From: Candidatus Gastranaerophilales bacterium
GTDB lineage: Bacteria; Cyanobacteriota; Vampirovibrionia; Gastranaerophilales; Gastranaerophilaceae
Assembly (NCBI GenBank): GCA_944324225.1
Contig: CALUVL010000012.1
Coordinates: forward strand, 1 to 63,539
DNA: 63,539 bases
Direction: 5' to 3'
This document shows, one piece after another, positions 1 to 63,539 of the stretch. Under the pieces are notes generated by a model, which was not told where the DNA came from, did no database searches, and saw only the letters and a program-made list of their open reading frames with translations. Made by a program: the position numbers and the translations under genes. Within the stretch, counting starts at the first letter, position 1, and each line of letters starts with the position of its first letter.

Positions 1-800
1 GCCTCCGGTGTATCCGGTTTAGTCAAAGTATCCGGAGAATTTCCTTCAGCATGCTTTTGAGTTTTTGGCGTATAGTTTTCTTCTGCCGGATTGTTGGGTA
101 ATTCAGCCTCCGGTGTATCTGCAGAACTCAAGCTTTCAGGAGAATTGGTCTTTGTCTGATCAGCCGGTTCGGATTTCTGAGCGTATGTCAATTGTCTCAA
201 TTGAGTCTGATCGAGAGTCTGTCCGTCTTTTTTAAATATCAGGACATTGGTTCCGTCAATATTCGTGTATGATGCTGTAATTCCTTCGGGCAATCCGTCC
301 GGAAATATTGTTTTAACATCCTTGTCTAATTGGGCATTGTTGTTAGCATTTGCGTTCATATCGGCAGTTTTTGGCCGTGTAAGTTTGCTGTCGAGATTGG
401 CTTCTGGTTTTGGCAATACGGAGTGCTGTTCCTTGATAACTGCCGGCGGGGGCTGTTTGAGGTTTGCGGGTTGATCTTTTGCTTTTTCTTCTATTTTTAT
501 CGGGTCAATATAGCCTTCAAAAATTGCATTGTATTCTTCAACACTTAATTGAATTTGTTGACCATGCTTAACTTTGAAATTATTCTCATCTCCGCCAAAA
601 TATTTAGCACCTCCTTCAAAGATTGAATTCCCGGGACGAGTGCCGTTGTCACGTTCTGCATCAAATATTGCAACCCTTTGTAATATTTCATTCAGTTGAT
701 TTTCATTGATTGTCTTCCCGCTGTTTTCTTTAATAAAAGCTTTCAACGTCGATGCAAGATTTTTATTTACTGTAATTGCCTGCGGTAAATTAGGTGTCAT
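1..800 (-). CDS. Hypothetical low-complexity protein, 3' end beyond the window
   Basis: An open frame runs from an ATG at 800 to the window edge without a stop, at least 266 codons. GGAGAG lies 6 nt upstream, which supports the start. The N-terminal ~95 residues look globular (MTPNLPQAITVNKNL...). The rest is rich in Pro, Asn, Gln, Thr and Glu. Near the window edge the protein repeats a short ADTPEA / PDTPEA motif, matching a DNA repeat (gcctccggtgtat) at 1 and about 110. No signal peptide or known domain was recognised. It may be a surface or scaffold protein with a repetitive stalk. The function is unknown; the gene itself is well supported by its frame length and ribosome binding site. Confidence 0.75.
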   Translation of the reverse strand, partial: MTPNLPQAITVNKNLASTLKAFIKENSGKTINENQLNEILQRVAIFDAERDNGTRPGNSIFEGGAKYFGGDENNFKVKHGQQIQLSVEEYNAIFEGYIDPIKIEEKAKDQPANLKQPPPAVIKEQHSVLPKPEANLDSKLTRPKTADMNANANNNAQLDKDVKTIFPDGLPEGITASYTNIDGTNVLIFKKDGQTLDQTQLRQLTYAQKSEPADQTKTNSPESLSSADTPEAELPNNPAEENYTPKTQKHAEGNSPDTLTKPDTPE

Positions 801-952
801 AACAACTCTCCTTCTATTATTTATATAAAAACTTCGTGACAGAAAGTTTTTCAGGGATGCTTATTGAATAAATTTTGGCCAAAACTTGATAGTAAGCTGT
901 TTTTAGGATGTAAAATATGTCGATTGTTTTTTTACAAAAATTTACAAAACTG

Positions 953-1867
953 TTATTCAAATAATTCGCTTGATAAATATCTTTCGCCGCTGTCGGGAAG
1001 AATTACAACTATTAATTTACCTTTGTTTTCGGGACGTTTGGAAAGTTCATTAGCAGCCCAGAGTGCTGCCCCGGAAGAAATTCCGGACAAAATCCCTTCT
1101 TCTTTTGCCATTCTGCGGGCTTCCGCAATTGAGTCGTCGCTTTTTACTGGGATAATTTCATCCACAAGATTTTTATCAAAGTTCTCAGGTACAAAATTTG
1201 CACCAATTCCCTGAATTTTGTGTGCGCCTGCCTGTTCGCCTTTTAGAACCTGACTTTCAAAAGGTTCAACGGCAACGGCTTTAATATCGGGATTTTTTTC
1301 TTTTAAGGCTTTTGAAATCCCTGAAATTGTTCCGCCTGTACCGACGCCTGCAACGATTATATCAACTTTTCCATCAGTGTCTTGCCATATTTCTTCTGCT
1401 GTTATTGTGTGAGATTCTGGATTTGCAGGATTGGAAAACTGCTGCGGGATAAAAGAATTTTTTATTTCTTTGTGAAGTTCTTCTGCTTTATCGACAGCCC
1501 CCTGCATGCCTTTATTTCCGTCAGTCAGAACAAGTTCAGCACCATAGGCAGAAAGAAGTTTCCGTCTTTCCAAACTCATAGTCTCCGGCATTGTCAAAAT
1601 CATTTTATATCCTTTGATTGCGCAAACTAACGCAAGTCCTATGCCTGTATTTCCGCTTGTTGGTTCAATTATTACAGTATCTTTATTTATCAAACCGGCT
1701 TTTTCTGCTTTTTCAATCATATTAAGGGCAGGACGGTCTTTGACAGAGCCAGCAGGATTTTGTTTTTCAAGTTTTACAACGATTTCAGCCTCTCCATCAT
1801 TTATTTTGTTAATCTTGACAAGCGGAGTTTTCCCGATAAGTTCTAAAAGATTATTTGCAATTTTCAT
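953..1867 (-). CDS. cysK: Cysteine synthase (O-acetylserine sulfhydrylase)
   Basis: Makes L-cysteine from O-acetylserine and sulfide with pyridoxal phosphate, in the cytoplasm. The 304-residue protein has the usual family length. The PLP lysine motif is visible as [10 protein letters not shown] near residue 42, followed by the substrate loop [12 protein letters not shown] near residue 70, the PLP phosphate loop [10 protein letters not shown] near residue 175, and SGISSGAA near residue 260. AGAAAGGAAAG precedes the ATG at 1867. It lies 17 nt downstream of hydE on the same strand, so the two are probably co-transcribed. CysK and CysM are hard to separate by sequence alone; CysK is favoured by length and motifs. 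Confidence 0.95.
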
Positions 1868-1884
1868 AAAACTTTCCTTTCTAA

Positions 1885-2901
1885 TTAAGTGCGGTCGTGA
1901 TTGCCACGAAATCCTTTTTTACAGGAAATCGAACGTCCGATTTTTGCCAGTTCTGTTTTTAAACTTTCGTAATTCACCGAAACTTTATTCGGATAAATTT
2001 CATAGCTCTTTTTGTATTGTTCAAAAGTAATGTTCGGCATAATTACGTTAGCACCTGCCTGAAGTGCCAAAATTCTACCCTGTGGGTGTAGAGTTTCCAT
2101 AGCTGTTGTTGCCGGAATGTTTATGTCAGGCAATAAAAGCCGTGTAAGAGCTAGAACTTTTATTGCAAGAATTAAATCCCCGTTTTTTTCGTCTTTTAAG
2201 GGTGTTTCAGGGTGGACAATTAAGGGGCCGATGCCTATCATATCGGCATTGAGTTTTTTGTAAAACAGAATATCGTCAGCAAGGCTTTCCGGAGTTTGCC
2301 CCGGAAGTCCGACAAGAGAGCCGGTGCCTGTTTCATAGCCGAGTTGTTTTAAATTAAAAAGACATTGTTTTCGATTTTCAAGCGACATCTGCGGGTGCAT
2401 TTGTGCGTATAAATTTTCGTCAGTTGTTTCAATCCTGAGTAAAAACCTGTCTGCACCAGCTTCTTTTAAAATTTTATATTCATCAAATGTGCGCTCGCCA
2501 ATGCTTAATGTTACTGCAATATCATTTTGTTTGATTCCTTTTATAATTTCAGCCAGATATTCTGCTGTAAAAAATATATCTTCTCCACTTTGCAGAACTA
2601 TTGTCTTGTATCCTGATTGGACTGCATAGTTTGCAAGTTGTAGAATTTCTTTTTTTTCAAGTCTGTATCGCGAAATATTTTTGTTGTCACGTCTAATTCC
2701 ACAGTATTTGCAATCACAGTGGCAGATGTTTGAAAACTCAATCAGTGCTCTCAGGTAAACCTCGTTGCCTGTGTAATTTTTTCTTACCTCATCAGCATTT
2801 TTAAAAAGATAATCGTTTATTGAATTGTCTTTTAGAATTTCTACGATTTCGGATTTGGAAAGAGTATGTTCAATTTTTGCTTTGTCAATCAACTTTTGCA
2901 T
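1885..2901 (-). CDS. hydE: [FeFe]-hydrogenase maturation radical SAM protein HydE
   Basis: HydE helps build the diiron subcluster of the [FeFe]-hydrogenase H-cluster. The radical SAM CxxxCxxC motif is visible as CHCDCKYCG about 65 residues in, preceded by the HydE-type FSN and followed by [10 protein letters not shown]. Further HydE signatures are [48 protein letters not shown] and [16 protein letters not shown]. The family is about 340-350 residues. I place the start at the ATG at 2901; an in-frame TTG lies 18 bp upstream and neither has a clear ribosome binding site. hydF, hydG and hydrogenase genes are not in the window. PylB-type relatives are the main alternative, but the QSGED and GIGPLI signatures favour HydE. 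Confidence 0.88.
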
Positions 2902-2973
2902 AAATAAATTATTGCACAAAAAAGTTAATTGTTTTTACGTCATTTTGAGCGAAGCGAAGCATCACCTATTTTA

Positions 2974-3121
2974 GCCATTTTGTCTTTGACTGTCATTCTG
3001 AACGTCAGATTGACCTCTGTGTTTCAGAATCTCGTTGAGATACTGTGGAAAACCAGACATTTTGCACGAAATCATAGATTTCGGCAAAAGCAGTCAACTA
3101 AATTCAGGATGACAAAATGGC
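2974..3121. repeat. Palindromic intergenic repeat
   Basis: The ends are an 11-bp perfect inverted repeat, GCCATTTTGTC at 2974-2984 and GACAAAATGGC at 3111-3121. Just inside lies an imperfect pair, TGTCATTCTGAA at 2991-3002 and TTCAGGATGACA at 3103-3114. The same end sequence (ATTCAG-A/G-ATGACAAAATGGC) recurs at 58093-58112, and a related TGACATTCTGAA ... GTTTCAGAAT segment lies between nrdG and nrdD. It contains no convincing gene. This looks like a small non-autonomous dispersed palindrome. Confidence 0.65.
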
Positions 3122-3176
3122 TTTAAAAAATTGAGTGTGAAGCATGAGTTCACGCTCAGGTCGGATATTTTTTCTA

Positions 3177-3354
3177 TTGCCGCCATAGCGTAGTGAACAA
3201 TAATTGCAGGCGAGGCAGATTGCAAAGGCGGGTATTGTTTGAGCGCAGCGAGTTTACCCGCCATTATGCCGAGCCGTACAGATTATTAGTGAACGAAGCG
3301 TGCGGCTGGTTTTGCGCCGCTTTTGCCACCAAAAGCGGCCCCGTCCGGAGGACA
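3177..3354. repeat. 178-nt structured dispersed repeat, copy A
   Basis: This is the first of two diverged copies; the second is at 10337-10514. It holds a hairpin GGCGGGTA (3227-3234) / TACCCGCC (3255-3262), a hairpin GCCGCTTTT / AAAAGCGGC around an invariant GCCACC loop (about 3316-3339), and a terminal GTCC-GGA-GGAC hairpin (3343-3353). Between copies the second stem changes to GAAACTTTT / AAAAGTTTC, so pairing is kept while sequence is not. The reading frames across it are not convincing genes. It may be a mobile RNA-like or palindromic element. Confidence 0.75.
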
Positions 3355-3401
3355 TTCATATATGCAACAATGAGAAAGAATTATACATTATAAAATTCTT
3401 T

Positions 3402-3419
3402 GTTGGGCGAAAGCCCAAC
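3402..3419. other. Short perfect hairpin GTTGGGC-GAAA-GCCCAAC
   Basis: A 7-bp GC-rich stem capped by a GAAA tetraloop lies in the gap between copy A of the 178-nt repeat and the ileS terminator. No T-run follows on either strand, so it is probably not a terminator. It may belong to the repeat cluster that fills 2902-3490. Confidence 0.5.
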
Positions 3420-3492
3420 CTGCTCTTGCTAAAGTTATTGCAAATGAACTGGATGAATTGTCAATGTATTTTCAATATTATTAAAATGAAAA

Positions 3493-3514
3493 GGCGGGTT
3501 TGTACAAACCCGCC
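3493..3514 (-). terminator. Intrinsic terminator downstream of ileS
   Basis: An 11-bp perfect palindrome (GGCGGGTTTGT and its complement) is followed on the minus strand by TTTTCATTTT. It lies about 45 bp past the ileS stop, where an intrinsic terminator for ileS is expected. Confidence 0.75.
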
Positions 3515-3559
3515 GGTCATAAAATAAATAATATTCGTTCCCGTTAGATTGATTACAAT

Positions 3560-6370
3560 TTATTTAATTGCATCAATACATTCTTCACAAATTCCGTCGG
3601 AATTTAGTTTTCTGTACTTCCAGCAGCGGGCGCATTTTTCGCCTTCTGCTTTTGTAACCCAGACAGTATAATCATCTTCTTTATATTCGTTTAAAACATC
3701 TGACGGCTTTTCATCTGTAACGTAAGCTTGAGATGTGATGAAAATATTGCAGAGTTCATCTTCATTAGCTTTCAAAACAGCGTTATCTTTGACGCTTACG
3801 TAAACCGCAACTTCCAGTGAGCTTCCGACTTTTTTGTCTGCTCTAAGAGGTTCTATAGCACGGCTTACAACTTCACGTGCTTTCAAAATTTGAGTGAATT
3901 CTTCTTCCAGTTTTTCATTATTCCATTCGGATTTTACCTCTGGCCATGATGATAGAAGAATACTTTCAAGTCCGTCTTTTTGTACTTCCGGAACACTCAT
4001 CCAGATGTCTTCAGCCTGATGAGGCATTACAGGTACAAGCATTCTGACCAGTGCCTGAAGAATTTCGTACATTACGGTCTGGCAGGCTCTGCGTGAAAGT
4101 GATTTTTTGCCGGCGGTATAAAGTCTGTCTTTTACAATATCAAGATAGAATGAACTTAAATCCACTGCTGCAAAGTTTTGCAGGTGCTGGAAGTATTTGT
4201 AAAACTCATAATTTTCAAATGCAACAGTTACTTCTTCAATAAGTTTGTTGAGTTTGTGAAGCGCAAATTTGTCGAGTTCTTTCAGGTCTTTATATTCTAC
4301 ATAATCAGCTTTCGGGTCAAAGTCAAAAAGATTTCCGAGCAAAAATCTTGCTGTATTTCTTGTCTTTTTGAAAATCTCAACAAGCTGTTTTACGATATTG
4401 TCTCCAATTTTGGTATCGTTTCTATAATCTACCGATGCAGCCCAGAGTCTTAAGATATCTGCGCCGTAATTTTTGATAATGTCATCAGGACGAATGTAGT
4501 TTCCTAAAGACTTTGACATTTTTCTGCCGTCTTCTCCGAATACAAATCCATGTGTAAGAACTGTTTTATACGGAGCCTTGCCTTCTGTAGCTACAGAAGT
4601 TAAAAGAGAAGACTGGAACCATCCTCTGTGTTGATCCGAACCTTCCAGATACATCTCAACCGGAGTTGAGCCGAGCTGTTCGCTTCTTTTTTCGACAACT
4701 GCGCGCCAGCTTATGCCTGAGTCAAACCAGACATCCATAATGTCATTCTCTTTTTTGAAGTGAGTTTTTCCGCATTTTGGGCATTTGAAACCTTGTGGTA
4801 GCAATTGGTCTGCAGTGTATTTAACCCATGCATCAGAACTTTCTTTTTCAAAAATCTCTGCAACGTGGTTGATGGTTTCGTCGGTTACAATAACTTCGCC
4901 GCAGTCTTCACAGTAGAATACCGGAATCGGAACCCCCCAGGCTCTCTGACGGGATATACACCAGTCTGTGCGGCCTGCAACCATGTTTGATATTCTTGAT
5001 TCTCCGCCGGCAGGAATCCATTTGACGTTTTTGATTGCTTCAAGCGCCTGATCTCTGAATTTGTCCACTTTTACAAACCACTGAGGCGTTGCACGGTAAA
5101 TTACAGGATTTTTACATCTCCAGCAGTGCGGATAGCTATGGTTAATATCCTGTGCTTTTAAAAGCGCTCCGCAGTTTTGAAGTTTTTCAATAACAATTTT
5201 GTTTCCTTTGTAGTACGGAATCCCCTCAAGGTCTTTATCCTGAACTTTTTCAGTCCAAATCCCCTTGCCGTCAAGCGGTGAGAATACTTCTATTCCGTAT
5301 CTGCATCCGACTTCATAGTCTTCAAGACCGTGCCCCGGAGCTGTGTGTACTGACCCTGTACCGGCATCAAGGGTTACGTGTTCGCCTAAAATTATCGGTG
5401 ATTTTCTGTCATAAAGCGGGTGCTTTGTATTTAAAAGTTTCAGATCCGCCCCTGTGCATGAGCCTACAACATTAATATCTTTTTCATCCCACTCAACGTC
5501 ATTCAAAAATGCGCCGAGAAGTTCCTGTGCAACAACGTAGATATCCCCTTTGTATTCAAAGAAGGTGTATTCAAACTTCGGGTGCATGCTGATTGCCATG
5601 TTTGAAGGAATTGTCCATGGAGTTGTTGTCCAGATGATTGCGTAAACAGGTTTTGTGTTGCCTGATAAAATTTTGTCGTTAATTTTCTTTGTGCTTTCCT
5701 CATCAAACTTAAATCTTACATAAATAGAAGTTGATGTATGATCAGCGTATTCAACTTCGGCTTCGGCAAGTGCGGTTTCACATGAAGCGCACCAGTAAAC
5801 TGGTTTCATGCCTTTTTCAATGTAACCTTTTTTGTACATTTCGCCAAAAACTCTCACCTGTTCGGCTTCGTATTCAGGCGCAATTGTAAGATACGGGTGT
5901 TCCCAGTCGCCCCAGACTCCGAGGCGTTTAAATTCACTTTCCTGACCTTTCAAGTTTTTGTGGGCAAATTCTCTGCATTTCTGGCGAAGTTCATAAGGTG
6001 TGACGGCGCTTCTTCCGCCTTTAATTTCTTTCACAACTTTGTTTTCAATCGGAAGCCCGTGGCCGTCGTATCCCGGAACATAAGGCGCATAAAAACCTCG
6101 TTGTGATTTATATTTTGTAAGGATATCTTTCAGAATTTTGTTGAGTGCGGTGCCGACGTGAATTTTTTCACTGCTCAGATACGGCGGGCCGTCATGAAGA
6201 ATAAATTTGTTATTTTTATCTTTGTCTGCTACAGATTTTTCGTAAATCTTGTTTTCTTCCCAGAATTTTTGAATTTCAACTTCACGCACGGTTGCGTTTG
6301 CTCTCATTGCAAGGCTTGTCTGAGGCAGGTTTAAGGTATCTTTCAATTCAACTTTTGTGCTTTCACTCAT
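3560..6370 (-). CDS. ileS: Isoleucyl-tRNA synthetase
   Basis: Class I synthetase that charges tRNA-Ile and edits valine. The 936 residues match the bacterial type. HDGPPY precedes the nucleotide-binding motif, the KMSKS loop is GRKMSKSLGN, the editing domain carries TTTPWTIPSN, and a C-terminal zinc ribbon shows CARCWKYRK...CEEC. The HIGH signature reads HVGT at residues 71-74, so its second histidine is replaced by threonine; the DNA reads this clearly. Everything else looks functional, so a tolerated variant is more likely than decay. GAAGGAT lies upstream of the ATG. It is transcribed after the symporter, 38 nt away on the same strand. Confidence 0.96.
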   Translation of the reverse strand: MSESTKVELKDTLNLPQTSLAMRANATVREVEIQKFWEENKIYEKSVADKDKNNKFILHDGPPYLSSEKIHVGTALNKILKDILTKYKSQRGFYAPYVPGYDGHGLPIENKVVKEIKGGRSAVTPYELRQKCREFAHKNLKGQESEFKRLGVWGDWEHPYLTIAPEYEAEQVRVFGEMYKKGYIEKGMKPVYWCASCETALAEAEVEYADHTSTSIYVRFKFDEESTKKINDKILSGNTKPVYAIIWTTTPWTIPSNMAISMHPKFEYTFFEYKGDIYVVAQELLGAFLNDVEWDEKDINVVGSCTGADLKLLNTKHPLYDRKSPIILGEHVTLDAGTGSVHTAPGHGLEDYEVGCRYGIEVFSPLDGKGIWTEKVQDKDLEGIPYYKGNKIVIEKLQNCGALLKAQDINHSYPHCWRCKNPVIYRATPQWFVKVDKFRDQALEAIKNVKWIPAGGESRISNMVAGRTDWCISRQRAWGVPIPVFYCEDCGEVIVTDETINHVAEIFEKESSDAWVKYTADQLLPQGFKCPKCGKTHFKKENDIMDVWFDSGISWRAVVEKRSEQLGSTPVEMYLEGSDQHRGWFQSSLLTSVATEGKAPYKTVLTHGFVFGEDGRKMSKSLGNYIRPDDIIKNYGADILRLWAASVDYRNDTKIGDNIVKQLVEIFKKTRNTARFLLGNLFDFDPKADYVEYKDLKELDKFALHKLNKLIEEVTVAFENYEFYKYFQHLQNFAAVDLSSFYLDIVKDRLYTAGKKSLSRRACQTVMYEILQALVRMLVPVMPHQAEDIWMSVPEVQKDGLESILLSSWPEVKSEWNNEKLEEEFTQILKAREVVSRAIEPLRADKKVGSSLEVAVYVSVKDNAVLKANEDELCNIFITSQAYVTDEKPSDVLNEYKEDDYTVWVTKAEGEKCARCWKYRKLNSDGICEECIDAIK

Positions 6371-6408
6371 CTTCTGTATCCTTCTTCTTTTTTGTGTAAT
6401 TTTAAAAA

Positions 6409-7713
6409 TTATTTTCTTTCGTGGTCTTTTCTGAATTTTTCAATATCAGCGCCGATACTTTCGGCTTTTGACTGAGCCACGAACGCTTTCATTTTATCAT
6501 AATCAAAAACTTTTTCCCATCTTGCAATAACTACAGTCGCAACACAGTTTCCGATCAAGTTTACGGTTGTTCTTCCCATGTCGAGAATCTGGTCTATGCC
6601 TAAAAGTATTGCAACACCTAAAATCGGAATGTCAAAGCTTGCTAATGTTCCGGCAAGGACAATCAATGAAACTCTGGGAACACCTGCTACCCCTTTGCTT
6701 GTCAGCATAAGTGCGAGCATAATTATTATCTGCTGATTCAAATCAAGATGGATGCCGACGATTTGAGATGAAAACAGAACGGCCATTGCAAGGTACAAAG
6801 TGCTCCCGTCAAGATTAAAAGTGTATCCTGTCGGCATTACAAAGCTTACAATATTTTTCGGAACTCCGAAACGTTCCATAATTTCCATGGCTTTCGGGAA
6901 TGCAGCCTCTGAACTTGCGGTTGTAAATGCAAGAAGTGCCGGCTCCTGCAACGCTCTTAATAACGTTCTGAAAGAAATTCTAACAATTTTGCAGACAATG
7001 AACAAAACAAGAACAACAAAAACTGCAAGTGCTGTATATAATGCACCGATAATTTTGAAATAGTTTTTTAAAACAGACAGTCCGTTTGCTCCGACAGTTG
7101 CGGCTATTGCTCCGAAAATACCGAGAGGCGCAAAGTACATTACGTATTCAGTAAACTTAAACATAATCTGCGAAACAGAGTTTAATAAGTCCAGAACGGG
7201 CTGTGCTTTCTTGCCGACGGCACAGATTGCAAGTGCAAAAAATATTGAAAATACAACTATTTGAAGCAGATTGCCTTTTGCCATGGCATCCACGACACTT
7301 GTCGGGAAAATATCCGTAACCATTGCGCCTATTGATGTATGCGCATGAGAGGCCGCCACAAGTCCTGCTGCCTGCATTTCTATTGCATGAACCGAGGTGC
7401 CGGAAACAAATCCGACTCCGGGTTTGAATATATTTCCCATCGTAAGCCCGATAATAAGCGCCAGAGTTGTTACAATTTCAAAATATATAATTGTTTTAAG
7501 TCCGATTTTTCCAAGACTTTTGGCATCTCCGTGTCCTGCAATTCCGACAACGAGCGTTGAAAACAGCAAAGGAGCAATAATCATCTTGACCATTCTCAAA
7601 AATATTTCGGCAAACGGACGCATTCTTACCGCAAAATCAGGGAAAAAATGTCCGACAATTACACCTAAAAATAATGCTATAAATATCAGGGCTGTAAGTC
7701 TTGAGTGTTTCAA
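6409..7713 (-). CDS. Dicarboxylate/amino acid:cation symporter (DctA/GltP family)
   Basis: Secondary transporter of the inner membrane that takes up C4-dicarboxylates or glutamate/aspartate with Na+ or H+. The 434 residues contain about eight hydrophobic helices plus two re-entrant loops. Family motifs are visible: the serine-rich loop TTASSEAAFPKAME near residue 265, MPTGYTFNLDGSTLY near 300, and DMGRTTVNLIGNCVA near 385. The start is a TTG at 7713 with GAGGT 9 nt upstream. Sequence alone does not decide between dicarboxylate and glutamate, so no symbol is given. The divergent gap to nrdJ has no recognised regulatory element. Confidence 0.9.
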   Translation of the reverse strand: MKHSRLTALIFIALFLGVIVGHFFPDFAVRMRPFAEIFLRMVKMIIAPLLFSTLVVGIAGHGDAKSLGKIGLKTIIYFEIVTTLALIIGLTMGNIFKPGVGFVSGTSVHAIEMQAAGLVAASHAHTSIGAMVTDIFPTSVVDAMAKGNLLQIVVFSIFFALAICAVGKKAQPVLDLLNSVSQIMFKFTEYVMYFAPLGIFGAIAATVGANGLSVLKNYFKIIGALYTALAVFVVLVLFIVCKIVRISFRTLLRALQEPALLAFTTASSEAAFPKAMEIMERFGVPKNIVSFVMPTGYTFNLDGSTLYLAMAVLFSSQIVGIHLDLNQQIIIMLALMLTSKGVAGVPRVSLIVLAGTLASFDIPILGVAILLGIDQILDMGRTTVNLIGNCVATVVIARWEKVFDYDKMKAFVAQSKAESIGADIEKFRKDHERK

Positions 7714-7943
7714 ATAAATTCACCTCGCCAAGTAATTATATTATAAACATGTAATTCACTAAACTTTAAAAAAATATTTTGTTACAAAACTGAAAATTAT
7801 TAGGATATCCATGTTGCATGCCTTTTCTTGTTGTTGTAAAATTAGAGAACGAACCATGCTTTAAATATTTTTATTTATGGGGATGATTTTTAAATTTTTA
7901 ATTTGATGAATAAGAAGACTTGGACTAATAAATGGAGGTTAGT

Positions 7944-9980
7944 GTGAACTTAGTGGAAGAAAAATTGAATTTATCCGAAAATGCAATAAAAGTTCTAGAA
8001 AGAAGATACTTGAAAAGGGACAAAGACGGAAATTGCACAGAAAAACCTGCTGATATGTTCAGACGTGTGGCTCTTGCAATTGCATCAGGCGATTTGAAAT
8101 TTGGCAAAACTCAGGCTGAAGTTGAAAAACTTGCTGACAGATTTTATGATTTTATAACAAAATGCTACTTTATGCCGAACTCTCCGACCTTGATGAATGC
8201 CGGAAGAGAACTCGGACAGCTTGCTGCCTGTTTTGTTCTTCCTGTTGAAGACAGCCTTGAAGGAATTTTTGAAACCGTTAAAAATACGGCATTAATTCAC
8301 AAATCAGGTGGTGGAACAGGTTTTTCTTTCTCAAGATTACGCCCCAAAAACAGTGTTGTAAGATCAACCATGGGTGTTTCATCAGGCCCTGTTTCATTTA
8401 TGGAAGTATTTAACGCTGCAACCGAAGCGGTTAAGCAGGGCGGTACAAGACGCGGCGCAAACATGGGTATCTTAAGAGTTGACCACCCGGATATCTTAGA
8501 CTTTATTAACTGCAAATCCGATAACAATAAATTGAACAACTTTAATATTTCTGTTGCAATTACTGACAAATTTATGGAAGCACTCAAAAAAGGCGAAGAT
8601 TATGATTTAGTTAATCCTCAGAACAATCAGGTTGTTGCAAGATTAAGTGCTAAAAAAGTATTTGACCTTATTGTGGACGGCGCATGGAGAAATGGTGAAC
8701 CCGGAATCATCTTTATTGATAAAATGAATGCAGATAACCCGACTCCTTTGGTTGGTCAGATTGAATCAACCAATCCTTGTGGTGAAGTTCCGCTTCTTGC
8801 TTACGAAGCCTGCAACTTAGGTTCTATAAATCTTGGCAGAATGGTTATTGATGGAGCTAACGGATCTGAAGTTGACTGGAAAACTTTAGCGGAAACAACA
8901 AGAACTGCAATCAGATTCTTAGACAACGTAATCGCCGTAAATAACTATCCGCTTCCGCAGATTTCCGAAATGGTTCAGAATAACCGCAAAATCGGACTCG
9001 GTGTTATGGGCTGGGCTGATATGCTTATGAAAATGGGAATTTCCTACAGCTCGGAAGAAGGTACAAAACTCGCTTCTCAGGTTATGGAATTTATTGATTA
9101 CGAATCAAAATGCGAATCCATTGAACTTTCAAAAGAAAGAGGCAGATTTAACAACTTCAAAGGAAGCGTTTACGACGGCAAAAACTTCCTCTACAACAAA
9201 TATAAAGGAAAATCTGCCGGAAAAATTTCCGATGAACAATGGAAAGAGCTGGATGCGCAAATTGAAAAATTCGGAATCCGTAACGCAACTACAACCTGTA
9301 TTGCGCCGACAGGTACAATTTCAATGATAGCCGGAGCCTCAGGCGGTGTTGAACCTCTGTTCGGGCTTGTATTCTCAAGACTGATTATGGACGGAACTGA
9401 AATGCTTGAAATTAATCCGATTTTTAAAGAATACGCTATTAAACACGGATTCTATTCTGAAGAATTAATGAAAGAAATTGCTAAAACCGGTTCTGTTGCT
9501 CATGTTGATAACGTTCCGGCAGATGCCAAAAAGATTTTCGTTACGGCGCATGACGTTTCTCCATACTGGCACGTTAAAATGCAGGCTGCTTTCCAGCTTC
9601 ATACAGACAACGCTGTTTCTAAAACTGTAAACTTTGAAGAACACGCAACCCGTGAAGATATTGAACAGGCTTATGTTCTGGCTTACGAAAATAACCTAAA
9701 AGGTATCACTGTTTACAGAAACAACAGCCGTCAGTTCCAGCCTATGAACCTTGATTCTAAAAAATCAGAAGCTCAGGTTGAGGCTGAAAAATCTATGAAA
9801 ACTGTTTCTGAGCCTGAAAAGAAGGCTGAAGTTACAAATCCGATAAAAGAAGAAAAAACGGAAGATTACAATCCGACAGGCGAAATTAAAACAGTTAAGT
9901 GCCCTGAATGCGGAAACGAAATTCAGATGGCTGAAGGCTGCTTCATCTGCCTCAAGTGTGGTTATTCCGGCTGTTCATAG
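7944..9980 (+). CDS. nrdJ: Adenosylcobalamin-dependent (class II) ribonucleotide reductase
   Basis: Reduces ribonucleotides to deoxyribonucleotides using adenosylcobalamin, independent of oxygen. Visible motifs are [18 protein letters not shown] with the first redox cysteine, [34 protein letters not shown] with the radical-site cysteine, [14 protein letters not shown] and [18 protein letters not shown]. The C-terminus ends in a zinc-ribbon-like CPECG...CLKCG segment. I prefer the GTG at 7944, because GGAGG (7934-7938) sits 5 nt before it and overlaps the only upstream ATG (7932), which would add four residues. No cobalamin riboswitch is seen upstream. The paired class III system is at 20.8-23.4 kb. 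Confidence 0.95.
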
Positions 9981-9983
9981 GCG

Positions 9984-10095
9984 GACGAAGTCCGCTTTTA
10001 CACATTGGCTAGATGTTAGTAAGAGCCGCTTTTAAAATAAATTAGACAAACTTAAAAAAGACATGTATAGGCGCTTTTGCCGGTACATGTCTTTT
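9984..10095. repeat. 112-bp direct repeat, copy 1, with terminator
   Basis: First of two near-identical 112-bp units, 145 bp apart start to start, just after the nrdJ stop. Each starts with GACGAAGTCCGC, passes through GATGTTAGT-A/G-AGAGCCGCTTTTAAAA, and ends in the terminator hairpin described separately. The two copies differ at only a few positions, so the duplication is recent or maintained. Confidence 0.85.
10056..10095 (+). terminator. nrdJ terminator, copy 1
   Basis: A perfect 12-bp stem, AAAAGACATGTA (10056-10067) and TACATGTCTTTT (10084-10095), encloses a 16-nt loop. The T-tract is short. Confidence 0.75.
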
Positions 10096-10128
10096 GACAA
10101 AATAAGTGAAGTTTTAGCAGGTTTGGAA

Positions 10129-10240
10129 GACGAAGTCCGCTCCTACACATCGGTTAGATGTTAGTGAGAGCCGCTTTTAAAATAAATTAGAGAAACTTAA
10201 AAAAGACATGTATTAGCGCTTATGCCGGTACATGTCTTTT
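10129..10240. repeat. 112-bp direct repeat, copy 2, with terminator
   Basis: Second copy of the unit at 9984-10095, with the same length and the same ends. The 33 bp between the two copies is unrelated single-copy sequence. Confidence 0.85.
10201..10240 (+). terminator. nrdJ terminator, copy 2
   Basis: Same 12-bp stem as copy 1 (10201-10212 with 10229-10240), followed by one more T. Loop substitutions relative to copy 1 leave the stem intact. Confidence 0.75.
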
Positions 10241-10336
10241 TGTTATCCAATCCTTATTTTATTCTCTCCTATAGATACGTCATCTTGTGACAAAGCCAAA
10301 AGCTCCTGAAAATTTTAAAGCTAACAAATAAATAAA

Positions 10337-10514
10337 TTGCTGCTATAGCGGAGTGAGCAATAATTGCAAGCGAGACAAACTTTAAAGGCGGGTATTGTTT
10401 GAGCAAAGCGAGTTTACCCGCCTTGAGTCGAGTTGTGCAAATTATTATCGAACGAAAGCGTGCAGCTGGTTTTGTGAAACTTTTGCCACCAAAAGTTTCC
10501 CCGTCCGGAGGACA
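10337..10514. repeat. 178-nt structured dispersed repeat, copy B
   Basis: Second copy of the element at 3177-3354, with the same orientation and length. The GGCGGGTA...TACCCGCC hairpin and the final CCCGTCCGGAGGACA are identical. The middle stem reads GAAACTTTT / AAAAGTTTC around the same GCCACC loop, a compensatory change relative to copy A. The flanks of the two copies are unrelated. No credible gene lies in the 10241-10684 gap. Confidence 0.75.
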
Positions 10515-10627
10515 AAATAATTAAATTTATCAGACAATAAAAAAGAAAAGACAAAGAGGAAGCGTTTTTACAAAATGGATTTCTTTTTGTGTAAATATTC
10601 ATTAAGTTGCATTGGAATTTTAGCAAA

Positions 10628-10653
10628 AATTTTAAGCATTAATACTTTATATA
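10628..10653 (+). promoter_or_regulatory. ATACTTTATATA-type promoter-like element
   Basis: ATACTTTATATA at 10642-10653 ends 31 nt before the ATG at 10685. An AATTTT at 10628-10633 lies 8 nt upstream of it rather than the 11 nt seen at other members, so only the downstream half is a full match. Confidence 0.5.
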
Positions 10654-10684
10654 TATAAGGTAGTGTAAACAAAAGGGATTTATT

Positions 10685-11194
10685 ATGAAAGCACAAATGG
10701 TAAACACTCTTAATTCGTCGATTATCGGCGGAAATCTTGTTCAGGTTGATAACAAGAACAGGTATCATGTTACTGATAAAAACGGGCATAAAAAAGTTTT
10801 AACCCAGGATGAATTCAGAAAAAATCTTGCAAATAATGCGGATAAATTAAAAAACGGGGAAGATATTAAATTTAAAAAGCCGATGTCTTTCTGGCAGAAA
10901 GCAGGTCTTGCAATTTTGGGATTAGGCACTGTTGCAGGTGTAATTTACCGCAAAAATATTGCGGATTTCTTCAAGACTTCAAAAACTAAAGAAGTTTTAA
11001 CAAACATTGCCAACAGCGAGAGTGCCCAGACAATAAAAGCCACTGCTCAAAAAGCAAAATCTAAAGCGCAGGAAGCTGTCAAAAATCCGAAAGATACTCT
11101 TCACAAAATAGATGAAGCTGTTGCAAAAGGCACTGAAAAAGCAATTAACGGTTTTGCAAAAGTGGTAAATTTTTTCAGAGGCTTTAAAAAGTAA
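10685..11194 (+). CDS. Hypothetical small membrane-anchored protein
   Basis: 169 residues with no recognised family. The N-terminal ~75 residues are polar and charged (DNKNRYHVTDKNGHKKVLTQ). One hydrophobic segment, AGLAILGLGTVAGVIY, lies near residue 80. The C-terminal part is Lys/Ala-rich and probably helical or coiled-coil (TAQKAKSKAQEAVKNPKD), like LEA or apolipophorin-type helices. There is no cleavable signal peptide. It has an ATACTTTATATA element upstream and may belong to that gene group. It is followed after about 110 bp by uppS. Confidence 0.7.
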   Translation: MKAQMVNTLNSSIIGGNLVQVDNKNRYHVTDKNGHKKVLTQDEFRKNLANNADKLKNGEDIKFKKPMSFWQKAGLAILGLGTVAGVIYRKNIADFFKTSKTKEVLTNIANSESAQTIKATAQKAKSKAQEAVKNPKDTLHKIDEAVAKGTEKAINGFAKVVNFFRGFKK

Positions 11195-11302
11195 ATACCT
11201 TCATATAGTTACGAAAGGGCGGTGCATTTTAATTCATTAAAGTGTGCCGCTCTTTACTTATATATTACTTTCGGATATAATTGTCAGGCAGAGGTATTGA
11301 AG

Positions 11303-12043
11303 ATGTCACTTGCAGTAGCGGAACAAAGAATAAAAGATATAGTTAAGGAAACTAATTTAAAACATATTGCGATAATTATGGACGGGAACAGAAGATGGGC
11401 AAAAGCTCACAATCTTCCCTCAGCCTTCGGTCATAAGAAGGGTGTTGATGCACTTAAAGCTGCAATGAGAGCCTGTGATGATTTCGGTGTTAAATATTTG
11501 ACTGTATATGCTTTTTCGACTGAAAATTGGAACAGAAAACCAGAAGAAGTTGCATTTTTGATGGATTTGCTCGGGGTAACTCTTCAAAATGAGTTACAGG
11601 AAATGCACGAAAATAATGTTGTGATAAGTTTTATCGGCGACACAGGCAGATTGAGCGAAAAACTTCAAAAAATCTTAAATAATGCAGTTGAAACCACAAA
11701 AAACAATACAGGCGTAAACCTTCAAATAGCCTTTAATTATGGTGCACGTGATGAGATTGTTCATGCCGTTAAAAATATTTGTAGAAAAGTTCAATCAGGT
11801 GAAATTTCGGCTTCTGATATTACAGAAGATACAATTTCCGCCCACTTATACACCAAAAATATTCCGGATCCGGATTTATTAATCAGAACTGGCGGTGAAA
11901 TGCGGGTTTCTAATTATTTGTTATGGCAGATTGCTTATTCTGAGATTATAGTTACAAAAAGATACTGGCCTGAATTTGATAAAAATATGCTCTCAGAAGC
12001 GATTGAAGAGTTTTACGGCCGTCAAAGACGATACGGTAAATAA
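11303..12043 (+). CDS. uppS: Isoprenyl transferase (undecaprenyl diphosphate synthase)
   Basis: Cis-prenyltransferase that extends farnesyl diphosphate to undecaprenyl diphosphate, the lipid carrier for peptidoglycan and other envelope glycans. Visible motifs are AIIMDGNRRWA with the catalytic aspartate, FSTENWNRKPEEV, and the C-terminal DPDLLIRTGGEMRVSNYLLWQ. The 246 residues match the family. I place the start at ATG 11303, with GAGGT 7 nt upstream; the open frame extends 81 bp further 5' but that part is not family-like. The next gene, rdgB, begins 19 nt after the stop, suggesting an operon. Confidence 0.95.
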   Translation: MSLAVAEQRIKDIVKETNLKHIAIIMDGNRRWAKAHNLPSAFGHKKGVDALKAAMRACDDFGVKYLTVYAFSTENWNRKPEEVAFLMDLLGVTLQNELQEMHENNVVISFIGDTGRLSEKLQKILNNAVETTKNNTGVNLQIAFNYGARDEIVHAVKNICRKVQSGEISASDITEDTISAHLYTKNIPDPDLLIRTGGEMRVSNYLLWQIAYSEIIVTKRYWPEFDKNMLSEAIEEFYGRQRRYGK

Positions 12044-12062
12044 TAATTATAAAGGGAGTTTT

Positions 12063-12653
12063 ATGAAGATAATAATTGCAACCCAAAACCCGCACAAACT
12101 TGAAGAAATCAGAGAAATAGCACATCTTTATGGTATCATCGGGGTTGATTTTGAAGCGATAGATTCAAGTTTGGATTTTAATCCGGTTGAAGATGGCAAA
12201 ACTTTTGAAGAAAACTCTCTTATTAAAGCAAAAGAAGCAAATCGCCTGACACATACTTATACGATGGCGGATGATTCCGGACTTTGCGTTGATGCACTCG
12301 GTGGTTCTCCTGGAATTCATTCGGCAAGATATGCTGATACGGCGCAAAAAAGAATAGACAAACTTCTTGACGCTTTGAAGGGTGAAACAAACCGGAAAGC
12401 AAAATTTGTCTGCGCTATTACCTTGATTAATCCTTCGGGAGAAGTTGAATTCACTGCAAGAGGTGAATGTAAAGGCGAGATTGCTTTTACACAATCAGGA
12501 AGTCACGGATTCGGTTATGATCCTGTTTTTCTTGTTGAAGGAACTTCAAAAACAATGGCTGAAATGAGCGAGGATGAAAAAAATAAGATTTCGCACAGAA
12601 GCCTTGCTATGCAAAAATTGTTTGAATATATAAAAGAGATTATTAACAATTAA
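12063..12653 (+). CDS. rdgB: Non-canonical purine NTP pyrophosphatase (RdgB/HAM1)
   Basis: Hydrolyses ITP, dITP and XTP to the monophosphates, keeping deaminated purines out of nucleic acids. The N-terminal IIIATQNPHKLEEI is the family nucleotide-binding start. TMADDSGLCVDALGGSPGIHSARYA holds the catalytic acidic residues, and GSHGFGYDPVFLVEG and KISHRSLAM complete the signature. The 196 residues match the family. The ATG at 12063 has AAAGGGAG just upstream; an earlier in-frame start inside uppS is not needed. It is probably co-transcribed with uppS. Confidence 0.95.
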   Translation: MKIIIATQNPHKLEEIREIAHLYGIIGVDFEAIDSSLDFNPVEDGKTFEENSLIKAKEANRLTHTYTMADDSGLCVDALGGSPGIHSARYADTAQKRIDKLLDALKGETNRKAKFVCAITLINPSGEVEFTARGECKGEIAFTQSGSHGFGYDPVFLVEGTSKTMAEMSEDEKNKISHRSLAMQKLFEYIKEIINN

Positions 12654-12735
12654 AAGTAAGTTTGCTTCTGAATAATAATAAGTATTAATACATTTTTGTA
12701 AAAGTGTGTTGTTAATTAAATTTGGATAATTACGC

Positions 12736-12764
12736 AATTTTAGAAGGTAAAAATACTTTATATA
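12736..12764 (+). promoter_or_regulatory. AATTTT-N11-ATACTTTATATA promoter-like element
   Basis: AATTTT at 12736-12741, 11 nt, then ATACTTTATATA at 12753-12764. The second half ends 34 nt before the ATG at 12799. Read as a promoter, the TATATA is a -10 and AATTTT sits at a 17-nt spacing in the -35 place. It is a full member of the group. Confidence 0.6.
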
Positions 12765-12798
12765 AGTATGTTGGATGGGGAAACTGGCTGGAAAACAA

Positions 12799-13375
12799 AT
12801 GAATATAAAATTTTGCAGATATGTTTTAAATATAATTGGAAAAGCGTCAAAAACTTCAGTAAGACCTGCAATTAGGTTTGAAAAACTTGATGCAATGGGA
12901 ATCAATAATCCCTTATACAGGGGAAATTATTCTTAATAAAAAACTAAATTCTGGTATCATAAAGCCAATATTTTTGAAGAAATATTTAAGGCACGAACTT
13001 AAACATGCCGAGCAATTTCAGATAATGGCCCGGTATTGTGCAGGTAAAGCAAAAAGTACCGAAGAAGGACTTTGCCAATTTCGCAAAATGTTAGGCGAAA
13101 AATTGTATAATGATCCTTCAATAGGTTTTCTTGACAAAAAATATTATACCAGAGTAATAAATAGTGACGGCGTAATTACTGAAAATAATCCGCTATTTGA
13201 GAAGGCAGAAGCTTATATAAAAGCATTTAAAGAATATCCTGATATGTCTAAAGCTTTGGAAAAACAATCAGATCAAAGTTTTTGGGATTACATAATCAAT
13301 TTGTATAAGGTTAAAAAATCTTATAAAAGTAATCTGCTGGAAAAAGAGGCTGTGTCAGCCTCAAAAAATAAATAG
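12799..13375 (+). pseudogene. Frameshifted HExxH metalloprotease-like protein
   Basis: Two overlapping frames seem to form one broken gene. The first, from ATG 12799 (MNIKFCRYVLNIIGKASK), runs to MGINNPLYRG and stops at about 12936. The second, open from 12878 to 13375, continues as TGEIILNKKLNSGIIKP and contains RHELKHAEQF, an HExxH zinc-peptidase motif with the family-like downstream Ala-Glu-Gln. Joining them near 12917 needs a one-base correction. Alternatively, translation starts internally at ATG 12878 (165 residues), but that start has no ribosome binding site, and the promoter-like element lies ahead of 12799. No signal peptide is obvious. Confidence 0.55.
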
Positions 13376-13581
13376 CAATTAGCGGATTTTGCCATTTCAT
13401 TGTGAAATAAGCTAAAAGTAAATCTGAATAAGAATAAAATATAAGGATAAGCAAATTCTATTTATCCATGTAATTATATTGCTTTTTAAAATTCAGTTTT
13501 GTATAATTGAATTGTTGCAAAAACAACATAGTTTATTTAAAATATACATATATCCGATTTAAAAATGATTAGGGGACACCG

Positions 13582-14769
13582 ATGAAGAAAACAATTTTTA
13601 TAATATTAGCGGTATTATTACTTGCGATTATCGCAAGATATGGTGTAACAGTTTATGATAATATTAAAACCGGAAAAGCAATGAGAAATAAACCGGCACC
13701 GCAGGTTGTAGCTGAAGAAATACAGGAAAGAAGCATTATAAGAACTTACGATGCTCCGGGGCGTGTTGTTGCCAAATACAGGGTAGATGTTCTTGCCCGT
13801 ATTTCAGGTTATCTTACAAAAAGCTACTTTAAGGAAGGCGATTTTGTAAAAGCAGGCCAGACATTGTTTCAGATAGAACCGACGGAGTTTTCAAATTCGG
13901 CAAAAATGGCAAGTGCGAATGTTGCAAACTTAAAAGCCCAGCTTGCTTATGCTGAAAAACAACTTGCAAGAGCGCAGGAGCTTGTAAAAAATGATTACAT
14001 TGCAAAATCAAGATATGATGAAATGCTTTCTCAGAGGGATTCTCTTAGAGCACAGCTTGCATCAGCCCAGGCAAGTTACAACGACAGCCAGCGTATAATG
14101 GGTTATACAATGGTAAAGTCCCCTGTAGACGGTCGTGTCGGGATTATAAATGTTACTGTTGGAAACTATGTAACACCGTCTTCAGGTGCATTAACAACGA
14201 TTAACAGTACAAACCCGATATATGTTACATTCCCGCTTGATTCAAACGATTATGCAATCCTTGCAAATTCTGATGCAGAGGCAAATTCTAACAGAAAAGT
14301 CGAATTATATCTTTCTAACGGTGAAAAATACAAATTTGACGGGGTTCAGGATTTTCAGGACAACAAAGTTGACCAGTCGACAGGTACAATTACAATGAGG
14401 GCAACTTTTCAGAACCCGAACAATGCTTTGATTCAGGGAGAATTTTTGACAGTAAAGCTTTATGCTAATAAACCTTCAAATATTCCTGTTGTTCCGCAGA
14501 CTGCAGTTCAGGAAAATCAGGCAGGTAAATATGTTTATAAGCTTGATGAAAATGATCTGCCACAGTTGACCTATATAAAAACTAAAGGTCAAAACGGAGA
14601 TAACTGGATTGTGGAAGAAGGGCTCAAAAAAGGCGACAGGATTATTACAGACGGACTTCAAAAGGTAGTTCCTGGCAAGCCTGTCACGATTGTTTCAAAA
14701 GAAGAAATGCAAAAAATTAAAAATTCAGAAAAGACATCTGATAATAAATCCGGACAGGAGACAAAATAA
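13582..14769 (+). CDS. RND efflux periplasmic adaptor (membrane fusion protein)
   Basis: Periplasmic link between the RND pump and outer-membrane channel of a tripartite multidrug exporter. The N-terminus is a hydrophobic anchor or signal segment (IFIILAVLLLAIIARYG). A lipoyl-like half follows (VDVLARISGYL...EGDFVKAGQTLFQIEP), then an alpha-helical hairpin around residues 105-160, the second lipoyl half (MVKSPVDGRVGIINVTVGNYV), a beta-barrel domain and a membrane-proximal domain ending GDRIITDGLQKVVPGKPV. The 395 residues match AcrA-type adaptors. AGGGGA precedes the ATG. TTGCTT-N17-TATAAT at about 13480-13508 may be the operon promoter. The pump gene begins 2 nt after the stop. Confidence 0.93.
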   Translation: MKKTIFIILAVLLLAIIARYGVTVYDNIKTGKAMRNKPAPQVVAEEIQERSIIRTYDAPGRVVAKYRVDVLARISGYLTKSYFKEGDFVKAGQTLFQIEPTEFSNSAKMASANVANLKAQLAYAEKQLARAQELVKNDYIAKSRYDEMLSQRDSLRAQLASAQASYNDSQRIMGYTMVKSPVDGRVGIINVTVGNYVTPSSGALTTINSTNPIYVTFPLDSNDYAILANSDAEANSNRKVELYLSNGEKYKFDGVQDFQDNKVDQSTGTITMRATFQNPNNALIQGEFLTVKLYANKPSNIPVVPQTAVQENQAGKYVYKLDENDLPQLTYIKTKGQNGDNWIVEEGLKKGDRIITDGLQKVVPGKPVTIVSKEEMQKIKNSEKTSDNKSGQETK

Positions 14770-14771
14770 CA

Positions 14772-17700
14772 ATGGCAGAAAATAATAACGGCAATCTTTT
14801 TATAAAAAGACCGAAACTTGCGATAGTAATATCACTGGCGATTATTCTGGCCGGCATGCTGATGATAAATATGCTGCCATTGGAAGAATATCCGTCAATT
14901 ACCCCTCCGCAGGTTGTAGTAACAGCGACTTATGCAGGCGCAAGTTCTGACGTTGTGGAAGCTACTGTTGCAGCTCCGATTGAGGCTCAGTTGAACGGTG
15001 TTGAAGATATGATTTATATGTCATCAACTTCTCAAAACGGTCAATATCAGCTTACTTTGTATTTTGAAATCGGGTCGGATCCTGATATGGCGGTTGTAAA
15101 CGTTCAGAACCAGCTTCAACTTGTTACTCCACGACTTCCGGAAGATGTTAGACGGTATGGACTTTCCGTTAAAAAATCTACAGGCGGCCCCGGTTTAATG
15201 ATGATTGCCGTAAACTCACCGACTCATACTTATGATTCTTTGTATATTGCCAACTATGCCTCAATTTATATAAAAGATGAACTTGCACGTATCAAAGGGG
15301 TTGGTAAAGTATCCGTATTTGGTTCGGCGGATTATTCAATGAGAATATGGCTTGACGCTGCAAAGATGGCAAATCTTGGAGTTTCGATAGCCGAAGTCAA
15401 CAATGCCATTCAATATCAGAATACACAAAGTCCTGCTGGTGATCTGGGTGTTGAACCCATGAAAAACAAGCAGATGATTAAGCTTACAATGCGTACAAAA
15501 GGCCGACTTCAGGATGTAGAAGAGTTTGAAGACATAATCGTCCGCTCAAAACCGGACGGTTCTCAAATAAGATTGAAAGATATCGCAAGGGTTGAACTGG
15601 GTGCTGAAAGCTATTCATACTTTTCTCGTATCGGCGGAAGAAATTCGGCAATCATTTCAATAAGCCAGCTTCCGGAAGCAAACGCTATTGACCTTTCAAA
15701 CAAAATCAGAAAGAAAATGGCTGAACTTTCAAAAGGTTTTCCTCAGGGTATCGAATACAAAATCGAGCGTGACGAAACCGACTTTGTGCGTGAATCAATC
15801 AAAGAAGTTATTAATGCAATCGGTTTGGCAATTGTGCTTGTCGGAATCGTAACTTATGTGTTTTTGGGAAGCGCACGTGCTGCATTAATCCCGTTCTGTG
15901 CAATTCCGGTTTCATTAATTGGCGTGTTTATATTTATGAATCTTCTCGGATTTTCAATAAACCTGTTGATTTTGTTCGCCCTGGTTCTTGCTGTCGGTCT
16001 GGTAGTTGACGATGCTATTGTTGTACTGGAAAATACCCAGCGCCACATTCAGGAAGGCAAGAACCCGAAAGATGCAACGGAAATTACCATGAAAGAGGTT
16101 TTCGGCGCTGTTCTTGCAACTTCACTTGTATTGATGGCGGTATTTGTGCCGGTATCTTTTATGGCAGGGATTACGGGGCAGATGTTCAGACAGTTTGCAC
16201 TGTGTATAGCCTCATCAATCGGGCTTTCAACACTAGTTGCATTAACTCTTGCACCTGCGCTTTGTGCAATGATTTTAAAATCAGGTGACGAGCACAGCCA
16301 CTTTGTTTTTATCCAAAAATTCGACGAATGGTTTAACAAAATTCGTGATAAATATCTTGTCGGAGCTAAATTCTTTATTGATTCTCCAAAATCTACTATT
16401 GTGACATTTATTCTTATAGTTATATTTATCGTATTTCTCGGGAAGTTAATTCCTCAGGGATTTTTGCCGACAGAAGACAAGGGTGCAATTTTCTCGCAAA
16501 TCCAGCTTCCTGACGGATCTTCAGCATCAAGAACCGATATTGTAGCAACGGAAATTGAAGAAAAAATACTTGCAATTCCGGGGGTGGAAAATACTATTAC
16601 ACTTGTCGGTTATTCCGGTGAAAATACGGCGCTTATTGTTGCAAGACTTGCGGATTGGTCCAAAAGAAAAGATAAAGAACTTTCGATGCAGAGTATAATG
16701 AGCAAGATGCAAAAAGAATTTTCTGATTATCCGTCAGCAAAAATAGCGGTATTTTCGCCGCCTTCAATTTCTGGTTTAGGTATGTTCGGCGGTTTTGAAT
16801 ATGAACTTCTGGACAAAGGCGACAGAACTCCGCAGGAGCTTTACGATGAAGCCGAAAAGCTTATAGCTGCGGCAAATAAAGATCCTGCATTTCAGCTTGT
16901 TTACACATCATTTACCGCAAATCTCCCGCAGCTGCTGATTAACGTAAATGCTGATAAAGCAATGGCACAAGGGGTTGAAATTTCTGAAATTTACAGTGCA
17001 CTTGCGGGTTATTTCGGAAAATCCTACGTAAATGACTTTAATAAATACGGACGTGTTTATCGTGTTTATCTTCAGGCAGATTCCGAGTTCAGAGAAAAGC
17101 CTGCTGATATTTATAAAATATTTGTCAAAAATAAATACGGAACGATGGTGCCATTGACTTCCGTAATAGATATTAAAGAAATCGTCGGGCCATATAGTTT
17201 AACAAGGTTCAATATGTATCCTGCGATTACCATAAACGGTATGACAAGGTCCGGTGTAAGTTCGGGTGAAGCTATAAAGATTATGGAAAGGATTTCGGAA
17301 GAAGTTCTGCCGGATGATATGGGCTTTGCCTGGTCAGGAAGTTCTCTGCAGGAACAGGAATCTTCCGGCCAGATCCTTCCGATTATTATAATGTCACTGG
17401 TATTTGTTTACCTGTTTCTTGTCGGGCTTTATGAAAGCTGGATGCTTCCGGTAGCCGTAATGCTTGTATCTCCTGTGGCATTGATGGGTGCATTGTTCTT
17501 CCAGTATGTGGCTGGAATGTTTGGAACATTTGCCGGATTGTCGCTTGATATATATGCGCAAATCGGGCTTGTTATGCTTATAGGCTTGTCTACAAAACAG
17601 GCAATTTTGATTATAGAGTTTGCAAAAGACGCACATGAGCAGGGTATGCCTTATAAAGAAGCAGCCTTGCAAGCAGCAAAACTCAGGTTCAGAGCTGTAA

Positions 17701-17933
17701 TGATGACAAATATTGCGTTCATCTTGGGGCTGCTGCCTCTGGTATTTGCAAAAGGCGCAGGTGCAGCAAGCCGAAATTCTGTCGGTATGACTGTGTTTGG
17801 CGGCATGATAGCAGTCGCTTTTATCGGAACATTCCTTGTGCCGGCATACTATGTTATTATTGAAGGATTTAAGGAATTTACTCACAATCTGGCTAAGCGC
17901 TATCGTGAAAGAAAAAATAAGGAAGCTTTATAA
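14772..17933 (+). CDS. RND multidrug efflux pump, HAE1 family (AcrB-like)
   Basis: Inner-membrane proton/drug antiporter of 1053 residues. It starts with the typical FIKRPKLAIVISLAIILAG first helix and MLPLEEYPSITPPQVVV. The proton relay aspartates lie in VGLVVDDAIVVLEN (near residue 410), and the matching lysine is in IGLSTKQAILIIEFAKD (near residue 940). Two sets of helices flank two large periplasmic porter/docking loops. Membership of the hydrophobe/amphiphile (HAE1) group rather than heavy-metal efflux follows from the PLEEYP and DDAIVVLEN signatures. It is translationally close to both neighbours (2 and 3 nt gaps). The substrates cannot be read from sequence. Confidence 0.95.
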   Translation: MAENNNGNLFIKRPKLAIVISLAIILAGMLMINMLPLEEYPSITPPQVVVTATYAGASSDVVEATVAAPIEAQLNGVEDMIYMSSTSQNGQYQLTLYFEIGSDPDMAVVNVQNQLQLVTPRLPEDVRRYGLSVKKSTGGPGLMMIAVNSPTHTYDSLYIANYASIYIKDELARIKGVGKVSVFGSADYSMRIWLDAAKMANLGVSIAEVNNAIQYQNTQSPAGDLGVEPMKNKQMIKLTMRTKGRLQDVEEFEDIIVRSKPDGSQIRLKDIARVELGAESYSYFSRIGGRNSAIISISQLPEANAIDLSNKIRKKMAELSKGFPQGIEYKIERDETDFVRESIKEVINAIGLAIVLVGIVTYVFLGSARAALIPFCAIPVSLIGVFIFMNLLGFSINLLILFALVLAVGLVVDDAIVVLENTQRHIQEGKNPKDATEITMKEVFGAVLATSLVLMAVFVPVSFMAGITGQMFRQFALCIASSIGLSTLVALTLAPALCAMILKSGDEHSHFVFIQKFDEWFNKIRDKYLVGAKFFIDSPKSTIVTFILIVIFIVFLGKLIPQGFLPTEDKGAIFSQIQLPDGSSASRTDIVATEIEEKILAIPGVENTITLVGYSGENTALIVARLADWSKRKDKELSMQSIMSKMQKEFSDYPSAKIAVFSPPSISGLGMFGGFEYELLDKGDRTPQELYDEAEKLIAAANKDPAFQLVYTSFTANLPQLLINVNADKAMAQGVEISEIYSALAGYFGKSYVNDFNKYGRVYRVYLQADSEFREKPADIYKIFVKNKYGTMVPLTSVIDIKEIVGPYSLTRFNMYPAITINGMTRSGVSSGEAIKIMERISEEVLPDDMGFAWSGSSLQEQESSGQILPIIIMSLVFVYLFLVGLYESWMLPVAVMLVSPVALMGALFFQYVAGMFGTFAGLSLDIYAQIGLVMLIGLSTKQAILIIEFAKDAHEQGMPYKEAALQAAKLRFRAVMMTNIAFILGLLPLVFAKGAGAASRNSVGMTVFGGMIAVAFIGTFLVPAYYVIIEGFKEFTHNLAKRYRERKNKEAL

Positions 17934-17936
17934 ATT

Positions 17937-19397
17937 ATGTTAAAACGAATAATGATAACGGTTTTAATATCACTTTTAGGGGCTTCGGCTTTTTCGCAGG
18001 AAGTCGCCCAAAAAGTCGGTAATACTATAAACCCCAAAGAGTTCCCGCATGCAGAAGAAGTTCTTCCTAAAAAAGTTGACGATAAAATTGTTATAGAAGG
18101 TTCAGTTGAAAAAAATATTGATCTTACACTTGAGAGATGTATTGAAATAGCACTAGGAAATAATCCGCAGATTAATGCAGCTTTTCATGATGTTCTTGCA
18201 TCTGATACAAGAATAAAGCAGGTCTGGTCGAATTATTTTCCGCAATTCAGCTGGCAGACAGGTTACACAAGAATCAAGCAGCTGCAGTTGTCTGACGTAT
18301 TCAACAGAAACTTGACTTTTAACTATTATATCCTCGGTCAAATAACCCTCCAGCAAATGCTTTATGACTTCGGGGTTACACAGAATCAGGCAACAATCAG
18401 AAAATTAGAATATGAAGGGCAAAAGTCAACATTGTCTGAAACAATTAACAATGTTGTGTATCAGACAAAAGATGCATATTTTAATCTGTTGTATTCTTAT
18501 GAGAATAAAAGGGTTGCTGAAACTACAGTTGCACAATACACAATGTTCTATGATCAGGCAAAGGCTTTTTATGAAATAGGTTTGAATCCGAAAGTTGACG
18601 TAACTATTGCAGAATCTAACCTGAGTAATGCAAAATTACAGTTAATTCAGGCAAGCAATGCTGTTAATCTTGCAATAGCAAGGTTAAATAATATCATGGG
18701 TGTTCCATTTATAGAGCCTTATGATGTGAAAGAACGATTGAGATATGAACCTGTTGATATCACACTTGAAAAGGCCGTAGAAATAGCCAGAGAATCAAGA
18801 CCGGACTTAAAGCTTGCTGAAACAAAGGTTGAGGCAGCAAAACAGACTCTCAAGCTGGTTAAAAAATCTTATTTCCCGACGTTATCAGTCGAAGGTCAGT
18901 TTCAGGTCGGCGGAAAAAACTTTACATCCAACTACGGTTACAATATCGGGGGTTACTTGAACTTTCCGACAATCAACGGTATGTTGATTAAAAACGAGAT
19001 TAAAGAGGCAAGATATCTTTATGACAAGGAAATCGCAAATGCTATAAATACCCAGAATCAGATTTTTCTTGAAATTCAGAACGCATACCTGACGCTTGTT
19101 GAAAAGAAAAATCAGATTCCTGTTGCGATTTTGCAGGTTAAGCAGGCAAAAGAAAATTACGAACTTTCTTATGGCAGATATCGTGTCGGAGAAGCCGACC
19201 CGATTGAATTAAAAGAGGCGCAGACAACCTATCAAACGGCACAGTTAAACTATTACAGCGCACTTTATCAGTATAATACAGCCAAGGCTTCTCTTGAAAA
19301 AGCAATAGGTAAAAATCTTGCAAGTCAGGCAGATGATGATATTGAACTTGAATTGGATATGGATACAAAAACATCTTTAAACAAGTCAGGACAGTAG
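17937..19397 (+). CDS. TolC-family outer membrane efflux protein
   Basis: Outer-membrane channel of the tripartite pump encoded by this operon. The signal peptide is MLKRIMITVLISLLGASAFS. Two OEP repeats follow: LTLERCIEIALGNNPQINA near residue 62, and ITLEKAVEIARESRPDLKLAETKVEAAK near residue 276. Long helical stretches end in SYGRYRVGEADPIELKEAQTTYQ, a TolC-family signature. 486 residues. A Gram-negative outer membrane is implied. It ends the operon about 50 bp before the next promoter-like element. Confidence 0.93.
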   Translation: MLKRIMITVLISLLGASAFSQEVAQKVGNTINPKEFPHAEEVLPKKVDDKIVIEGSVEKNIDLTLERCIEIALGNNPQINAAFHDVLASDTRIKQVWSNYFPQFSWQTGYTRIKQLQLSDVFNRNLTFNYYILGQITLQQMLYDFGVTQNQATIRKLEYEGQKSTLSETINNVVYQTKDAYFNLLYSYENKRVAETTVAQYTMFYDQAKAFYEIGLNPKVDVTIAESNLSNAKLQLIQASNAVNLAIARLNNIMGVPFIEPYDVKERLRYEPVDITLEKAVEIARESRPDLKLAETKVEAAKQTLKLVKKSYFPTLSVEGQFQVGGKNFTSNYGYNIGGYLNFPTINGMLIKNEIKEARYLYDKEIANAINTQNQIFLEIQNAYLTLVEKKNQIPVAILQVKQAKENYELSYGRYRVGEADPIELKEAQTTYQTAQLNYYSALYQYNTAKASLEKAIGKNLASQADDDIELELDMDTKTSLNKSGQ

Positions 19398-19445
19398 TTT
19401 CGGAGAATTGTTAAAATTTCTTAACATTATAAAATGCAAAAAGGC

Positions 19446-19474
19446 AATTTTTTAACTCTTATATACTTTATATA
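19446..19474 (+). promoter_or_regulatory. AATTTT-N11-ATACTTTATATA promoter-like element
   Basis: AATTTT at 19446-19451, 11 nt, ATACTTTATATA at 19463-19474, ending 45 nt before the ATG at 19520. Full match to the bipartite motif. Confidence 0.65.
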
Positions 19475-19519
19475 TATGTAAGAGATAAATAAAGAGAAGT
19501 TAAGAAAGAGAGCATAAAG

Positions 19520-19804
19520 ATGTTACCAACCACAACTAATACACACAACGAAACAAGCGGAAACGGACAGTTTGGAACTTTGATAAGAAAAAGAACAAGA
19601 CGTAAAAGTAATAAAGGTTTTTCTTATGAAGACTATACATTTTTAGATAAGAAAGACAGAAGAATGAGATTTAACAATGCACGTGATCCTATATATTACG
19701 TATTTGAATGTATCGAAAACAGACCGGTAAGCACACTGGCAAAGGAATTTGTAAAAGATACGTTCTTTGAGATCACACACTTTGTATCAAAAGTCGTTGC
19801 ATAA
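19520..19804 (+). CDS. Hypothetical small basic protein
   Basis: 94 residues, unrecognised. The N-terminal ~20 residues are Thr/Asn-rich and polar, followed by a basic stretch (IRKRTRRKSNK) and an aromatic, probably folded C-terminal half (DPIYYVFECIENRPVSTLAKEF). No signal peptide or membrane segment. AAAGAGAG lies upstream of the ATG. It is a single-gene unit with its own promoter-like element and terminator, which supports a real gene. It belongs to the group of small proteins behind the ATACTTTATATA element. Confidence 0.7.
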   Translation: MLPTTTNTHNETSGNGQFGTLIRKRTRRKSNKGFSYEDYTFLDKKDRRMRFNNARDPIYYVFECIENRPVSTLAKEFVKDTFFEITHFVSKVVA

Positions 19805-19832
19805 TTAATAGGAAAAAGGAAAAAGGAACAAT

Positions 19833-19866
19833 AAAAAAGACGGTATTTAAAATCCGTCTTTTTTTA
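19833..19866. terminator. Bidirectional intrinsic terminator
   Basis: AAAAAAGACGG pairs with CCGTCTTTTTTT around a short AT loop. It lies between the convergent 94-residue gene and the acyltransferase gene and has A/T tracts for both directions. Confidence 0.85.
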
Positions 19867-19869
19867 TGC

Positions 19870-20691
19870 CTAAACTCCGGAAACCGGAGGTAAATCAATT
19901 CTTTTCAGTCTTTGTTCAATTCTTCTGTACCATTTGAGGTGTTGTTTGAAAAGAATTTTATAATCTGAAATGTGTCCGTGAGAAATTTCGTCATCCTGTT
20001 GGTCGCAAACTTCAGTCAAAGCTTTTTCAAGGAAGTGAGTATATTCTTTTCTGTCGATTTTCGGCTCTCTGAGTTCGATACGTTTGCCGAATTTAACAAG
20101 GACTTCCGGTCTGTTATCTCTCAGAAAGCAATAGTCAATAGCAACAGGTATAAGGTTTACTTTCCCGTAACGTTTGACGGCATTCTGCGCAATGTAAGTC
20201 AGTCCTGTCTGAAACTCAAATGGTCTGAAATGCGGTGGACGGATAATTCCCTGCGGAAAAATACAAAGTAAATTTCTTGTATCGCCGACAACATCCACTG
20301 AATATTGCAAAGCTTTCATAGCAGACTGCGGTGATTTTTTATTAACAGAATAAGCCCCTCCGCGTCTTAAAAGCGGAAATCTGTTGAGTTCTTCTACCAT
20401 AAGCCGGATTTCTTTATGGAAAATTCTGTGTGTAATGTTGTAGAAAACAATTCCGTCCCACCAGTTGCAATGCGGAGCAAATAAAATTGTCGGTGTGTCC
20501 TGTCCGCCGTCAAAGTAGTTTTCTTCTCCCTGATAACGGAAGGCAAAAAATCTGTTCTGCAACATGTTAAAAAAGAACATACTTGCTACCCAAAGCCAAA
20601 ATTTACTGGTCTTAGCGGGTTTAAATTTCTCCTCTTTATTCCGCAACTTTGTCGGAGGGATGTCAGAATATAGTTTTTCCTCTAATGCCAT
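19870..20691 (-). CDS. PlsC-like 1-acyl-glycerol-3-phosphate acyltransferase family protein
   Basis: Membrane-associated acyltransferase. The catalytic HX4D motif is HCNWWD (His74, Asp79). The phosphate-binding motif normally FPEG reads FPQG at residues 145-148, as in some lysophospholipid and glycolipid acyltransferase subfamilies. A hydrophobic stretch near residue 35 (FWLWVASMFFFN) may contact the membrane. 273 residues. It lies 62 nt downstream of nrdG on the same strand. The acceptor is unknown; phospholipid synthesis or modification of another lipid are both possible. Confidence 0.8.
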   Translation of the reverse strand: MALEEKLYSDIPPTKLRNKEEKFKPAKTSKFWLWVASMFFFNMLQNRFFAFRYQGEENYFDGGQDTPTILFAPHCNWWDGIVFYNITHRIFHKEIRLMVEELNRFPLLRRGGAYSVNKKSPQSAMKALQYSVDVVGDTRNLLCIFPQGIIRPPHFRPFEFQTGLTYIAQNAVKRYGKVNLIPVAIDYCFLRDNRPEVLVKFGKRIELREPKIDRKEYTHFLEKALTEVCDQQDDEISHGHISDYKILFKQHLKWYRRIEQRLKRIDLPPVSGV

Positions 20692-20753
20692 AAATAGATT
20701 TTACTCCGATAAATTAAAATAGGCAAATGTGATTTTGTTTATTTTAATAAAAG

Positions 20754-21437
20754 TTAACCTCTTAGTTTTAGTTCTTTGAAATCATTTTTTATTGTTTTAA
20801 TAATTACAGCAAATTCATTTTCCGAATAGGTGTTTTCTTTTGTAAAGTCAGGATTAAGTGTTTTTGCAGGGACAAACTTCTGCAGGTAATATTTTTTTGC
20901 CCCTTTAAGCATCTGCGCAATATTTTCAAAATCTTCAATTTTCAACTGTGATTTGACGACGGTTGTCCTGAATTCGTAATCAATGCCGGAATTTTTAATT
21001 AGTTTAATACTTTTTAGAATTTTTTCTGTATCAATTTGAGAGGATGATATTTTCTGATATTTTTCAAGCGGGCCTTTAATATCCATTGCAATATAGTCAA
21101 TATGTGGTAGAAGTTTTTCAATGATTTCCGGAAAACTTCCGTTTGTGTCGAGTTTAACCAGAAAGCCAAGTTTTTTAATTGCTATAATAAATTCTTTTAA
21201 ATCTTTTTGCAGGCAAGGTTCCCCGCCCGTAATCACGACAGCGTCAAGTTTTCCTTTGCGTGTTTTCAAAAACTCAAGGAAATCGGAAGCCTTAAGCTCC
21301 TGATTTCCCTGAGTGTCGAAAAGTTCCGGATTATGGCAGTATCCGCATCTGAAATTACAGCCTTTTGTGAAAACGATTGCGCTGATTTTTTCGGGATAAT
21401 CCAGTAAAGATGTTTTTTGTATTCCGCCTATGTTCAT
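20754..21437 (-). CDS. nrdG: Anaerobic ribonucleotide reductase activating protein
   Basis: Radical SAM enzyme that installs the glycyl radical in NrdD. The CxxxCxxC cluster motif is CNFRCGYC (Cys27, 31, 34), preceded by SLLDYPEKISAIVFTKG. ITGGEPCLQKDL and the LDTNGSFPEII segment are family-like. I start at ATG 21437, with AGGT upstream; the frame stays open about 50 bp further 5', but that part overlaps a palindromic repeat remnant at 21447-21531 and is not family sequence. It follows nrdD in the same operon. 227 residues, typical of the NrdG2 type. Confidence 0.9.
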   Translation of the reverse strand: MNIGGIQKTSLLDYPEKISAIVFTKGCNFRCGYCHNPELFDTQGNQELKASDFLEFLKTRKGKLDAVVITGGEPCLQKDLKEFIIAIKKLGFLVKLDTNGSFPEIIEKLLPHIDYIAMDIKGPLEKYQKISSSQIDTEKILKSIKLIKNSGIDYEFRTTVVKSQLKIEDFENIAQMLKGAKKYYLQKFVPAKTLNPDFTKENTYSENEFAVIIKTIKNDFKELKLRG

Positions 21438-21446
21438 ATTTTTACC

Positions 21447-21531
21447 TGTTCTGACATTCTGAACCGGAATCCGTTGAGCCAAACTCAAAACGTGATTTTG
21501 CCCCTGTCCGGTGTTTCAGAATTTCAGGATG
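21447..21531. repeat. Palindromic repeat remnant between nrdD and nrdG
   Basis: TGACATTCTGAAC near the left end and GTTTCAGAATTTCAGGATG near the right end match the ends and interior of the palindromic repeat at 2974-3121. The insertion lies in the 99-nt nrdD-nrdG gap and probably does not interrupt the operon. Confidence 0.5.
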
Positions 21532-21536
21532 TAATT

Positions 21537-23375
21537 TTACTCCTGAATTAAAAAAGTTTTTCTGTCGGAAAATTCTTTTTGTTTACCTTTGTTCCACTGA
21601 TTGACAGGGCGGATGTAGCCGACAACACGTGAGTAAACTTCACAGGCTGAGCCGCATTCAGGACAGGTAAAGTGTTCTCCTGCAACATAGCCGTGGTTAG
21701 GACATGTGCTGAATGTCGGCGAAAATGTAAAATAAGGCAGTTTGTAATTATTACAGATCTTTTTAACGAGATTTTTTACCGTATTCAGGTCGTATATTCT
21801 TTCACCCGCAAAAATATGAACAACTGTTCCGCCCGTGTATTTGGTCTGCAAGTCGTCCTGATGGTCAAGAACTTCAAAGATATCATCCGTGTAATTTACT
21901 GGAAGCTGGGTTGAATTTGTGTAGTATGGATATTTATTTCTGTCGCATTTGGCAAGTCGGTAGGATGTTCCTTCTCCAGGAGTTGCTTCTAGATTGTAAT
22001 TGTTGCCGGTTTCTTTTTGAAATTCAATTATTTTTGCCCTCATAAAGTCCATAACTTCAATTGCAAAATGTTTCCCTCTGAAACTTCCGATGTCGGTTTT
22101 TAAAAAGTTTATACAGGCCTCATTCATTCCGATAAGCCCTATTGTGGAAAAGTGATTTTTCCAGTAAACTCCAAATCTTGCCTTTATATCTCTCAAGTAA
22201 AATTTTGTGTACGGATAAAGATTTTTTTCAGTGTAATCTTCAAGAAGTTTGCGCTTGATTTCAAGACTATCTTTTGCAAGAACCATTTTCTCTTCAAGTT
22301 GTTTAAAAAATTCTTCTTTTGTAGACACTTTTTGTGCAATTCTGGGGAGGTTAATTGTCACAACCCCGACCGAACCCGTAAGAGGATTTGAGCCGAAAAG
22401 TCCACCGCCTCTGTATTCAAGTTCTCTGTTGTCAATTCGGAGTCTACAGCACATTGATCGGGCATCCTCCGGCGACATGTCAGAGTTTATAAAGTTTGAA
22501 AAATAAGGAATCCCGTATTTGGCTGTCATTTCCCAGAGCCCGTCAATGTTTTTGTTTTCCCAGTCAAAGTCTTTTGTAATGTTATAAGTAGGAATCGGGA
22601 ATGTAAAAACACGCCCTGAATTGTCCCCTTCAAGCATAATTTCAAAAAACGCTTTGTTAATCATATCCATTTCAGGCTGGAAATTTTTGTAGGTATCTTC
22701 CATAAATTTTCCACCGATGATTACTGCTTGATCGGCATAGTAAGACGGTACAGTCAAATCCATTGTTATATTTGTAAATGGGGTCTGAAATCCAACACGT
22801 GTCGGAACGTTCATATTAAAGATAAATTCTTGCATTGCCTGTTTTACCTGTTCGTAAGTAAGGTTGTCATATTTTATAAAAGGTGCAAGAAGTGTGTCAA
22901 AGTTTGAAAATGCCTGAGCGCCTGCTGCTTCTCCCTGCATTGTGTACATAAAATTGACAATTTGCCCGAGGGCTGTTCTAAAGTGTTTTGGAGGTGCGCT
23001 TTCAATTTTGCCCTTAACCCCTCTGAAACCTTCCATCAGCAAGTCTTTCAAATCCCAGCCCACACAGTAGACTGAAATTATATTCAAATCATGAATATGA
23101 ATATCTCCGCTGATGTGCGCATTTCTTATATCTGCGGGGTAAACCCTGTTCAGCCAGTAATTTTTGCTGATTTCCGAGGCAATGTAGTTGTTCAGCCCCT
23201 GAATTGAGTAAGTCATGTTCGAATTTTCTTTAACTTTCCAATCAACCTGTTTCAGGTAATTTTCTACAAGTTCAACATTTGAATCTTTTACCTGAGTCAA
23301 AGCATTTGAAATAAAAACTTTTTTAGTCGTGTCTAAGGCGACAACATTGTTGTCTTTGATAACAGTATTTTTCAT
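21537..23375 (-). CDS. nrdD: Anaerobic (class III) ribonucleoside-triphosphate reductase
   Basis: Glycyl-radical enzyme that makes dNTPs without oxygen or B12. The glycyl radical site is RVVGYIRPVNQW with Gly586 near the C-terminus. A zinc-binding segment precedes it (CPNHGY...CPECG). Other family motifs are HISGDIHIHDL, MNVPTRVGFQTPFTN and the active-site CCRLRIDNREL. The 612 residues are shorter than the Escherichia coli enzyme, and no N-terminal ATP-cone is visible, so allosteric activity control may be missing. The leader is a cobalamin-riboswitch candidate. It is followed by nrdG. Confidence 0.95.
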   Translation of the reverse strand: MKNTVIKDNNVVALDTTKKVFISNALTQVKDSNVELVENYLKQVDWKVKENSNMTYSIQGLNNYIASEISKNYWLNRVYPADIRNAHISGDIHIHDLNIISVYCVGWDLKDLLMEGFRGVKGKIESAPPKHFRTALGQIVNFMYTMQGEAAGAQAFSNFDTLLAPFIKYDNLTYEQVKQAMQEFIFNMNVPTRVGFQTPFTNITMDLTVPSYYADQAVIIGGKFMEDTYKNFQPEMDMINKAFFEIMLEGDNSGRVFTFPIPTYNITKDFDWENKNIDGLWEMTAKYGIPYFSNFINSDMSPEDARSMCCRLRIDNRELEYRGGGLFGSNPLTGSVGVVTINLPRIAQKVSTKEEFFKQLEEKMVLAKDSLEIKRKLLEDYTEKNLYPYTKFYLRDIKARFGVYWKNHFSTIGLIGMNEACINFLKTDIGSFRGKHFAIEVMDFMRAKIIEFQKETGNNYNLEATPGEGTSYRLAKCDRNKYPYYTNSTQLPVNYTDDIFEVLDHQDDLQTKYTGGTVVHIFAGERIYDLNTVKNLVKKICNNYKLPYFTFSPTFSTCPNHGYVAGEHFTCPECGSACEVYSRVVGYIRPVNQWNKGKQKEFSDRKTFLIQE

Positions 23376-23480
23376 AAAAAAATCTCCCAGATTTCCGTGG
23401 TAACATAACTAAAATAAGCATTCCGACTGTAACGGCTGCGGTCCAGTGTGGGAATTTCACCCATGCTTTCCTTAAATTAG
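23376..23480 (-). promoter_or_regulatory. Cobalamin riboswitch candidate in the nrdD leader
   Basis: On the minus strand the leader shows AAAGCAT...ATGCTT (outer P3-like stem) enclosing GGGTGAAATTCCC, CTG-GACCG-CAG (P5-like, with the conserved loop) and CCG-TTACAGT-CGG (P6-like). This matches the order and sequence of the B12 riboswitch core (GGTGAAA..CC, G-CCG-CAG, ACTGT/ACAGT). A downstream CCA-CGGAAATC-TGG hairpin could form the kissing partner (CGG with CCG). Its 3' arm overlaps the GGGAG ribosome binding site, so control of translation start is likely. It is compact, like short cobalamin riboswitches. The assignment rests on eye matching. Confidence 0.75.
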
Positions 23481-23487
23481 TAAACCA

Positions 23488-23516
23488 ATTTTATAATTTT
23501 AATTAAAATTTGTCAA
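23488..23516 (-). promoter_or_regulatory. nrdD promoter (sigma-70 type)
   Basis: On the minus strand TTGACA (23516-23511) is followed after 17 nt by TAAAAT (23493-23488). It places the RNA start near 23480, just ahead of the riboswitch-like leader. It is divergent from the atpD promoter. Confidence 0.7.
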
Positions 23517-23597
23517 CGAATTAAAATAAATCATGGGGTCGATTTTTGCAGAAAAAAATATTAAAAATCTGTAATTCTATACTATCGCCATGTTTAG

Positions 23598-25064
<1,467 letters not shown>

Positions 25065-25071
25065 TTAAATT

Positions 25072-25104
25072 TTTCAGGCAGCGGACAAATCTCGTTGCCT
25101 GAAA
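25072..25104 (+). other. Hairpin between atpD and atpC
   Basis: TTTCAGGCA (25072-25080) pairs with TGCCTGAAA (25096-25104). There is no T-run after it. It may protect the atpD message or set the atpD/atpC ratio rather than terminate transcription. Confidence 0.5.
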
Positions 25105-25132
25105 TTTATAAAGTTTAAGATAAGAGGATTTT

Positions 25133-25525
25133 ATGCATTTAAAGATAATTACTCATGAAAAAGTTGTATTTGATGAAGAAGTTGATGAAATTTATACAAG
25201 AGGAGTGGACGGAGAATTCGGTATCTTAAAAGATCACGTTCCTGTTATGGCGGCACTTGATATCGGTGTAACCAAGGTTAAAAAAGGGGACGAAGCCAAA
25301 TCTTATACAACAATGGGCGGAGTGCTTCAGTTTAAGAATAATGAGTGTATTATATTAACCACAACGGCCGAATGCGGTGATGATATTGATGTTGCGCGTG
25401 CTGAGGCTGCCTTAAGACGTGCTAAAGAGCGTCTTGCAGAACATGATGCTTCAATTGATGCAAAACGTGCAGAAGCAGCTGTTGCAAGAGCCATGGCCAG
25501 ATTAAAGGCAACTTTGAATAATTAA
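25133..25525 (+). CDS. atpC: F1F0 ATP synthase epsilon subunit
   Basis: Rotor subunit that couples F1 and F0 and inhibits ATP hydrolysis. The N-terminal beta sandwich is recognisable from MHLKIITHEKVVFDEEVDEIYTRGVDGEFGIL and the KDHVPVMAAL loop. The C-terminal two-helix domain is Ala/Arg-rich (AEAALRRAKERLAEHDASIDAKRAEAAVARAMARL, read in parts). 130 residues, typical. A weak AAGAGG precedes the ATG. The next gene begins only 1 nt after the stop, so the transporter pair is probably in the same transcript. Confidence 0.95.
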   Translation: MHLKIITHEKVVFDEEVDEIYTRGVDGEFGILKDHVPVMAALDIGVTKVKKGDEAKSYTTMGGVLQFKNNECIILTTTAECGDDIDVARAEAALRRAKERLAEHDASIDAKRAEAAVARAMARLKATLNN

Positions 25526-25526
25526 A

Positions 25527-26087
25527 ATGGAAAAATCTTTATATAATATTTTTAAAGCTTTTTTTAAAGTGGGAACTTTGTTGCTTGGCGGCGGATATGT
25601 AATCTTGCCTATTATGCAATGTGAACTTGTAGAAAAGAGGGGATGGATTGATAATGATGAATTATGTGAATACACCGCTCTTAGCCAGAGTCTGCCCGGA
25701 CTTATCGCTGCGAATCTGTCGATTTTTGTGGGGTATAAATTACGAGGAACCATAGGGGCAATTGTTGCGATTTTCGGAATGGTTCTGCCGGCTTTTTTGT
25801 GCATTGTAGTGCTGGCAAAAATTCTGGAAGAAATTATTAATTTGAGAGTTGTGCAAGGAATATTCTGGGGCGTCGGAATCGGGGTTCTTGTTTTGATTTA
25901 TCTTGCAATAAAAGAAATCTGGAAAAAAAGTGTTAATGACAAATTTACGTTTTTAATCTTTTTCGTTATATTTTTGTGTTCTGCATGTTTTAAAGTTTCG
26001 CCCGCTATCCTTGTAATTCTTGCTATTTTAACAGGCATTGCAAGGCAGTTTATATTGAACCGGAAGAAAAAGGAGGCTGAGGAATGA
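25527..26087 (+). CDS. CHR-family transporter, half-size, first of pair
   Basis: One of two adjacent half-length members of the chromate transporter family (single CHR domain). The N-terminal family motif is FFKVGTLLLGGGYVILPIMQ, followed by DNDELCEYTALSQSLPGLIAANLSIFVGYKLRGT with the conserved PG. About five to six hydrophobic segments in 186 residues. Such pairs are thought to work together as the equivalent of one full-length antiparallel protein. Whether chromate is a substrate is not knowable from sequence; sulfate or other oxyanions are possible. It overlaps the second gene by 4 nt. Confidence 0.87.
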   Translation: MEKSLYNIFKAFFKVGTLLLGGGYVILPIMQCELVEKRGWIDNDELCEYTALSQSLPGLIAANLSIFVGYKLRGTIGAIVAIFGMVLPAFLCIVVLAKILEEIINLRVVQGIFWGVGIGVLVLIYLAIKEIWKKSVNDKFTFLIFFVIFLCSACFKVSPAILVILAILTGIARQFILNRKKKEAEE

Positions 26088-26614
26088 TTTATCTTCAGTT
26101 GTTTCTTGAATTTTTTCATATAGGTTTATTCTCGTTTGGCGGCGGGTATGCGACATTGCCGTTTTTGTACCATATTGCGGAAACCCGTCACTGGTACACA
26201 GCAAAACAATTGACTGATATGATTGCAATATCTTCAATTACACCTGGGCCTGTCGGGGTCAATGTTGCAACATTTGCAGGGTATACAACATCAGGACTTT
26301 TGGGTTCTGTTATTGCTACAACTTCTGTTGTTTTACCGTCTTTGATTATTGTTATTATTGTTTCAAAACTTCTGGAGCAGTTCAAGCATAATAGATATGT
26401 GCAATCAATTATATATTGTCTGAAACCTGCAGGATGCGGACTTCTTGCGGCAGTTGGAGTCGGAATGTTTCTTTCTGACTTTAGTGTTGTTGGAATAATG
26501 TTATTTTTAATCCTGTTTGGAATGAGTTTGATGAAAAAACACGATCCGCTTGTATATTTGGGGCTTTCTGCTCTTGCTGGGCTTGCTGTTTATTTGCTTA
26601 ATCCAAATATATAA
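26084..26614 (+). CDS. CHR-family transporter, half-size, second of pair
   Basis: Partner of the preceding half-size protein; its ATG overlaps the upstream gene's end (ATGA-type overlap). Motifs are FHIGLFSFGGGYATLPFLYHI, DMIAISSITPGPVGVNVATFAGYTTSG and a run of hydrophobic helices to the C-terminus. 176 residues. The conserved ITPGP contrasts with SLPGL in the partner, as expected for the N- and C-type halves. Expression is probably coupled to the first half and possibly to atpDC. Confidence 0.87.
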   Translation: MIYLQLFLEFFHIGLFSFGGGYATLPFLYHIAETRHWYTAKQLTDMIAISSITPGPVGVNVATFAGYTTSGLLGSVIATTSVVLPSLIIVIIVSKLLEQFKHNRYVQSIIYCLKPAGCGLLAAVGVGMFLSDFSVVGIMLFLILFGMSLMKKHDPLVYLGLSALAGLAVYLLNPNI

Positions 26615-26619
26615 TTGGT

Positions 26620-26887
26620 ATTCCTGTTATTCCATCCGAACCTCTTATTATCATGGTCGATACAAACGGAGGCGGAATGAGGCCTAACAGGTTAGGGTAT
26701 GATGTTTTTGTTTTTCAGGTTCTGAACAAAAAAACTGAGAGTAATGGGTGCAAAAGATACTCTTTATCCGATTGAAACATATAGCTTTTATTTCAAGCAC
26801 GGCAGTATTTCCAAAGACGAACTTTTAGGGGTTAATTGTACTTACCGGGCAATGACAGATAAGAGTTATTTTAAAAATTTAAAATAA
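26620..26887 (+). pseudogene. Remnant of a type IV pilin-like gene (3' end only)
   Basis: Two frames together give the C-terminal part of a pilin-like protein: IMVDTNGGGMRPNRLGYDVFVFQVLNKK in one frame, then GAKDTLYPIETYSFYFKHGSIS...GVNCTYRAMTDKSYFKNLK and a stop in another. VD.NG..RPN.LGYDVFVF, a late Cys, and a CTY-A-TDK-YF-NL ending are the style of pseudopilin C-termini that follow an FTLAEVLI leader. The frames switch near 26735. No start, leader peptide or ribosome binding site precedes it. It fills the gap between the CHR genes and 27010. Confidence 0.6.
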
Positions 26888-27009
26888 TAGTTATTGGTTA
26901 ACAAAATATTTTATAAATATTATTAAGATAGCAAAAAAAATATTTATGATTTTTATCTTGAATACGAAGTAAAATTTATAGTTATAGTTAAACAAGGAGA
27001 ATTACAGAA

Positions 27010-27351
27010 ATGAACATTAACAGATCAACTTCATCAATGAATTTCACATCAACATTTATCCCGTATAATTCAAAAAAAGCTTTAGGCTTTTATTTGAATA
27101 ATTTAAAATCAGTAACTTCATTTAAGCCGGTTGGTTTTTACAATAAGTCTGCGGAAGCAATGCAAAAAAAAATCGGACATGGACAGATTGGAGTATCTGT
27201 TAATAAAGGCGGACTTCTTTTTGCTGGCAAAGATACTGCAGCAGATAACTGTATCGGTAAAATTTTAAGTTTGCTTGATAATGATGTGAAGTTTGTGGAT
27301 GATTTATCAGAAGTTAGATCAAAAAGCTCGGTTTTGGATACACTGGTATAA
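27010..27351 (+). CDS. Hypothetical small protein
   Basis: 113 residues with no recognised domain. The N-terminus, MNINRSTSSMNFTSTFIPY, is polar and Ser/Thr-rich, without a signal peptide. The middle (IGHGQIGVSVNKGGLLFAGKDTAADNCIGKIL) could be a small alpha/beta fold. AAGGAG lies 9 nt before the ATG, a good ribosome binding site. The stop is 1 nt from the stop of the convergent regulator gene. It resembles in style other small proteins here with a short Phe-containing motif near the N-terminus. Confidence 0.65.
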   Translation: MNINRSTSSMNFTSTFIPYNSKKALGFYLNNLKSVTSFKPVGFYNKSAEAMQKKIGHGQIGVSVNKGGLLFAGKDTAADNCIGKILSLLDNDVKFVDDLSEVRSKSSVLDTLV

Positions 27352-27352
27352 A

Positions 27353-27673
27353 TTATAAAAGTGATTTAACCATTTTTAATAAAAGATACAGTTTTTTGCT
27401 GTCATCTTTTATTTTTTCAATGGCATTTTGAATTTCTATTAGCAGCTCTTCTTTTGTTTTTTCTTTTTCAAACAGAAAAAATTCATAAGGTTCAACCTGT
27501 AGAATTTTTGCAATTTTAGCTAAGTTTTCTGATGTAGGATAGCTTTTCCCGGTTTCAATTTTGCTCAAACTGATTGTTTCAATTCCGATAAGTTCAGCTA
27601 GTTCTTCTTGTGTTAGTTTAAATTTTCTGCGTGCTTCCTGTATATTCTGTCCGACGCCTTTTTTAATATCCAT
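27353..27673 (-). CDS. XRE-family helix-turn-helix regulator
   Basis: DNA-binding protein of about 106 residues. The HTH is IQEARRKFKLTQEELAELIGIETISLSKIETGKSYP in the first half (quoted in parts: QEELAELIG and SLSKIETGK are the helix 2 and recognition helix). It has a short C-terminal helical tail rich in Lys, Glu and Leu. ATG 27673 has AGAGG 8 nt upstream; a TTG start 24 bp earlier is less likely. An inverted repeat just upstream could be its own operator. The target genes are unknown; the pilin gene transcribed divergently from it is a candidate. Confidence 0.85.
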   Translation of the reverse strand: MDIKKGVGQNIQEARRKFKLTQEELAELIGIETISLSKIETGKSYPTSENLAKIAKILQVEPYEFFLFEKEKTKEELLIEIQNAIEKIKDDSKKLYLLLKMVKSLL

Positions 27674-27692
27674 TGATAAGAACCTCTTTTTT

Positions 27693-27708
27693 ATCAATTT
27701 TGATTGAT
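27693..27708. promoter_or_regulatory. Possible operator of the XRE regulator
   Basis: ATCAAT-TTTG-ATTGAT is a perfect 6-bp inverted repeat 20 bp upstream of the preferred regulator start. Two direct repeats containing TTAAAGTAT follow at about 27733 and 27794. XRE regulators often bind such sites and control themselves. Confidence 0.35.
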
Positions 27709-27831
27709 TTTAGAAGTTAATATAATAACCTTAAAGTATTAACTAATTGACAATAAATATTTTAAATATTAGAATTGAGTAAAAACTAAACTTTAAAGTA
27801 TATTATATGTTTAAATTAGGAGGGAAAGTAT

Positions 27832-28557
27832 TTGTTTGGAAAAGCTTTTACATTAGCGGAAGTCTTGATAACTATCGGAATAATAGGAGTTATTGCCGCT
27901 TTAACATTTCCGGCGATGATAAGCCATTATAATAAAGTTGTTATGTCCGCGCGTAACAAAAAGTTTGTTAGTTCAATAGATCAGGCAATACTTCGTTCTA
28001 TTGTGGATCATGAGGAACCGTATTCCTGGGCCGCCAATATAGAATATCATAATTCTGAAGCTTTATACGACTGGTTTGATGAGTATATTATGCAGTATAT
28101 GAATGTATTGAAAAATTGCAGAAAAAATTCATTAGAATGTATTGGGGAATATTCGTATTGTGAAACGGAAGATCGTTGTACACACGCAAATGGGATTGCT
28201 AATAATTATGTCTTGTATATATTTAATGATGGAAGTATGATCACAAGTTTAACTGGAGGAAATCCGGATGATAAGGGTGTAACAAAAGGATTAACTTTAC
28301 ATATAAGGTTTGATGCAAACGGTTACGCAAAACCTAATATGTATGGGAGAGATATTTTTTCTTACAGATTTACTGTTGACAAAACAAAATTTTATCTGAC
28401 ATGCGACACTCATAAAAATATAACAGGCGGCAGCGTTTCCTTAAATAATAGTCGAAGCGAGCTAATTGAAAGTTGTAAAACGGATCCACAGACTTGCAGT
28501 TGTCTTATAATGAAAGACAATTATGAATTCAAAAAAGATTATCCTTTCAGGCTGTAG
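27832..28557 (+). CDS. Type IV pilin-like / pseudopilin protein
   Basis: 241-residue secreted or pilus-type protein. The N-terminus is a class III prepilin leader, GKAFTLAEVLITIGIIG, cleaved before Phe with Glu5 of the mature form present, followed by a ~20-residue hydrophobic helix. The start is TTG 27832, 7 nt after AGGAGG. The C-terminal domain is Cys-rich (at least eight Cys), suggesting disulfides. It may be a minor pilin or a type II secretion pseudopilin. It overlaps the end of the convergent comM gene by 11 bp. No assembly genes are adjacent. Confidence 0.85.
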   Translation: MFGKAFTLAEVLITIGIIGVIAALTFPAMISHYNKVVMSARNKKFVSSIDQAILRSIVDHEEPYSWAANIEYHNSEALYDWFDEYIMQYMNVLKNCRKNSLECIGEYSYCETEDRCTHANGIANNYVLYIFNDGSMITSLTGGNPDDKGVTKGLTLHIRFDANGYAKPNMYGRDIFSYRFTVDKTKFYLTCDTHKNITGGSVSLNNSRSELIESCKTDPQTCSCLIMKDNYEFKKDYPFRL

Positions 28558-30091
28558 GCAAATTGGATTTTTCGAGCATTCTGTACTGTAGTGCCTGCAT
28601 AAGGTGGGTCTGCTGAATATTTTCGGAGCCGTTAAGATCAGCAATAGTCCTTGAAAGTTTCAGAATTCTGTCATATCTTCTGCCGGAAAGCTGATATTTT
28701 ACGATTGCTGTTTTGAGAAGTGCTTCAGAGGATTTGTCGAGACGGCAGTATTTTTTGATAAGTTTCGGGGTTAATTCCGAGTTTGTCAGAATATTGTCGT
28801 TTTTGTATCTTTCATATTGAATTTTTCTTGCTTTGATTACCCTTTTTCTGATGTCGGCGGAAGATTCTTCTGTTGCTGTTGACTGCATAAGTTCTTCAGA
28901 TGTGAGCCTCGGCACTTCAATTTGGAGGTCGATTCTATCAAGCAGAGGCCCTGAAAGCCTTGATAAATATCTGTTAATTTGAAACTCTGAGCAGGTGCAT
29001 TGCTTTTCTTTGTCGCCAAGATAACCGCAGGGGCAAGGGTTCATTGCTGCAAGAAGCATAAATTTGGCAGGATAAGTGATTGAGTGATTTGCCCTTGAAA
29101 TCACGACTTTTGCGTCTTCAAGCGGCTGCCTTAGAACTTCAAGAACCTGACGGGGAAATTCCACAATTTCATCCAGAAACAGAACACCTCTGTGCGCAAG
29201 CGTAATCTCTCCGGGTTTCGGGTTTGACCCTCCGCCGATAATTCCGTTTGCAGAGGCTGTATGGTGAACAGAGCGGAACGGCCGTGTTGTCATCAATGGT
29301 TCATCAGGCGATAAAAGCCCCGAGATACTGTAAATTTTTGTGAGTTCCAGAGCCTCATCGAGTTCAAGAGGCGGAAGAATTGAGGCAAAGCATTTGGCCA
29401 TTAAGGTTTTGCCGGATCCGGGAGAACCTGACATAAGAAGATTGTGCCCGCCTGCCGCTGCAATTTCCAGAGCTTTTTTGGCTTTTTTCTGGCCTTTTAC
29501 GTCCTTAAAATCATAAATGTATTCTTCTGAATGGTGTCTTGCAAGATATTCATTTATGTCAATTTTTGTGATTTTTAAAGGTGTTTCTATAAAGTGGTTC
29601 ACGACATCTGTCAGGTGGTCGGCGCCGTAAACATTTATCCCGTCCACAAGTGCGGCTTCGTTTGCATTTATTGCAGGAACTACAACATTTTTTATTCCGC
29701 AGTTTTTCAGTCCTATTACTATCGGCAGAACCCCTGACACCCCTCTGATTTCTCCGTCAAGCGAAAGTTCTCCGATAAAGGCATAGTCTTTTATTTTTTC
29801 TCCGTCTATTATGCATTCTTCCGTCAAAATTCCGACAGCAATCGGAAGGTCAAAGTTTGTGCCGGCTTTTTTCATATCAGCAGGCGCAAGGTTTATGATA
29901 ACTTTTTTGGAAGGGAATGTGTAATTGCAGTTTTTGATTGCGGATCTAACCCTGTCACGGGCCTCGTTTACGGCAGTATCAGGCAGCCCGACAATCGAAA
30001 TTCCAGGAATTGAATTTATTACATCAATTTCGACGGTTATTTTGTAAGCTTCCAGTCCTATTACGGTTGCTGTTGTAACTTTGTTTACCAT
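28547..30091 (-). CDS. comM: YifB/ComM-family AAA+ ATPase
   Basis: Mg-chelatase-like AAA+ helicase that in competent bacteria drives branch migration during uptake of transforming DNA. The N-terminal Lon-like domain starts with IGLEAYKITVEIDVINSIPGISIVGLPD. Walker A is GSPGSGKTLMAKC near residue 222, Walker B is GVLFLDEIVEF near 305, and the Cys cluster NPCPCGYLGDKEKQCTC is typical. 514 residues, full length. It ends antiparallel to the pilin gene. A pilin nearby fits natural competence, but the other competence genes are not visible. Confidence 0.95.
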   Translation of the reverse strand: MVNKVTTATVIGLEAYKITVEIDVINSIPGISIVGLPDTAVNEARDRVRSAIKNCNYTFPSKKVIINLAPADMKKAGTNFDLPIAVGILTEECIIDGEKIKDYAFIGELSLDGEIRGVSGVLPIVIGLKNCGIKNVVVPAINANEAALVDGINVYGADHLTDVVNHFIETPLKITKIDINEYLARHHSEEYIYDFKDVKGQKKAKKALEIAAAGGHNLLMSGSPGSGKTLMAKCFASILPPLELDEALELTKIYSISGLLSPDEPLMTTRPFRSVHHTASANGIIGGGSNPKPGEITLAHRGVLFLDEIVEFPRQVLEVLRQPLEDAKVVISRANHSITYPAKFMLLAAMNPCPCGYLGDKEKQCTCSEFQINRYLSRLSGPLLDRIDLQIEVPRLTSEELMQSTATEESSADIRKRVIKARKIQYERYKNDNILTNSELTPKLIKKYCRLDKSSEALLKTAIVKYQLSGRRYDRILKLSRTIADLNGSENIQQTHLMQALQYRMLEKSNLPTA

Positions 30092-30112
30092 AAATTAATT
30101 ATACACAAAAAA

Positions 30113-30571
30113 TTACTTTTTGCTTTTGATAAGTTTGGAGAGCAAAACACCAAGAATAATCCCCGTTCCGGAATAGATAGCCGCTTGAAAACGATTAAGC
30201 AGTGCATATTTTACATCAGAATTTTTCATGTAAGTTCCAAATATTGTGTTTTCAAGCCGGTATTCATTTGGAAGTTTGTCATAGTATGTGAGAAGGTCTT
30301 CTTTAGCTGAAGTTTTTTTGCTTTTTATAATGTATGCAGTCGGACGTTTGTATATAGTATTTGCCAATGCCGGCTCAGCAGGTCTATAATAGCCATTTTT
30401 TGTGTAATAGTTGGTCTCTTTCGTTATAAAATAATAATCCTCAGGCAAATTTCCGGTTTTATTTGCTGTCTTAACCTCTTCATCTGACATATTCGGAACC
30501 TTGACAACCCCGTGGTTGCCTAAACTGTATTGGTTAAAATCCGGTAAATTTGCACAAAATGGAATTTTCAT
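30113..30571 (-). CDS. Hypothetical protein with C-terminal membrane segment
   Basis: About 152 residues, unrecognised. It is polar and Tyr/Asn-rich (ETNYYTKNGYYRPAEPALANTIYKRPT) with one C-terminal hydrophobic helix, AAIYSGTGIILGVLLSKLI, then a Lys-rich tail, as in tail-anchored proteins. The start is uncertain: ATG 30571 has no clear ribosome binding site, and a TTG 18 bp earlier is an alternative. It lies 21 nt downstream of comM on the same strand only in the sense of following it in coordinates; transcription comes from 30.6 kb, so it reads toward comM. Confidence 0.65.
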   Translation of the reverse strand: MKIPFCANLPDFNQYSLGNHGVVKVPNMSDEEVKTANKTGNLPEDYYFITKETNYYTKNGYYRPAEPALANTIYKRPTAYIIKSKKTSAKEDLLTYYDKLPNEYRLENTIFGTYMKNSDVKYALLNRFQAAIYSGTGIILGVLLSKLIKSKK

Positions 30572-30619
30572 ATCTAAATTAAATATCAAAAAAAATTTTT
30601 TTGCTAAAATATACTTGTT

Positions 30620-31618
30620 ATGAAAAAAGATTTTAAAAATATACTTGCAATAAATTTTGGCGGAATCGGTGATGAAATATTTTTTCTTCCCTCGCTGATT
30701 TCTTTGAAAAAAGAATTTCCGAATTCAAAAATTACCTTAGCCCTTGAGCCAAGAAGCAAATCAGTGAAAGATTTAACAAATATCATTGATGATTTGATTC
30801 TGGTTGACGTTAAAGGAAAAAATAAATACTTTGAACTTTTGAAACTTATCACTAAGGCTAGAGCCGGAAAGTTTGATATAGTCATATCTTCAGGCGGAAA
30901 CAAGCTTATCAGTGTTCTGCTTTATATGACAAAAATCAAAGAACGTTACGGTTATGATACTGGTGATTTGAGTCGGAAATTACTTACAAAAGCGGTTAAG
31001 TTAAATAAAAATCAATACGCCTGCAAGATGTATCATGACTTAGTTTCCGCTATAACGGACTGTAAAACCGAACTTCCTGCAATCAATGTTCCGCCTCAGG
31101 AAAAAATTCCCAATTCAATTCTAATTCATCCCGGAGTAAGCCGTTTAAGCGTGCAAAAAGGCATGATCAAAACAATTCCCCCTGAAATTTGGGCTGAAAC
31201 TATCAATATACTGTTGCAAAAAGGAAAAAAAGTTATACTTGCCGGCGGTCCTGATGACAGGGATTGTATTGAAGTGATTTTGAAAAATGTTAAGGCAAAT
31301 GAATTATTTGAAAATTATTATGGCAAAACAAAAAGTCTTAAGGATTTGGCGGTCTTAATCGGCAAAGCAGAAAAATTTATCTGTTCCGATTCTGCGCCTT
31401 TGCATGTAGCGGTTGCGATGAGAACAAAAACTTATGTAATTTTTGGTCCTACGGATGACAAAAAATTAATTCCACAGTCAAGTCTGGTGGTTACAATAAA
31501 AGCTAATGACAACTGTCCGCTTAAGCCATGTTTGTGGGAAAGACGTCAAACAACCTGCAAATCTTTAGATTGTTTAAAAATTTCTTCAAAATCTATTGCA
31601 AATACAGTTTTATCGTAA
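30620..31618 (+). CDS. Glycosyltransferase family 9 (heptosyltransferase-like)
   Basis: GT-B fold sugar transferase of the lipopolysaccharide heptosyltransferase family. NILAINFGGIGDEIFFLPSL near the N-terminus is the family start (GIGD-x-x-xxP). The C-terminal donor-binding part shows VILAGGPDDRD, LAVLIGKAEKFICSDSAPLHVAVAM and TYVIFGPTDDKKLIP, all typical. 332 residues. A Cys-rich end (NCPLKPCLWERRQTTCKSLDCL) matches the C..C..C pattern seen in many members. It probably adds a sugar to lipid A core or another surface glycan; heptose is only inferred. Confidence 0.87.
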   Translation: MKKDFKNILAINFGGIGDEIFFLPSLISLKKEFPNSKITLALEPRSKSVKDLTNIIDDLILVDVKGKNKYFELLKLITKARAGKFDIVISSGGNKLISVLLYMTKIKERYGYDTGDLSRKLLTKAVKLNKNQYACKMYHDLVSAITDCKTELPAINVPPQEKIPNSILIHPGVSRLSVQKGMIKTIPPEIWAETINILLQKGKKVILAGGPDDRDCIEVILKNVKANELFENYYGKTKSLKDLAVLIGKAEKFICSDSAPLHVAVAMRTKTYVIFGPTDDKKLIPQSSLVVTIKANDNCPLKPCLWERRQTTCKSLDCLKISSKSIANTVLS

Positions 31619-31669
31619 TATTATATATTTGTACCCCATTTTATAATATTGAAAGGAAAGAAAAAGAAA

Positions 31670-32044
31670 ATGAAAATTCAAAGAGTTCAATCTAGTTCAA
31701 CCCCATCTTTTGGTGCTTTAAAACGGAATCCGTTGACTATGTCTGAAGAAATGTTTAATTCAATCAGAACAATCCCGGTAATTGATAATTTTTCAAAAAA
31801 ATACGATGCTGTTGTAAGTTTTAAGCCATTCGTTAGTAATCATGATAGCAACAAGGTGCAAATGGCTTTGCAGTTTTCTCATATCAAGCCAAAAAACATT
31901 ATTGAACGATTGTATTATAAATTTGTCAAACCGCCCAAATATAGTAAAATTGTTTTGAAAACAAAAGCTGTTGATGAAGCCGGAATGTATGAGGAACTTG
32001 GAAAAACATCTAAGAATCGTCTTTTCGAAATTTACAACAAATAG
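31670..32044 (+). CDS. Hypothetical small protein
   Basis: 124 residues without a recognised domain. N-terminus MKIQRVQSSSTPSFGALKRN, then a basic, mixed alpha/beta-looking stretch (LYYKFVKPPKYSKIVLKTKAVDEAG). No signal peptide or membrane segment. ATG 31670 follows a purine-rich AAAGGAAAG about 12 nt upstream; a TTG at 31649 is a possible earlier start. It shares with other small proteins in the window a short Ser/Pro-rich lead into SFGA/SFSG-like residues. Confidence 0.6.
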   Translation: MKIQRVQSSSTPSFGALKRNPLTMSEEMFNSIRTIPVIDNFSKKYDAVVSFKPFVSNHDSNKVQMALQFSHIKPKNIIERLYYKFVKPPKYSKIVLKTKAVDEAGMYEELGKTSKNRLFEIYNK

Positions 32045-32074
32045 TGTGAATTACGAATGATTTTTTCAGGATGA

Positions 32075-32779
32075 TTATATTCCAACGCTAAGTCCTGCGC
32101 ATAGGTTAATACCCTGACCTGTAATTCCTCTTGCTTCATTTGAAATAAGATATCTTACAAGATTTGTGATTTCTTCCGGAGTCACAAATCTTTTTTGAGG
32201 AATACAATCAATGATTTCTTCTTTAGTAAATTCTGACTGTTCAATTGAATCATTGCCGAGTTCCGTATCAACCCAGCCGGGGTTTATTGTGTTTACAGTA
32301 ATACTAAATTCCGCAAGCTCAAGCGCAAGTGCTTTGGTAAGTCCTAAAAGTCCGGCTTTTGATGCTGAATAAAGACTTGCATTTGCTTCTCCCATAACTC
32401 CAGAAATTGAGCCTATATTTATTATTCTTCCAAATTTATTTTTTTTCATATATGGAATGGCTTTCGATATCAAATATGCTGGCGCAATCAGATTTGTTTT
32501 ATGAATTCGCGCAATTTCTTCAAGCGTCATTTTTTCAATTGCACCGTAGATGTATTCTCCTGCGTTGTTTATGAGGATATCAATGTTATTTTTTTCTATA
32601 AAATCGCCGAGAATTTCAGGCTTTTGCGCAAGATCACAAATGCAGTAATCTTTGGCATTAATATTTTTTAGAGCTTCTTCGTTTCTTCCTGAGACAAAAA
32701 CGTTTCCAATGTTTTTTAAATCTTCTGCAATTCTGCGTCCTATTCCTTTAGATGCACCTGTAACCAGTATATTTGACAT
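32075..32779 (-). CDS. Short-chain dehydrogenase/reductase
   Basis: NAD(P)-dependent oxidoreductase of 234 residues. The Rossmann motif is TGASKGIGRRIAE, then NNAG near residue 70, the catalytic Ser in NIGSISG near 120, and YSASK with catalytic Tyr and Lys near 136. It ends with GITGQGINLCAGLSVG, like 3-oxoacyl-ACP reductases (FabG), but the substrate cannot be fixed. Its start overlaps the tcdA stop by 1 nt, so translation is probably coupled. Last gene of the nrtR-like/secG/tcdA/SDR operon. Confidence 0.85.
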   Translation of the reverse strand: MSNILVTGASKGIGRRIAEDLKNIGNVFVSGRNEEALKNINAKDYCICDLAQKPEILGDFIEKNNIDILINNAGEYIYGAIEKMTLEEIARIHKTNLIAPAYLISKAIPYMKKNKFGRIINIGSISGVMGEANASLYSASKAGLLGLTKALALELAEFSITVNTINPGWVDTELGNDSIEQSEFTKEEIIDCIPQKRFVTPEEITNLVRYLISNEARGITGQGINLCAGLSVGI

Positions 32780-33525
32780 TATTTTATCCCTTCAATGAGT
32801 TTTCTGACAATATATGATGCCATAAAAATTCCGGCACAGCTTGCTACAAAAGGTGTTGAGGCCGGTGTAATCTTTGTAAATTCAATTTTTTTACCTGCAT
32901 TTGTTGTAATTTCTTCTTTAGCCGGAAGTTTTTCAAGGGAAAACGGTTTTTCTCTGCTTGCAACAACCGTAATTCCTTTTTCAATTCCAAGTTTTTTTAA
33001 TTGATAGATACAGTTTGAGATAAATGGTGCATTTTTGTTTTCTATTTCTGAAATATCGCAAATATAAAGCATTTCAGGCGCAATTCTGTTTCCTGCACCA
33101 AGCGAGCTTATAACCGGAATCCCTGCTTTAAAACAGTTTTCAAGAAGAGATATTTTGGATCTCATAGTGTCGATTGCATCAGCAACAAAGTCTGTTCCTT
33201 GAATAAGTCCAGTTTCGCTTGTGTAAAAATCATCAATGATGTTTAGTTTAATTTCCGGATTTATATCAATAAGTCTTTGTGCAATAATGTCAGTTTTCTT
33301 TTTGTTAATAGTCGATGTGAGTGCTGCTGTTTGTCGATTGATGTTTGAGATTGAAACTTTATCAAAGTCAATGATAGTAAGTTCGCCAATCCCTGATCTT
33401 GCAAGACTCTCCGCACAATAACCTCCGACTCCGCCAAGCCCAAATACTGCAACGTGTTTTAATTTAAGTAATTTTTGGGACTCAGCTCCCCAGTACAATT
33501 CGTTGCGTGAAAATCGTTCACTCAT
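32779..33525 (-). CDS. tcdA: tRNA threonylcarbamoyladenosine dehydratase (TcdA)
   Basis: E1-like enzyme that cyclises t6A37 in tRNAs to ct6A using ATP. FSRNELYWGAESQKLLKLKHVAVFGLGGVGGYCAESLARSGIGELTIIDFDKVSISNINRQ (read in parts) is the ThiF-type nucleotide-binding region, with the conserved GxGGVG, D and N.NRQ. DAIDTMRSK and the late SREKPFSLEKLPA are TcdA-like. 248 residues. Other ThiF-family members (MoeB, ThiF) lack this C-terminal pattern. Part of the operon beginning with the NrtR-like gene. Confidence 0.9.
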   Translation of the reverse strand: MSERFSRNELYWGAESQKLLKLKHVAVFGLGGVGGYCAESLARSGIGELTIIDFDKVSISNINRQTAALTSTINKKKTDIIAQRLIDINPEIKLNIIDDFYTSETGLIQGTDFVADAIDTMRSKISLLENCFKAGIPVISSLGAGNRIAPEMLYICDISEIENKNAPFISNCIYQLKKLGIEKGITVVASREKPFSLEKLPAKEEITTNAGKKIEFTKITPASTPFVASCAGIFMASYIVRKLIEGIK

Positions 33526-33555
33526 ATGCGCTCCGCATTAGATGTTTTCAGGATA

Positions 33556-33780
33556 TTACTTGATAATTCCGTATCCGAGAAGAAATGTGCACACAATAAA
33601 TACGGCAGCAATTATGCCGGTTACTTTATTAAGACCCTTTTCTGCACTTTTTTGTGATGAGAATATTTGTGATGCTCCGCCCATTCCGGCAATTCCGTCG
33701 CCTTTTGGAGAGTGAAGAAGTATAAGAACTATCAAAAGCAGTGCTGATATGATTTGGATTGTCCAGATAAATGTAACCAT
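33556..33780 (-). CDS. secG: Preprotein translocase subunit SecG
   Basis: Small inner-membrane component of SecYEG. Two hydrophobic helices (TIQIISALLLIVLILLHSP and VTGIIAAVFIVCTFLLGYG) flank the cytoplasmic GDGIAGMGGASQIFSSQKSAEKGLNK loop, whose GMGG..FS.....E......T pattern is diagnostic. 74 residues, usual length. It starts 2 nt after the upstream NrtR-like gene's stop, so it is surely co-transcribed with it. Confidence 0.95.
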   Translation of the reverse strand: MVTFIWTIQIISALLLIVLILLHSPKGDGIAGMGGASQIFSSQKSAEKGLNKVTGIIAAVFIVCTFLLGYGIIK

Positions 33781-33782
33781 TT

Positions 33783-34466
33783 TTATTTTTTCTCCTTTTT
33801 ATTTGAAATAAAATGCGCACGCTTTGAATTTAGTTTGATATTTTCAAAAGTATAAAGCCGTGCTGGCCTTTTTGAAGAAGATTTAGTATATTCATCCAAT
33901 TCAATAAGACCTTCTGTAGAAAGTGCTTTTTTACGGAAATTTCGTTTGTCCAGCTTTTTGTCCATAATTAACTCATAAGCTTTTTGCATTTCCGTAAGGG
34001 TAAATTTTTCATTCAATAACTGATATGCAACGGGACAAATTTCCAATCTTTCACGTGTACGCTTTAGTGAATATTCAATAATTTCTTTGTGGTCAAAAGC
34101 AAGCGGCGGCAAATCAGAAATTTTATGCCAGCCGACTTCAGGTGAAGATACGATTTCAATATCTTCAGATCTTACAAGCGCAAAGTAAGCACATGTAATA
34201 ACACGTGAATTAGGGTGTCTGAGCGGATCTCCGAATGTATAAAGTTGTTCAAGATAAATATTATCTACATTTGTACGTTCTTTAAGGACTCGAACAGCGG
34301 CTTGATCCAGATTTTCGGATAGTCGGACATATCCTCCGGGTATTGCCCATTTGTCTTTAAAGGGTTCATTCAGTCGTTTTACAAGCAATACCTGTAAAGA
34401 TCCGTTCTTAATTGTCAATATTACAACGTCTACAGTAATCTCGTGTGTCTTTGTTTCGTTGAACAT
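33783..34466 (-). CDS. NUDIX-fold transcriptional regulator, NrtR-like
   Basis: 228 residues with an N-terminal NUDIX fold and a C-terminal winged helix. The NUDIX box GGYVRLSENLDQAAVRVLKE has lost the catalytic REUXEE pattern (RVLKERT), typical of the NrtR regulators that bind ADP-ribose and control NAD metabolism genes. The winged helix reads FTLTEMQKAYELIMDKKLDKRNFRKK. ATG 34466 is preferred over a TTG 30 bp earlier; AAGG lies upstream. Here it heads a secG/tcdA/SDR operon rather than NAD genes, so its target is unknown. Confidence 0.8.
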   Translation of the reverse strand: MFNETKTHEITVDVVILTIKNGSLQVLLVKRLNEPFKDKWAIPGGYVRLSENLDQAAVRVLKERTNVDNIYLEQLYTFGDPLRHPNSRVITCAYFALVRSEDIEIVSSPEVGWHKISDLPPLAFDHKEIIEYSLKRTRERLEICPVAYQLLNEKFTLTEMQKAYELIMDKKLDKRNFRKKALSTEGLIELDEYTKSSSKRPARLYTFENIKLNSKRAHFISNKKEKK

Positions 34467-34568
34467 AATTATTTTTACCTTAATAAAATAATACAATAAA
34501 AATATTTTTTTACATAAGTTAATAATACAGATTATTAATATTTTTTTACAAATAATTCATAAAAAGTA

Positions 34569-34597
34569 AATTTTCCTTTGAAAAAATACTTTATAAA
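34569..34597 (+). promoter_or_regulatory. AATTTT-N11-ATACTTTATAAA promoter-like element
   Basis: AATTTT at 34569-34574, 11 nt, ATACTTTATAAA at 34586-34597, ending 26 nt before the ATG at 34624. Full match to the bipartite motif with one substitution. Confidence 0.6.
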
Positions 34598-34623
34598 TAT
34601 ATAACGGGGAATCAGGGAAAGTT

Positions 34624-35640
34624 ATGACGTATTGTTTTATGGGATTAAATAATTTTAATATGTTTACTGCCGGCTTGGGTGGCTGGTATGGCGGATTTGC
34701 TCCTGTAATGACATATTCGTATTACAATCCTTTTTCTGTTTTCAATATGGCTATGCAAGCTTGCAATAATAATTTCTGGGGAGGGGGAAGTTTTTATGCA
34801 ATGCCGTCTTACACTCCTGCTTATTATAACAATTACAATTACAATAACAATAACTATAACTATAACTATAACACTTATTCTATGTCAGCATGGAATATTC
34901 CTGATTATGCAATGAAGTCTTATGACAGTCTTTATGACGGCTGGTATGCGTATAAACCTGTTGATTATACAAAAAATGATTATCCCGTATTTGGCGCCAT
35001 TACGGCAGGATTTGATATTTCAAACAATGGCACATTGTCTTTGAATGTTGAAAGAGCACCTTCTGTTTCAAAATCTTTTGTTTCTTCCGTTTATCCCGAA
35101 ACAAAGCCTATTTATTCTACTTTTGCCAGAAACTATCTGAACAGGGAGTTTTTGAATAAAGTTAAGCAAGTTGCGAAAAATATCAATTGTGACTATGAGG
35201 ATTTGCTTGCTGTTATGAATTCAGAATCAAGCTTGAAGCCGGACGCTGTTTACAGAAATAAAAACGGAGAAAAAACTGCTGTTGGTTTAATTCAATTTAC
35301 AAAAAGCGGTGCAATACCTGCATTAAACAGCCGTTACGGGCTTGATTTAACCGTTGAAAAAATTGAAAATATGAGTGCAATTGATCAGCTTGATCTGGTT
35401 GAAAAGTATTACAAAATGAATGAGGGCAGACTTCCAAAGGGAAGAAAATTGACAGCAGCAGATTTGTATGCTGTAACATTCCTTCCGGCAAGAGCCAAAA
35501 AAGAAGTTTTGACAAGAAGCGGTGAAGACTATTATGACAGCAACAAAGGTCTTGATGTAAACGGAGATGGTGCTATTACAAAATCGGATCTTAATGTAAG
35601 ACTTGCGCAAAAACGGGTCAATTTGGATACGTTTGTGTAA
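34624..35640 (+). CDS. Lytic transglycosylase-like protein with EF-hand, Tyr/Asn-rich N-terminus
   Basis: 338 residues. Residues 1-120 are aromatic and glycine-rich with a low-complexity Tyr/Asn tract (65-85). Residues ~175-290 resemble an SLT-type transglycosylase: YEDLLAVMNSESSLKPDA with candidate catalytic Glu201, then TAVGLIQFTKSG. A single EF-hand or dockerin-like loop, DVNGDGAITKSDL, starts at 311. No signal peptide is visible, although the target would be peptidoglycan. A paralog lies at 39568-40707 with the same C-terminal half and a different N-terminus. A promoter-like ATACTTTATA element precedes each. Confidence 0.75.
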   Translation: MTYCFMGLNNFNMFTAGLGGWYGGFAPVMTYSYYNPFSVFNMAMQACNNNFWGGGSFYAMPSYTPAYYNNYNYNNNNYNYNYNTYSMSAWNIPDYAMKSYDSLYDGWYAYKPVDYTKNDYPVFGAITAGFDISNNGTLSLNVERAPSVSKSFVSSVYPETKPIYSTFARNYLNREFLNKVKQVAKNINCDYEDLLAVMNSESSLKPDAVYRNKNGEKTAVGLIQFTKSGAIPALNSRYGLDLTVEKIENMSAIDQLDLVEKYYKMNEGRLPKGRKLTAADLYAVTFLPARAKKEVLTRSGEDYYDSNKGLDVNGDGAITKSDLNVRLAQKRVNLDTFV

Positions 35641-35803
35641 GTGTGAAGTGTGATTTAAATAAATATTACAATTTTTTTATTAAAAGTTGCAGATAAAAAT
35701 TGTTTCGTGTATTGTCATGGATGAATAACCTTTTTTTAATTATAATGGTTATTAATTAAATTATTCGGCGCAAAGATTTGACCGGATTAGCGGAAGGAAA
35801 AGT

Positions 35804-36676
35804 ATGGATAAGGGATATATTGAAAACGGTTTTATCGTTGACTTGAGCAACGCCAAAAAGACTTCTGAAATTATCTATGAACTTAGCAGAATTTTGGATT
35901 TGCCGGAGGCAAAAGAAAAAAATGTTTGTCTGAAATTGGGAGAAGTCAGTCTTAATCAATCCCAATTAATAAGCGTAAAAGCATTGATAGAATCAATGGA
36001 CAGCAATCTTGCGTATATTTCAACGGTGTCTGATGAAACAAAGGAAGCGGCAACCGGACTCGGAATATCTCTTTATGAATTGGAAAATACTGTAGAAGCA
36101 CCTGGATTTAATGATGAAGGGAATGCTGATGAAAATGTAAATCCGGAACTGGAAAGCGCACTTGACAAAATTTTCGGTGAAGGCGATTTTGAAGAACGTT
36201 ACCCGGAAGAAGAAGAAATAAAAGAAGAAATTCGTTCTGAAGAACATATTACTACTGATGAGTATGCTGATGACGAAGAAACACTTAGCGAACTAAGACA
36301 ACATATGAAAGAAGCTGAGAAGCTTCCGACACTTTATATTCAAAGAACTTTGCGTTCAGGGCAAAGCCTTAAGTCAGAAGGGAATATTGTTATAATAGGT
36401 GATGTAAATCCCGGTGCTGAAATAATCGCAAAAGGTGATATTACCGTATGGGGGGTTCTTGGGGGAATTGCGCAGGCAGGGTCTGATGGTAACAATTATT
36501 CCCGTATACGTGCACTAAAACTTAATGCAATTCAGCTTAGAATAGGCGATGTTTTTGCCCGTCGTCCTGATACTGTAAATGTTCCGTATGTTCAAAAAAC
36601 GGATTCTTTTATCCCCGAAGAAGCAAGAGTAAGCCGAAAACATATAGTGATTTATAAATTGCATGAAGCCTCTTAG
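35804..36676 (+). CDS. minC: Septum site-determining protein MinC
   Basis: Inhibitor of FtsZ polymerisation near the poles. The C-terminal MinD/septum-binding beta-helix domain is clear: RSGQSLKSEGNIVIIGDVNPGAEIIAKGDI and TVWGVLGGIAQAG, near residues 185-230. The N-terminal domain (1-110) is followed by a long acidic linker (about 110-170), so the protein (290 residues) is longer than the Escherichia coli one. GGAAGG lies upstream of the ATG. It begins the minC-minD-minE operon. Confidence 0.92.
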   Translation: MDKGYIENGFIVDLSNAKKTSEIIYELSRILDLPEAKEKNVCLKLGEVSLNQSQLISVKALIESMDSNLAYISTVSDETKEAATGLGISLYELENTVEAPGFNDEGNADENVNPELESALDKIFGEGDFEERYPEEEEIKEEIRSEEHITTDEYADDEETLSELRQHMKEAEKLPTLYIQRTLRSGQSLKSEGNIVIIGDVNPGAEIIAKGDITVWGVLGGIAQAGSDGNNYSRIRALKLNAIQLRIGDVFARRPDTVNVPYVQKTDSFIPEEARVSRKHIVIYKLHEAS

Positions 36677-36720
36677 CTTGTTCACAAGTTTTAAAAGTAA
36701 ATAATTTAAAAGGAGAAATA

Positions 36721-37536
36721 ATGAGCGGTCGAGTTATAGTAATTACTTCCGGAAAAGGTGGAGTAGGCAAGACAACAACCAGTGCAAATATAGGAACTGC
36801 ACTTGCGAGAGCAGGCAAGAAAGTCGTATTGATTGATACAGACTTGGGATTGAGAAATCTTGACCTTTTGCTAGGGCTTGAAAATAGAATTGTTTATACA
36901 ATTGTCGATGTTGTAGAAGAGCGTTGCAAACTAAAGCAGGCACTGGTTAAAGATAAGAAAAATCCTAATCTTTGCCTTCTTGCAGCAGCCCAGACTCGTG
37001 ATAAATCCGCAATTACGCAAGATCAGCTGAAAAATATATGCGAAGAGCTTAAAAAAGATTATGATTTTATTCTGGTTGACTGCCCGGCAGGTATAGAGCA
37101 AGGTTTTCAGAACGCTGTTGCAGGCGCAAGTGAGGCAATAGTTGTTACTACCCCTGAAATGTCAGCAGTTAGAGATGCTGATAGAATTATCGGGCTTCTG
37201 GAAGCAAGAGAAGAGATTAAATCATACAAATTGCTTCTCAACAGAGTTCGTCCGAATTTGATAAAGTCAAATGATATGATGAGTGTTGAAGATGTTGTGG
37301 AAATTCTTTCAGCCGATTTAATCGGTATAATTCCGGAAGACACTGGTATTATTACATCAACTAACAAAGGCGATCCGATTGTAAATGATGACAGTTCTCT
37401 TGCCGGAAAGGCCTACAACAACGTTGCTAGAAGAATAATGGGAGAAAATGTTCCTTTTATGAATTTGGAAGAAAACAACGGAGTTCTTGCCAAAGTCAAA
37501 AAATTCTTCTCCGGTCTGATCGGAAAGGAGAAGTAA
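36721..37536 (+). CDS. minD: Septum site-determining ATPase MinD
   Basis: Membrane-cycling ATPase that carries MinC and is released by MinE. The deviant Walker A is SGKGGVGKTTTSANIG near residue 10; DTDLGLRNLDLLLGLEN and VDCPAGIEQGFQNAVAGA are diagnostic. The C-terminal amphipathic membrane-targeting helix is LAKVKKFFSGLIGKEK. 271 residues. AAAGGAG precedes the ATG, and minE starts 1 nt after the stop. Confidence 0.97.
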   Translation: MSGRVIVITSGKGGVGKTTTSANIGTALARAGKKVVLIDTDLGLRNLDLLLGLENRIVYTIVDVVEERCKLKQALVKDKKNPNLCLLAAAQTRDKSAITQDQLKNICEELKKDYDFILVDCPAGIEQGFQNAVAGASEAIVVTTPEMSAVRDADRIIGLLEAREEIKSYKLLLNRVRPNLIKSNDMMSVEDVVEILSADLIGIIPEDTGIITSTNKGDPIVNDDSSLAGKAYNNVARRIMGENVPFMNLEENNGVLAKVKKFFSGLIGKEK

Positions 37537-37537
37537 G

Positions 37538-38011
37538 ATGAGGGATATTTTTCAGGATTTATTCAACAAAGTTTTTGGATTTTTCCGTCAGGCTGAAAAA
37601 GAAGAAAATGCAAAAGATACAGCCGTTAATCGTCTGCGTGTTGTTCTTATGCAGGACAGAACCAATTTAACACCTGAACTTCTGGAAAAAATGCGTGGCG
37701 AACTTATTGAACTTCTTTCAAAATATGTTGAAATGGACAAAGATGCTCTGGAACTAAACTTTGAACAAGAAGGCAATCAGATGGCATTAATGCTTTCAAT
37801 TCCTGTTTTGAGAGCAAAAGATGAAGATGAAATTGAAGAAGCTTCAGAAAAATCAGAAGAGGACGAGAAAACTACAGACGAAAATTCAGAAGAAGAACAA
37901 TATGAAACTTCTGAAGACAATGCTGAATGCGAAGCAGAAGAAAACACAGAGGTTCAGAAAGAATCAGAAAAAAAAGAATCTAATACCAACTCAAAAAATA
38001 AATCAAAATAA
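37538..38011 (+). CDS. minE: Cell division topological specificity factor MinE with acidic tail
   Basis: Stimulates MinD ATPase and sets the midcell site. The conserved core covers residues 1-92: FFRQAEKEENAKDTAVNRL followed by RVVLMQDRTNLTP with the MinD-contact motif, then the topological specificity domain ending in LMLSIPVLR. Residues 93-157 form an unusual extra tail of mostly Glu, Asp, Lys, Ser and Asn. MinE is usually about 85-100 residues, so this is one of the longest plausible forms. The tail is in frame up to a stop that precedes a terminator. Confidence 0.92.
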   Translation: MRDIFQDLFNKVFGFFRQAEKEENAKDTAVNRLRVVLMQDRTNLTPELLEKMRGELIELLSKYVEMDKDALELNFEQEGNQMALMLSIPVLRAKDEDEIEEASEKSEEDEKTTDENSEEEQYETSEDNAECEAEENTEVQKESEKKESNTNSKNKSK

Positions 38012-38051
38012 TCCTCTGAAATATTTCAGAGTCTAGGAGAGAGAAAATACC

Positions 38052-38075
38052 ATGCCGCACAAGCGGCATTTTTTT
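38052..38075 (+). terminator. Intrinsic terminator of the min operon
   Basis: ATGCCGC (38052-38058), loop ACAA, GCGGCAT (38063-38069), then six T. A weaker palindrome, CTCTGAAATATTTCAGAG, precedes it at about 38014-38031. Confidence 0.88.
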
Positions 38076-38168
38076 GCGTATAAGTGTTTTAAATGAGGCA
38101 CAATTAAGTTTTATTAATTTTAGCCTGCTTAGATTAAAGTTATTGAAAAATATGCCGTTTTATGCGTT

Positions 38169-39539
38169 ATGGAAAACAGCAAGATAAATGGTTTTAAAGC
38201 AGACGATTATTTTATATCCAAAACTTATGATACGAATAATGATGCCAAGCTTCAGTTATCAGAGATAAGTGTTTGGTGCAGAGATAACGACATGAAATAT
38301 AATAAAGAAACTAAAAAGATTGTTTCTGCAGCAGGCGACTATTCTGAATATGATATCGAAAATAAATTAGATGATAAAAAATATTCAATGGAAAGTTTAA
38401 AAAATCGTTATCCTGATTCTAAGTATAAAGTAAGCGAAGAAAACGGACAAATTATTGTAACGAATAAGAGCACTGGCAAAAATGTTATAACTATATATAG
38501 ATGTGCGGACGGAACAGCCATAAACATGTTTGATGATGATGGTAAATCCGTTTACTTCAGAAACTATGATAAAAACGGAATATTGTTTTTTTACGATAAA
38601 GATAATGAAAGATATTTTCCGATAGCAGAAAATATCAATGCTGCTGTTTCAGCCAAAAAAGCAAAACTTATTCCAACAACAGATGTTAATAAATTAGTTT
38701 CAAATATCAATAAAATTACTCCGGAAAATATTTATGTATTAGAACGTACTTATCAAAAAGCTTATGGTGAAAGTATTCTGGATTCTATAGAAAGTGAGTG
38801 GGGATTGGATGAGAAGATAAAAAATAATTTGATTCAACATCTTAATAAATGCAGTTACGAATTCTTAAAAGGGAGTAAATCAGCCCCAAATTGTAAAATA
38901 GATAATGATTTTAAGCAGGGCAAAATTGGTGATTGTTTTTTCCTAGCAAGTATTGCCGCAATCCGGCGTTCTCCTAAAGGTCAAAAAATTCTTGATAATA
39001 TTATAACGGACAATCAAGACGGCACATATACAGTAAAATTCAAAGGAGCCGATAAAGAATATAAAGTTGGTGCTTGTGAATTGTTAAGTAAGAATAACTG
39101 GGTATCAGGTGATATGGATGTAAGAATATTAGAAATTGCAGCGCAGAAACACTATGCTTTAGGTATAAAATATGGCGGATTTGACGGCGCAGCAATGGAT
39201 TTATTATTGGGTACATGCGATATGTGGAAAAAATTGTTAAGCCCTGTTTTATCAAAGCCCGATCCCCAAAAAATAAAGGAATTATTAAATAATGAAAATA
39301 TTGTTATGACGGCCGGTATTAATCCTGTTTCAAAATTGTGGGGATTGATTGTAAAAGAATTACCTCACAGGGCAGAATATAAAGAAGGTATAGCAATAGC
39401 ACATGTTTATACTGTTCTTGATATTGATGATGATAATATTTATTTAAGCAATCCCTGGGATACCTCAAAAACAATTGCAATTCCTCTGGACGTGTTTGAT
39501 GAGTATTGGGGAGATGTACAATACACTGAAATAAAATAA
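38169..39539 (+). CDS. Calpain-like cysteine protease
   Basis: 456-residue protein with a C2-type papain-like catalytic region. QGKIGDCFFLASIAAI matches the calpain Cys motif (candidate nucleophile Cys256), HVYTVLDID carries His412 and LSNPWDT the Asn428, giving the Cys-His-Asn triad in order and spacing. The N-terminus has an EF-hand-like DTNNDAKLQLSE (21-32), and a beta-rich middle precedes the protease domain. No signal peptide. No ribosome binding site is evident before ATG 38169. It lies between the min operon terminator and the convergent transglycosylase-like gene. The substrate is unknown. Confidence 0.8.
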   Translation: MENSKINGFKADDYFISKTYDTNNDAKLQLSEISVWCRDNDMKYNKETKKIVSAAGDYSEYDIENKLDDKKYSMESLKNRYPDSKYKVSEENGQIIVTNKSTGKNVITIYRCADGTAINMFDDDGKSVYFRNYDKNGILFFYDKDNERYFPIAENINAAVSAKKAKLIPTTDVNKLVSNINKITPENIYVLERTYQKAYGESILDSIESEWGLDEKIKNNLIQHLNKCSYEFLKGSKSAPNCKIDNDFKQGKIGDCFFLASIAAIRRSPKGQKILDNIITDNQDGTYTVKFKGADKEYKVGACELLSKNNWVSGDMDVRILEIAAQKHYALGIKYGGFDGAAMDLLLGTCDMWKKLLSPVLSKPDPQKIKELLNNENIVMTAGINPVSKLWGLIVKELPHRAEYKEGIAIAHVYTVLDIDDDNIYLSNPWDTSKTIAIPLDVFDEYWGDVQYTEIK

Positions 39540-39567
39540 TCCTCAAGCAATATTATTTGATGAAACA

Positions 39568-40707
39568 TCAAACAACTTTTACGTTGACTCTGAAGTCATC
39601 AAGTTTTGCAAGTACATCCGCACGTGTGATAATCCCGTCATTGCTGACGTCAATTCCTTTGTTTGATTCATAATAATTTAGCAGTTTGCCTTTTGAATTT
39701 TTTTCACCTTTCTGGCAAAGAATATCTCTTCCTGCTCTTCCCGGAAGGATTATAAGGCTGTACAAATCAGCAGCGTCAAGTTTTTTCTTGTTTCTTATTC
39801 TCGGCGCACTTTTTTTACACATTTTTAAATATTTTTCAACCAGTTCAATCTGTTCTTCCGCATTCATTTGGGCAACAGCCTCTTTAGTAAGATTCAGTGA
39901 ATATTCTTTATTCAAAGCTTTGATGCTTGCACTTGTAAACTGAATTAATCCGACAGGTTTGTCTTTGCTTCCTGCGCCTTCATTCGGATCCAGACCGCTT
40001 TCAAAGTTCATAACCGTAATTAAATCTTCATAAGAGCAGTTTAGTTCATCAGCAAGCTTCATTAATTTTGTATGAAATTCATGTGAAATAGTTCTTGTCT
40101 TGCCGCCGAGTTCTCCTGTTTTAGGAATTTTTATTTCAAATGGAGGAGCAAGGTTTGTCGTATCCTTTGCTGCAGTTACAACCTGCATTTCATCCATTTG
40201 TTGAGAATAATTCATGGATTTCATTTGGTTGCTAAGATACTCAAAACCAGGATATTTATTGAAATCGTTAAGAGACTCATTTAAAGCTTCAAGTTTTTCA
40301 GATTGAGTTATATTTGAATTTACACTGTCAGAGTCCGCCGCGTGTTCTATTGACAAACCTTTTACTGGCTTAAAACCATCCAATTGTCCGGAAACATTTG
40401 AAGCCGGCAAATTTTCTGTATTGACCCCCATTTCTTTTAATATCCTGTTCATTTCCTCATTAGAAAATGAAATAGTGTTTTTTGTTAAGATAAAATTTTC
40501 ATTAATATTTCCGTTTAAATTAGATCCGCCAGAATAAATTGCATTATCAGCAGTTCTTTTACTGTTAATTTCAGCAACAATTTCCATAGTTTTTTGCCAT
40601 TGTTTAGAAGACAATTTGATGTCTTTGCCGCCATTAACGGATTTTGCATAATCAGCAAGTATGTAAGTAAGCCCTCTGTGGTTATTGTCAACTTTAAGAT
40701 CTACCAT
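39568..40707 (-). CDS. Lytic transglycosylase-like protein with EF-hand (paralog of 34624-35640)
   Basis: About 380 residues. The C-terminal half mirrors the upstream paralog: ADELNCSYEDLITVMNFESGLDPNEG with the candidate catalytic Glu, PVGLIQFTSASIKALN, AADLYSLIILPGRAGRDIL, and a degenerate Ca-binding loop DVSNDGIITRADV. The N-terminal ~190 residues are unrelated to the paralog's Tyr/Asn tract. No signal peptide. The start is ATG 40707 with AGAGGA upstream; a GTG 21 bp earlier is possible but has no ribosome binding site. An ATACTTTATTTA element precedes it on this strand. Confidence 0.75.
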   Translation of the reverse strand: MVDLKVDNNHRGLTYILADYAKSVNGGKDIKLSSKQWQKTMEIVAEINSKRTADNAIYSGGSNLNGNINENFILTKNTISFSNEEMNRILKEMGVNTENLPASNVSGQLDGFKPVKGLSIEHAADSDSVNSNITQSEKLEALNESLNDFNKYPGFEYLSNQMKSMNYSQQMDEMQVVTAAKDTTNLAPPFEIKIPKTGELGGKTRTISHEFHTKLMKLADELNCSYEDLITVMNFESGLDPNEGAGSKDKPVGLIQFTSASIKALNKEYSLNLTKEAVAQMNAEEQIELVEKYLKMCKKSAPRIRNKKKLDAADLYSLIILPGRAGRDILCQKGEKNSKGKLLNYYESNKGIDVSNDGIITRADVLAKLDDFRVNVKVV

Positions 40708-40737
40708 AAGAAAATCCTCTGTAATCACTTCACTAAA

Positions 40738-40766
40738 TAAATAAAGTATTCGGCGAATAAAAAATT
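40738..40766 (-). promoter_or_regulatory. AATTTT-N11-ATACTTTATTTA promoter-like element
   Basis: On the minus strand AATTTT (40766-40761), 11 nt, ATACTTTATTTA (40749-40738), ending 30 nt before the ATG at 40707. Full match to the bipartite motif. Confidence 0.6.
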
Positions 40767-40817
40767 TTAAAAAGTAAAAAAAAGTTTACAATTCTAAACA
40801 AAGTGACAAAATCATTG

Positions 40818-40846
40818 TTGACAGGGTTTTATGTTTATAATAGTAT
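40818..40846 (+). promoter_or_regulatory. Promoter of the S10 ribosomal protein operon
   Basis: TTGACA (40818-40823), 17 nt, TAGTAT (40841-40846). It predicts an RNA start near 40855 and a leader of about 135 nt ahead of rpsJ. Confidence 0.7.
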
Positions 40847-40854
40847 CAGTATGC

Positions 40855-40991
40855 TTGAAGTATAGTAAATTTTTTACAAATACCCGAAATTATTTACAAA
40901 TAGCGACTCAGGCAAAAACAAGGCGGCAAGGAGGTTTCGCCTGATTCAAAAACCTCACGGTGTAAAAGCAAATAAAAGAAAAGGAATAAAA
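40855..40991 (+). promoter_or_regulatory. S10 operon leader, possible pseudoknot
   Basis: AGGCG (40921-40925) can pair with CGCCT (40938-40942) while GAGGTTT (40931-40937), inside that loop, can pair with AAACCTC (40950-40956). This is an H-type pseudoknot arrangement and it buries an AAGGAGG sequence. Leaders of S10 operons are common sites of ribosomal protein feedback. The binding protein is not known. Confidence 0.45.
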
Positions 40992-41309
40992 ATGGCAAGC
41001 ACAAAAAGACAAAGAATCAGAGTTTGTTTAAAGGCATACGACCACAAATTGATTGATGTGTCTTCTGACAAAATCGTAGAAACTGCAAAAAGAACAGATG
41101 CAAAAGTTGCAGGCCCGATTCCTTTACCGACAAAAAGACGTATATATTGCGTTCTCCGTTCACCTCACGTTGATAAAAAGTCACGTGAACATTTTGAGTT
41201 GAGAACACACAAACGTATTATCGATATATACGAACCGACTCAACAGACAACTGAAGAGTTAAGTAGATTAGATTTGCCGGCAGGTGTAGATATTGAAGTA
41301 AAACTTTAA
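40992..41309 (+). CDS. rpsJ: 30S ribosomal protein S10
   Basis: First gene of the S10 cluster. Diagnostic segments are [53 protein letters not shown] (read in parts) and [13 protein letters not shown]. 105 residues, normal length. It is followed by an unusually long 236-nt gap before rplC. Confidence 0.98.
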
Positions 41310-41545
41310 TATCAACAGCAAAAGCAAAATTGAAAATTTAATAAGCATTATGCATAAATAATGTGATCTACTACCCGTCCTGAATGAAAATGACGGCGCG
41401 GAGGGTGAAAGTCCCATTGGTAAAGTACAAGGCAGCAAGTAGCGCTCGCAAGTGAAAATGCAGAATTACACAATGCGTCAATTACTCGGCATTGAATGCC
41501 TGGTTGCGATAAATGACAAGTGTAATGAAGCTAGAAAGGTAAAAT
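41310..41545 (+). ncRNA. Structured 236-nt gap between rpsJ and rplC
   Basis: Several stems are visible: CATTAT/ATAATG near 41345-41365, CCGTC/GACGG near 41383-41404, and a long-range ATTACAC (41465-41471) with GTGTAAT (41520-41526) enclosing GGCAT-TGA-ATGCC (41488-41500). It ends at the rplC ribosome binding site. No open frame of note is seen. It is probably a cis-regulatory RNA controlling rplC and the genes behind it. It matches no element I recognise. Confidence 0.4.
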
Positions 41546-42181
41546 ATGACACTAGGTGTAATAGGTAAAAAATTAGGAATGACACAAATTTTTGACGAAC
41601 ATGGTTTGGCAATTCCGGTAACCGTAATTAAAGTTGATGACATTGTTGTTACACAGGTAAAAACAGTAGAAACAGATGGTTATAACGCAATTCAGGTTGG
41701 AACCGTTCCGGCAAAAGAAAAACATTTGACAAAAGCTCAATTGGGTCATTTCAAAAAGAATAATTTGGAAAACTACAGACACTTGCAAGAATTCAGAGTT
41801 GACAATCCGTCAGACTACAAAGTAGGCGACAAGATTGAACTTTCAATTCTTAACAATGTTGAAAAAGTTGATGTTACCGGCAGATCAATTGGTAAAGGTT
41901 TCCAGGGTACAGTAAAACGCTGGAACTTTGGCAGAGGACCAATGGGACACGGTTCTAAAAATCATAGAGAACCTGGTTCAATCGGTGCAGGTACAACTCC
42001 GAGCCGTGTTATCAAAGGCAAAAGAATGGCAGGTAACATGGGCAATGAAAGAGTAACCATTACAAAATTGAAATTAGTTAAAGTAGATGCTGAAAAAAAT
42101 CTTGTATTGGTAAAAGGTTCAGTTCCAGGATGCGAAGGAAGATTGGTAACAATCGTTCCGACAAGAACAAAATGGAATTAA
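41546..42181 (+). CDS. rplC: 50S ribosomal protein L3
   Basis: Assembly-initiating large-subunit protein. IGKKLGMTQIFDEHGLAIPVTVI at the N-terminus and KGFQGTVKRWNFGRGPMGHGSKNHREPGSIGAGTTPSRV (read in parts) are the family signatures. 211 residues. GAAAGG precedes the ATG. The 123-nt gap that follows contains the palindrome ACCGGCCGGT at 42220-42229. Confidence 0.98.
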   Translation: MTLGVIGKKLGMTQIFDEHGLAIPVTVIKVDDIVVTQVKTVETDGYNAIQVGTVPAKEKHLTKAQLGHFKKNNLENYRHLQEFRVDNPSDYKVGDKIELSILNNVEKVDVTGRSIGKGFQGTVKRWNFGRGPMGHGSKNHREPGSIGAGTTPSRVIKGKRMAGNMGNERVTITKLKLVKVDAEKNLVLVKGSVPGCEGRLVTIVPTRTKWN

Positions 42182-42304
42182 TAAATCAAAATAAATAAAG
42201 ACAAGGAAAAGTCAAAAAAACCGGCCGGTCGTGCCAGATAAAGCTAAAATGCAAGCGGTAAGCGGTCTTAAACGGAATAGTAAAACATAAAAAGGAAAGT
42301 AAAA

Positions 42305-42931
42305 ATGTCAAAAGAAATATTAAGTACAAATGGAGAAAAATTAGGCGAAATCACATTGAATGCTGATGTATTCGGTGTAGAACCGAATTTGCACGTAATG
42401 CACTTAGCATTGAGAAGGCAATTGAACAACGCACGTCAGGGGTCAGCTTGTGCTAAAACAAGAGCTGAAGTTTCTGGCGGCGGCAAAAAACCATGGAAAC
42501 AAAAAGGAACAGGCCGTGCCCGTGCTGGTTCATTGCGTTCACCATTATTTGCCGGAGGTGGTGTAATCTTTGGACCCAAACCAAGAAGTTACGCATTCAA
42601 TATGCCCCAGAAGGCAAGAAAATTAGCTTTGAAATCAGCATTGTCTGCAAGACAGGAAAGATTAATCGTTGTAAAAGATTTCTCAACAATCACAGAACCG
42701 AAAACAAAATTGATGGTTAGTGCTCTTAAATCATTGAACGTAGCAGGAAAAGTTCTTGTAATTGCTGATACAAAGGCAGCTGAAAACAAATTTCTTGAAC
42801 TTTCAGCGAGAAACATTCCAAGTGTAAAAATGATTTTACCTTCAAACATCAATGTGAAGGATTTGTTGGAAGCTGATTTTGTCGTAATGACCGAGGCAGC
42901 TGTAAAAGATATCACAGAAAGATTAAGCTAA
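42305..42931 (+). CDS. rplD: 50S ribosomal protein L4
   Basis: Large-subunit protein lining the exit tunnel; in Escherichia coli it also represses its own operon. HLALRRQLNNARQGSACAKTRAEVSGGGKKPWKQKGTGRARAGSLRSPLFAGGGVIFGP is the extended loop, read in parts. 208 residues. AAAGGAAAG lies upstream. Confidence 0.98.
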   Translation: MSKEILSTNGEKLGEITLNADVFGVEPNLHVMHLALRRQLNNARQGSACAKTRAEVSGGGKKPWKQKGTGRARAGSLRSPLFAGGGVIFGPKPRSYAFNMPQKARKLALKSALSARQERLIVVKDFSTITEPKTKLMVSALKSLNVAGKVLVIADTKAAENKFLELSARNIPSVKMILPSNINVKDLLEADFVVMTEAAVKDITERLS

Positions 42932-42977
42932 TCAGAAGTCAGTAGATATCATCCAAGAAAGAAAAGGAAATTAAACA

Positions 42978-43286
42978 ATGAGTAAAGAAAGAACAAATAC
43001 AGAAAAATTATACAGCGTAATCAAAAAGCCTTTAATTACTGAAAAATCAGTAGGTGCAACAACAATGGGGCAGTACACTTTTGAAGTTGTAAAAGATGCT
43101 ACAAAAATTGAAATTGCACAGGCCATAGAACTAGCTTTTCCTGGAAGAAAAGTAAAAAAAGTAAGAACAGTTTATATGCCATCTCATGCCAAAAGAATGG
43201 GATATAAATTTGGTAGAACAGATTCTTCTAAAAAAGCAATTGTAACAATAGAAGGCGATCCGATTGAGGAATTAATCGGTGCATAA
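42978..43286 (+). CDS. rplW: 50S ribosomal protein L23
   Basis: Large-subunit protein at the exit tunnel, the docking site for trigger factor and SRP. VIKKPLITEKSV, GQYTFEVVKDATKIEIAQAIE and VKKVRTVYMPSHAKRMG are the family signatures. 102 residues. The N-terminal extension is short. Confidence 0.98.
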   Translation: MSKERTNTEKLYSVIKKPLITEKSVGATTMGQYTFEVVKDATKIEIAQAIELAFPGRKVKKVRTVYMPSHAKRMGYKFGRTDSSKKAIVTIEGDPIEELIGA

Positions 43287-43438
43287 TGGATAATTCCTCG
43301 CCACTTACGGGAGAGGAAAGGCATTCAAGGTGAAACCAACTTAGAGTGTCAGTATAATGGGTATAACCCTAACTAAAGAGGGGCGTCTGGCACAAGTCCC
43401 GACAAGTAGAACAAAGCCAACCAAAGGAGAAAAATAAA
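43287..43438 (+). other. Structured gap between rplW and rplB
   Basis: 152 nt holding a TTCCTC (43294-43299) / GAGGAA (43313-43318) hairpin and a small GGGT-ATA-ACCC hairpin (43359-43369). It is one of several longer-than-usual gaps in this cluster. Confidence 0.35.
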
Positions 43439-44266
43439 ATGGCAATTAGAAAAATTAATCCGACATCTCCGGGTCAAAGAGGTATGACAAAAAGTGATTA
43501 TCAGGAAGTTACGACATCAACTCCAGAAAAATCATTATTGAAATCATTAAAGAAAACAGCAGGCCGAAATAATACAGGTAGAATTACATGTCGTCACAAA
43601 GGCGGCGGTGTAAAAAGAACTTACCGTGTAATAGATTTCAAACGTGAAAAGTTTGGAATTCCGGCAACAGTAAAAACAATCGAATATGATCCGAACAGAA
43701 ATGTTAGAATTTCATTAGTATATTATGCTGACGGTGAAAAGAGATATATTCTTACACCGGAAGGATTGAACGTAGGCGACGTAATTGTATCAGGCCCGGA
43801 AGCACCGGTTCAAAACGGAAATGCACTTCCTCTGGAATTGATTCCGTTAGGTACAATTATCCATAACATAGAACTTAATCCTGGCCGTGGCGGTGTAATG
43901 GTCAGATCAGCTGGTAACGCAGCTCAGGTTATGGCAAAAGAAGGCAACTACGTTACTATCAAATTACCGTCATCAGAAATGAGAATGGTAAGAAAAGAAT
44001 GTATGGCAACAATCGGAACTTTAGGTAATTCTGAATTTAAAAACATTTCTTTAGGTAAAGCTGGAAGAAAACGTTATATGGGAATCAGACCTACGGTTCG
44101 TGGTGTTACAATGAATCCTTGCGATCACCCTCACGGTGGTGGTGAAGGTAAAACCGGCCCCGGCGGACACCCGAAAACACCTTGGGGTAAACCTGCTCTC
44201 GGTCAGAAAACCCGCAAAAAAGGTAAAGCTTCTGATAAATTAATAGTCAGAAGAAGAAAGAAATAA
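43439..44266 (+). CDS. rplB: 50S ribosomal protein L2
   Basis: Large-subunit core protein near the peptidyl transferase centre. The C-terminal signature [24 protein letters not shown] includes the conserved His. [26 protein letters not shown] at the N-terminal domain is diagnostic. 275 residues. Confidence 0.98.
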
Positions 44267-44373
44267 TGTAAGTTAGCTGGGAAGGCTTTGAATCCCAAAG
44301 TCTTCCTAAATAAAAAGCGAACGAGCAAAAGCCTTAAATAAAATAACTAACAAAACAATAAAAGGAGAAATTA

Positions 44374-44655
44374 ATGGCACGTTCATTAAAAAAAGGTCCA
44401 TATGTAGAAGAAGCTCTACAAAAGAAAATTGAAAAAATGAATGCGAATTCGGAACATAAAGTGATTAAAACTTGGTCAAGAGCATCAATGATCGTTCCTG
44501 ATATGCTTGGTCACACAATCGCAGTTCACAATGGTAAAACACACGTTCCGGTATATGTAACAGAGCAAATGATTGGACACAAATTAGGTGAATTTGCACC
44601 TACAAGAATGTTTAGAGGACATGCAGGCTCTGATAAAACTGCAAAAAGGAAATAG
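44374..44655 (+). CDS. rpsS: 30S ribosomal protein S19
   Basis: Small-subunit head protein. [40 protein letters not shown] and [22 protein letters not shown] are the signatures. 93 residues. AAAGGAG precedes the ATG. Confidence 0.98.
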
Positions 44656-44719
44656 CACGTAAAACAATCTTAAAAAAGATTGAAACAAAACGAGTTAGAA
44701 AAACAAAAGGAAAGTAAAA

Positions 44720-45061
44720 ATGGAAGCTAAAGCAAAACAAACCGATATAAAAATGACAGCAAGAAAACTCCGCAGAGTAATCAACGAAGTCCGCGGAAAA
44801 TCTGTCAAAGAAGCTCAGGATATGTTACGTTTTATGCCTTATTTTGCAGCAAGAGTAGTTGAAAAAAACTTGAAAGCTGCAGTAGCAAATGCACAGGAAA
44901 AATACGGAGTGGGCGCTGAAGCTTTGAAGATTTCTGAAATCTTCGCAGATGAAAGCGTTACATACAAAAGAGCACGCACAAGAGCTCAAGGCCGTATGTA
45001 CAGCAGACTAAAACGTACATCACACTTAACATTAAAAGTTAGTGACATCGTTAAAAAGTAG
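44720..45061 (+). CDS. rplV: 50S ribosomal protein L22
   Basis: Large-subunit protein with a hairpin reaching into the exit tunnel. KMTARKLRRVINEVRGKSV and the C-terminal YKRARTRAQGRMYSRLKRTSHLTL are diagnostic. 113 residues. Confidence 0.97.
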   Translation: MEAKAKQTDIKMTARKLRRVINEVRGKSVKEAQDMLRFMPYFAARVVEKNLKAAVANAQEKYGVGAEALKISEIFADESVTYKRARTRAQGRMYSRLKRTSHLTLKVSDIVKK

Positions 45062-45084
45062 TAGTAAAGCAAAAGGTATAAAAT

Positions 45085-45819
45085 ATGGGACAGAAAACAC
45101 ATCCAACCGGATTTAGAGTAGGAATCATCCAAACTTGGGCAAGCACATGGTATGCCAAGTTTAAAGATTATCGCTACTTAGTAAAAGAAGATGATAAAAT
45201 TAGAAAATTCATCAAGAAAAAATTATACACAGCAGGTGTATCAAAGGTTAAAATAGCAAGAAAAGCACAGAATATTACAATCACAGTAGTTACAGCAAAA
45301 CCTGGTATTGTAGTAGGAAGAGGCGGCCAAGGTATCGAAGAACTTAAACAGGACGTATCTAAATACATTGGTAAACCTGTAATAATAAACGTTGTAGAAG
45401 TTGCAAGAATTGATGTAGATGCTCAGCTTGTGGCTGAACAAATTGCACAGCAGCTTGAAAAACGTGTAGCTTTTAGACGTGCAATGAAGCAGGCAATGCA
45501 GCGTACAATGAGAGCAGGTGCTCAAGGTATAAAAGTAATGGTATCAGGACGATTGGGCGGTGCTGAAATTGCTCGTTCAGAATGGGCAAAAGAAGGAAGA
45601 ATCCCGCTTCAGACACTTAGAGCTGATGTAGATTATGGCTTTACTGAAGCTGATACAATTATGGGTAAAATTGGTGTTAAAGTTTGGATTTTCAAAGGCG
45701 TATTGATGCCTGGCGAAAAAGCCGATCAAAACATCAAATCAAAAAATGAAAAAGGCGGATCTGATAAAGGAATGAGACGCCCGAGACGCAGCAGAGCAAT
45801 CGAAGCTGCCGGTGAATAA
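45085..45819 (+). CDS. rpsC: 30S ribosomal protein S3
   Basis: Small-subunit head protein with a KH domain, part of the mRNA entry helicase. [15 protein letters not shown] at the start, [18 protein letters not shown] as the KH GXXG loop, and [23 protein letters not shown] are the signatures. 244 residues, with a basic Lys/Arg/Ser-rich C-terminal tail. Confidence 0.98.
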
Positions 45820-45850
45820 TTAAGGTATATGAAATAATAGGAGCAGATAA

Positions 45851-46273
45851 ATGTTACAGCCTAAAAAAACTAAATACCGCAAGATGATGAAAGGCAGAAT
45901 GAAAGGTACCGAAACGAGAGGTACACAACTTGAATTCGGCGGTTATGCGCTTCAAGCTGTAGAACCGGGTTGGATAACCAGCCGTCAGATCGAAGCAGCA
46001 CGTCGTGCAATGACCCGTGAAATCAAACGTGGCGGTAATGTTTGGATTAAAATATTTCCGGATAAACCTATTACGGCAAAACCGGCTGAAACCCGTATGG
46101 GGTCAGGAAAAGGCAATCTTGAATACTGGGTTGCTGTTGTAAAACCGAACAGAATCCTTTTCGAACTTGATTACTTTGACAGAAGTGTCGCAGTTCATGC
46201 ATTGGAGCTTGCAGCACAAAAACTTCCGATTAAAGTAAAAATCGTCGAAAAATCACAAGCAGAAGCAAAATAA
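45851..46273 (+). CDS. rplP: 50S ribosomal protein L16
   Basis: Binds 23S rRNA near the A and P sites. [41 protein letters not shown] and [24 protein letters not shown] are diagnostic. 140 residues. Confidence 0.98.
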
Positions 46274-46322
46274 CAGTGATTTTCCTCCGGAAATTCACAA
46301 AATAATAAAAAGGAACTAAAGA

Positions 46323-46520
46323 ATGAAATTAGATGAAATGCGCGAAAAAACAGTAGAAGAGCTGCAAAGTGCAATAAATGATTGGAAGAAAGATTTGTTT
46401 AACTACAAATTACAGCTTTCAACTCACAAATTAGAAAACACAGCATTGATTTCTAAGACTAAAAAACTTATAGCTCAAGCAAAAACTGTAATTAAAGAAA
46501 AAGAGGTAGAACATGCCTAA
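46323..46520 (+). CDS. rpmC: 50S ribosomal protein L29
   Basis: Short helical large-subunit protein at the exit tunnel. 65 residues with [38 protein letters not shown], the usual L29 pattern (read in parts). It overlaps rpsQ by 8 nt, so their translation is likely coupled. Confidence 0.95.
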
Positions 46521-46758
46521 AAAAGAAAAACAAGGAATCGTAATCAGTAACAAAATGGATAAGACAGTAGTTGTAAAAGTAGCAGACTACGAACCTCATC
46601 CTAAATACAAAAAGATTATTGAATCAAATAAACACTATAAAGCACACGATGAAAACAATATCTGCAGCGAAGGTGATAAAGTAAGAATCATTGAATCAAA
46701 ACCTAAATCATCAGACAAACGCTGGACAGTTGTAGAAATCGTTGAAAAAGTAAGATAG
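46513..46758 (+). CDS. rpsQ: 30S ribosomal protein S17
   Basis: Small-subunit OB-fold protein. [35 protein letters not shown] and [21 protein letters not shown] are the signatures. 81 residues. The start overlaps rpmC. Confidence 0.97.
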
Positions 46759-46847
46759 TTTAATAATCTATCAGGCAGCATTACCACCGAGTAATGAGAG
46801 GCTAACTGTAGTAGTGAAAATACTATAAAAGATAAAGGAAATAAAAA

Positions 46848-47216
46848 ATGATACAGCAAGAAACAAGATTAGAAGTAGCAGATAATACAGGTGCAAAACA
46901 GCTGTTATGTATTCGTGTTATGGGCAGTTCTAACAAAAAATTTGCAGCAGTAGGCGATGAAATCGTTGCTTCTGTAAAATCAGCAGCTCCGAACCAGACA
47001 GTAAAGTCAGGTGAAGTTGTAAGAGCGGTTGTTGTAAGAACTAAAGCCGATATAAAACGTGAAGACGGCTCAGTAATCAGATTTGACGAAAATGCTGCCG
47101 TAATCATTAACAAAGACGGCAACCCAAGAGGTACACGTGTTTTTGGGCCTGTAGCACGTGAACTTAGAGATAAAGGATACATGAAAATTGTATCTCTGGC
47201 TCCGGAAGTTATCTAA
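46848..47216 (+). CDS. rplN: 50S ribosomal protein L14
   Basis: Large-subunit interface protein. [26 protein letters not shown] and [29 protein letters not shown] are diagnostic. 122 residues. Confidence 0.98.
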
Positions 47217-47320
47217 AAGCGTTCCACGAGCCGGTTTATATAAGGTCGATAAACCAAATTAACAGAACTTACGCCCGGTAATCAATACCGGTAACGTATG
47301 AAAAATGGAGAAAATATAAA

Positions 47321-47659
47321 ATGGCAGACAAAAATAAAAAAGGCTTGCATGTAAAAAACGGTGACAGAGTAATCGTTTTGTCAGGCAAAGACAAAGGCAA
47401 AATCGGTAATGTTAAAAAAGCCGATCCTTCAAAGTCAAAAGTGACAGTAGAAGGCGCAAACATGGTGACAAAAGCTCAGAAACCCCAGCCGATGGCAGGA
47501 ATTCAGGGCGGATTAATCAAACTTGAAGCTCCTATGGATGCATCAAATGTTATGGTTGTATGTCCGGCTTGCGAAAAACCGACAAGGATCAAACACGAAG
47601 TAGTGAACGGTAAAAAAGTCCGTGTTTGTAAAAAATGTGGTGAACAATTAGATGCTTAA
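47321..47659 (+). CDS. rplX: 50S ribosomal protein L24
   Basis: Large-subunit assembly initiator. The KOW motif is VKNGDRVIVLSGKDKGKIGNV. GGLIKLEAPMDASNVMVVCPACEKPTRI follows, and the tail holds two Cys pairs (CPAC, CKKC), a zinc-ribbon-like ending seen in some bacterial L24. 112 residues. Confidence 0.97.
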   Translation: MADKNKKGLHVKNGDRVIVLSGKDKGKIGNVKKADPSKSKVTVEGANMVTKAQKPQPMAGIQGGLIKLEAPMDASNVMVVCPACEKPTRIKHEVVNGKKVRVCKKCGEQLDA

Positions 47660-47708
47660 TTGATTTGATAAAATCATAAAGTGTCCAAGAATTAAGGAAA
47701 ATACGAAA

Positions 47709-48266
47709 ATGACAGTAACAAAAAGCTTAAGAACAAAATACAATGAAGAAGTAAAATCAGCATTGAAAGAAAAGTTCGGCTACAAAAACGAACATGAAAT
47801 TCCGAAACTTCACAAAATTGTACTGAACATGGGTGTTGGTGAAGCTTCTCACAACTCAAAAATTGCAGAGTCAATCGAATCTCAATTAACAAAAATTGCC
47901 GGACAAAAAGCGGTTATTACAAAAGCTAAAAAGTCAATAGCAACATACAAATTGAGAGAAGGAATGCCGGTAGGAGCAATGGCTACATTGCGTGGCGAAA
48001 GAATGTATGATTTCCTTCAAAAACTTATATGCGTGGTACTTCCGAGAATCCGTGACTTCCGCGGTATAAGCCCGAAATCATTCGACGGCAGAGGAAACTA
48101 TACTTTAGGTTTGAAAGAACAGGCTCTGTTCCCGGAAATTACATACGAAGAAGTTGATCTTGTAAAAGGTATGAACATATCTATTATCACAACTGCTAAA
48201 ACCGATGATGAAGCAAGAGAATTACTTCACTTACTTGGTATGCCTTTCAAAGGTATGAACAAGTAA
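47709..48266 (+). CDS. rplE: 50S ribosomal protein L5
   Basis: Binds 5S r[49 protein letters not shown] and [11 protein letters not shown] are diagnostic. 185 residues. Confidence 0.98.
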
Positions 48267-48345
48267 CAGAAACTTAAATCCAAAATTGACGTCTGAAAAT
48301 TCAGGCAAAAAGTAAAGAAAAACAAAACTAACAAAGGAGAAATTC

Positions 48346-48552
48346 ATGGCTAAGAAAGCGATGATAAACAAAGAACTAAGACGCGAAGCACTGGCAGCAC
48401 AGGGCAAATACCCGAAAGTAAGACTGCACAATAGATGCTCGATCTGCGGCAGACCTCACGGTTACCACAGAGATTTCGGTCTTTGCAGAATTTGTTTAAG
48501 AAAAATGGCACATCAGGGATTGCTTCCGGGTGTCACAAAAGCAAGTTGGTAG
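48346..48552 (+). CDS. rpsN: 30S ribosomal protein S14, zinc-binding type
   Basis: Short S14 with a zinc ribbon: [38 protein letters not shown] (read in parts; Cys pairs CSIC and CRIC). 68 residues. Most cyanobacteria carry the longer zinc-free form, so the short form is worth noting. A bidirectional terminator follows and the ribosomal cluster is interrupted here. Confidence 0.97.
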
Positions 48553-48672
48553 TAAACCGTGTGCTTGCGCTTACAATTTTGCATAATATATACGAGTGGA
48601 ATAATAGTTAATGTATCAACAACCGGATGACTGCTATGTTGTCTGTTTTGTTGTCAGAATTATATAAAAACC

Positions 48673-48697
48673 AAAAGACCGGATTATGCGGTCTTTT
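48673..48697. terminator. Bidirectional intrinsic terminator after rpsN
   Basis: AAAAGACCG (48673-48681) and CGGTCTTTT (48689-48697) with a short loop and two more T. It ends the rpsJ-rpsN transcript and, read backwards, the xre-like gene. Confidence 0.85.
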
Positions 48698-48707
48698 TTG
48701 GTATGTA

Positions 48708-49070
48708 TTAAAATTTTTTTAGCAAAATATTTTTCTTTAGTTCGGCAACTTCGTCATTGGCGAAAGTTAAAAGTCTGTCGTAAAAAAGCAATTCTTCGTC
48801 AGAAGCGTTATAAAGAGTTTTTATCAGTTTAACTCTTGTTTTATTGTTGTCTTGCGGTGTATCAATAACAAAATTACTCATATTAATATTTAGAATTTCT
48901 ATGATTTTAAAGAACGTACTCAGTGATGGATAAAAGTCTCCAAGCTCAATGCGAGAGATTTGTTTGGTACTAATATCAATTTTTTCGGCAAGTTCGGCCT
49001 GAGTAAGCCCACGCTTCAGTCTGTACTCTTTAATTTTTTTAGCAATAAATTTTCTGTCATTAAGAAGCAT
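48708..49070 (-). CDS. XRE-family helix-turn-helix regulator inserted in the ribosomal cluster
   Basis: 120 residues. HTH: IKEYRLKRGLTQAELAEKIDISTKQISRIELGDFYPSLST (read in parts), followed by a helical C-terminal part rich in Leu, Asn and Glu. The gene runs opposite to the ribosomal genes on both sides. Upstream at 49104-49150 are repeats of CC-T/C-TATAAATGT, a possible autoregulatory site. It resembles the other XRE gene at 27.4 kb in size and layout. Targets are unknown; the adjacent EF-hand gene is the nearest candidate. Confidence 0.85.
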   Translation of the reverse strand: MLLNDRKFIAKKIKEYRLKRGLTQAELAEKIDISTKQISRIELGDFYPSLSTFFKIIEILNINMSNFVIDTPQDNNKTRVKLIKTLYNASDEELLFYDRLLTFANDEVAELKKNILLKKF

Positions 49071-49099
49071 AAATCAAAATCAACCAAGTTTTTTTTATT

Positions 49100-49155
49100 T
49101 ATACCCTATAAATGTCTATTATTAAACCTTATAAATGTTATTTTAAATGTAAAAT
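49100..49155. promoter_or_regulatory. Direct repeats upstream of the XRE regulator
   Basis: CCCTATAAATGTC (about 49104), CCTTATAAATGTT (about 49128) and a weaker TTTAAATGTAAA follow one another at near-regular spacing of about 24 bp and less. They lie between the divergent xre gene and the EF-hand gene and are candidate operators. Nothing else was recognised in the rest of this 278-bp gap apart from the promoter-like element. Confidence 0.35.
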
Positions 49156-49272
49156 AAACCTTTATGTCCTTTGGAATAATACATATAAAATCCGGTAAAA
49201 TGCTTATATATAAACAAAATTAAGTGTAAAAATATATGTAAACAAATGTTACGTTAATATAAATAAATGAGC

Positions 49273-49301
49273 AATTTTTTAATATAGATTTTTTTTATAT
49301 A
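49273..49301 (+). promoter_or_regulatory. AATTTT-N11-TTTTTTTATATA promoter-like element
   Basis: AATTTT (49273-49278), 11 nt, TTTTTTTATATA (49290-49301), followed by GAAGT as in the element at 52850-52878. It ends 47 nt before the ATG at 49349. The spacing matches the other members but ATAC is lost. Confidence 0.45.
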
Positions 49302-49348
49302 GAAGTTGGTACTACAACAACGAGTAAAATATTTTAAGGAGGATTACT

Positions 49349-49834
49349 ATGGTATTTAAAATCGGAATGAAGATTGAGCAAGTTCTTAATCAGGTGCAAT
49401 CAGGCCAGACGAAAGTTAACGATAAGACAAAAGAGCTTATTTTTAATTTTTGTCAAAATGATACTGATGGCGTAATAAGTAACGGTAATGAGCTTGCAAT
49501 GTTAAATGCCTGGGCTTCAGGCTCTGAAAAAGTACCTATGCCAAAACATAAAGAAGCACAGACTGCGGAGTTTGTTGAGGGTCATGAACATCATAGTGTC
49601 ATGTTTGAACATGATCAAGAAAATAATCTGTTTACAACTTATGAGCCGGGTGCAGTATTAACTAGTCCTATGAGAGGAAAAGATAGAGATTTGAAGGATA
49701 TACTACGTGACACTGATGGTGACGGTTTCGCAGATGAAAGATCGATACTCAAAGGTTCAGCTTTAGCAGGAACAGAGCATTTGATTATGGAGGACAAAAA
49801 CCTTGATGGTGTTCCTGACGATCCCAAAGAATAG
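49349..49834 (+). CDS. Small Ca-binding (EF-hand / thrombospondin-3-like) protein
   Basis: 161 residues. Two short Ca-binding loops are visible, DTDGDGFADE near 132 and DKNLDGVPDD near 148, plus a weaker NDTDGVISNGNE near 38. They resemble thrombospondin type 3 or dockerin loops. There is no signal peptide, Cys or membrane segment. AAGGAGG 7 nt before the ATG supports the start. It sits between rpsN and rpsH, with its own promoter-like element and terminator, so it is a self-contained insert in the ribosomal cluster. Function unknown; calcium sensing or binding is inferred from the loops. Confidence 0.7.
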   Translation: MVFKIGMKIEQVLNQVQSGQTKVNDKTKELIFNFCQNDTDGVISNGNELAMLNAWASGSEKVPMPKHKEAQTAEFVEGHEHHSVMFEHDQENNLFTTYEPGAVLTSPMRGKDRDLKDILRDTDGDGFADERSILKGSALAGTEHLIMEDKNLDGVPDDPKE

Positions 49835-49850
49835 ATAAAAATTTTTATGT

Positions 49851-49889
49851 AAACAAAGTTTACAATGTTTGTTGTAAACTTTGTTTTTT
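49851..49889 (+). terminator. Intrinsic terminator after the EF-hand protein
   Basis: AAACAAAGTTTACAA (49851-49865) pairs with TTGTAAACTTTGTTT (49872-49886), loop TGTTTG, followed by more T. A strong stem. Confidence 0.85.
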
Positions 49890-50038
49890 CATGCTATTTT
49901 AACTATGACAGTTCCGAACTGCCAGGGGATGCCTTGTTGTAAACCTTAAATAAGGCAACATTAGCTTGGTAAGCGGTGTAGTAGTAGTTAAATAAGGATA
50001 CTGCCTTTAAACTGGAGGCAAGTCCGGAGGTGTATTAA
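49890..50038 (+). other. Leader of rpsH
   Basis: Small hairpins CAGTT-CCG-AACTG, TGCCTT...AAGGCA and GCCT...AGGC precede the GGAGG ribosome binding site. After the preceding terminator, rpsH must have its own promoter here; none with a good consensus was seen. Confidence 0.3.
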
Positions 50039-50437
50039 ATGTCAATGACAGATCCAATAGCAGATATGCTGACAAGAATCAGAAACGCAAATATGGTATC
50101 TCACGAAAGTGTTGAAATACCTTCATCTAAATTAAAAGTTGAATTAGCAAAATTGTTAAAAGAAGAAGGATTTATCACAGATTACGAAGTTAAAGAAGTT
50201 GGTAAATTCAAAGTTTTAAATATTACCCTTAAGTACGATATGAACAAAAAACCGGTTATCACAAAACTGGAAAGAATTTCAAAACCCGGTTTGAGAAACT
50301 ACTGCAAGGCTAAAAACCTTCCGAAAGTTCTTGGCGGAATGGGTATTGCAATCGTTTCAACAAGCAAAGGTTTATTAACAGACAGAAAAGCAAGAAAAGA
50401 AAACATCGGCGGCGAAGTTCTCTGCTATGTTTACTAA
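50039..50437 (+). CDS. rpsH: 30S ribosomal protein S8
   Basis: Small-subunit assembly protein. [40 protein letters not shown] and the C-terminal [34 protein letters not shown] (read in parts) are diagnostic. 132 residues. GGAGG lies close to the ATG. Confidence 0.98.
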
Positions 50438-50455
50438 TTTTTAAATATATACAGG

Positions 50456-50489
50456 AAAATCACCCTTGTTATAAGATGAGGGTGATTTT
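50456..50489 (+). terminator. Terminator or attenuator between rpsH and rplF
   Basis: AAAATCACCCT (50456-50466) pairs with AGGGTGATTTT (50479-50489), then CTTTATT. It would separate rpsH from rplF, which are normally one transcript. Confidence 0.75.
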
Positions 50490-50709
50490 CTTTATTAGAT
50501 AAAAATTTGTTTCAGGAATGCCTTCCCACAAAGCCTGTAACGGAATGGGATTTTTCTTCAAGAATATTAACAAGATATTTACAAAGAATTTTATCCATGC
50601 TAGAGTAAAAAAGCGGGTGCAATTGGTAGAAAAGCCCGCAGGCAAAATCAAAAGCCGAAATATTTTAAGATTTTGCAGATGTAGTAGATATACCCATAAG
50701 GAGAAAATT

Positions 50710-51249
50710 ATGTCACGTATTGGTAAAAAACCGATTGAAATTCCGTCTGGAGTTGAAATTTCTATTGACGGACACACAGTTACAGCAAAAGGACCTCTTG
50801 GAACTGAATCAGTTACAGTTCGTCCTGAAATCGAAGTAAAAGTAGAAGACAATCACATTATCCTTACAAAAGTAGGTACAACAAGAGAAACTGACGCACT
50901 TTACGGATTGTCAAGAACACTTGTTGCAAACGCTGTTCACGGTGTTAAAGAAGGATTTGAAAAGAAACTTGAAATTCAGGGTGTAGGTTACCGTGCAAAT
51001 ATGGAAGGTAAAAACCTTAACCTTGCATTAGGGTATTCACATCCTGTTATTGTTGAACCGCCGGAAGGTATTACAATTACAGTCGAAGCTAACACAAAAA
51101 TTAGTGTTAAAGGTTCGAACAAGCAGACTGTTGGCGATGTTGCCGCTTTCATCAGATCAAAACGTCCGCCTGAAGTATATAAAGGCAAAGGTATCAGATA
51201 TGAAGGTGAACATATCAGACGTAAAGCCGGTAAAGCTGGTAAGAAATAA
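50710..51249 (+). CDS. rplF: 50S ribosomal protein L6
   Basis: Large-subunit protein near the sarcin-ricin loop. MSRIGKKPIEIPSGVEI, the duplicated fold, and RPPEVYKGKGIRYEGEHIRRKAGK at the end are diagnostic. 179 residues. The start is ATG 50710 with AAGGAGA 4 nt upstream. The 220-bp gap ahead of it, after the terminator, has a GCGGG/CCCGC hairpin near 50613-50640 and may be its leader. Confidence 0.97.
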   Translation: MSRIGKKPIEIPSGVEISIDGHTVTAKGPLGTESVTVRPEIEVKVEDNHIILTKVGTTRETDALYGLSRTLVANAVHGVKEGFEKKLEIQGVGYRANMEGKNLNLALGYSHPVIVEPPEGITITVEANTKISVKGSNKQTVGDVAAFIRSKRPPEVYKGKGIRYEGEHIRRKAGKAGKK

Positions 51250-51274
51250 TCTTAGAATTTAGAAGGTCGATTTT

Positions 51275-51601
51275 ATGAAAGTATCTTTTTCAGGAATCTA
51301 TGATGTTCGTTTTCCATATGGAACAAAAGACGAGGTCATAGAGCAAAAAGCCAAAGAAACACAGGCTTATTTGATAGAAAAACAGTATATAGATCCTGGT
51401 AAATTTGAACCTTTGCATGTTGAAGTAAAAGATTCTTTCAATGTCCAAAAAACAGACAAAAAATTGGCTGATAAAGGAATAAGAATTTCTTCCGGAACTG
51501 ATAATGCCTGGATGTTATATGATATATTTGAGCATATGAATCTAGGACAACAGTTTATAGATAAATCAAAAGTAGAATTAGTACTTGATACACAAGCATA
51601 A
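51275..51601 (+). CDS. Hypothetical protein inserted between rplF and rplR
   Basis: 108 residues, unrecognised. MKVSFSGIYDVRFPYGT at the start, then an acidic/basic mixed body (VIEQKAKETQAYLIEKQYID, GTDNAWMLYDIFEHMNLGQQF). GAAGGT lies upstream. Gap to rplF is 25 nt and to rplR 60 nt, so it is probably co-transcribed with them. No membrane or signal segment. A gene between rplF and rplR is not part of the standard spc order. Confidence 0.7.
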   Translation: MKVSFSGIYDVRFPYGTKDEVIEQKAKETQAYLIEKQYIDPGKFEPLHVEVKDSFNVQKTDKKLADKGIRISSGTDNAWMLYDIFEHMNLGQQFIDKSKVELVLDTQA

Positions 51602-51661
51602 AGCCCAGATGAACCCTTGATACGGTTTTTCAAGAAGGTTCGGGCGAAAGGAGAAAATAAA

Positions 51662-52030
51662 ATGATTAAACAAGAAGTAAGAAAACCGAAAGTTCAAAAA
51701 AGACACAAAACTATCAGACTAAAAGTTGAAGGAACAGCAGAGTTCCCCAGACTTGCGGTTTACAGAAGCACAAAACATATCTATGCACAGTTGATTGATG
51801 ATGAAAATCACGTAACAATTGCTTCAGCATCTTCAAATGACAAAGATATGAGAGAACAACTTAAACACGGCGGCAACATTGAAGCTGCAAAAGTTGTTGG
51901 TGCTGCAATTGCTAAAAAAGCAAAAGCTAAAGGTATTGAATGTGTAGTATTTGACCGCGGAGGATTTCTCTATCACGGTCGTGTAGCTGCTTTAGCTGAT
52001 GCAGCCAGAGAAGCTGGATTGATGTTCTAA
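51662..52030 (+). CDS. rplR: 50S ribosomal protein L18
   Basis: 5S rRNA-binding protein. [34 protein letters not shown] and [26 protein letters not shown] are diagnostic (read in parts). 122 residues. The start is ATG 51662 with AAAGGAG upstream. The cluster stops here; rpsE, rpmD, rplO and secY do not follow. Confidence 0.97.
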
Positions 52031-52060
52031 TTTGAACGTTAAAATACAAAAATAAAGAAA

Positions 52061-52095
52061 ACAGACGGTTGAATTTATCTTCCGTCTGTTGTTTT
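52061..52095 (+). terminator. Intrinsic terminator after rplR
   Basis: ACAGACGG (52061-52068) pairs with CCGTCTGT (52082-52089), followed by TGTTTTTT. Confidence 0.85.
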
Positions 52096-52148
52096 TTGCA
52101 TTTGTAAGTACAAGTTGTTTATTGTGTTACTGCAAAATATAGAAAAAA

Positions 52149-52808
52149 TTAGAATCTAAAACCTATTCCGATTTCACCTTGAGAAGTTCCTTTGTTGCCA
52201 ATAAGGCATTTCCCTGTGAAATATACTTCATGTCCTTTATCATTAACAATTTGTGAATATTCAGCTTTAGCACCCATAAAAGCTCCAATTTTATTAAGTT
52301 TATTGGATCTTTCTACTATAGGTGTTGCCTCTTGTGGAGATATAACTTCTGGTTTGGAATAAAATTCAGCACCTCCCATAAGTGACATTCCGAATTTTCT
52401 GTCTTCATCACAACAAAGATTTCTTGAAAATCCGACTTCTAACCCTGTTTTTAAAGATTGATTGTGCGCTAAATTATCAGAATAGCTTACGCCTGTAATA
52501 TTACCGGTTTCATCCTTTATTAATTCACCGGCAATTGCCTCTTTCTTTCCGGCTTTGGTATAATCAGCCATTAAACCTAAATCATACTGAGTGCAATTTA
52601 ATTTACCGAATTCAAGTCCGGCATAGACTCCGCCAGATCCACCAAGTTCTTTGCCGATAAGCATGTTGGCATTTGCTGATAATTTGTATCCGGTGTTAAT
52701 ATTGTTGAAATCGCCCTGATAAGTGTATTCAGCACCTACTTTTCCGTAATTTTTTGTATCAAATCTTGCGGCACCTGCGCTGACGCCAATTTTTCCATAA
52801 TCACCCAT
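52149..52808 (-). CDS. Barrel-like hypothetical protein with C-terminal aromatic signature
   Basis: 219 residues with alternating hydrophobic/polar strands and many Gly, Tyr and Asn (GKVGAEYTYQGDFNNINTGYKLSANANML). It ends GEIGIGFRF, the style of a beta-barrel C-terminal signal with a final Phe. No N-terminal signal peptide is visible: it starts MGDYGKIGVSAGAARF. It may be a cell-surface or inclusion-like barrel protein, or the signal may be unusual. AAAGGAG lies upstream, and a promoter-like element of the shared class lies 41 nt upstream. Family unrecognised. Confidence 0.65.
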   Translation of the reverse strand: MGDYGKIGVSAGAARFDTKNYGKVGAEYTYQGDFNNINTGYKLSANANMLIGKELGGSGGVYAGLEFGKLNCTQYDLGLMADYTKAGKKEAIAGELIKDETGNITGVSYSDNLAHNQSLKTGLEVGFSRNLCCDEDRKFGMSLMGGAEFYSKPEVISPQEATPIVERSNKLNKIGAFMGAKAEYSQIVNDKGHEVYFTGKCLIGNKGTSQGEIGIGFRF

Positions 52809-52849
52809 GTTTAAACTCCTTTATTATTTCCCCAAAAATTGTGTACTTC

Positions 52850-52878
52850 TATATAAAGTTTTTTTCTTATAAAAAATT
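52850..52878 (-). promoter_or_regulatory. AATTTT-N11-AAACTTTATATA promoter-like element
   Basis: On the minus strand AATTTT (52878-52873), 11 nt, AAACTTTATATA (52861-52850), ending 41 nt before the ATG at 52808. Full spacing match with one substitution in ATAC. Confidence 0.55.
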
Positions 52879-52985
52879 GTCCTTTTAGAAAATTTTGCTT
52901 TACAATTGTTAATATTAAAAAATAATTAATTAATCCCAGAATTTTAAAGTTTTGTATTATCATTAGAATAGAGGTAATTTGAATT

Positions 52986-54035
52986 ATGGAATATAAAGAT
53001 TATTATGAGATATTAGGTGTAAAGCGTGACGCAGCAGATTCTGAGATTAAATCTGCATATAGAAAGCTGGCACGTAAATATCACCCTGATGTTAATAAAA
53101 CAAAGGAAGCAGAAGGTAAATTTAAAGATATAAATGAAGCTTATGAAGTTTTGTCTGATAAGGCAAAGCGTCAAAGATATGATAGTTTGGGCGCAAACTG
53201 GCAGGGAGGACAGAGTTATACACCTCCTCCGGGATTTGAGCAGTTCGGATTTGGAGGCGGTCAGGGCGGAAATTATCAAAGTTTCAGCTTTAATGGTGAA
53301 GATCTGGGCGGGTTTTCAGATTTCTTCAGTTCATTGTTTGGTGATATGATGATGGGCGGCAATGCATCAAGAAGAAACGCAGGCGGCTTTGGCGGTTTTG
53401 ACTTTGGCGGTGCACAGCAGGCGCGTCAGTCCAGAACAGCAAGAAAAACTCAAAAAACAGAAGACCTTGATATTACAAAAAATCTTAATGTTACAGTTGA
53501 AGACATATTTGCCAAAAAGCCGATAAATGTACGTTATACTGATATGAAACGCTGTACTCAATGTCAGCCTGGCGGCGGATATTGTTCTGCTTGCGGCGGC
53601 ACCGGTATTATAAATGAACAAAAATCTATCAAAGTAAAGCTTCCGCCGGAAATCAAGCAAGGCCAAAAAATCAGGGTTAAAGGCGAAGGTAAGGCTGATG
53701 AATATGGTAATAAAGGTGATTTGTACCTTATAATAAATATTACGGACGGTGAGTATAGTGTTGACGGGTATGACTTAACAAAAGATGTTGAAATAACCCC
53801 ATCGGAAGCTGTTTTAGGCACAAAAAAGGAAATAAAAACACTCCATGGTGATATTAATATCAAAATTCCGCCTAAAACTTCATCAGGTCAGATGTTAAGG
53901 CTTAAAGAACTAGGCTTACCGAAAAAAGGCGGCGGTTATGGTAATCTGAATGCTAAAATTAAGATTGTTATACCGAAAAATCTTAATGATAAGCAAATTG
54001 AACTATACAAGCAAATTCAGGCGCTAGAAAGTTAA
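52986..54035 (+). CDS. DnaJ/CbpA-family co-chaperone with reduced zinc site
   Basis: J-domain protein that stimulates DnaK. Residues 1-70 are the J domain with HPD in KYHPDVN. A Gly/Phe-rich linker follows (70-145), then an intervening [20 protein letters not shown] with two CxxC pairs instead of the four of full DnaJ, and the C-terminal peptide-binding domains ([41 protein letters not shown]). 349 residues. It is intermediate between DnaJ and zinc-free CbpA. The ATG has weak upstream pairing. Another full-length DnaJ may exist elsewhere. Confidence 0.9.
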
Positions 54036-54099
54036 ATCGGAAAATAATTGTAAACAAATGTAACAAAAAGTCATATCGTTGAAATCCGAAATTCTTGAA

Positions 54100-54111
54100 A
54101 TACTTTATATA
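54100..54111 (+). promoter_or_regulatory. ATACTTTATATA-type promoter-like element
   Basis: ATACTTTATATA at 54100-54111 ends 35 nt before the ATG at 54147. The upstream AATTTT is not present at the 11-nt spacing. Confidence 0.45.
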
Positions 54112-54146
54112 TGTAAGAAAGTAAAATAAAGATAAGGAGAGATGAT

Positions 54147-54491
54147 ATGACTTTTTTAGCAATTGATTCACAAAAGAGCTTGCTTACTTTGCAAAAAAGC
54201 CAATTACAGTTTGAGCAGACATTAGTAATGAACCAGGCAAACTGGATTATGCAGGAAATGTCGGCCAGATCAGAAGAGCTTAACGAGGCATCATCAGGTA
54301 CAGGAACACCAGTCGATTTGGATAATGACCCGTATTATGTAATGTTGCAGCAGCAGGAAGAGTATCTGACGACAAGACAAGATGCTTTGGATTCACAGAT
54401 TTCATTGCTTGATAACGAAATTTCAAGTATGAAGACAATGGTTCAGAACAACATCAAGTCAAGCTGTGGTTTGAACTTAATCGGCGGCTAG
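54147..54491 (+). CDS. Hypothetical coiled-coil-rich small protein
   Basis: 114 residues, very rich in Gln, Ser, Leu and Met, probably mostly helical: SLLTLQKSQLQFEQTLVMNQANWIMQEMSARSEELNEA and DALDSQISLLDNEISSMKTMVQNNIKSS (read in parts), separated by an acidic turn. It resembles small secreted structural or needle/filament subunits in composition, but no family is recognised. AAGGAGAG precedes the ATG. It sits behind a shared-type promoter element. Confidence 0.65.
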   Translation: MTFLAIDSQKSLLTLQKSQLQFEQTLVMNQANWIMQEMSARSEELNEASSGTGTPVDLDNDPYYVMLQQQEEYLTTRQDALDSQISLLDNEISSMKTMVQNNIKSSCGLNLIGG

Positions 54492-54510
54492 TAGAAACTG
54501 TCAATAATAT

Positions 54511-55347
54511 CTATAAATTTTTCTCAAAGAGTTCCACGGTGTTGGACATAAGCATGGCGATAGTCATCGGTCCGACTCCGCCGGGAACCGGAGTAATATA
54601 TGATGTTAACGGTGCAATAGAAGCAAAATCAACATCCCCTCTGGTTTTGCCGTTTTCATCCTTAAAAATTCCCACATCAATAACAACACAATTCGATTTA
54701 ATCATGTTTATTCCAATAATTTTTCCCCCTACAGCAGAAACAAGAATATCTGCTGTTTTTGTTATCTCAGGAAGATTTTGGGTATGGCTGTGGCAGATTG
54801 TGACAGTGGCATTGCGATTGAGAAGCATTTGTGCAAGTGGTTTGCCCACAATGTTAGATCGTCCGACAATTACTGCGTGTCTGCCTTCCAGCGGAATGTT
54901 GTATTCCTCAAGAAGTCTTATGATACCTTTCGGGGTGCAAGGGTATACGTAAGGAGCTTCGCCAGTAAAAAGTCTGCCGGAGTTTTCAGGAGTGAAACCG
55001 TCAACATCTTTTTTAGGCGATATAGCGTTAATCACTCTGAATTTGTCTATATGTTCAGGCAGAGGAAGCTGAACAAGAATTGCAGTAACATTTTTGTCAG
55101 TATTCAGTTCGTTTATTTTGTCCAGCAGAACTTGTTCTGATACATCAGACGGATAGTTAATTACAATAGAATTTATGCCGAGATTTTCGGCTGTTTTTTT
55201 CTTGTTGTTTACGTATATCCTGCTTGCAGGATTATCGCCGACCAAAATTACGACAAGGGTAGGCTTCAAAGTATATTTTTCAAGCCTTGTTTTTAATTCT
55301 TCAAGAATTTTATCCCGCAACTTTTTCCCGTCAAGAATTACTGTCAT
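54511..55347 (-). CDS. folD: Methylenetetrahydrofolate dehydrogenase/cyclohydrolase
   Basis: Bifunctional enzyme interconverting methylene-, methenyl- and formyl-THF. VILVGDNPASRIYVNNKKKTAENLGI with the catalytic YVxxKxK, QLPLPEHID, SPKKDVDGFTPENSGRL, PCTPKGIIRLLEEY, GRSNIVGKPLAQMLLNRNATVTICHSHT and YITPVPGGVGPMTIAMLM are diagnostic. 278 residues from ATG 55347 (GAGGT upstream). It is the last gene of a core-MetE, CooC, FolD operon, starting 8 nt after cooC. Confidence 0.97.
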   Translation of the reverse strand: MTVILDGKKLRDKILEELKTRLEKYTLKPTLVVILVGDNPASRIYVNNKKKTAENLGINSIVINYPSDVSEQVLLDKINELNTDKNVTAILVQLPLPEHIDKFRVINAISPKKDVDGFTPENSGRLFTGEAPYVYPCTPKGIIRLLEEYNIPLEGRHAVIVGRSNIVGKPLAQMLLNRNATVTICHSHTQNLPEITKTADILVSAVGGKIIGINMIKSNCVVIDVGIFKDENGKTRGDVDFASIAPLTSYITPVPGGVGPMTIAMLMSNTVELFEKNL

Positions 55348-55355
55348 TTTGCACC

Positions 55356-56108
55356 TCAATTCTTAGTCTGCGGCAAATTAAGCCTGAAATAGAACTGTTT
55401 TATTGCATCCTGAACAACTTTGGATTCTCTGGAAATCGAGTTTTCTTTCAAATCTTTGTCAAACGGAATTACACCAAGAACATCTAACTGGTATTTGTTT
55501 AAAAGTGTTGAAATGGAAGCAATATCGTTGTTTTCAACTTTGTTGATTACAACGCCTAATTGTCCGCCCGCAGCATATTTTGCGCTGAATTCTTCAATAC
55601 GTTTTGCAAGATGAGCGCTTTCATCAGTTGGATTGGCGACAATTATTGTAGTATCAATGTCTGTATCCACAAGCTGGTTAAGATATTTAAGATCAAATTC
55701 ACAGTCAAATATTACAATATCATATCTTTCTATAAGTTTTAACACCGCATCATTAATCTGTCCTGTAATCGGGCATCTGCAGTCTTTCGAGCCGACAAAC
55801 CACGAAACTATAATGTCAACGTTCTCTGTTAAAGGAACAACAATATCTTCCATTGCCCATTCTACATATTCCTGTTTGGTCATTCCTTCCGGAATTCCTG
55901 TTTTGTATTCATGTTTTCCACTGCGAATGCCATAAATAGTGTTTCTTATATCAAGTCCGAAGCTGTGTCCGAGTTCGCTTGCAAGGTCATTGTCAAAAAG
56001 CAGAATGCTCTTTTCAGGAAAAAAATCCTGAAAAATTCTCAAAAAAGCCTTTGTTATTGTTGTTTTTCCGCTTCCGCTTTTGCCTGTTATTGCAAGTTTA
56101 GTCGTCAA
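55356..56108 (-). CDS. CooC/AcsF-like nickel-insertion ATPase
   Basis: SIMIBI-class P-loop NTPase of 250 residues. The P-loop is ITGKSGSGKTTITK (deviant lysine Lys10 present). Cys110 and Cys112 form the CxC motif in GSKDCRCPITG, at nearly the same position as the Ni-binding CxC of CooC1. FDCEFDLKYLNQL is the Walker B-like region. Family members mature the Ni-Fe-S active sites of carbon monoxide dehydrogenase or acetyl-CoA synthase. No such enzyme gene is in the window. It overlaps the core-MetE gene by 11 nt and precedes folD. Confidence 0.83.
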   Translation of the reverse strand: MTTKLAITGKSGSGKTTITKAFLRIFQDFFPEKSILLFDNDLASELGHSFGLDIRNTIYGIRSGKHEYKTGIPEGMTKQEYVEWAMEDIVVPLTENVDIIVSWFVGSKDCRCPITGQINDAVLKLIERYDIVIFDCEFDLKYLNQLVDTDIDTTIIVANPTDESAHLAKRIEEFSAKYAAGGQLGVVINKVENNDIASISTLLNKYQLDVLGVIPFDKDLKENSISRESKVVQDAIKQFYFRLNLPQTKN

Positions 56109-57177
56109 TATTGTATATCTCCTTTAGGCTGATAGATAATTCTTTTGTTAAATCCATTGCTTTTTCAGCAAGTTCCACCGTCAAAACTCCGGCTCCGCAG
56201 GATGGTGTTATAATCGAATTTTCTATTACAAGTTTCTCATCAATTCCGTTTTTAGTCAAATATTTTACAGCAGTTTGATATTTTTTAATTAAATCTTCTG
56301 CGGTTATTTTTTCAAGTGCGGCTTTATCAAGTGTCGGAACGATTCCGAAAGCAATTTTTCCGCCTTTTTGCAGAAACTCTTTTATCTCTCCGGCAAACAG
56401 GCTTAAGTTTTCAGAGAATGAGTAAGCGTCCGGATTGATTATTTCAAAACCTGAATTTAAGGGGATTGACCAGTTGCATTTTCCGCAGCAGTGGATTGCA
56501 GGGATAGCGCAATTGTGTTTCAAAGTTTGTGTAATATCTATAAACATATTTTTCACTTCATCCTCTGAAACACTTACATACGCTGATGTCCCTAGTTGGG
56601 AAAGTGTCGGTTCATCTGTGAAGATTATCGGTGTGGTATTTGGACTTGCTTCTTTGATTTTTTTGATTTGCCATAAGGCTTTTAAAATTAAGTTTTTTGT
56701 TATTATTTCCCGAAGGGTTTCGTCATAGACTGCGGTTTGTTCGTCTTTGGTATATAAAGCCGAAGAAAGTGTGAACGGCCCGACTATCTGACCTTTTGCA
56801 TAAGGCGGCCGCAGTTCTTTTATTATTGAAATGTATTCTTCAAATGCTGATGCGTGGATGATTTTGTATTTTTCAAGAAGCGGAGAATTTATATCCGATA
56901 TTATAGTTTCGTAATCGTTGAAAAATTCCTCCAGATCCTCGAAAAATTTGTCATAATTTGTGTCAAGGAATACTTTATTATTTTCGCAAAAAAATGAGGG
57001 CATATTATCCAGAAACTGGAAAATCATGTCCTCATTTTTATTAATTTTTACCATCTGCGGCCAGAACGGGATTGTTGAAAAATCTCTTCTGACAAGTTCG
57101 GCAGCTTTGGTGATGTCAGTATGCGGAAGTGAACCGATTGCAGTACATTCAAGAGTCAAATTTTTGGACTGATTCAA
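56098..57177 (-). CDS. Core-MetE-like (methionine synthase II / UROD superfamily) methyltransferase
   Basis: 359 residues matching only the C-terminal catalytic part of MetE. TAIGSLPHTD at the start is the TTTIGSFP-like entry to the domain. Zinc ligands are visible as HCC (His229, Cys231) in AIHCCGKCNW and Cys327 in ITPSCGAGV. The N-terminal half of standard MetE is absent. Such short core-MetE proteins can take the methyl group from a corrinoid protein instead of methyl-THF. Its tight coupling to cooC and folD supports a one-carbon role. MtaA-type methyltransferases are an alternative. Confidence 0.75.
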   Translation of the reverse strand: MNQSKNLTLECTAIGSLPHTDITKAAELVRRDFSTIPFWPQMVKINKNEDMIFQFLDNMPSFFCENNKVFLDTNYDKFFEDLEEFFNDYETIISDINSPLLEKYKIIHASAFEEYISIIKELRPPYAKGQIVGPFTLSSALYTKDEQTAVYDETLREIITKNLILKALWQIKKIKEASPNTTPIIFTDEPTLSQLGTSAYVSVSEDEVKNMFIDITQTLKHNCAIPAIHCCGKCNWSIPLNSGFEIINPDAYSFSENLSLFAGEIKEFLQKGGKIAFGIVPTLDKAALEKITAEDLIKKYQTAVKYLTKNGIDEKLVIENSIITPSCGAGVLTVELAEKAMDLTKELSISLKEIYNIDD

Positions 57178-57209
57178 AATGCTTTCCTCACTTACCGCAA
57201 TGTTGAAAG

Positions 57210-57716
57210 TTATTCTTCTGTTGTTTCAGCTTCTTCAATTTCTTCAACTACAGATTCTTTAACAACTTCTGAGGCTGTAACTGAAACAGGAAGTTCGCAT
57301 TTAACTTTAGAAGTTAATTTGATAAGCATTGTGTAGTTGCCGATTTTGTTAATCGGAGCATTGAGAGTAACAGTTTTTCTGTCAACTTCGATACCTGATT
57401 TAGCAAGAAGTTCTTCGGTAAGTTTTTTGGTTGTAATAGTACCGAACAATTTGCCTGATTCGCCTGCTTTAGCTGAAAGTTCGAGAGTACCGAATTTTTC
57501 AATCTGTTCAGCTTTAGCAAGAGCTTCGTGGTGAAGTTTTTCCTGTTTAGCTTTAATTCTTGCCAGATTCTGTTCTCTGTTTTTCAAAGCACCTTCAGTA
57601 GCGACTTCTGCTGCGTTTTGCGGAAGCAAAAAGTTTCTTGCATAGCCGTCTTTTACGTTAACAATATCACCGGCTTCGCCGAGGTTTTGTACGTCTTTTT
57701 TTAATATAACTTGCAT
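57210..57716 (-). CDS. rplI: 50S ribosomal protein L9 with acidic tail
   Basis: Large-subunit protein that affects reading-frame fidelity. MQVILKKDVQNLGEAGDIVNVKDGYARNFLLPQNAA is diagnostic (read in parts), and a helix links the N- and C-terminal domains. 168 residues, about 20 more than usual; the extra C-terminal part is Glu/Thr-rich (VVEEIEEAETTEE). AAAGGAGAA lies upstream of the ATG at 57716. Usual partners rpsF, ssb and rpsR are not here. Confidence 0.96.
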   Translation of the reverse strand: MQVILKKDVQNLGEAGDIVNVKDGYARNFLLPQNAAEVATEGALKNREQNLARIKAKQEKLHHEALAKAEQIEKFGTLELSAKAGESGKLFGTITTKKLTEELLAKSGIEVDRKTVTLNAPINKIGNYTMLIKLTSKVKCELPVSVTASEVVKESVVEEIEEAETTEE

Positions 57717-57854
57717 TTCAAAATTCTCCTTTAGTATTTATATTCTGCCAGTACGAGCATACTACAACAAACATAACTGCTTGTCGAGCCTTTTTTATCA
57801 ATTGTTAAGTTAGGTGTAGAAATGGTGAAGCGTGAGGGAGGGTGTGGCGCAGTT

Positions 57855-57996
57855 CCCTCTCCCCTTGTGGCGGATTTTCGGTAGGGTGGAGCGAAGCGAA
57901 ACCCGTAAGGTGCGGGTCGGACGTTACTCCGCTCCTGTCCCCGCCATCTGCGGGGCGGGCCCGAATAATCCAAGAGGGAGAGGGTCAGGGTGAGGG
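57855..57996. repeat. GC-rich palindromic repeat
   Basis: CCCTCTCCC (57855-57863) pairs with GGGAGAGGG (57976-57984), and GGGTGAGGG (57988-57996) is complementary to CCCTCACCC at 58221-58229. The interior is more GC-rich than the surroundings and contains CCCCGCC...GGGGCGGG. It resembles a dispersed repeat. No credible gene overlaps it. Confidence 0.6.
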
Positions 57997-58041
57997 GGTA
58001 ATTTCGTTGAAGGGCTGAAAAGTTGAACGGTTGAAAGGTTA

Positions 58042-58329
58042 GTCATTGCGAGCGCAAGCGAAGCAATCCAGCCGATTGGGATTCTGAAATAAATTCAGAA
58101 TGACAAAATGGCAGGAAATTAGATTCTTCGCTTACGCTCAGAATGAGATAACAAGTTGGGTAGGTCGGATTTACTAATCCGACATTAAGTCTAATTTTTC
58201 ATCCATTTTGAGTTATTCACCCTCACCCGAATTTCTAAATTCGCTATGCTCATTAAGAAATTCAACCCTCTCCCGTCATCAGGGAGAGGGAGAAAAAACT
58301 GGATTGCTTCGCCTTCGGCTCGCAATGAC
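58042..58329. repeat. Large inverted repeat with 30-bp arms
   Basis: GTCATTGCGAGCGCAAGCG (58042 onward, to 58071) is repeated as the reverse complement at 58299-58329, with a few mismatches. Between the arms lie ATTCTGAA...TTCAGAAT, the palindromic repeat end ATTCAGAATGACAAAATGGC (58093-58112), and CCCTCTCCC (58266-58274) / GGGAGAGGG (58282-58290). A nested array of mobile-type palindromes seems to have accumulated in this gap. Confidence 0.6.
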
Positions 58330-58440
58330 ATTTAATTTTCTCTCCATTAGGAAAAAGCAAAACACCCAAAAACCTGACAGTGTAACAAAATGTAAAGATG
58401 AGTTTAAAAAAGTCTGAAACCTAGTTATACTCTGCTATAT

Positions 58441-58475
58441 GATATGATATGATATGATATGATGCGATGCGATGC
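58441..58475. repeat. Compound pentanucleotide tandem repeat (GATAT)4(GATGC)3
   Basis: GATAT repeats four times (58441-58460) and then GATGC three times (58461-58475), with partial units on both sides. It lies about 100 bp upstream of the ATG at 58573. Slippage here could alter spacing in a promoter region. The rest of 57717-58572 is repeats, with no gene. Confidence 0.85.
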
Positions 58476-58572
58476 GGGCGTGGCAATACTTTTGGCCTTT
58501 TTGTTTTAATAAAAGCATAGGGGAATTGATTCTAACCTGAAGTGGAATAAAAAACAGAAAGGAAAAGGAAAA

Positions 58573-59280
58573 ATGAGTATTGTACAGATTGGGGCACGCC
58601 TTGTCCGCAAATTCGGCGAGGGAAAAAATTTAAGAATAGTAGTATCAGAAACATTAAACGGAAAAACACTTACCAAAGTTTTGGATTCAAATGGAAACAC
58701 TATTATAAACAAAGCTAAAAAAATAGACCGTTATGAAGTCGGGAACAAAAAAGTTTCAACAATAACAAAAGTATCAGAGGAGTCAGGTTATTGTCTTGAA
58801 AAAACAGTAACAGATCGTGTGTATGACGCGGAATCCGGCTTGTTGGGCATGAGAAGGACATATTTTCTTAATGTAGGACGTGATACTGAATTTGTTAAAC
58901 TGTCTACCGCGAAAAGGTTTATGGCTGGAGACAGAAGAGGAATTAACAAAGAATTTGATGAATACGGTATAGCTAAATCAAGAGGAATTCTTGCAGATGG
59001 CCATAGGATATTGTACCATAATAGCTATGGTTTACCAGTGCGCGGCTCTTATCCCTGTGACTATGCTTGTAAGATATTGGAGCATAATAACAAAGGTTTA
59101 CCGATACCTAGGGGTACAAATCCAGAGGAAATGAAGGATATGAAGCTTGCCGAGATGCGGTGCTGGCATGTGCTGCATAATCCTGACCTATCTTATGCAC
59201 CTGCAAAATTCAGACTTGGTTATCTCAACAAACAGGATGAAGTTCTCGGAACAATTCATGATCTTGACAAATTCTTTTAA
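58573..59280 (+). CDS. Hypothetical protein
   Basis: 235 residues, no recognised domain. The N-terminal half is beta-like with repeated Thr/Lys/Val (SETLNGKTLTKVLDSNGNTIINKAKK), reminiscent of short DSNGN-type repeats. The second half is basic with several His and Cys. There is no signal peptide or membrane segment. AAAGGAAAAGG precedes the ATG. It is a single-gene unit with its own terminator. The pentanucleotide repeat upstream may affect its expression. Confidence 0.7.
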   Translation: MSIVQIGARLVRKFGEGKNLRIVVSETLNGKTLTKVLDSNGNTIINKAKKIDRYEVGNKKVSTITKVSEESGYCLEKTVTDRVYDAESGLLGMRRTYFLNVGRDTEFVKLSTAKRFMAGDRRGINKEFDEYGIAKSRGILADGHRILYHNSYGLPVRGSYPCDYACKILEHNNKGLPIPRGTNPEEMKDMKLAEMRCWHVLHNPDLSYAPAKFRLGYLNKQDEVLGTIHDLDKFF

Positions 59281-59303
59281 ATCTAGATAAGCAGACAGAT
59301 ACT

Positions 59304-59335
59304 AAAACCGGACAGGTAACCCCCCGTCCGGTTTT
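59304..59335 (+). terminator. Intrinsic terminator
   Basis: AAAACCGGAC (59304-59313) pairs with GTCCGGTTTT (59326-59335), followed by one more T. Confidence 0.88.
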
Positions 59336-59379
59336 TATAATTTGCCGCAAAAATTCTTCCGGAAATCTCCGTTTAAGTT

Positions 59380-60030
59380 TTACTTCACATCAGGAAATAC
59401 ATACTTAACCCCGTCGTCGCCTCTCCAGCGGATGTAACCTGTTTTTGGAATTTTATCGAGGTCAACAACCGACACGAGCGCCCAGTTCCCACGAAGAACA
59501 TTCAATTTTATAAATTGTGGATGATTGATATGCGCAACAACCTGTGAATTTTCGTCTGTATCAGAATATAATTTGTAAGTGTTTGCCGGTGCGTCTTTTA
59601 GAATTTTCAATCCGTATTTTTTGCCGTAGGTATTGTAAAAATGTATCCACGTCATAAATTTATACGGATCATCTTTTTTTAGCCAGCCGCTTTTGTTGTT
59701 TTTGTTGTCGTAAATCAGTTTTACCCAGTCTTCGGTTTCGTCATCTACCGCCATCAGGGCAAGCTGTTTTGAGCCGATAAAAACAGTAAAAACGTCATCA
59801 AATGACAATTCCTGCGGAGTTAAACTGTCGGATGTCCAGTTGATTGTCTGTATAACTTCCGATTTTTCATCAGGTTCCTGATGTAAAATTACAGGTGTTC
59901 CAACCTGATAAAACCCGTAGGTTTTTGTATGAAGTGTTGTGCTGTAAGACGGGATTACGTCTTTGCAAAACGCAGGCAATGTTATAAATATTGCCGTACA
60001 TATTGATATAAGAATTTTTTTAATCATCAA
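59380..60030 (-). CDS. Secreted SH3-like hypothetical protein
   Basis: 216 residues. A signal peptide is visible: MMIKKILISICTAIFITLPAFC, possibly lipoprotein-like (LPAFC). The mature part has two short beta-rich segments with SH3b-like features (GTPVILHQEPDEKSEVIQTI; WVKLIYDNKNNKSGWLKKDDP; YKLYSDTDENSQVVAHI). This looks periplasmic or outer-membrane attached, possibly peptidoglycan-binding. It begins 3 nt after the pheT stop with GGGAG upstream, so it is co-transcribed with pheT. Confidence 0.75.
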   Translation of the reverse strand: MMIKKILISICTAIFITLPAFCKDVIPSYSTTLHTKTYGFYQVGTPVILHQEPDEKSEVIQTINWTSDSLTPQELSFDDVFTVFIGSKQLALMAVDDETEDWVKLIYDNKNNKSGWLKKDDPYKFMTWIHFYNTYGKKYGLKILKDAPANTYKLYSDTDENSQVVAHINHPQFIKLNVLRGNWALVSVVDLDKIPKTGYIRWRGDDGVKYVFPDVK

Positions 60031-60033
60031 GTT

Positions 60034-62514
60034 TTACTCCCTGAAACTTATGTCAGCATAAGTTTTTTTGAGTTTGTCACGTACGGAATTCATTTGTTTT
60101 TCGATAACTTCATCCGTAAGTGTTGAATTCTCATCCTGCATTTTAATACGGAATGCGACGCTTTTGTATCCTTCCTGAATGTGTCCGCCCTGATAAACAT
60201 CAAAAACTTCACTGCCTTTGAAAATGTTTTGCTGGACAGAGCCTTTTATAACCTTCTGGATTTCGTCAAAAGTTACGTCCTGATTGATTACAAATGCTAA
60301 ATCTCTTCTGACTTCAGGGAATTGCGGAAGTTTTTTGTATCTCGGTGTTTTTTCTTTGACAATTGAAATAACTTCATCAAGGTCAAGTTTGAAAATAAAC
60401 GCATCCTGATTAAGTTTCAGTTTGTCTTTCAATACAGGATGAATCTGGCCGAAGTATCCGATTGTCGTGGGAGTTTTGCCAAGAAGCGTGATGACGGCAG
60501 TCTTGTACGGGTGAAGAATTGCGTGTGTTTTAGCCAGTTCTGTTTTTTCCAGAGGCTGGAGTTTTATGCGTTTTGAAATCTCCAATTCTTCAAATAGTTT
60601 TTCCATAATTCCTTTGACAGTATAAAAATCTACTTCTCCCGAATGCTGCCAGAGTGAATTCTGAATATCTCCGGTGATAATGCCTTCAAGGGTTTTAGTT
60701 TCTTTTACACCTGAATTTTTTTCGTCAGGTGCCGAAACCTGATAGTAAGTTTTTCCGATTTCGTAATTCCAGATGTTTTTCTGTCCGTTGTCAAAGTTGT
60801 ATTTCAATACGTTTAACATATTTGCGGCAAGGGTTTGTCTTAGCATTGTGTAGTCTTCGCTTGCCGGATGTTCTACGCAGACAGCTTTTGATTCGTCGTA
60901 TGGAATCATAAACCTGTCTAATAACGGTTTTCCGATAAGAGAACTTGTCTGGATTTCGTTCAGACCGCAGGAAAGCATAATTTCATGAACTTTTTTGATA
61001 ATTTTTTCTTCCAGAGTGATTTCCGGAAGCTGAACTTTCTGCGGAAGCGTCGGTGAAATCTTGTCATAACCGTTAATCCTTGCGATTTCTTCAATCAAAT
61101 CTATTTCACGGGTTACGTCGTAAGCACGGAACGAAGGAACAAGAAATTTTGCCGCAATTTCGTTTCCGCCGAGTTTTTTGAACCCGAGGTTTTCAAGAAT
61201 ATTGATGCATCTTTCAGGCGCAATTTCAACTCCGAGAATTCTTTTCAACTGGTTGTATCTTAATGTGATTTCAATCGGTTCAAGTTTGTTTTTACCTGTT
61301 TCAACAACTCCTTCGATTTGTGCATCAGCAAGTTCCGCCATCAACTGCATAGCACGCATCAGGGCAGGTTTTATTGCCTCAATATCAACACCTCTTTCAA
61401 ATCTTGAGCAGGCTTCGCTTTTGTAACCGACGCTGTGGGAGTTTTTGCGGTTGCTTGCAGGCGGAAAATATGCCGCTTCAAGCGCAATTGCGGTTGTGTT
61501 GTCGTCGATTTCTGAGTTTTCTCCGCCGAAAACACCTGCAATACAAACACCTTTATTTCTGTCGGCAATCAAAACCGTGTCACGGGTAAGGTTTCTTTCA
61601 ACTCCGTCAAGCGTTACGATAGTTTCGCCTTCTTTTGCCCGTCTTATGCAAAGATATCCGTCAAGTTTGTTCAGGTCAAAAGCGTGGAAAGGTGTGCCGT
61701 ATTCAAGCATTACATAGTTTGTAATATCTACAACGTTATTAATTGCACGGACACCTGATGCAATCAGTCTTTTTTGCATCCAATCAGGCGAAGGCTTGAT
61801 TTTAATGTTTTTCAGAATTCCCAGTGAATAGTATTTGCAAACATCATCATCTATAATTTCAACTTTAAATTTGTCGGTTGAAAGATCTCTTGTGCATTCG
61901 ATTTTGTTTATTTTAAGAGGTTTGTTGAAAATTGCGCTCAATTCTCTTGCAACACCGATTACGGACATTTGATCACCTCTGTTTGCGGTAGGTGCAACGT
62001 CAAGTATGTAATCTTCTTCAAATCCCAAAACTTTTTCAACGTCTTCTCCGACGGTTACTGAAGGGAAAATTCTGTTAAGTATCAAAATACCGTCTTCTTC
62101 CTGATAACCTCTTTCTGCGACCCCGAGTTCGTCGTCAGAGCAAAGCATACCCTGAGATTCGACACCTCTTATAACGGCAGGAGTGAGTGTAAACATTTCA
62201 CCGGTTTTTCTGTCCAGAACCTGGCTTCCGACACTTGCGTAAGGTACAATCTGTCCTTCTTTAATATTTTGCGCGCCGCAGACAAGCGTTTTCAAGCCCG
62301 AACCTGTGTTTACGGTTACAAGATGAAGACGATCGGAATTCGGATGGTTGTCAATTTTTTCAATTTTAACTGTTCTGATGTTTGTAAATTTTGGCTTAAC
62401 TTCTTCAACAGCTTCTACTTCCAGACCGCTCATCGTAAGTTCATGTGCTATTTGTTCGACTTCTATATCTGATAAATCAACAAATTCATTTAACCAGTTT
62501 AATGATACCTGCAT
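60034..62514 (-). CDS. pheT: Phenylalanyl-tRNA synthetase beta subunit
   Basis: Beta chain of the (alpha beta)2 enzyme. The N-terminal tRNA-binding OB domain (TVNTGSGLKTLVCGAQNIKEGQIVPYASVGS), B3/B4 editing domains with VNNVVDITNYVMLEYGTPFHAFD-type text (INNVVDITNYVM), a B5 domain, and the ferredoxin-like anticodon domain at the C-terminus (RYKKLPQFPEVRRDLAFVINQDV) are all recognisable. 826 residues, full length. The alpha subunit pheS is not upstream; the next gene is divergent fusA. A -10-like TATAAT on the minus strand is at 62566-62571. Confidence 0.97.
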   Translation of the reverse strand: MQVSLNWLNEFVDLSDIEVEQIAHELTMSGLEVEAVEEVKPKFTNIRTVKIEKIDNHPNSDRLHLVTVNTGSGLKTLVCGAQNIKEGQIVPYASVGSQVLDRKTGEMFTLTPAVIRGVESQGMLCSDDELGVAERGYQEEDGILILNRIFPSVTVGEDVEKVLGFEEDYILDVAPTANRGDQMSVIGVARELSAIFNKPLKINKIECTRDLSTDKFKVEIIDDDVCKYYSLGILKNIKIKPSPDWMQKRLIASGVRAINNVVDITNYVMLEYGTPFHAFDLNKLDGYLCIRRAKEGETIVTLDGVERNLTRDTVLIADRNKGVCIAGVFGGENSEIDDNTTAIALEAAYFPPASNRKNSHSVGYKSEACSRFERGVDIEAIKPALMRAMQLMAELADAQIEGVVETGKNKLEPIEITLRYNQLKRILGVEIAPERCINILENLGFKKLGGNEIAAKFLVPSFRAYDVTREIDLIEEIARINGYDKISPTLPQKVQLPEITLEEKIIKKVHEIMLSCGLNEIQTSSLIGKPLLDRFMIPYDESKAVCVEHPASEDYTMLRQTLAANMLNVLKYNFDNGQKNIWNYEIGKTYYQVSAPDEKNSGVKETKTLEGIITGDIQNSLWQHSGEVDFYTVKGIMEKLFEELEISKRIKLQPLEKTELAKTHAILHPYKTAVITLLGKTPTTIGYFGQIHPVLKDKLKLNQDAFIFKLDLDEVISIVKEKTPRYKKLPQFPEVRRDLAFVINQDVTFDEIQKVIKGSVQQNIFKGSEVFDVYQGGHIQEGYKSVAFRIKMQDENSTLTDEVIEKQMNSVRDKLKKTYADISFRE

Positions 62515-62838
62515 TTCTTATTTCCCTCTTTTGTCCTTTTAAAATTTAATTTTTATACCAAGAATATTATACCAAAAGAAAGTAATTGTAAATTATTGAT
62601 TGTAATATGGTTAAAAATATATGATAATGCTTTCGCTTTTGTGAGTTGCAAATGGTACTATTTTGATTACACAAGAAACTTCCGTTTTGCAATAAACAAA
62701 AATAAAGAAATGTTCACATATAAATATGTTACGACAGATTAATAGAATTCTTGATAATAATCATGTTTGTGTGATAATTTTAATGAGGCTAAATATAAAA
62801 TAGCAGAAGTACACAATATATAAAAAAGGAAAAACAAA
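62515..62838. other. Divergent gap between pheT and fusA
   Basis: 324 bp of AT-rich sequence with no gene. It holds a pheT -10 candidate (62566-62571) and a fusA promoter candidate: TTGATA (62751-62756), 16 nt, GATAAT (62773-62778). No riboswitch or T-box was recognised. Confidence 0.5.
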
Positions 62839-63539
62839 ATGGCAAGAAAAACTCCATTGGAAAAAATCAGAAACATTGGTATAGCCGCCCACATTGATGC
62901 CGGCAAAACCACTACAACAGAGCGTATCTTGTTCTACACCGGAAAAACTCACAAAATCGGTGAAGTTCATGACGGTGCTGCCGTAACAGACTTTATGGAA
63001 CAGGAACGTGAAAGAGGTATTACAATCCAGTCAGCAGCAGTTACTGCAGAATGGAAAGGACACCAGATTAACATTATCGATACTCCCGGTCACGTTGACT
63101 TTACAATCGAAGTTGAACGTTCACTTCGTGTATTGGATGGTGTTGTTGCTGTATTCTGTGCAGTAGGCGGTGTTCAATCCCAGTCAGAAACAGTTTGGAG
63201 ACAGGCTAACCGTTACGAAGTTCCGAGAATGGTTTTCGTAAACAAAATGGACAGAACTGGTGCAGATTTCTTTAGAGTTGTTGAACAAATCAAAACAAGA
63301 CTCGGTGCAAACGCTGTTCCGATACAGCTTCCGATTGGTGCTGAAGATAAATTCACAGGTCTTATTGACTTGATGACAATGAAGGCTGAAATTTATACAA
63401 ACGACCTCGGTACAGATATCAGAGAAGAAGAAATCCCTGCTGAATTGGCTGACAAAGCAAAAGAATACAGAGATGCAATGGTTGAAGCTATCGCATCAGA
63501 AGATGATGTTTTGATGGAAAAATTCTTTGAAGATCCTGA
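62839..63539 (+). CDS. fusA: Elongation factor G, 3' end beyond the window
   Basis: Translocation GTPase. The first 233 codons are present. G1 is [17 protein letters not shown]2 [10 protein letters not shown]3 DTPGHVDFT and G4 [16 protein letters not shown] precedes the ATG by about 9 nt. In many bacteria fusA follows rpsL and rpsG; here it stands alone with its own promoter candidate. EF-G variants with altered roles cannot be excluded from the N-terminal part. Confidence 0.95.

Follow-up and report, generated by a model that had tools for sequence, protein, structure and literature searches.

A predicted class II cobalamin riboswitch before the class III ribonucleotide reductase operon nrdDG, conserved in Gastranaerophilales

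How might a bacterium that encodes both a B12-dependent and a B12-independent ribonucleotide reductase decide which one to produce? The question is raised by a window of 63,539 nucleotides (the whole stretch of DNA that was analysed) from a genome of 1.93 Mb and 99% completeness, whose nearest NrdD relatives belong to Candidatus Gastranaerophilales. A sequence-only reading had placed a cobalamin riboswitch in front of nrdD, and had proposed that nrdDG is off when B12 is present and NrdJ serves, and turns on without B12. The reductase genes, all above curated cut-offs in profile searches, are listed below.

7932 to 9980, plus strand: nrdJ, adenosylcobalamin-dependent class II ribonucleotide reductase (NF006417, 1005 bits, cut-off 961; TIGR02504, 745.7 bits)
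20754 to 21488, minus strand: nrdG, NrdD-activating radical SAM protein (TIGR02495 NrdG2, 215.3 bits, cut-off 131)
21537 to 23375, minus strand: nrdD, class III anaerobic ribonucleotide reductase of 612 aa (NF006126, 986.9 bits; TIGR02487, 587 bits)

The B12-dependent enzyme is thus encoded in the same window, as had been stated, and a class I small subunit was not detected in this genome. The nrdG reading frame was opened at TTG, an internal start being also possible. The NF006126 match to NrdD covers profile positions 100-682 only, the N-terminal ATP-cone region being missing; NrdD of this clade, at 612 aa, is without this region, which most NrdD relatives in the order possess (about 714-756 aa). 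A Pfam search of the genome found no CobS, PF01923 or FecCD-type (FecCD/BtuC) permease, and two CobA/BtuR corrinoid adenosyltransferases are encoded. This gene set suggests that the organism probably relies on external corrinoid, which it adenosylates; the lack of a CobS match, the two adenosyltransferases and the undetected class I small subunit fit a corrinoid user dependent on supply.

From 23516 to 23376 the minus strand holds, in this order, a promoter, an aptamer, a short platform and nrdD. The first two and the parts of the aptamer are given here.

23488 to 23516, minus strand: sigma-A-type promoter, TTGACA (23516-23511), 17-nt spacer, TAAAAT (23493-23488), from the sequence and relatives
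23406 to 23483, minus strand: predicted cobalamin class II (AdoCbl-II, RF01689) aptamer, from cmscan (33.8 bits) and covariation
23471 to 23481, minus strand: 5' strand of the closing helices, ACUAA (23481-23477) and UAAG (23474-23471), partner 23418-23408
23450 to 23462, minus strand: P4 hairpin GGG-UGAAAUU-CCC, from cmscan, alignment and covariation
23436 to 23446, minus strand: P5 hairpin CUG-GACCG-CAG, with L5 = GACCG (23443-23439) as kissing partner of L13, from cmscan and kissing tests
23423 to 23435, minus strand: P6 hairpin CCG-UUACAGU-CGG, followed by junction J6/3 AAUG (23422-23419), from cmscan and covariation
23408 to 23418, minus strand: 3' strand of the closing helices, CUUA (23418-23415) and UUAGU (23412-23408), from covariation

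The promoter lies directly before the element exactly as had been described, and its -35 and -10 boxes, the 17-nt spacing and the gap before the aptamer (about 4 nt) are the same in most relatives inspected. The aptamer model starts 4 nt past the -10 box and ends 30 nt ahead of nrdD; the predicted transcription start would fall at about the first aptamer base.

The riboswitch-like core noticed earlier, whose GGTGAAA corresponds to the P4 hairpin, belongs to a full-length match to RF01689 of clan CL00101 (model positions 1-81/81) at 23483-23406 minus, with 33.8 bits and an E-value of 3.1e-6 in a cmscan search of 501 bases, although this score sits just below the gathering score of the family. 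A cmscan of the whole window at gathering threshold gave zero Rfam matches because the RF01689 cut-off is 36.5 bits; with an E-value of 3e-6 at the locus, we dropped the reading of this blank as a true negative. Orthologous nrdD leaders, for example those of G023 and L103, exceed the gathering score. The large Cobalamin family RF00174 matches the leader weakly (18 bits, E 0.017), and this poor fit points to a compact class II element; the aptamer is 78 nt long and lacks the extensive peripheral domain found in class I (RF00174). Likeness to RF01689 extends to the compact four-way junction, the GGAAA and GUGAAA core, the P4-P5-P6 hairpins and the full-length alignment, whereas the nrdD leader differs in its slightly sub-threshold score, in a 3-nt L5-L13 bulge in this clade and in long loop insertions in some relatives. 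The whole genome holds two credible AdoCbl-II matches, the nrdD leader being one. A third RF01689 match (C1:196018, 25.6 bits) lies inside a sugar-kinase-like coding sequence and was judged to be due to chance.

Relatives were collected by an RF01689 search over 99 genomes, by a custom covariance model (R1) derived from 12 nrdD leaders and by an NrdD family search, giving a readable nrdD upstream region in 53 genomes, this one counted. The element stands before nrdD on the same strand in 34 of the 53. Long insertions enlarge the P6 or P4 loop of some leaders (G019, G055, G064 and G035), which R1 alone detected and Rfam missed. In G035, G039, G049, G057, G065 and G070 the element stands before nrdD genes of a second clade, whose NrdD is distant (about 26% identical). 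Leaders without the element (G016, G030, G060, G066, G072, G081 and others) gave no other riboswitch when compared with all Rfam families. In two of the latter, G066 and G060 (loci L024 and L027), nrdD genes of family f2 share another, conserved leader with a repeated TTTAGCTA(A/G)GAGTTT motif about 100-150 nt upstream, which likewise has no Rfam match. In G064 (L023, contig C7) a tiny ORF and a hairpin resembling a terminator follow the riboswitch, and nrdD lies further down behind its own Shine-Dalgarno sequence, so that the riboswitch there may act on nrdD indirectly or no longer at all.

In a model-based alignment, changes on both sides occur in 13 of 18 pairs (6.9 in shuffles), pairing holds in 93% of cells (82% in shuffles), and the covariation score of 0.335, against 0.138 for shuffles, was reached by 0/500 of them; the alignment was made to fit the structure and includes a few weak off-target rows, the margin nonetheless being large. 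All covariation measures collapse when the 3' partners are slid. The co-varying pairing consists of UAAG/CUUA plus the outer ACUAA/UUAGU helix, with two-sided changes at 8/9 pairs of these closing helices across relatives. The AAAGCAT/ATGCTT stem that the sequence-only reading had put around the core did not stand: it is the minimum-free-energy choice of single-sequence thermodynamic folding, and cannot form in, for example, G069 (AUACCAUG) or G076 (GGAAAGUCGGG). The folding energy of the leader has no advantage over shuffles (z = 0.45). With z about 0 and the AAGCAU/AUGCUU stem missing in relatives such as these, we regard single-sequence folding as uninformative; support for the element is from covariation and family match, not from fold stability. 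The covariance model, the base-pair covariation and the kept position before nrdD together support the assignment of the element as a cobalamin riboswitch.

Between the aptamer and nrdD the sequence reads UACCACGGAAAUCUGGGAGAUUUUUUUAUG and contains two further parts.

23387 to 23400, minus strand: platform, P13 CCA/UGG (23400-23398 with 23389-23387) closing L13 CGGAAAUC (23397-23390), from L5 complementarity and covariation
23384 to 23388, minus strand: Shine-Dalgarno GGGAG, partly within the P13 3' arm, 8 nt before the nrdD ATG, from the sequence

The claim that a 3' hairpin overlaps the ribosome binding site was borne out, as the P13 3' arm runs into GGGAG here and extends to the Shine-Dalgarno sequence in nearly all leaders. 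Loop L5 (GACCG) and L13 can form five Watson-Crick pairs, CCG with CGG and GA with UC, around a 3-nt AAA bulge. Most relatives have L5 GUCCG and the loop CG-A-GAC, with P13 closed by CCU/AGG, CUA/UAG, CUU/AAG, CUUA/UAAG or CUUUG/UAAAG; G032 has GUUCG with the loop CG-A-AAC, and G061, from another family, has GACCG with CGG-UU-UC. L5, L13 and P13 co-vary across relatives. A strict test, asking for L5-L13 kissing and a P13 of at least 3 bp, was passed by 29/35 leaders (mean 0.23 and maximum 3 over 500 shuffles), and was used in place of a first, loose test with GU pairs and stem slack allowed, which 32/35 leaders passed but which gave a shuffled mean of 8.3. When the L5 sequences were swapped, GACCG matched 7/7 GACCG leaders and 0/25 GUCCG leaders, and GUCCG matched 21/25 GUCCG leaders and 0/7 GACCG leaders. 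By itself P13 is weak, at about -3 kcal/mol and not better than shuffles, and therefore plausibly requires the kissing loop. For P. megaterium metE, E. coli btuB and env8HyCbl it has been established that kissing of L5 with L13 makes P13 more stable and favours terminators or hairpins at the ribosome binding site; such stabilisation of P13 and the ribosome-binding-site hairpin is the accepted route to repression, and bulged kissing loops are known among cobalamin riboswitches (PMC10653944).

The complementarity of L5 and L13, the reach of P13 to the Shine-Dalgarno sequence and the co-variation suggest that B12 binding should lock the hairpin at the ribosome binding site and turn nrdDG off. We propose that ligand binding would order the four-way junction and present L5; L5 would then kiss L13 and stabilise the otherwise weak 3-bp P13, whose 3' arm forms part of the Shine-Dalgarno sequence, so that nrdD translation would stop. 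With B12 present, dNTPs would come from NrdJ; with B12 absent, P13 would fail to hold, the ribosome binding site would be free and the B12-independent NrdDG would be made. Ligand-dependent occlusion of the ribosome binding site, i.e. repression by B12, is the parsimonious mechanism, and we consider it very probable that a class II cobalamin riboswitch in the nrdDG 5' leader represses translation when adenosylated corrinoid is present. Ligand binding, the sign of regulation and adenosylcobalamin as the natural ligand are inferred here.

A real corrinoid riboswitch could instead be selective for methyl- or aquocobalamin or for another cobamide, and so report general corrinoid supply rather than the cofactor of NrdJ. 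Class II cobalamin riboswitches do include members selective for small-upper-ligand forms, such as env8HyCbl (PMC10653944), but the partner isoenzyme NrdJ uses adenosylcobalamin, the genome encodes two corrinoid adenosyltransferases and RF01689 is named for AdoCbl, and we consider such a ligand unlikely. A bolder proposal, to which we give somewhat less credence again, is that the nrdD leaders of the order form a class II sub-type specialised for a corrinoid that is either not adenosylated or not cobalamin, with a drifted, bulged five-pair L5-L13 code (GUCCG, GUUCG, GACCG and GGCCG with matched L13 loops), which would travel as a cassette with nrdD of two distinct clades. It appears improbable that the element acts chiefly through mRNA decay or through termination of transcription at the T-rich run behind the hairpin, instead of by occlusion of the ribosome binding site. 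A U7 run does follow the Shine-Dalgarno region, preceded in this genome by an alternative hairpin, AAAUCU-GGG-AGAUUU; however, the U run is located between the Shine-Dalgarno sequence and the nrdD start codon, other relatives with L5, L13 and P13 have it interrupted or replaced (e.g. AGGAGATTAAAATTATG in G014 and AGGAGAATATATATG in G077), and the conserved feature is the Shine-Dalgarno overlap. In folding, the alternative hairpin also covers the Shine-Dalgarno sequence without ligand here and in a few neighbours, which speaks against the proposed ligand-dependent occlusion, though it is not conserved and is broken in G023 and G026. That the element is a decayed, non-functional remnant, as a score of 33.8 bits under a 36.5-bit cut-off and the loss of nrdDG in the genus (NrdD absent in 12/13 congeners, a deletion remnant in G013) might suggest, is very improbable, as neither the core positions nor the kissing pairs show any defect here, the leaders of relatives share the architecture and nrdDG is intact in this genome (G000).

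The predicted repression of nrdDG by B12 also agrees with the distribution of NrdJ. Among nrdD-bearing genomes of at least 90% completeness, the riboswitch was found in 25/31 with NrdJ and in 0/9 without it (Fisher p 1.8e-5, shared ancestry not being corrected for), and with no completeness filter in 31/40 and 3/13 respectively, again uncorrected for shared ancestry. The three riboswitch-bearing genomes without a detected NrdJ are assemblies of 66-85% completeness, and NrdJ may therefore simply be missing from them. Several NrdJ-bearing genomes, such as G060, G066, G067 and G081, have nrdD without the element, and in the class-mates G082, G087 and G092 it stands before class I nrdAB instead, with NrdJ elsewhere in the genome. 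The predicted switching between NrdJ and nrdDG is thus supported by the overlap with the ribosome binding site and by the tracking of NrdJ, and the NrdJ-lacking genomes of at least 90% completeness, being also without the switch, offer a clean comparative test of the isozyme logic.

In Streptomyces, a cobalamin riboswitch acts on class I nrdAB and B12 represses the alternative reductase; the present case would likewise be an alternative reductase repressed by B12, but of class III rather than class I. The earlier description of use on a class III operon as a less common case was fair, yet precedents exist. B12 elements before nrdDG of Desulfovibrio vulgaris and Desulfuromonas were reported with the same reasoning in 2004 (PMC545781); the operon and the proposed logic, with NrdJ preferred, are the same, and the phylum is different. 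For Propionibacterium acnes, cobalamin riboswitches were noted in 2013 on both nrdAB and nrdDG (PMC3848588), where the class III operon is likewise annotated with one and a B12-dependent NrdJ is present alongside, but class I NrdAB is also so controlled, while the genome studied here has no detected class I small subunit. For B12-independent isozymes, the principle can be traced to a comparative study which that article cites (PMC3848588).

Among 80 close NrdD loci, drawn from many phyla, R1 detected the element only in Gastranaerophilales and likely members, which suggests that the arrangement was probably acquired or evolved separately in this lineage. An Rfam gathering scan of 20 of these 80 loci, from other lineages, gave no riboswitch over threshold except in L103, which is labelled Clostridiaceae, bears the bin name GAST1 and is probably itself from Gastranaerophilales; the present case therefore looks lineage-specific. 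We found nothing specific in the literature on the regulation of B12 or ribonucleotide reductase in Gastranaerophilales or Melainabacteria. B12 control of nrdDG having been published elsewhere, what appears new is the conservation of this predicted control throughout an uncultivated order of gut bacteria, which makes it probable that DNA-precursor supply in these corrinoid-dependent organisms changes enzyme class with vitamin supply. The naturally matched L5/L13 variants also provide a ready test set for the coupling of binding to occlusion of the ribosome binding site in cobalamin riboswitches.

Within the genus, the congener G013 (L180, contig C75, 1030-1650) has an internal deletion in nrdDG with the aptamer still intact: about 144 nrdD codons run straight into the nrdG tail, although an assembly fault is possible. 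NrdD is missing altogether from the remaining 12 congeners, and the genus seems to be losing nrdDG.

The second class II cobalamin riboswitch of this genome (L066:4300-6659, G000:C11:19299-21661) stands before an operon of uncharacterised proteins, and the pair also occurs in many relatives (L067:3280-5499; loci L036-L065). The operon encodes a protein of about 230 aa with CPHGLPxGACPICNGMGGGG, followed by one of about 500 aa, neither of which scores above any Pfam or NCBIfam cut-off. As no FecCD/BtuC permease was found in the genome, this operon could encode an undescribed system for taking up or handling corrinoids. In G019 (L067, contig C8, 3020-3440) the leaders of nrdDG and of this operon lie back to back on opposite strands, with one cobalamin riboswitch each.
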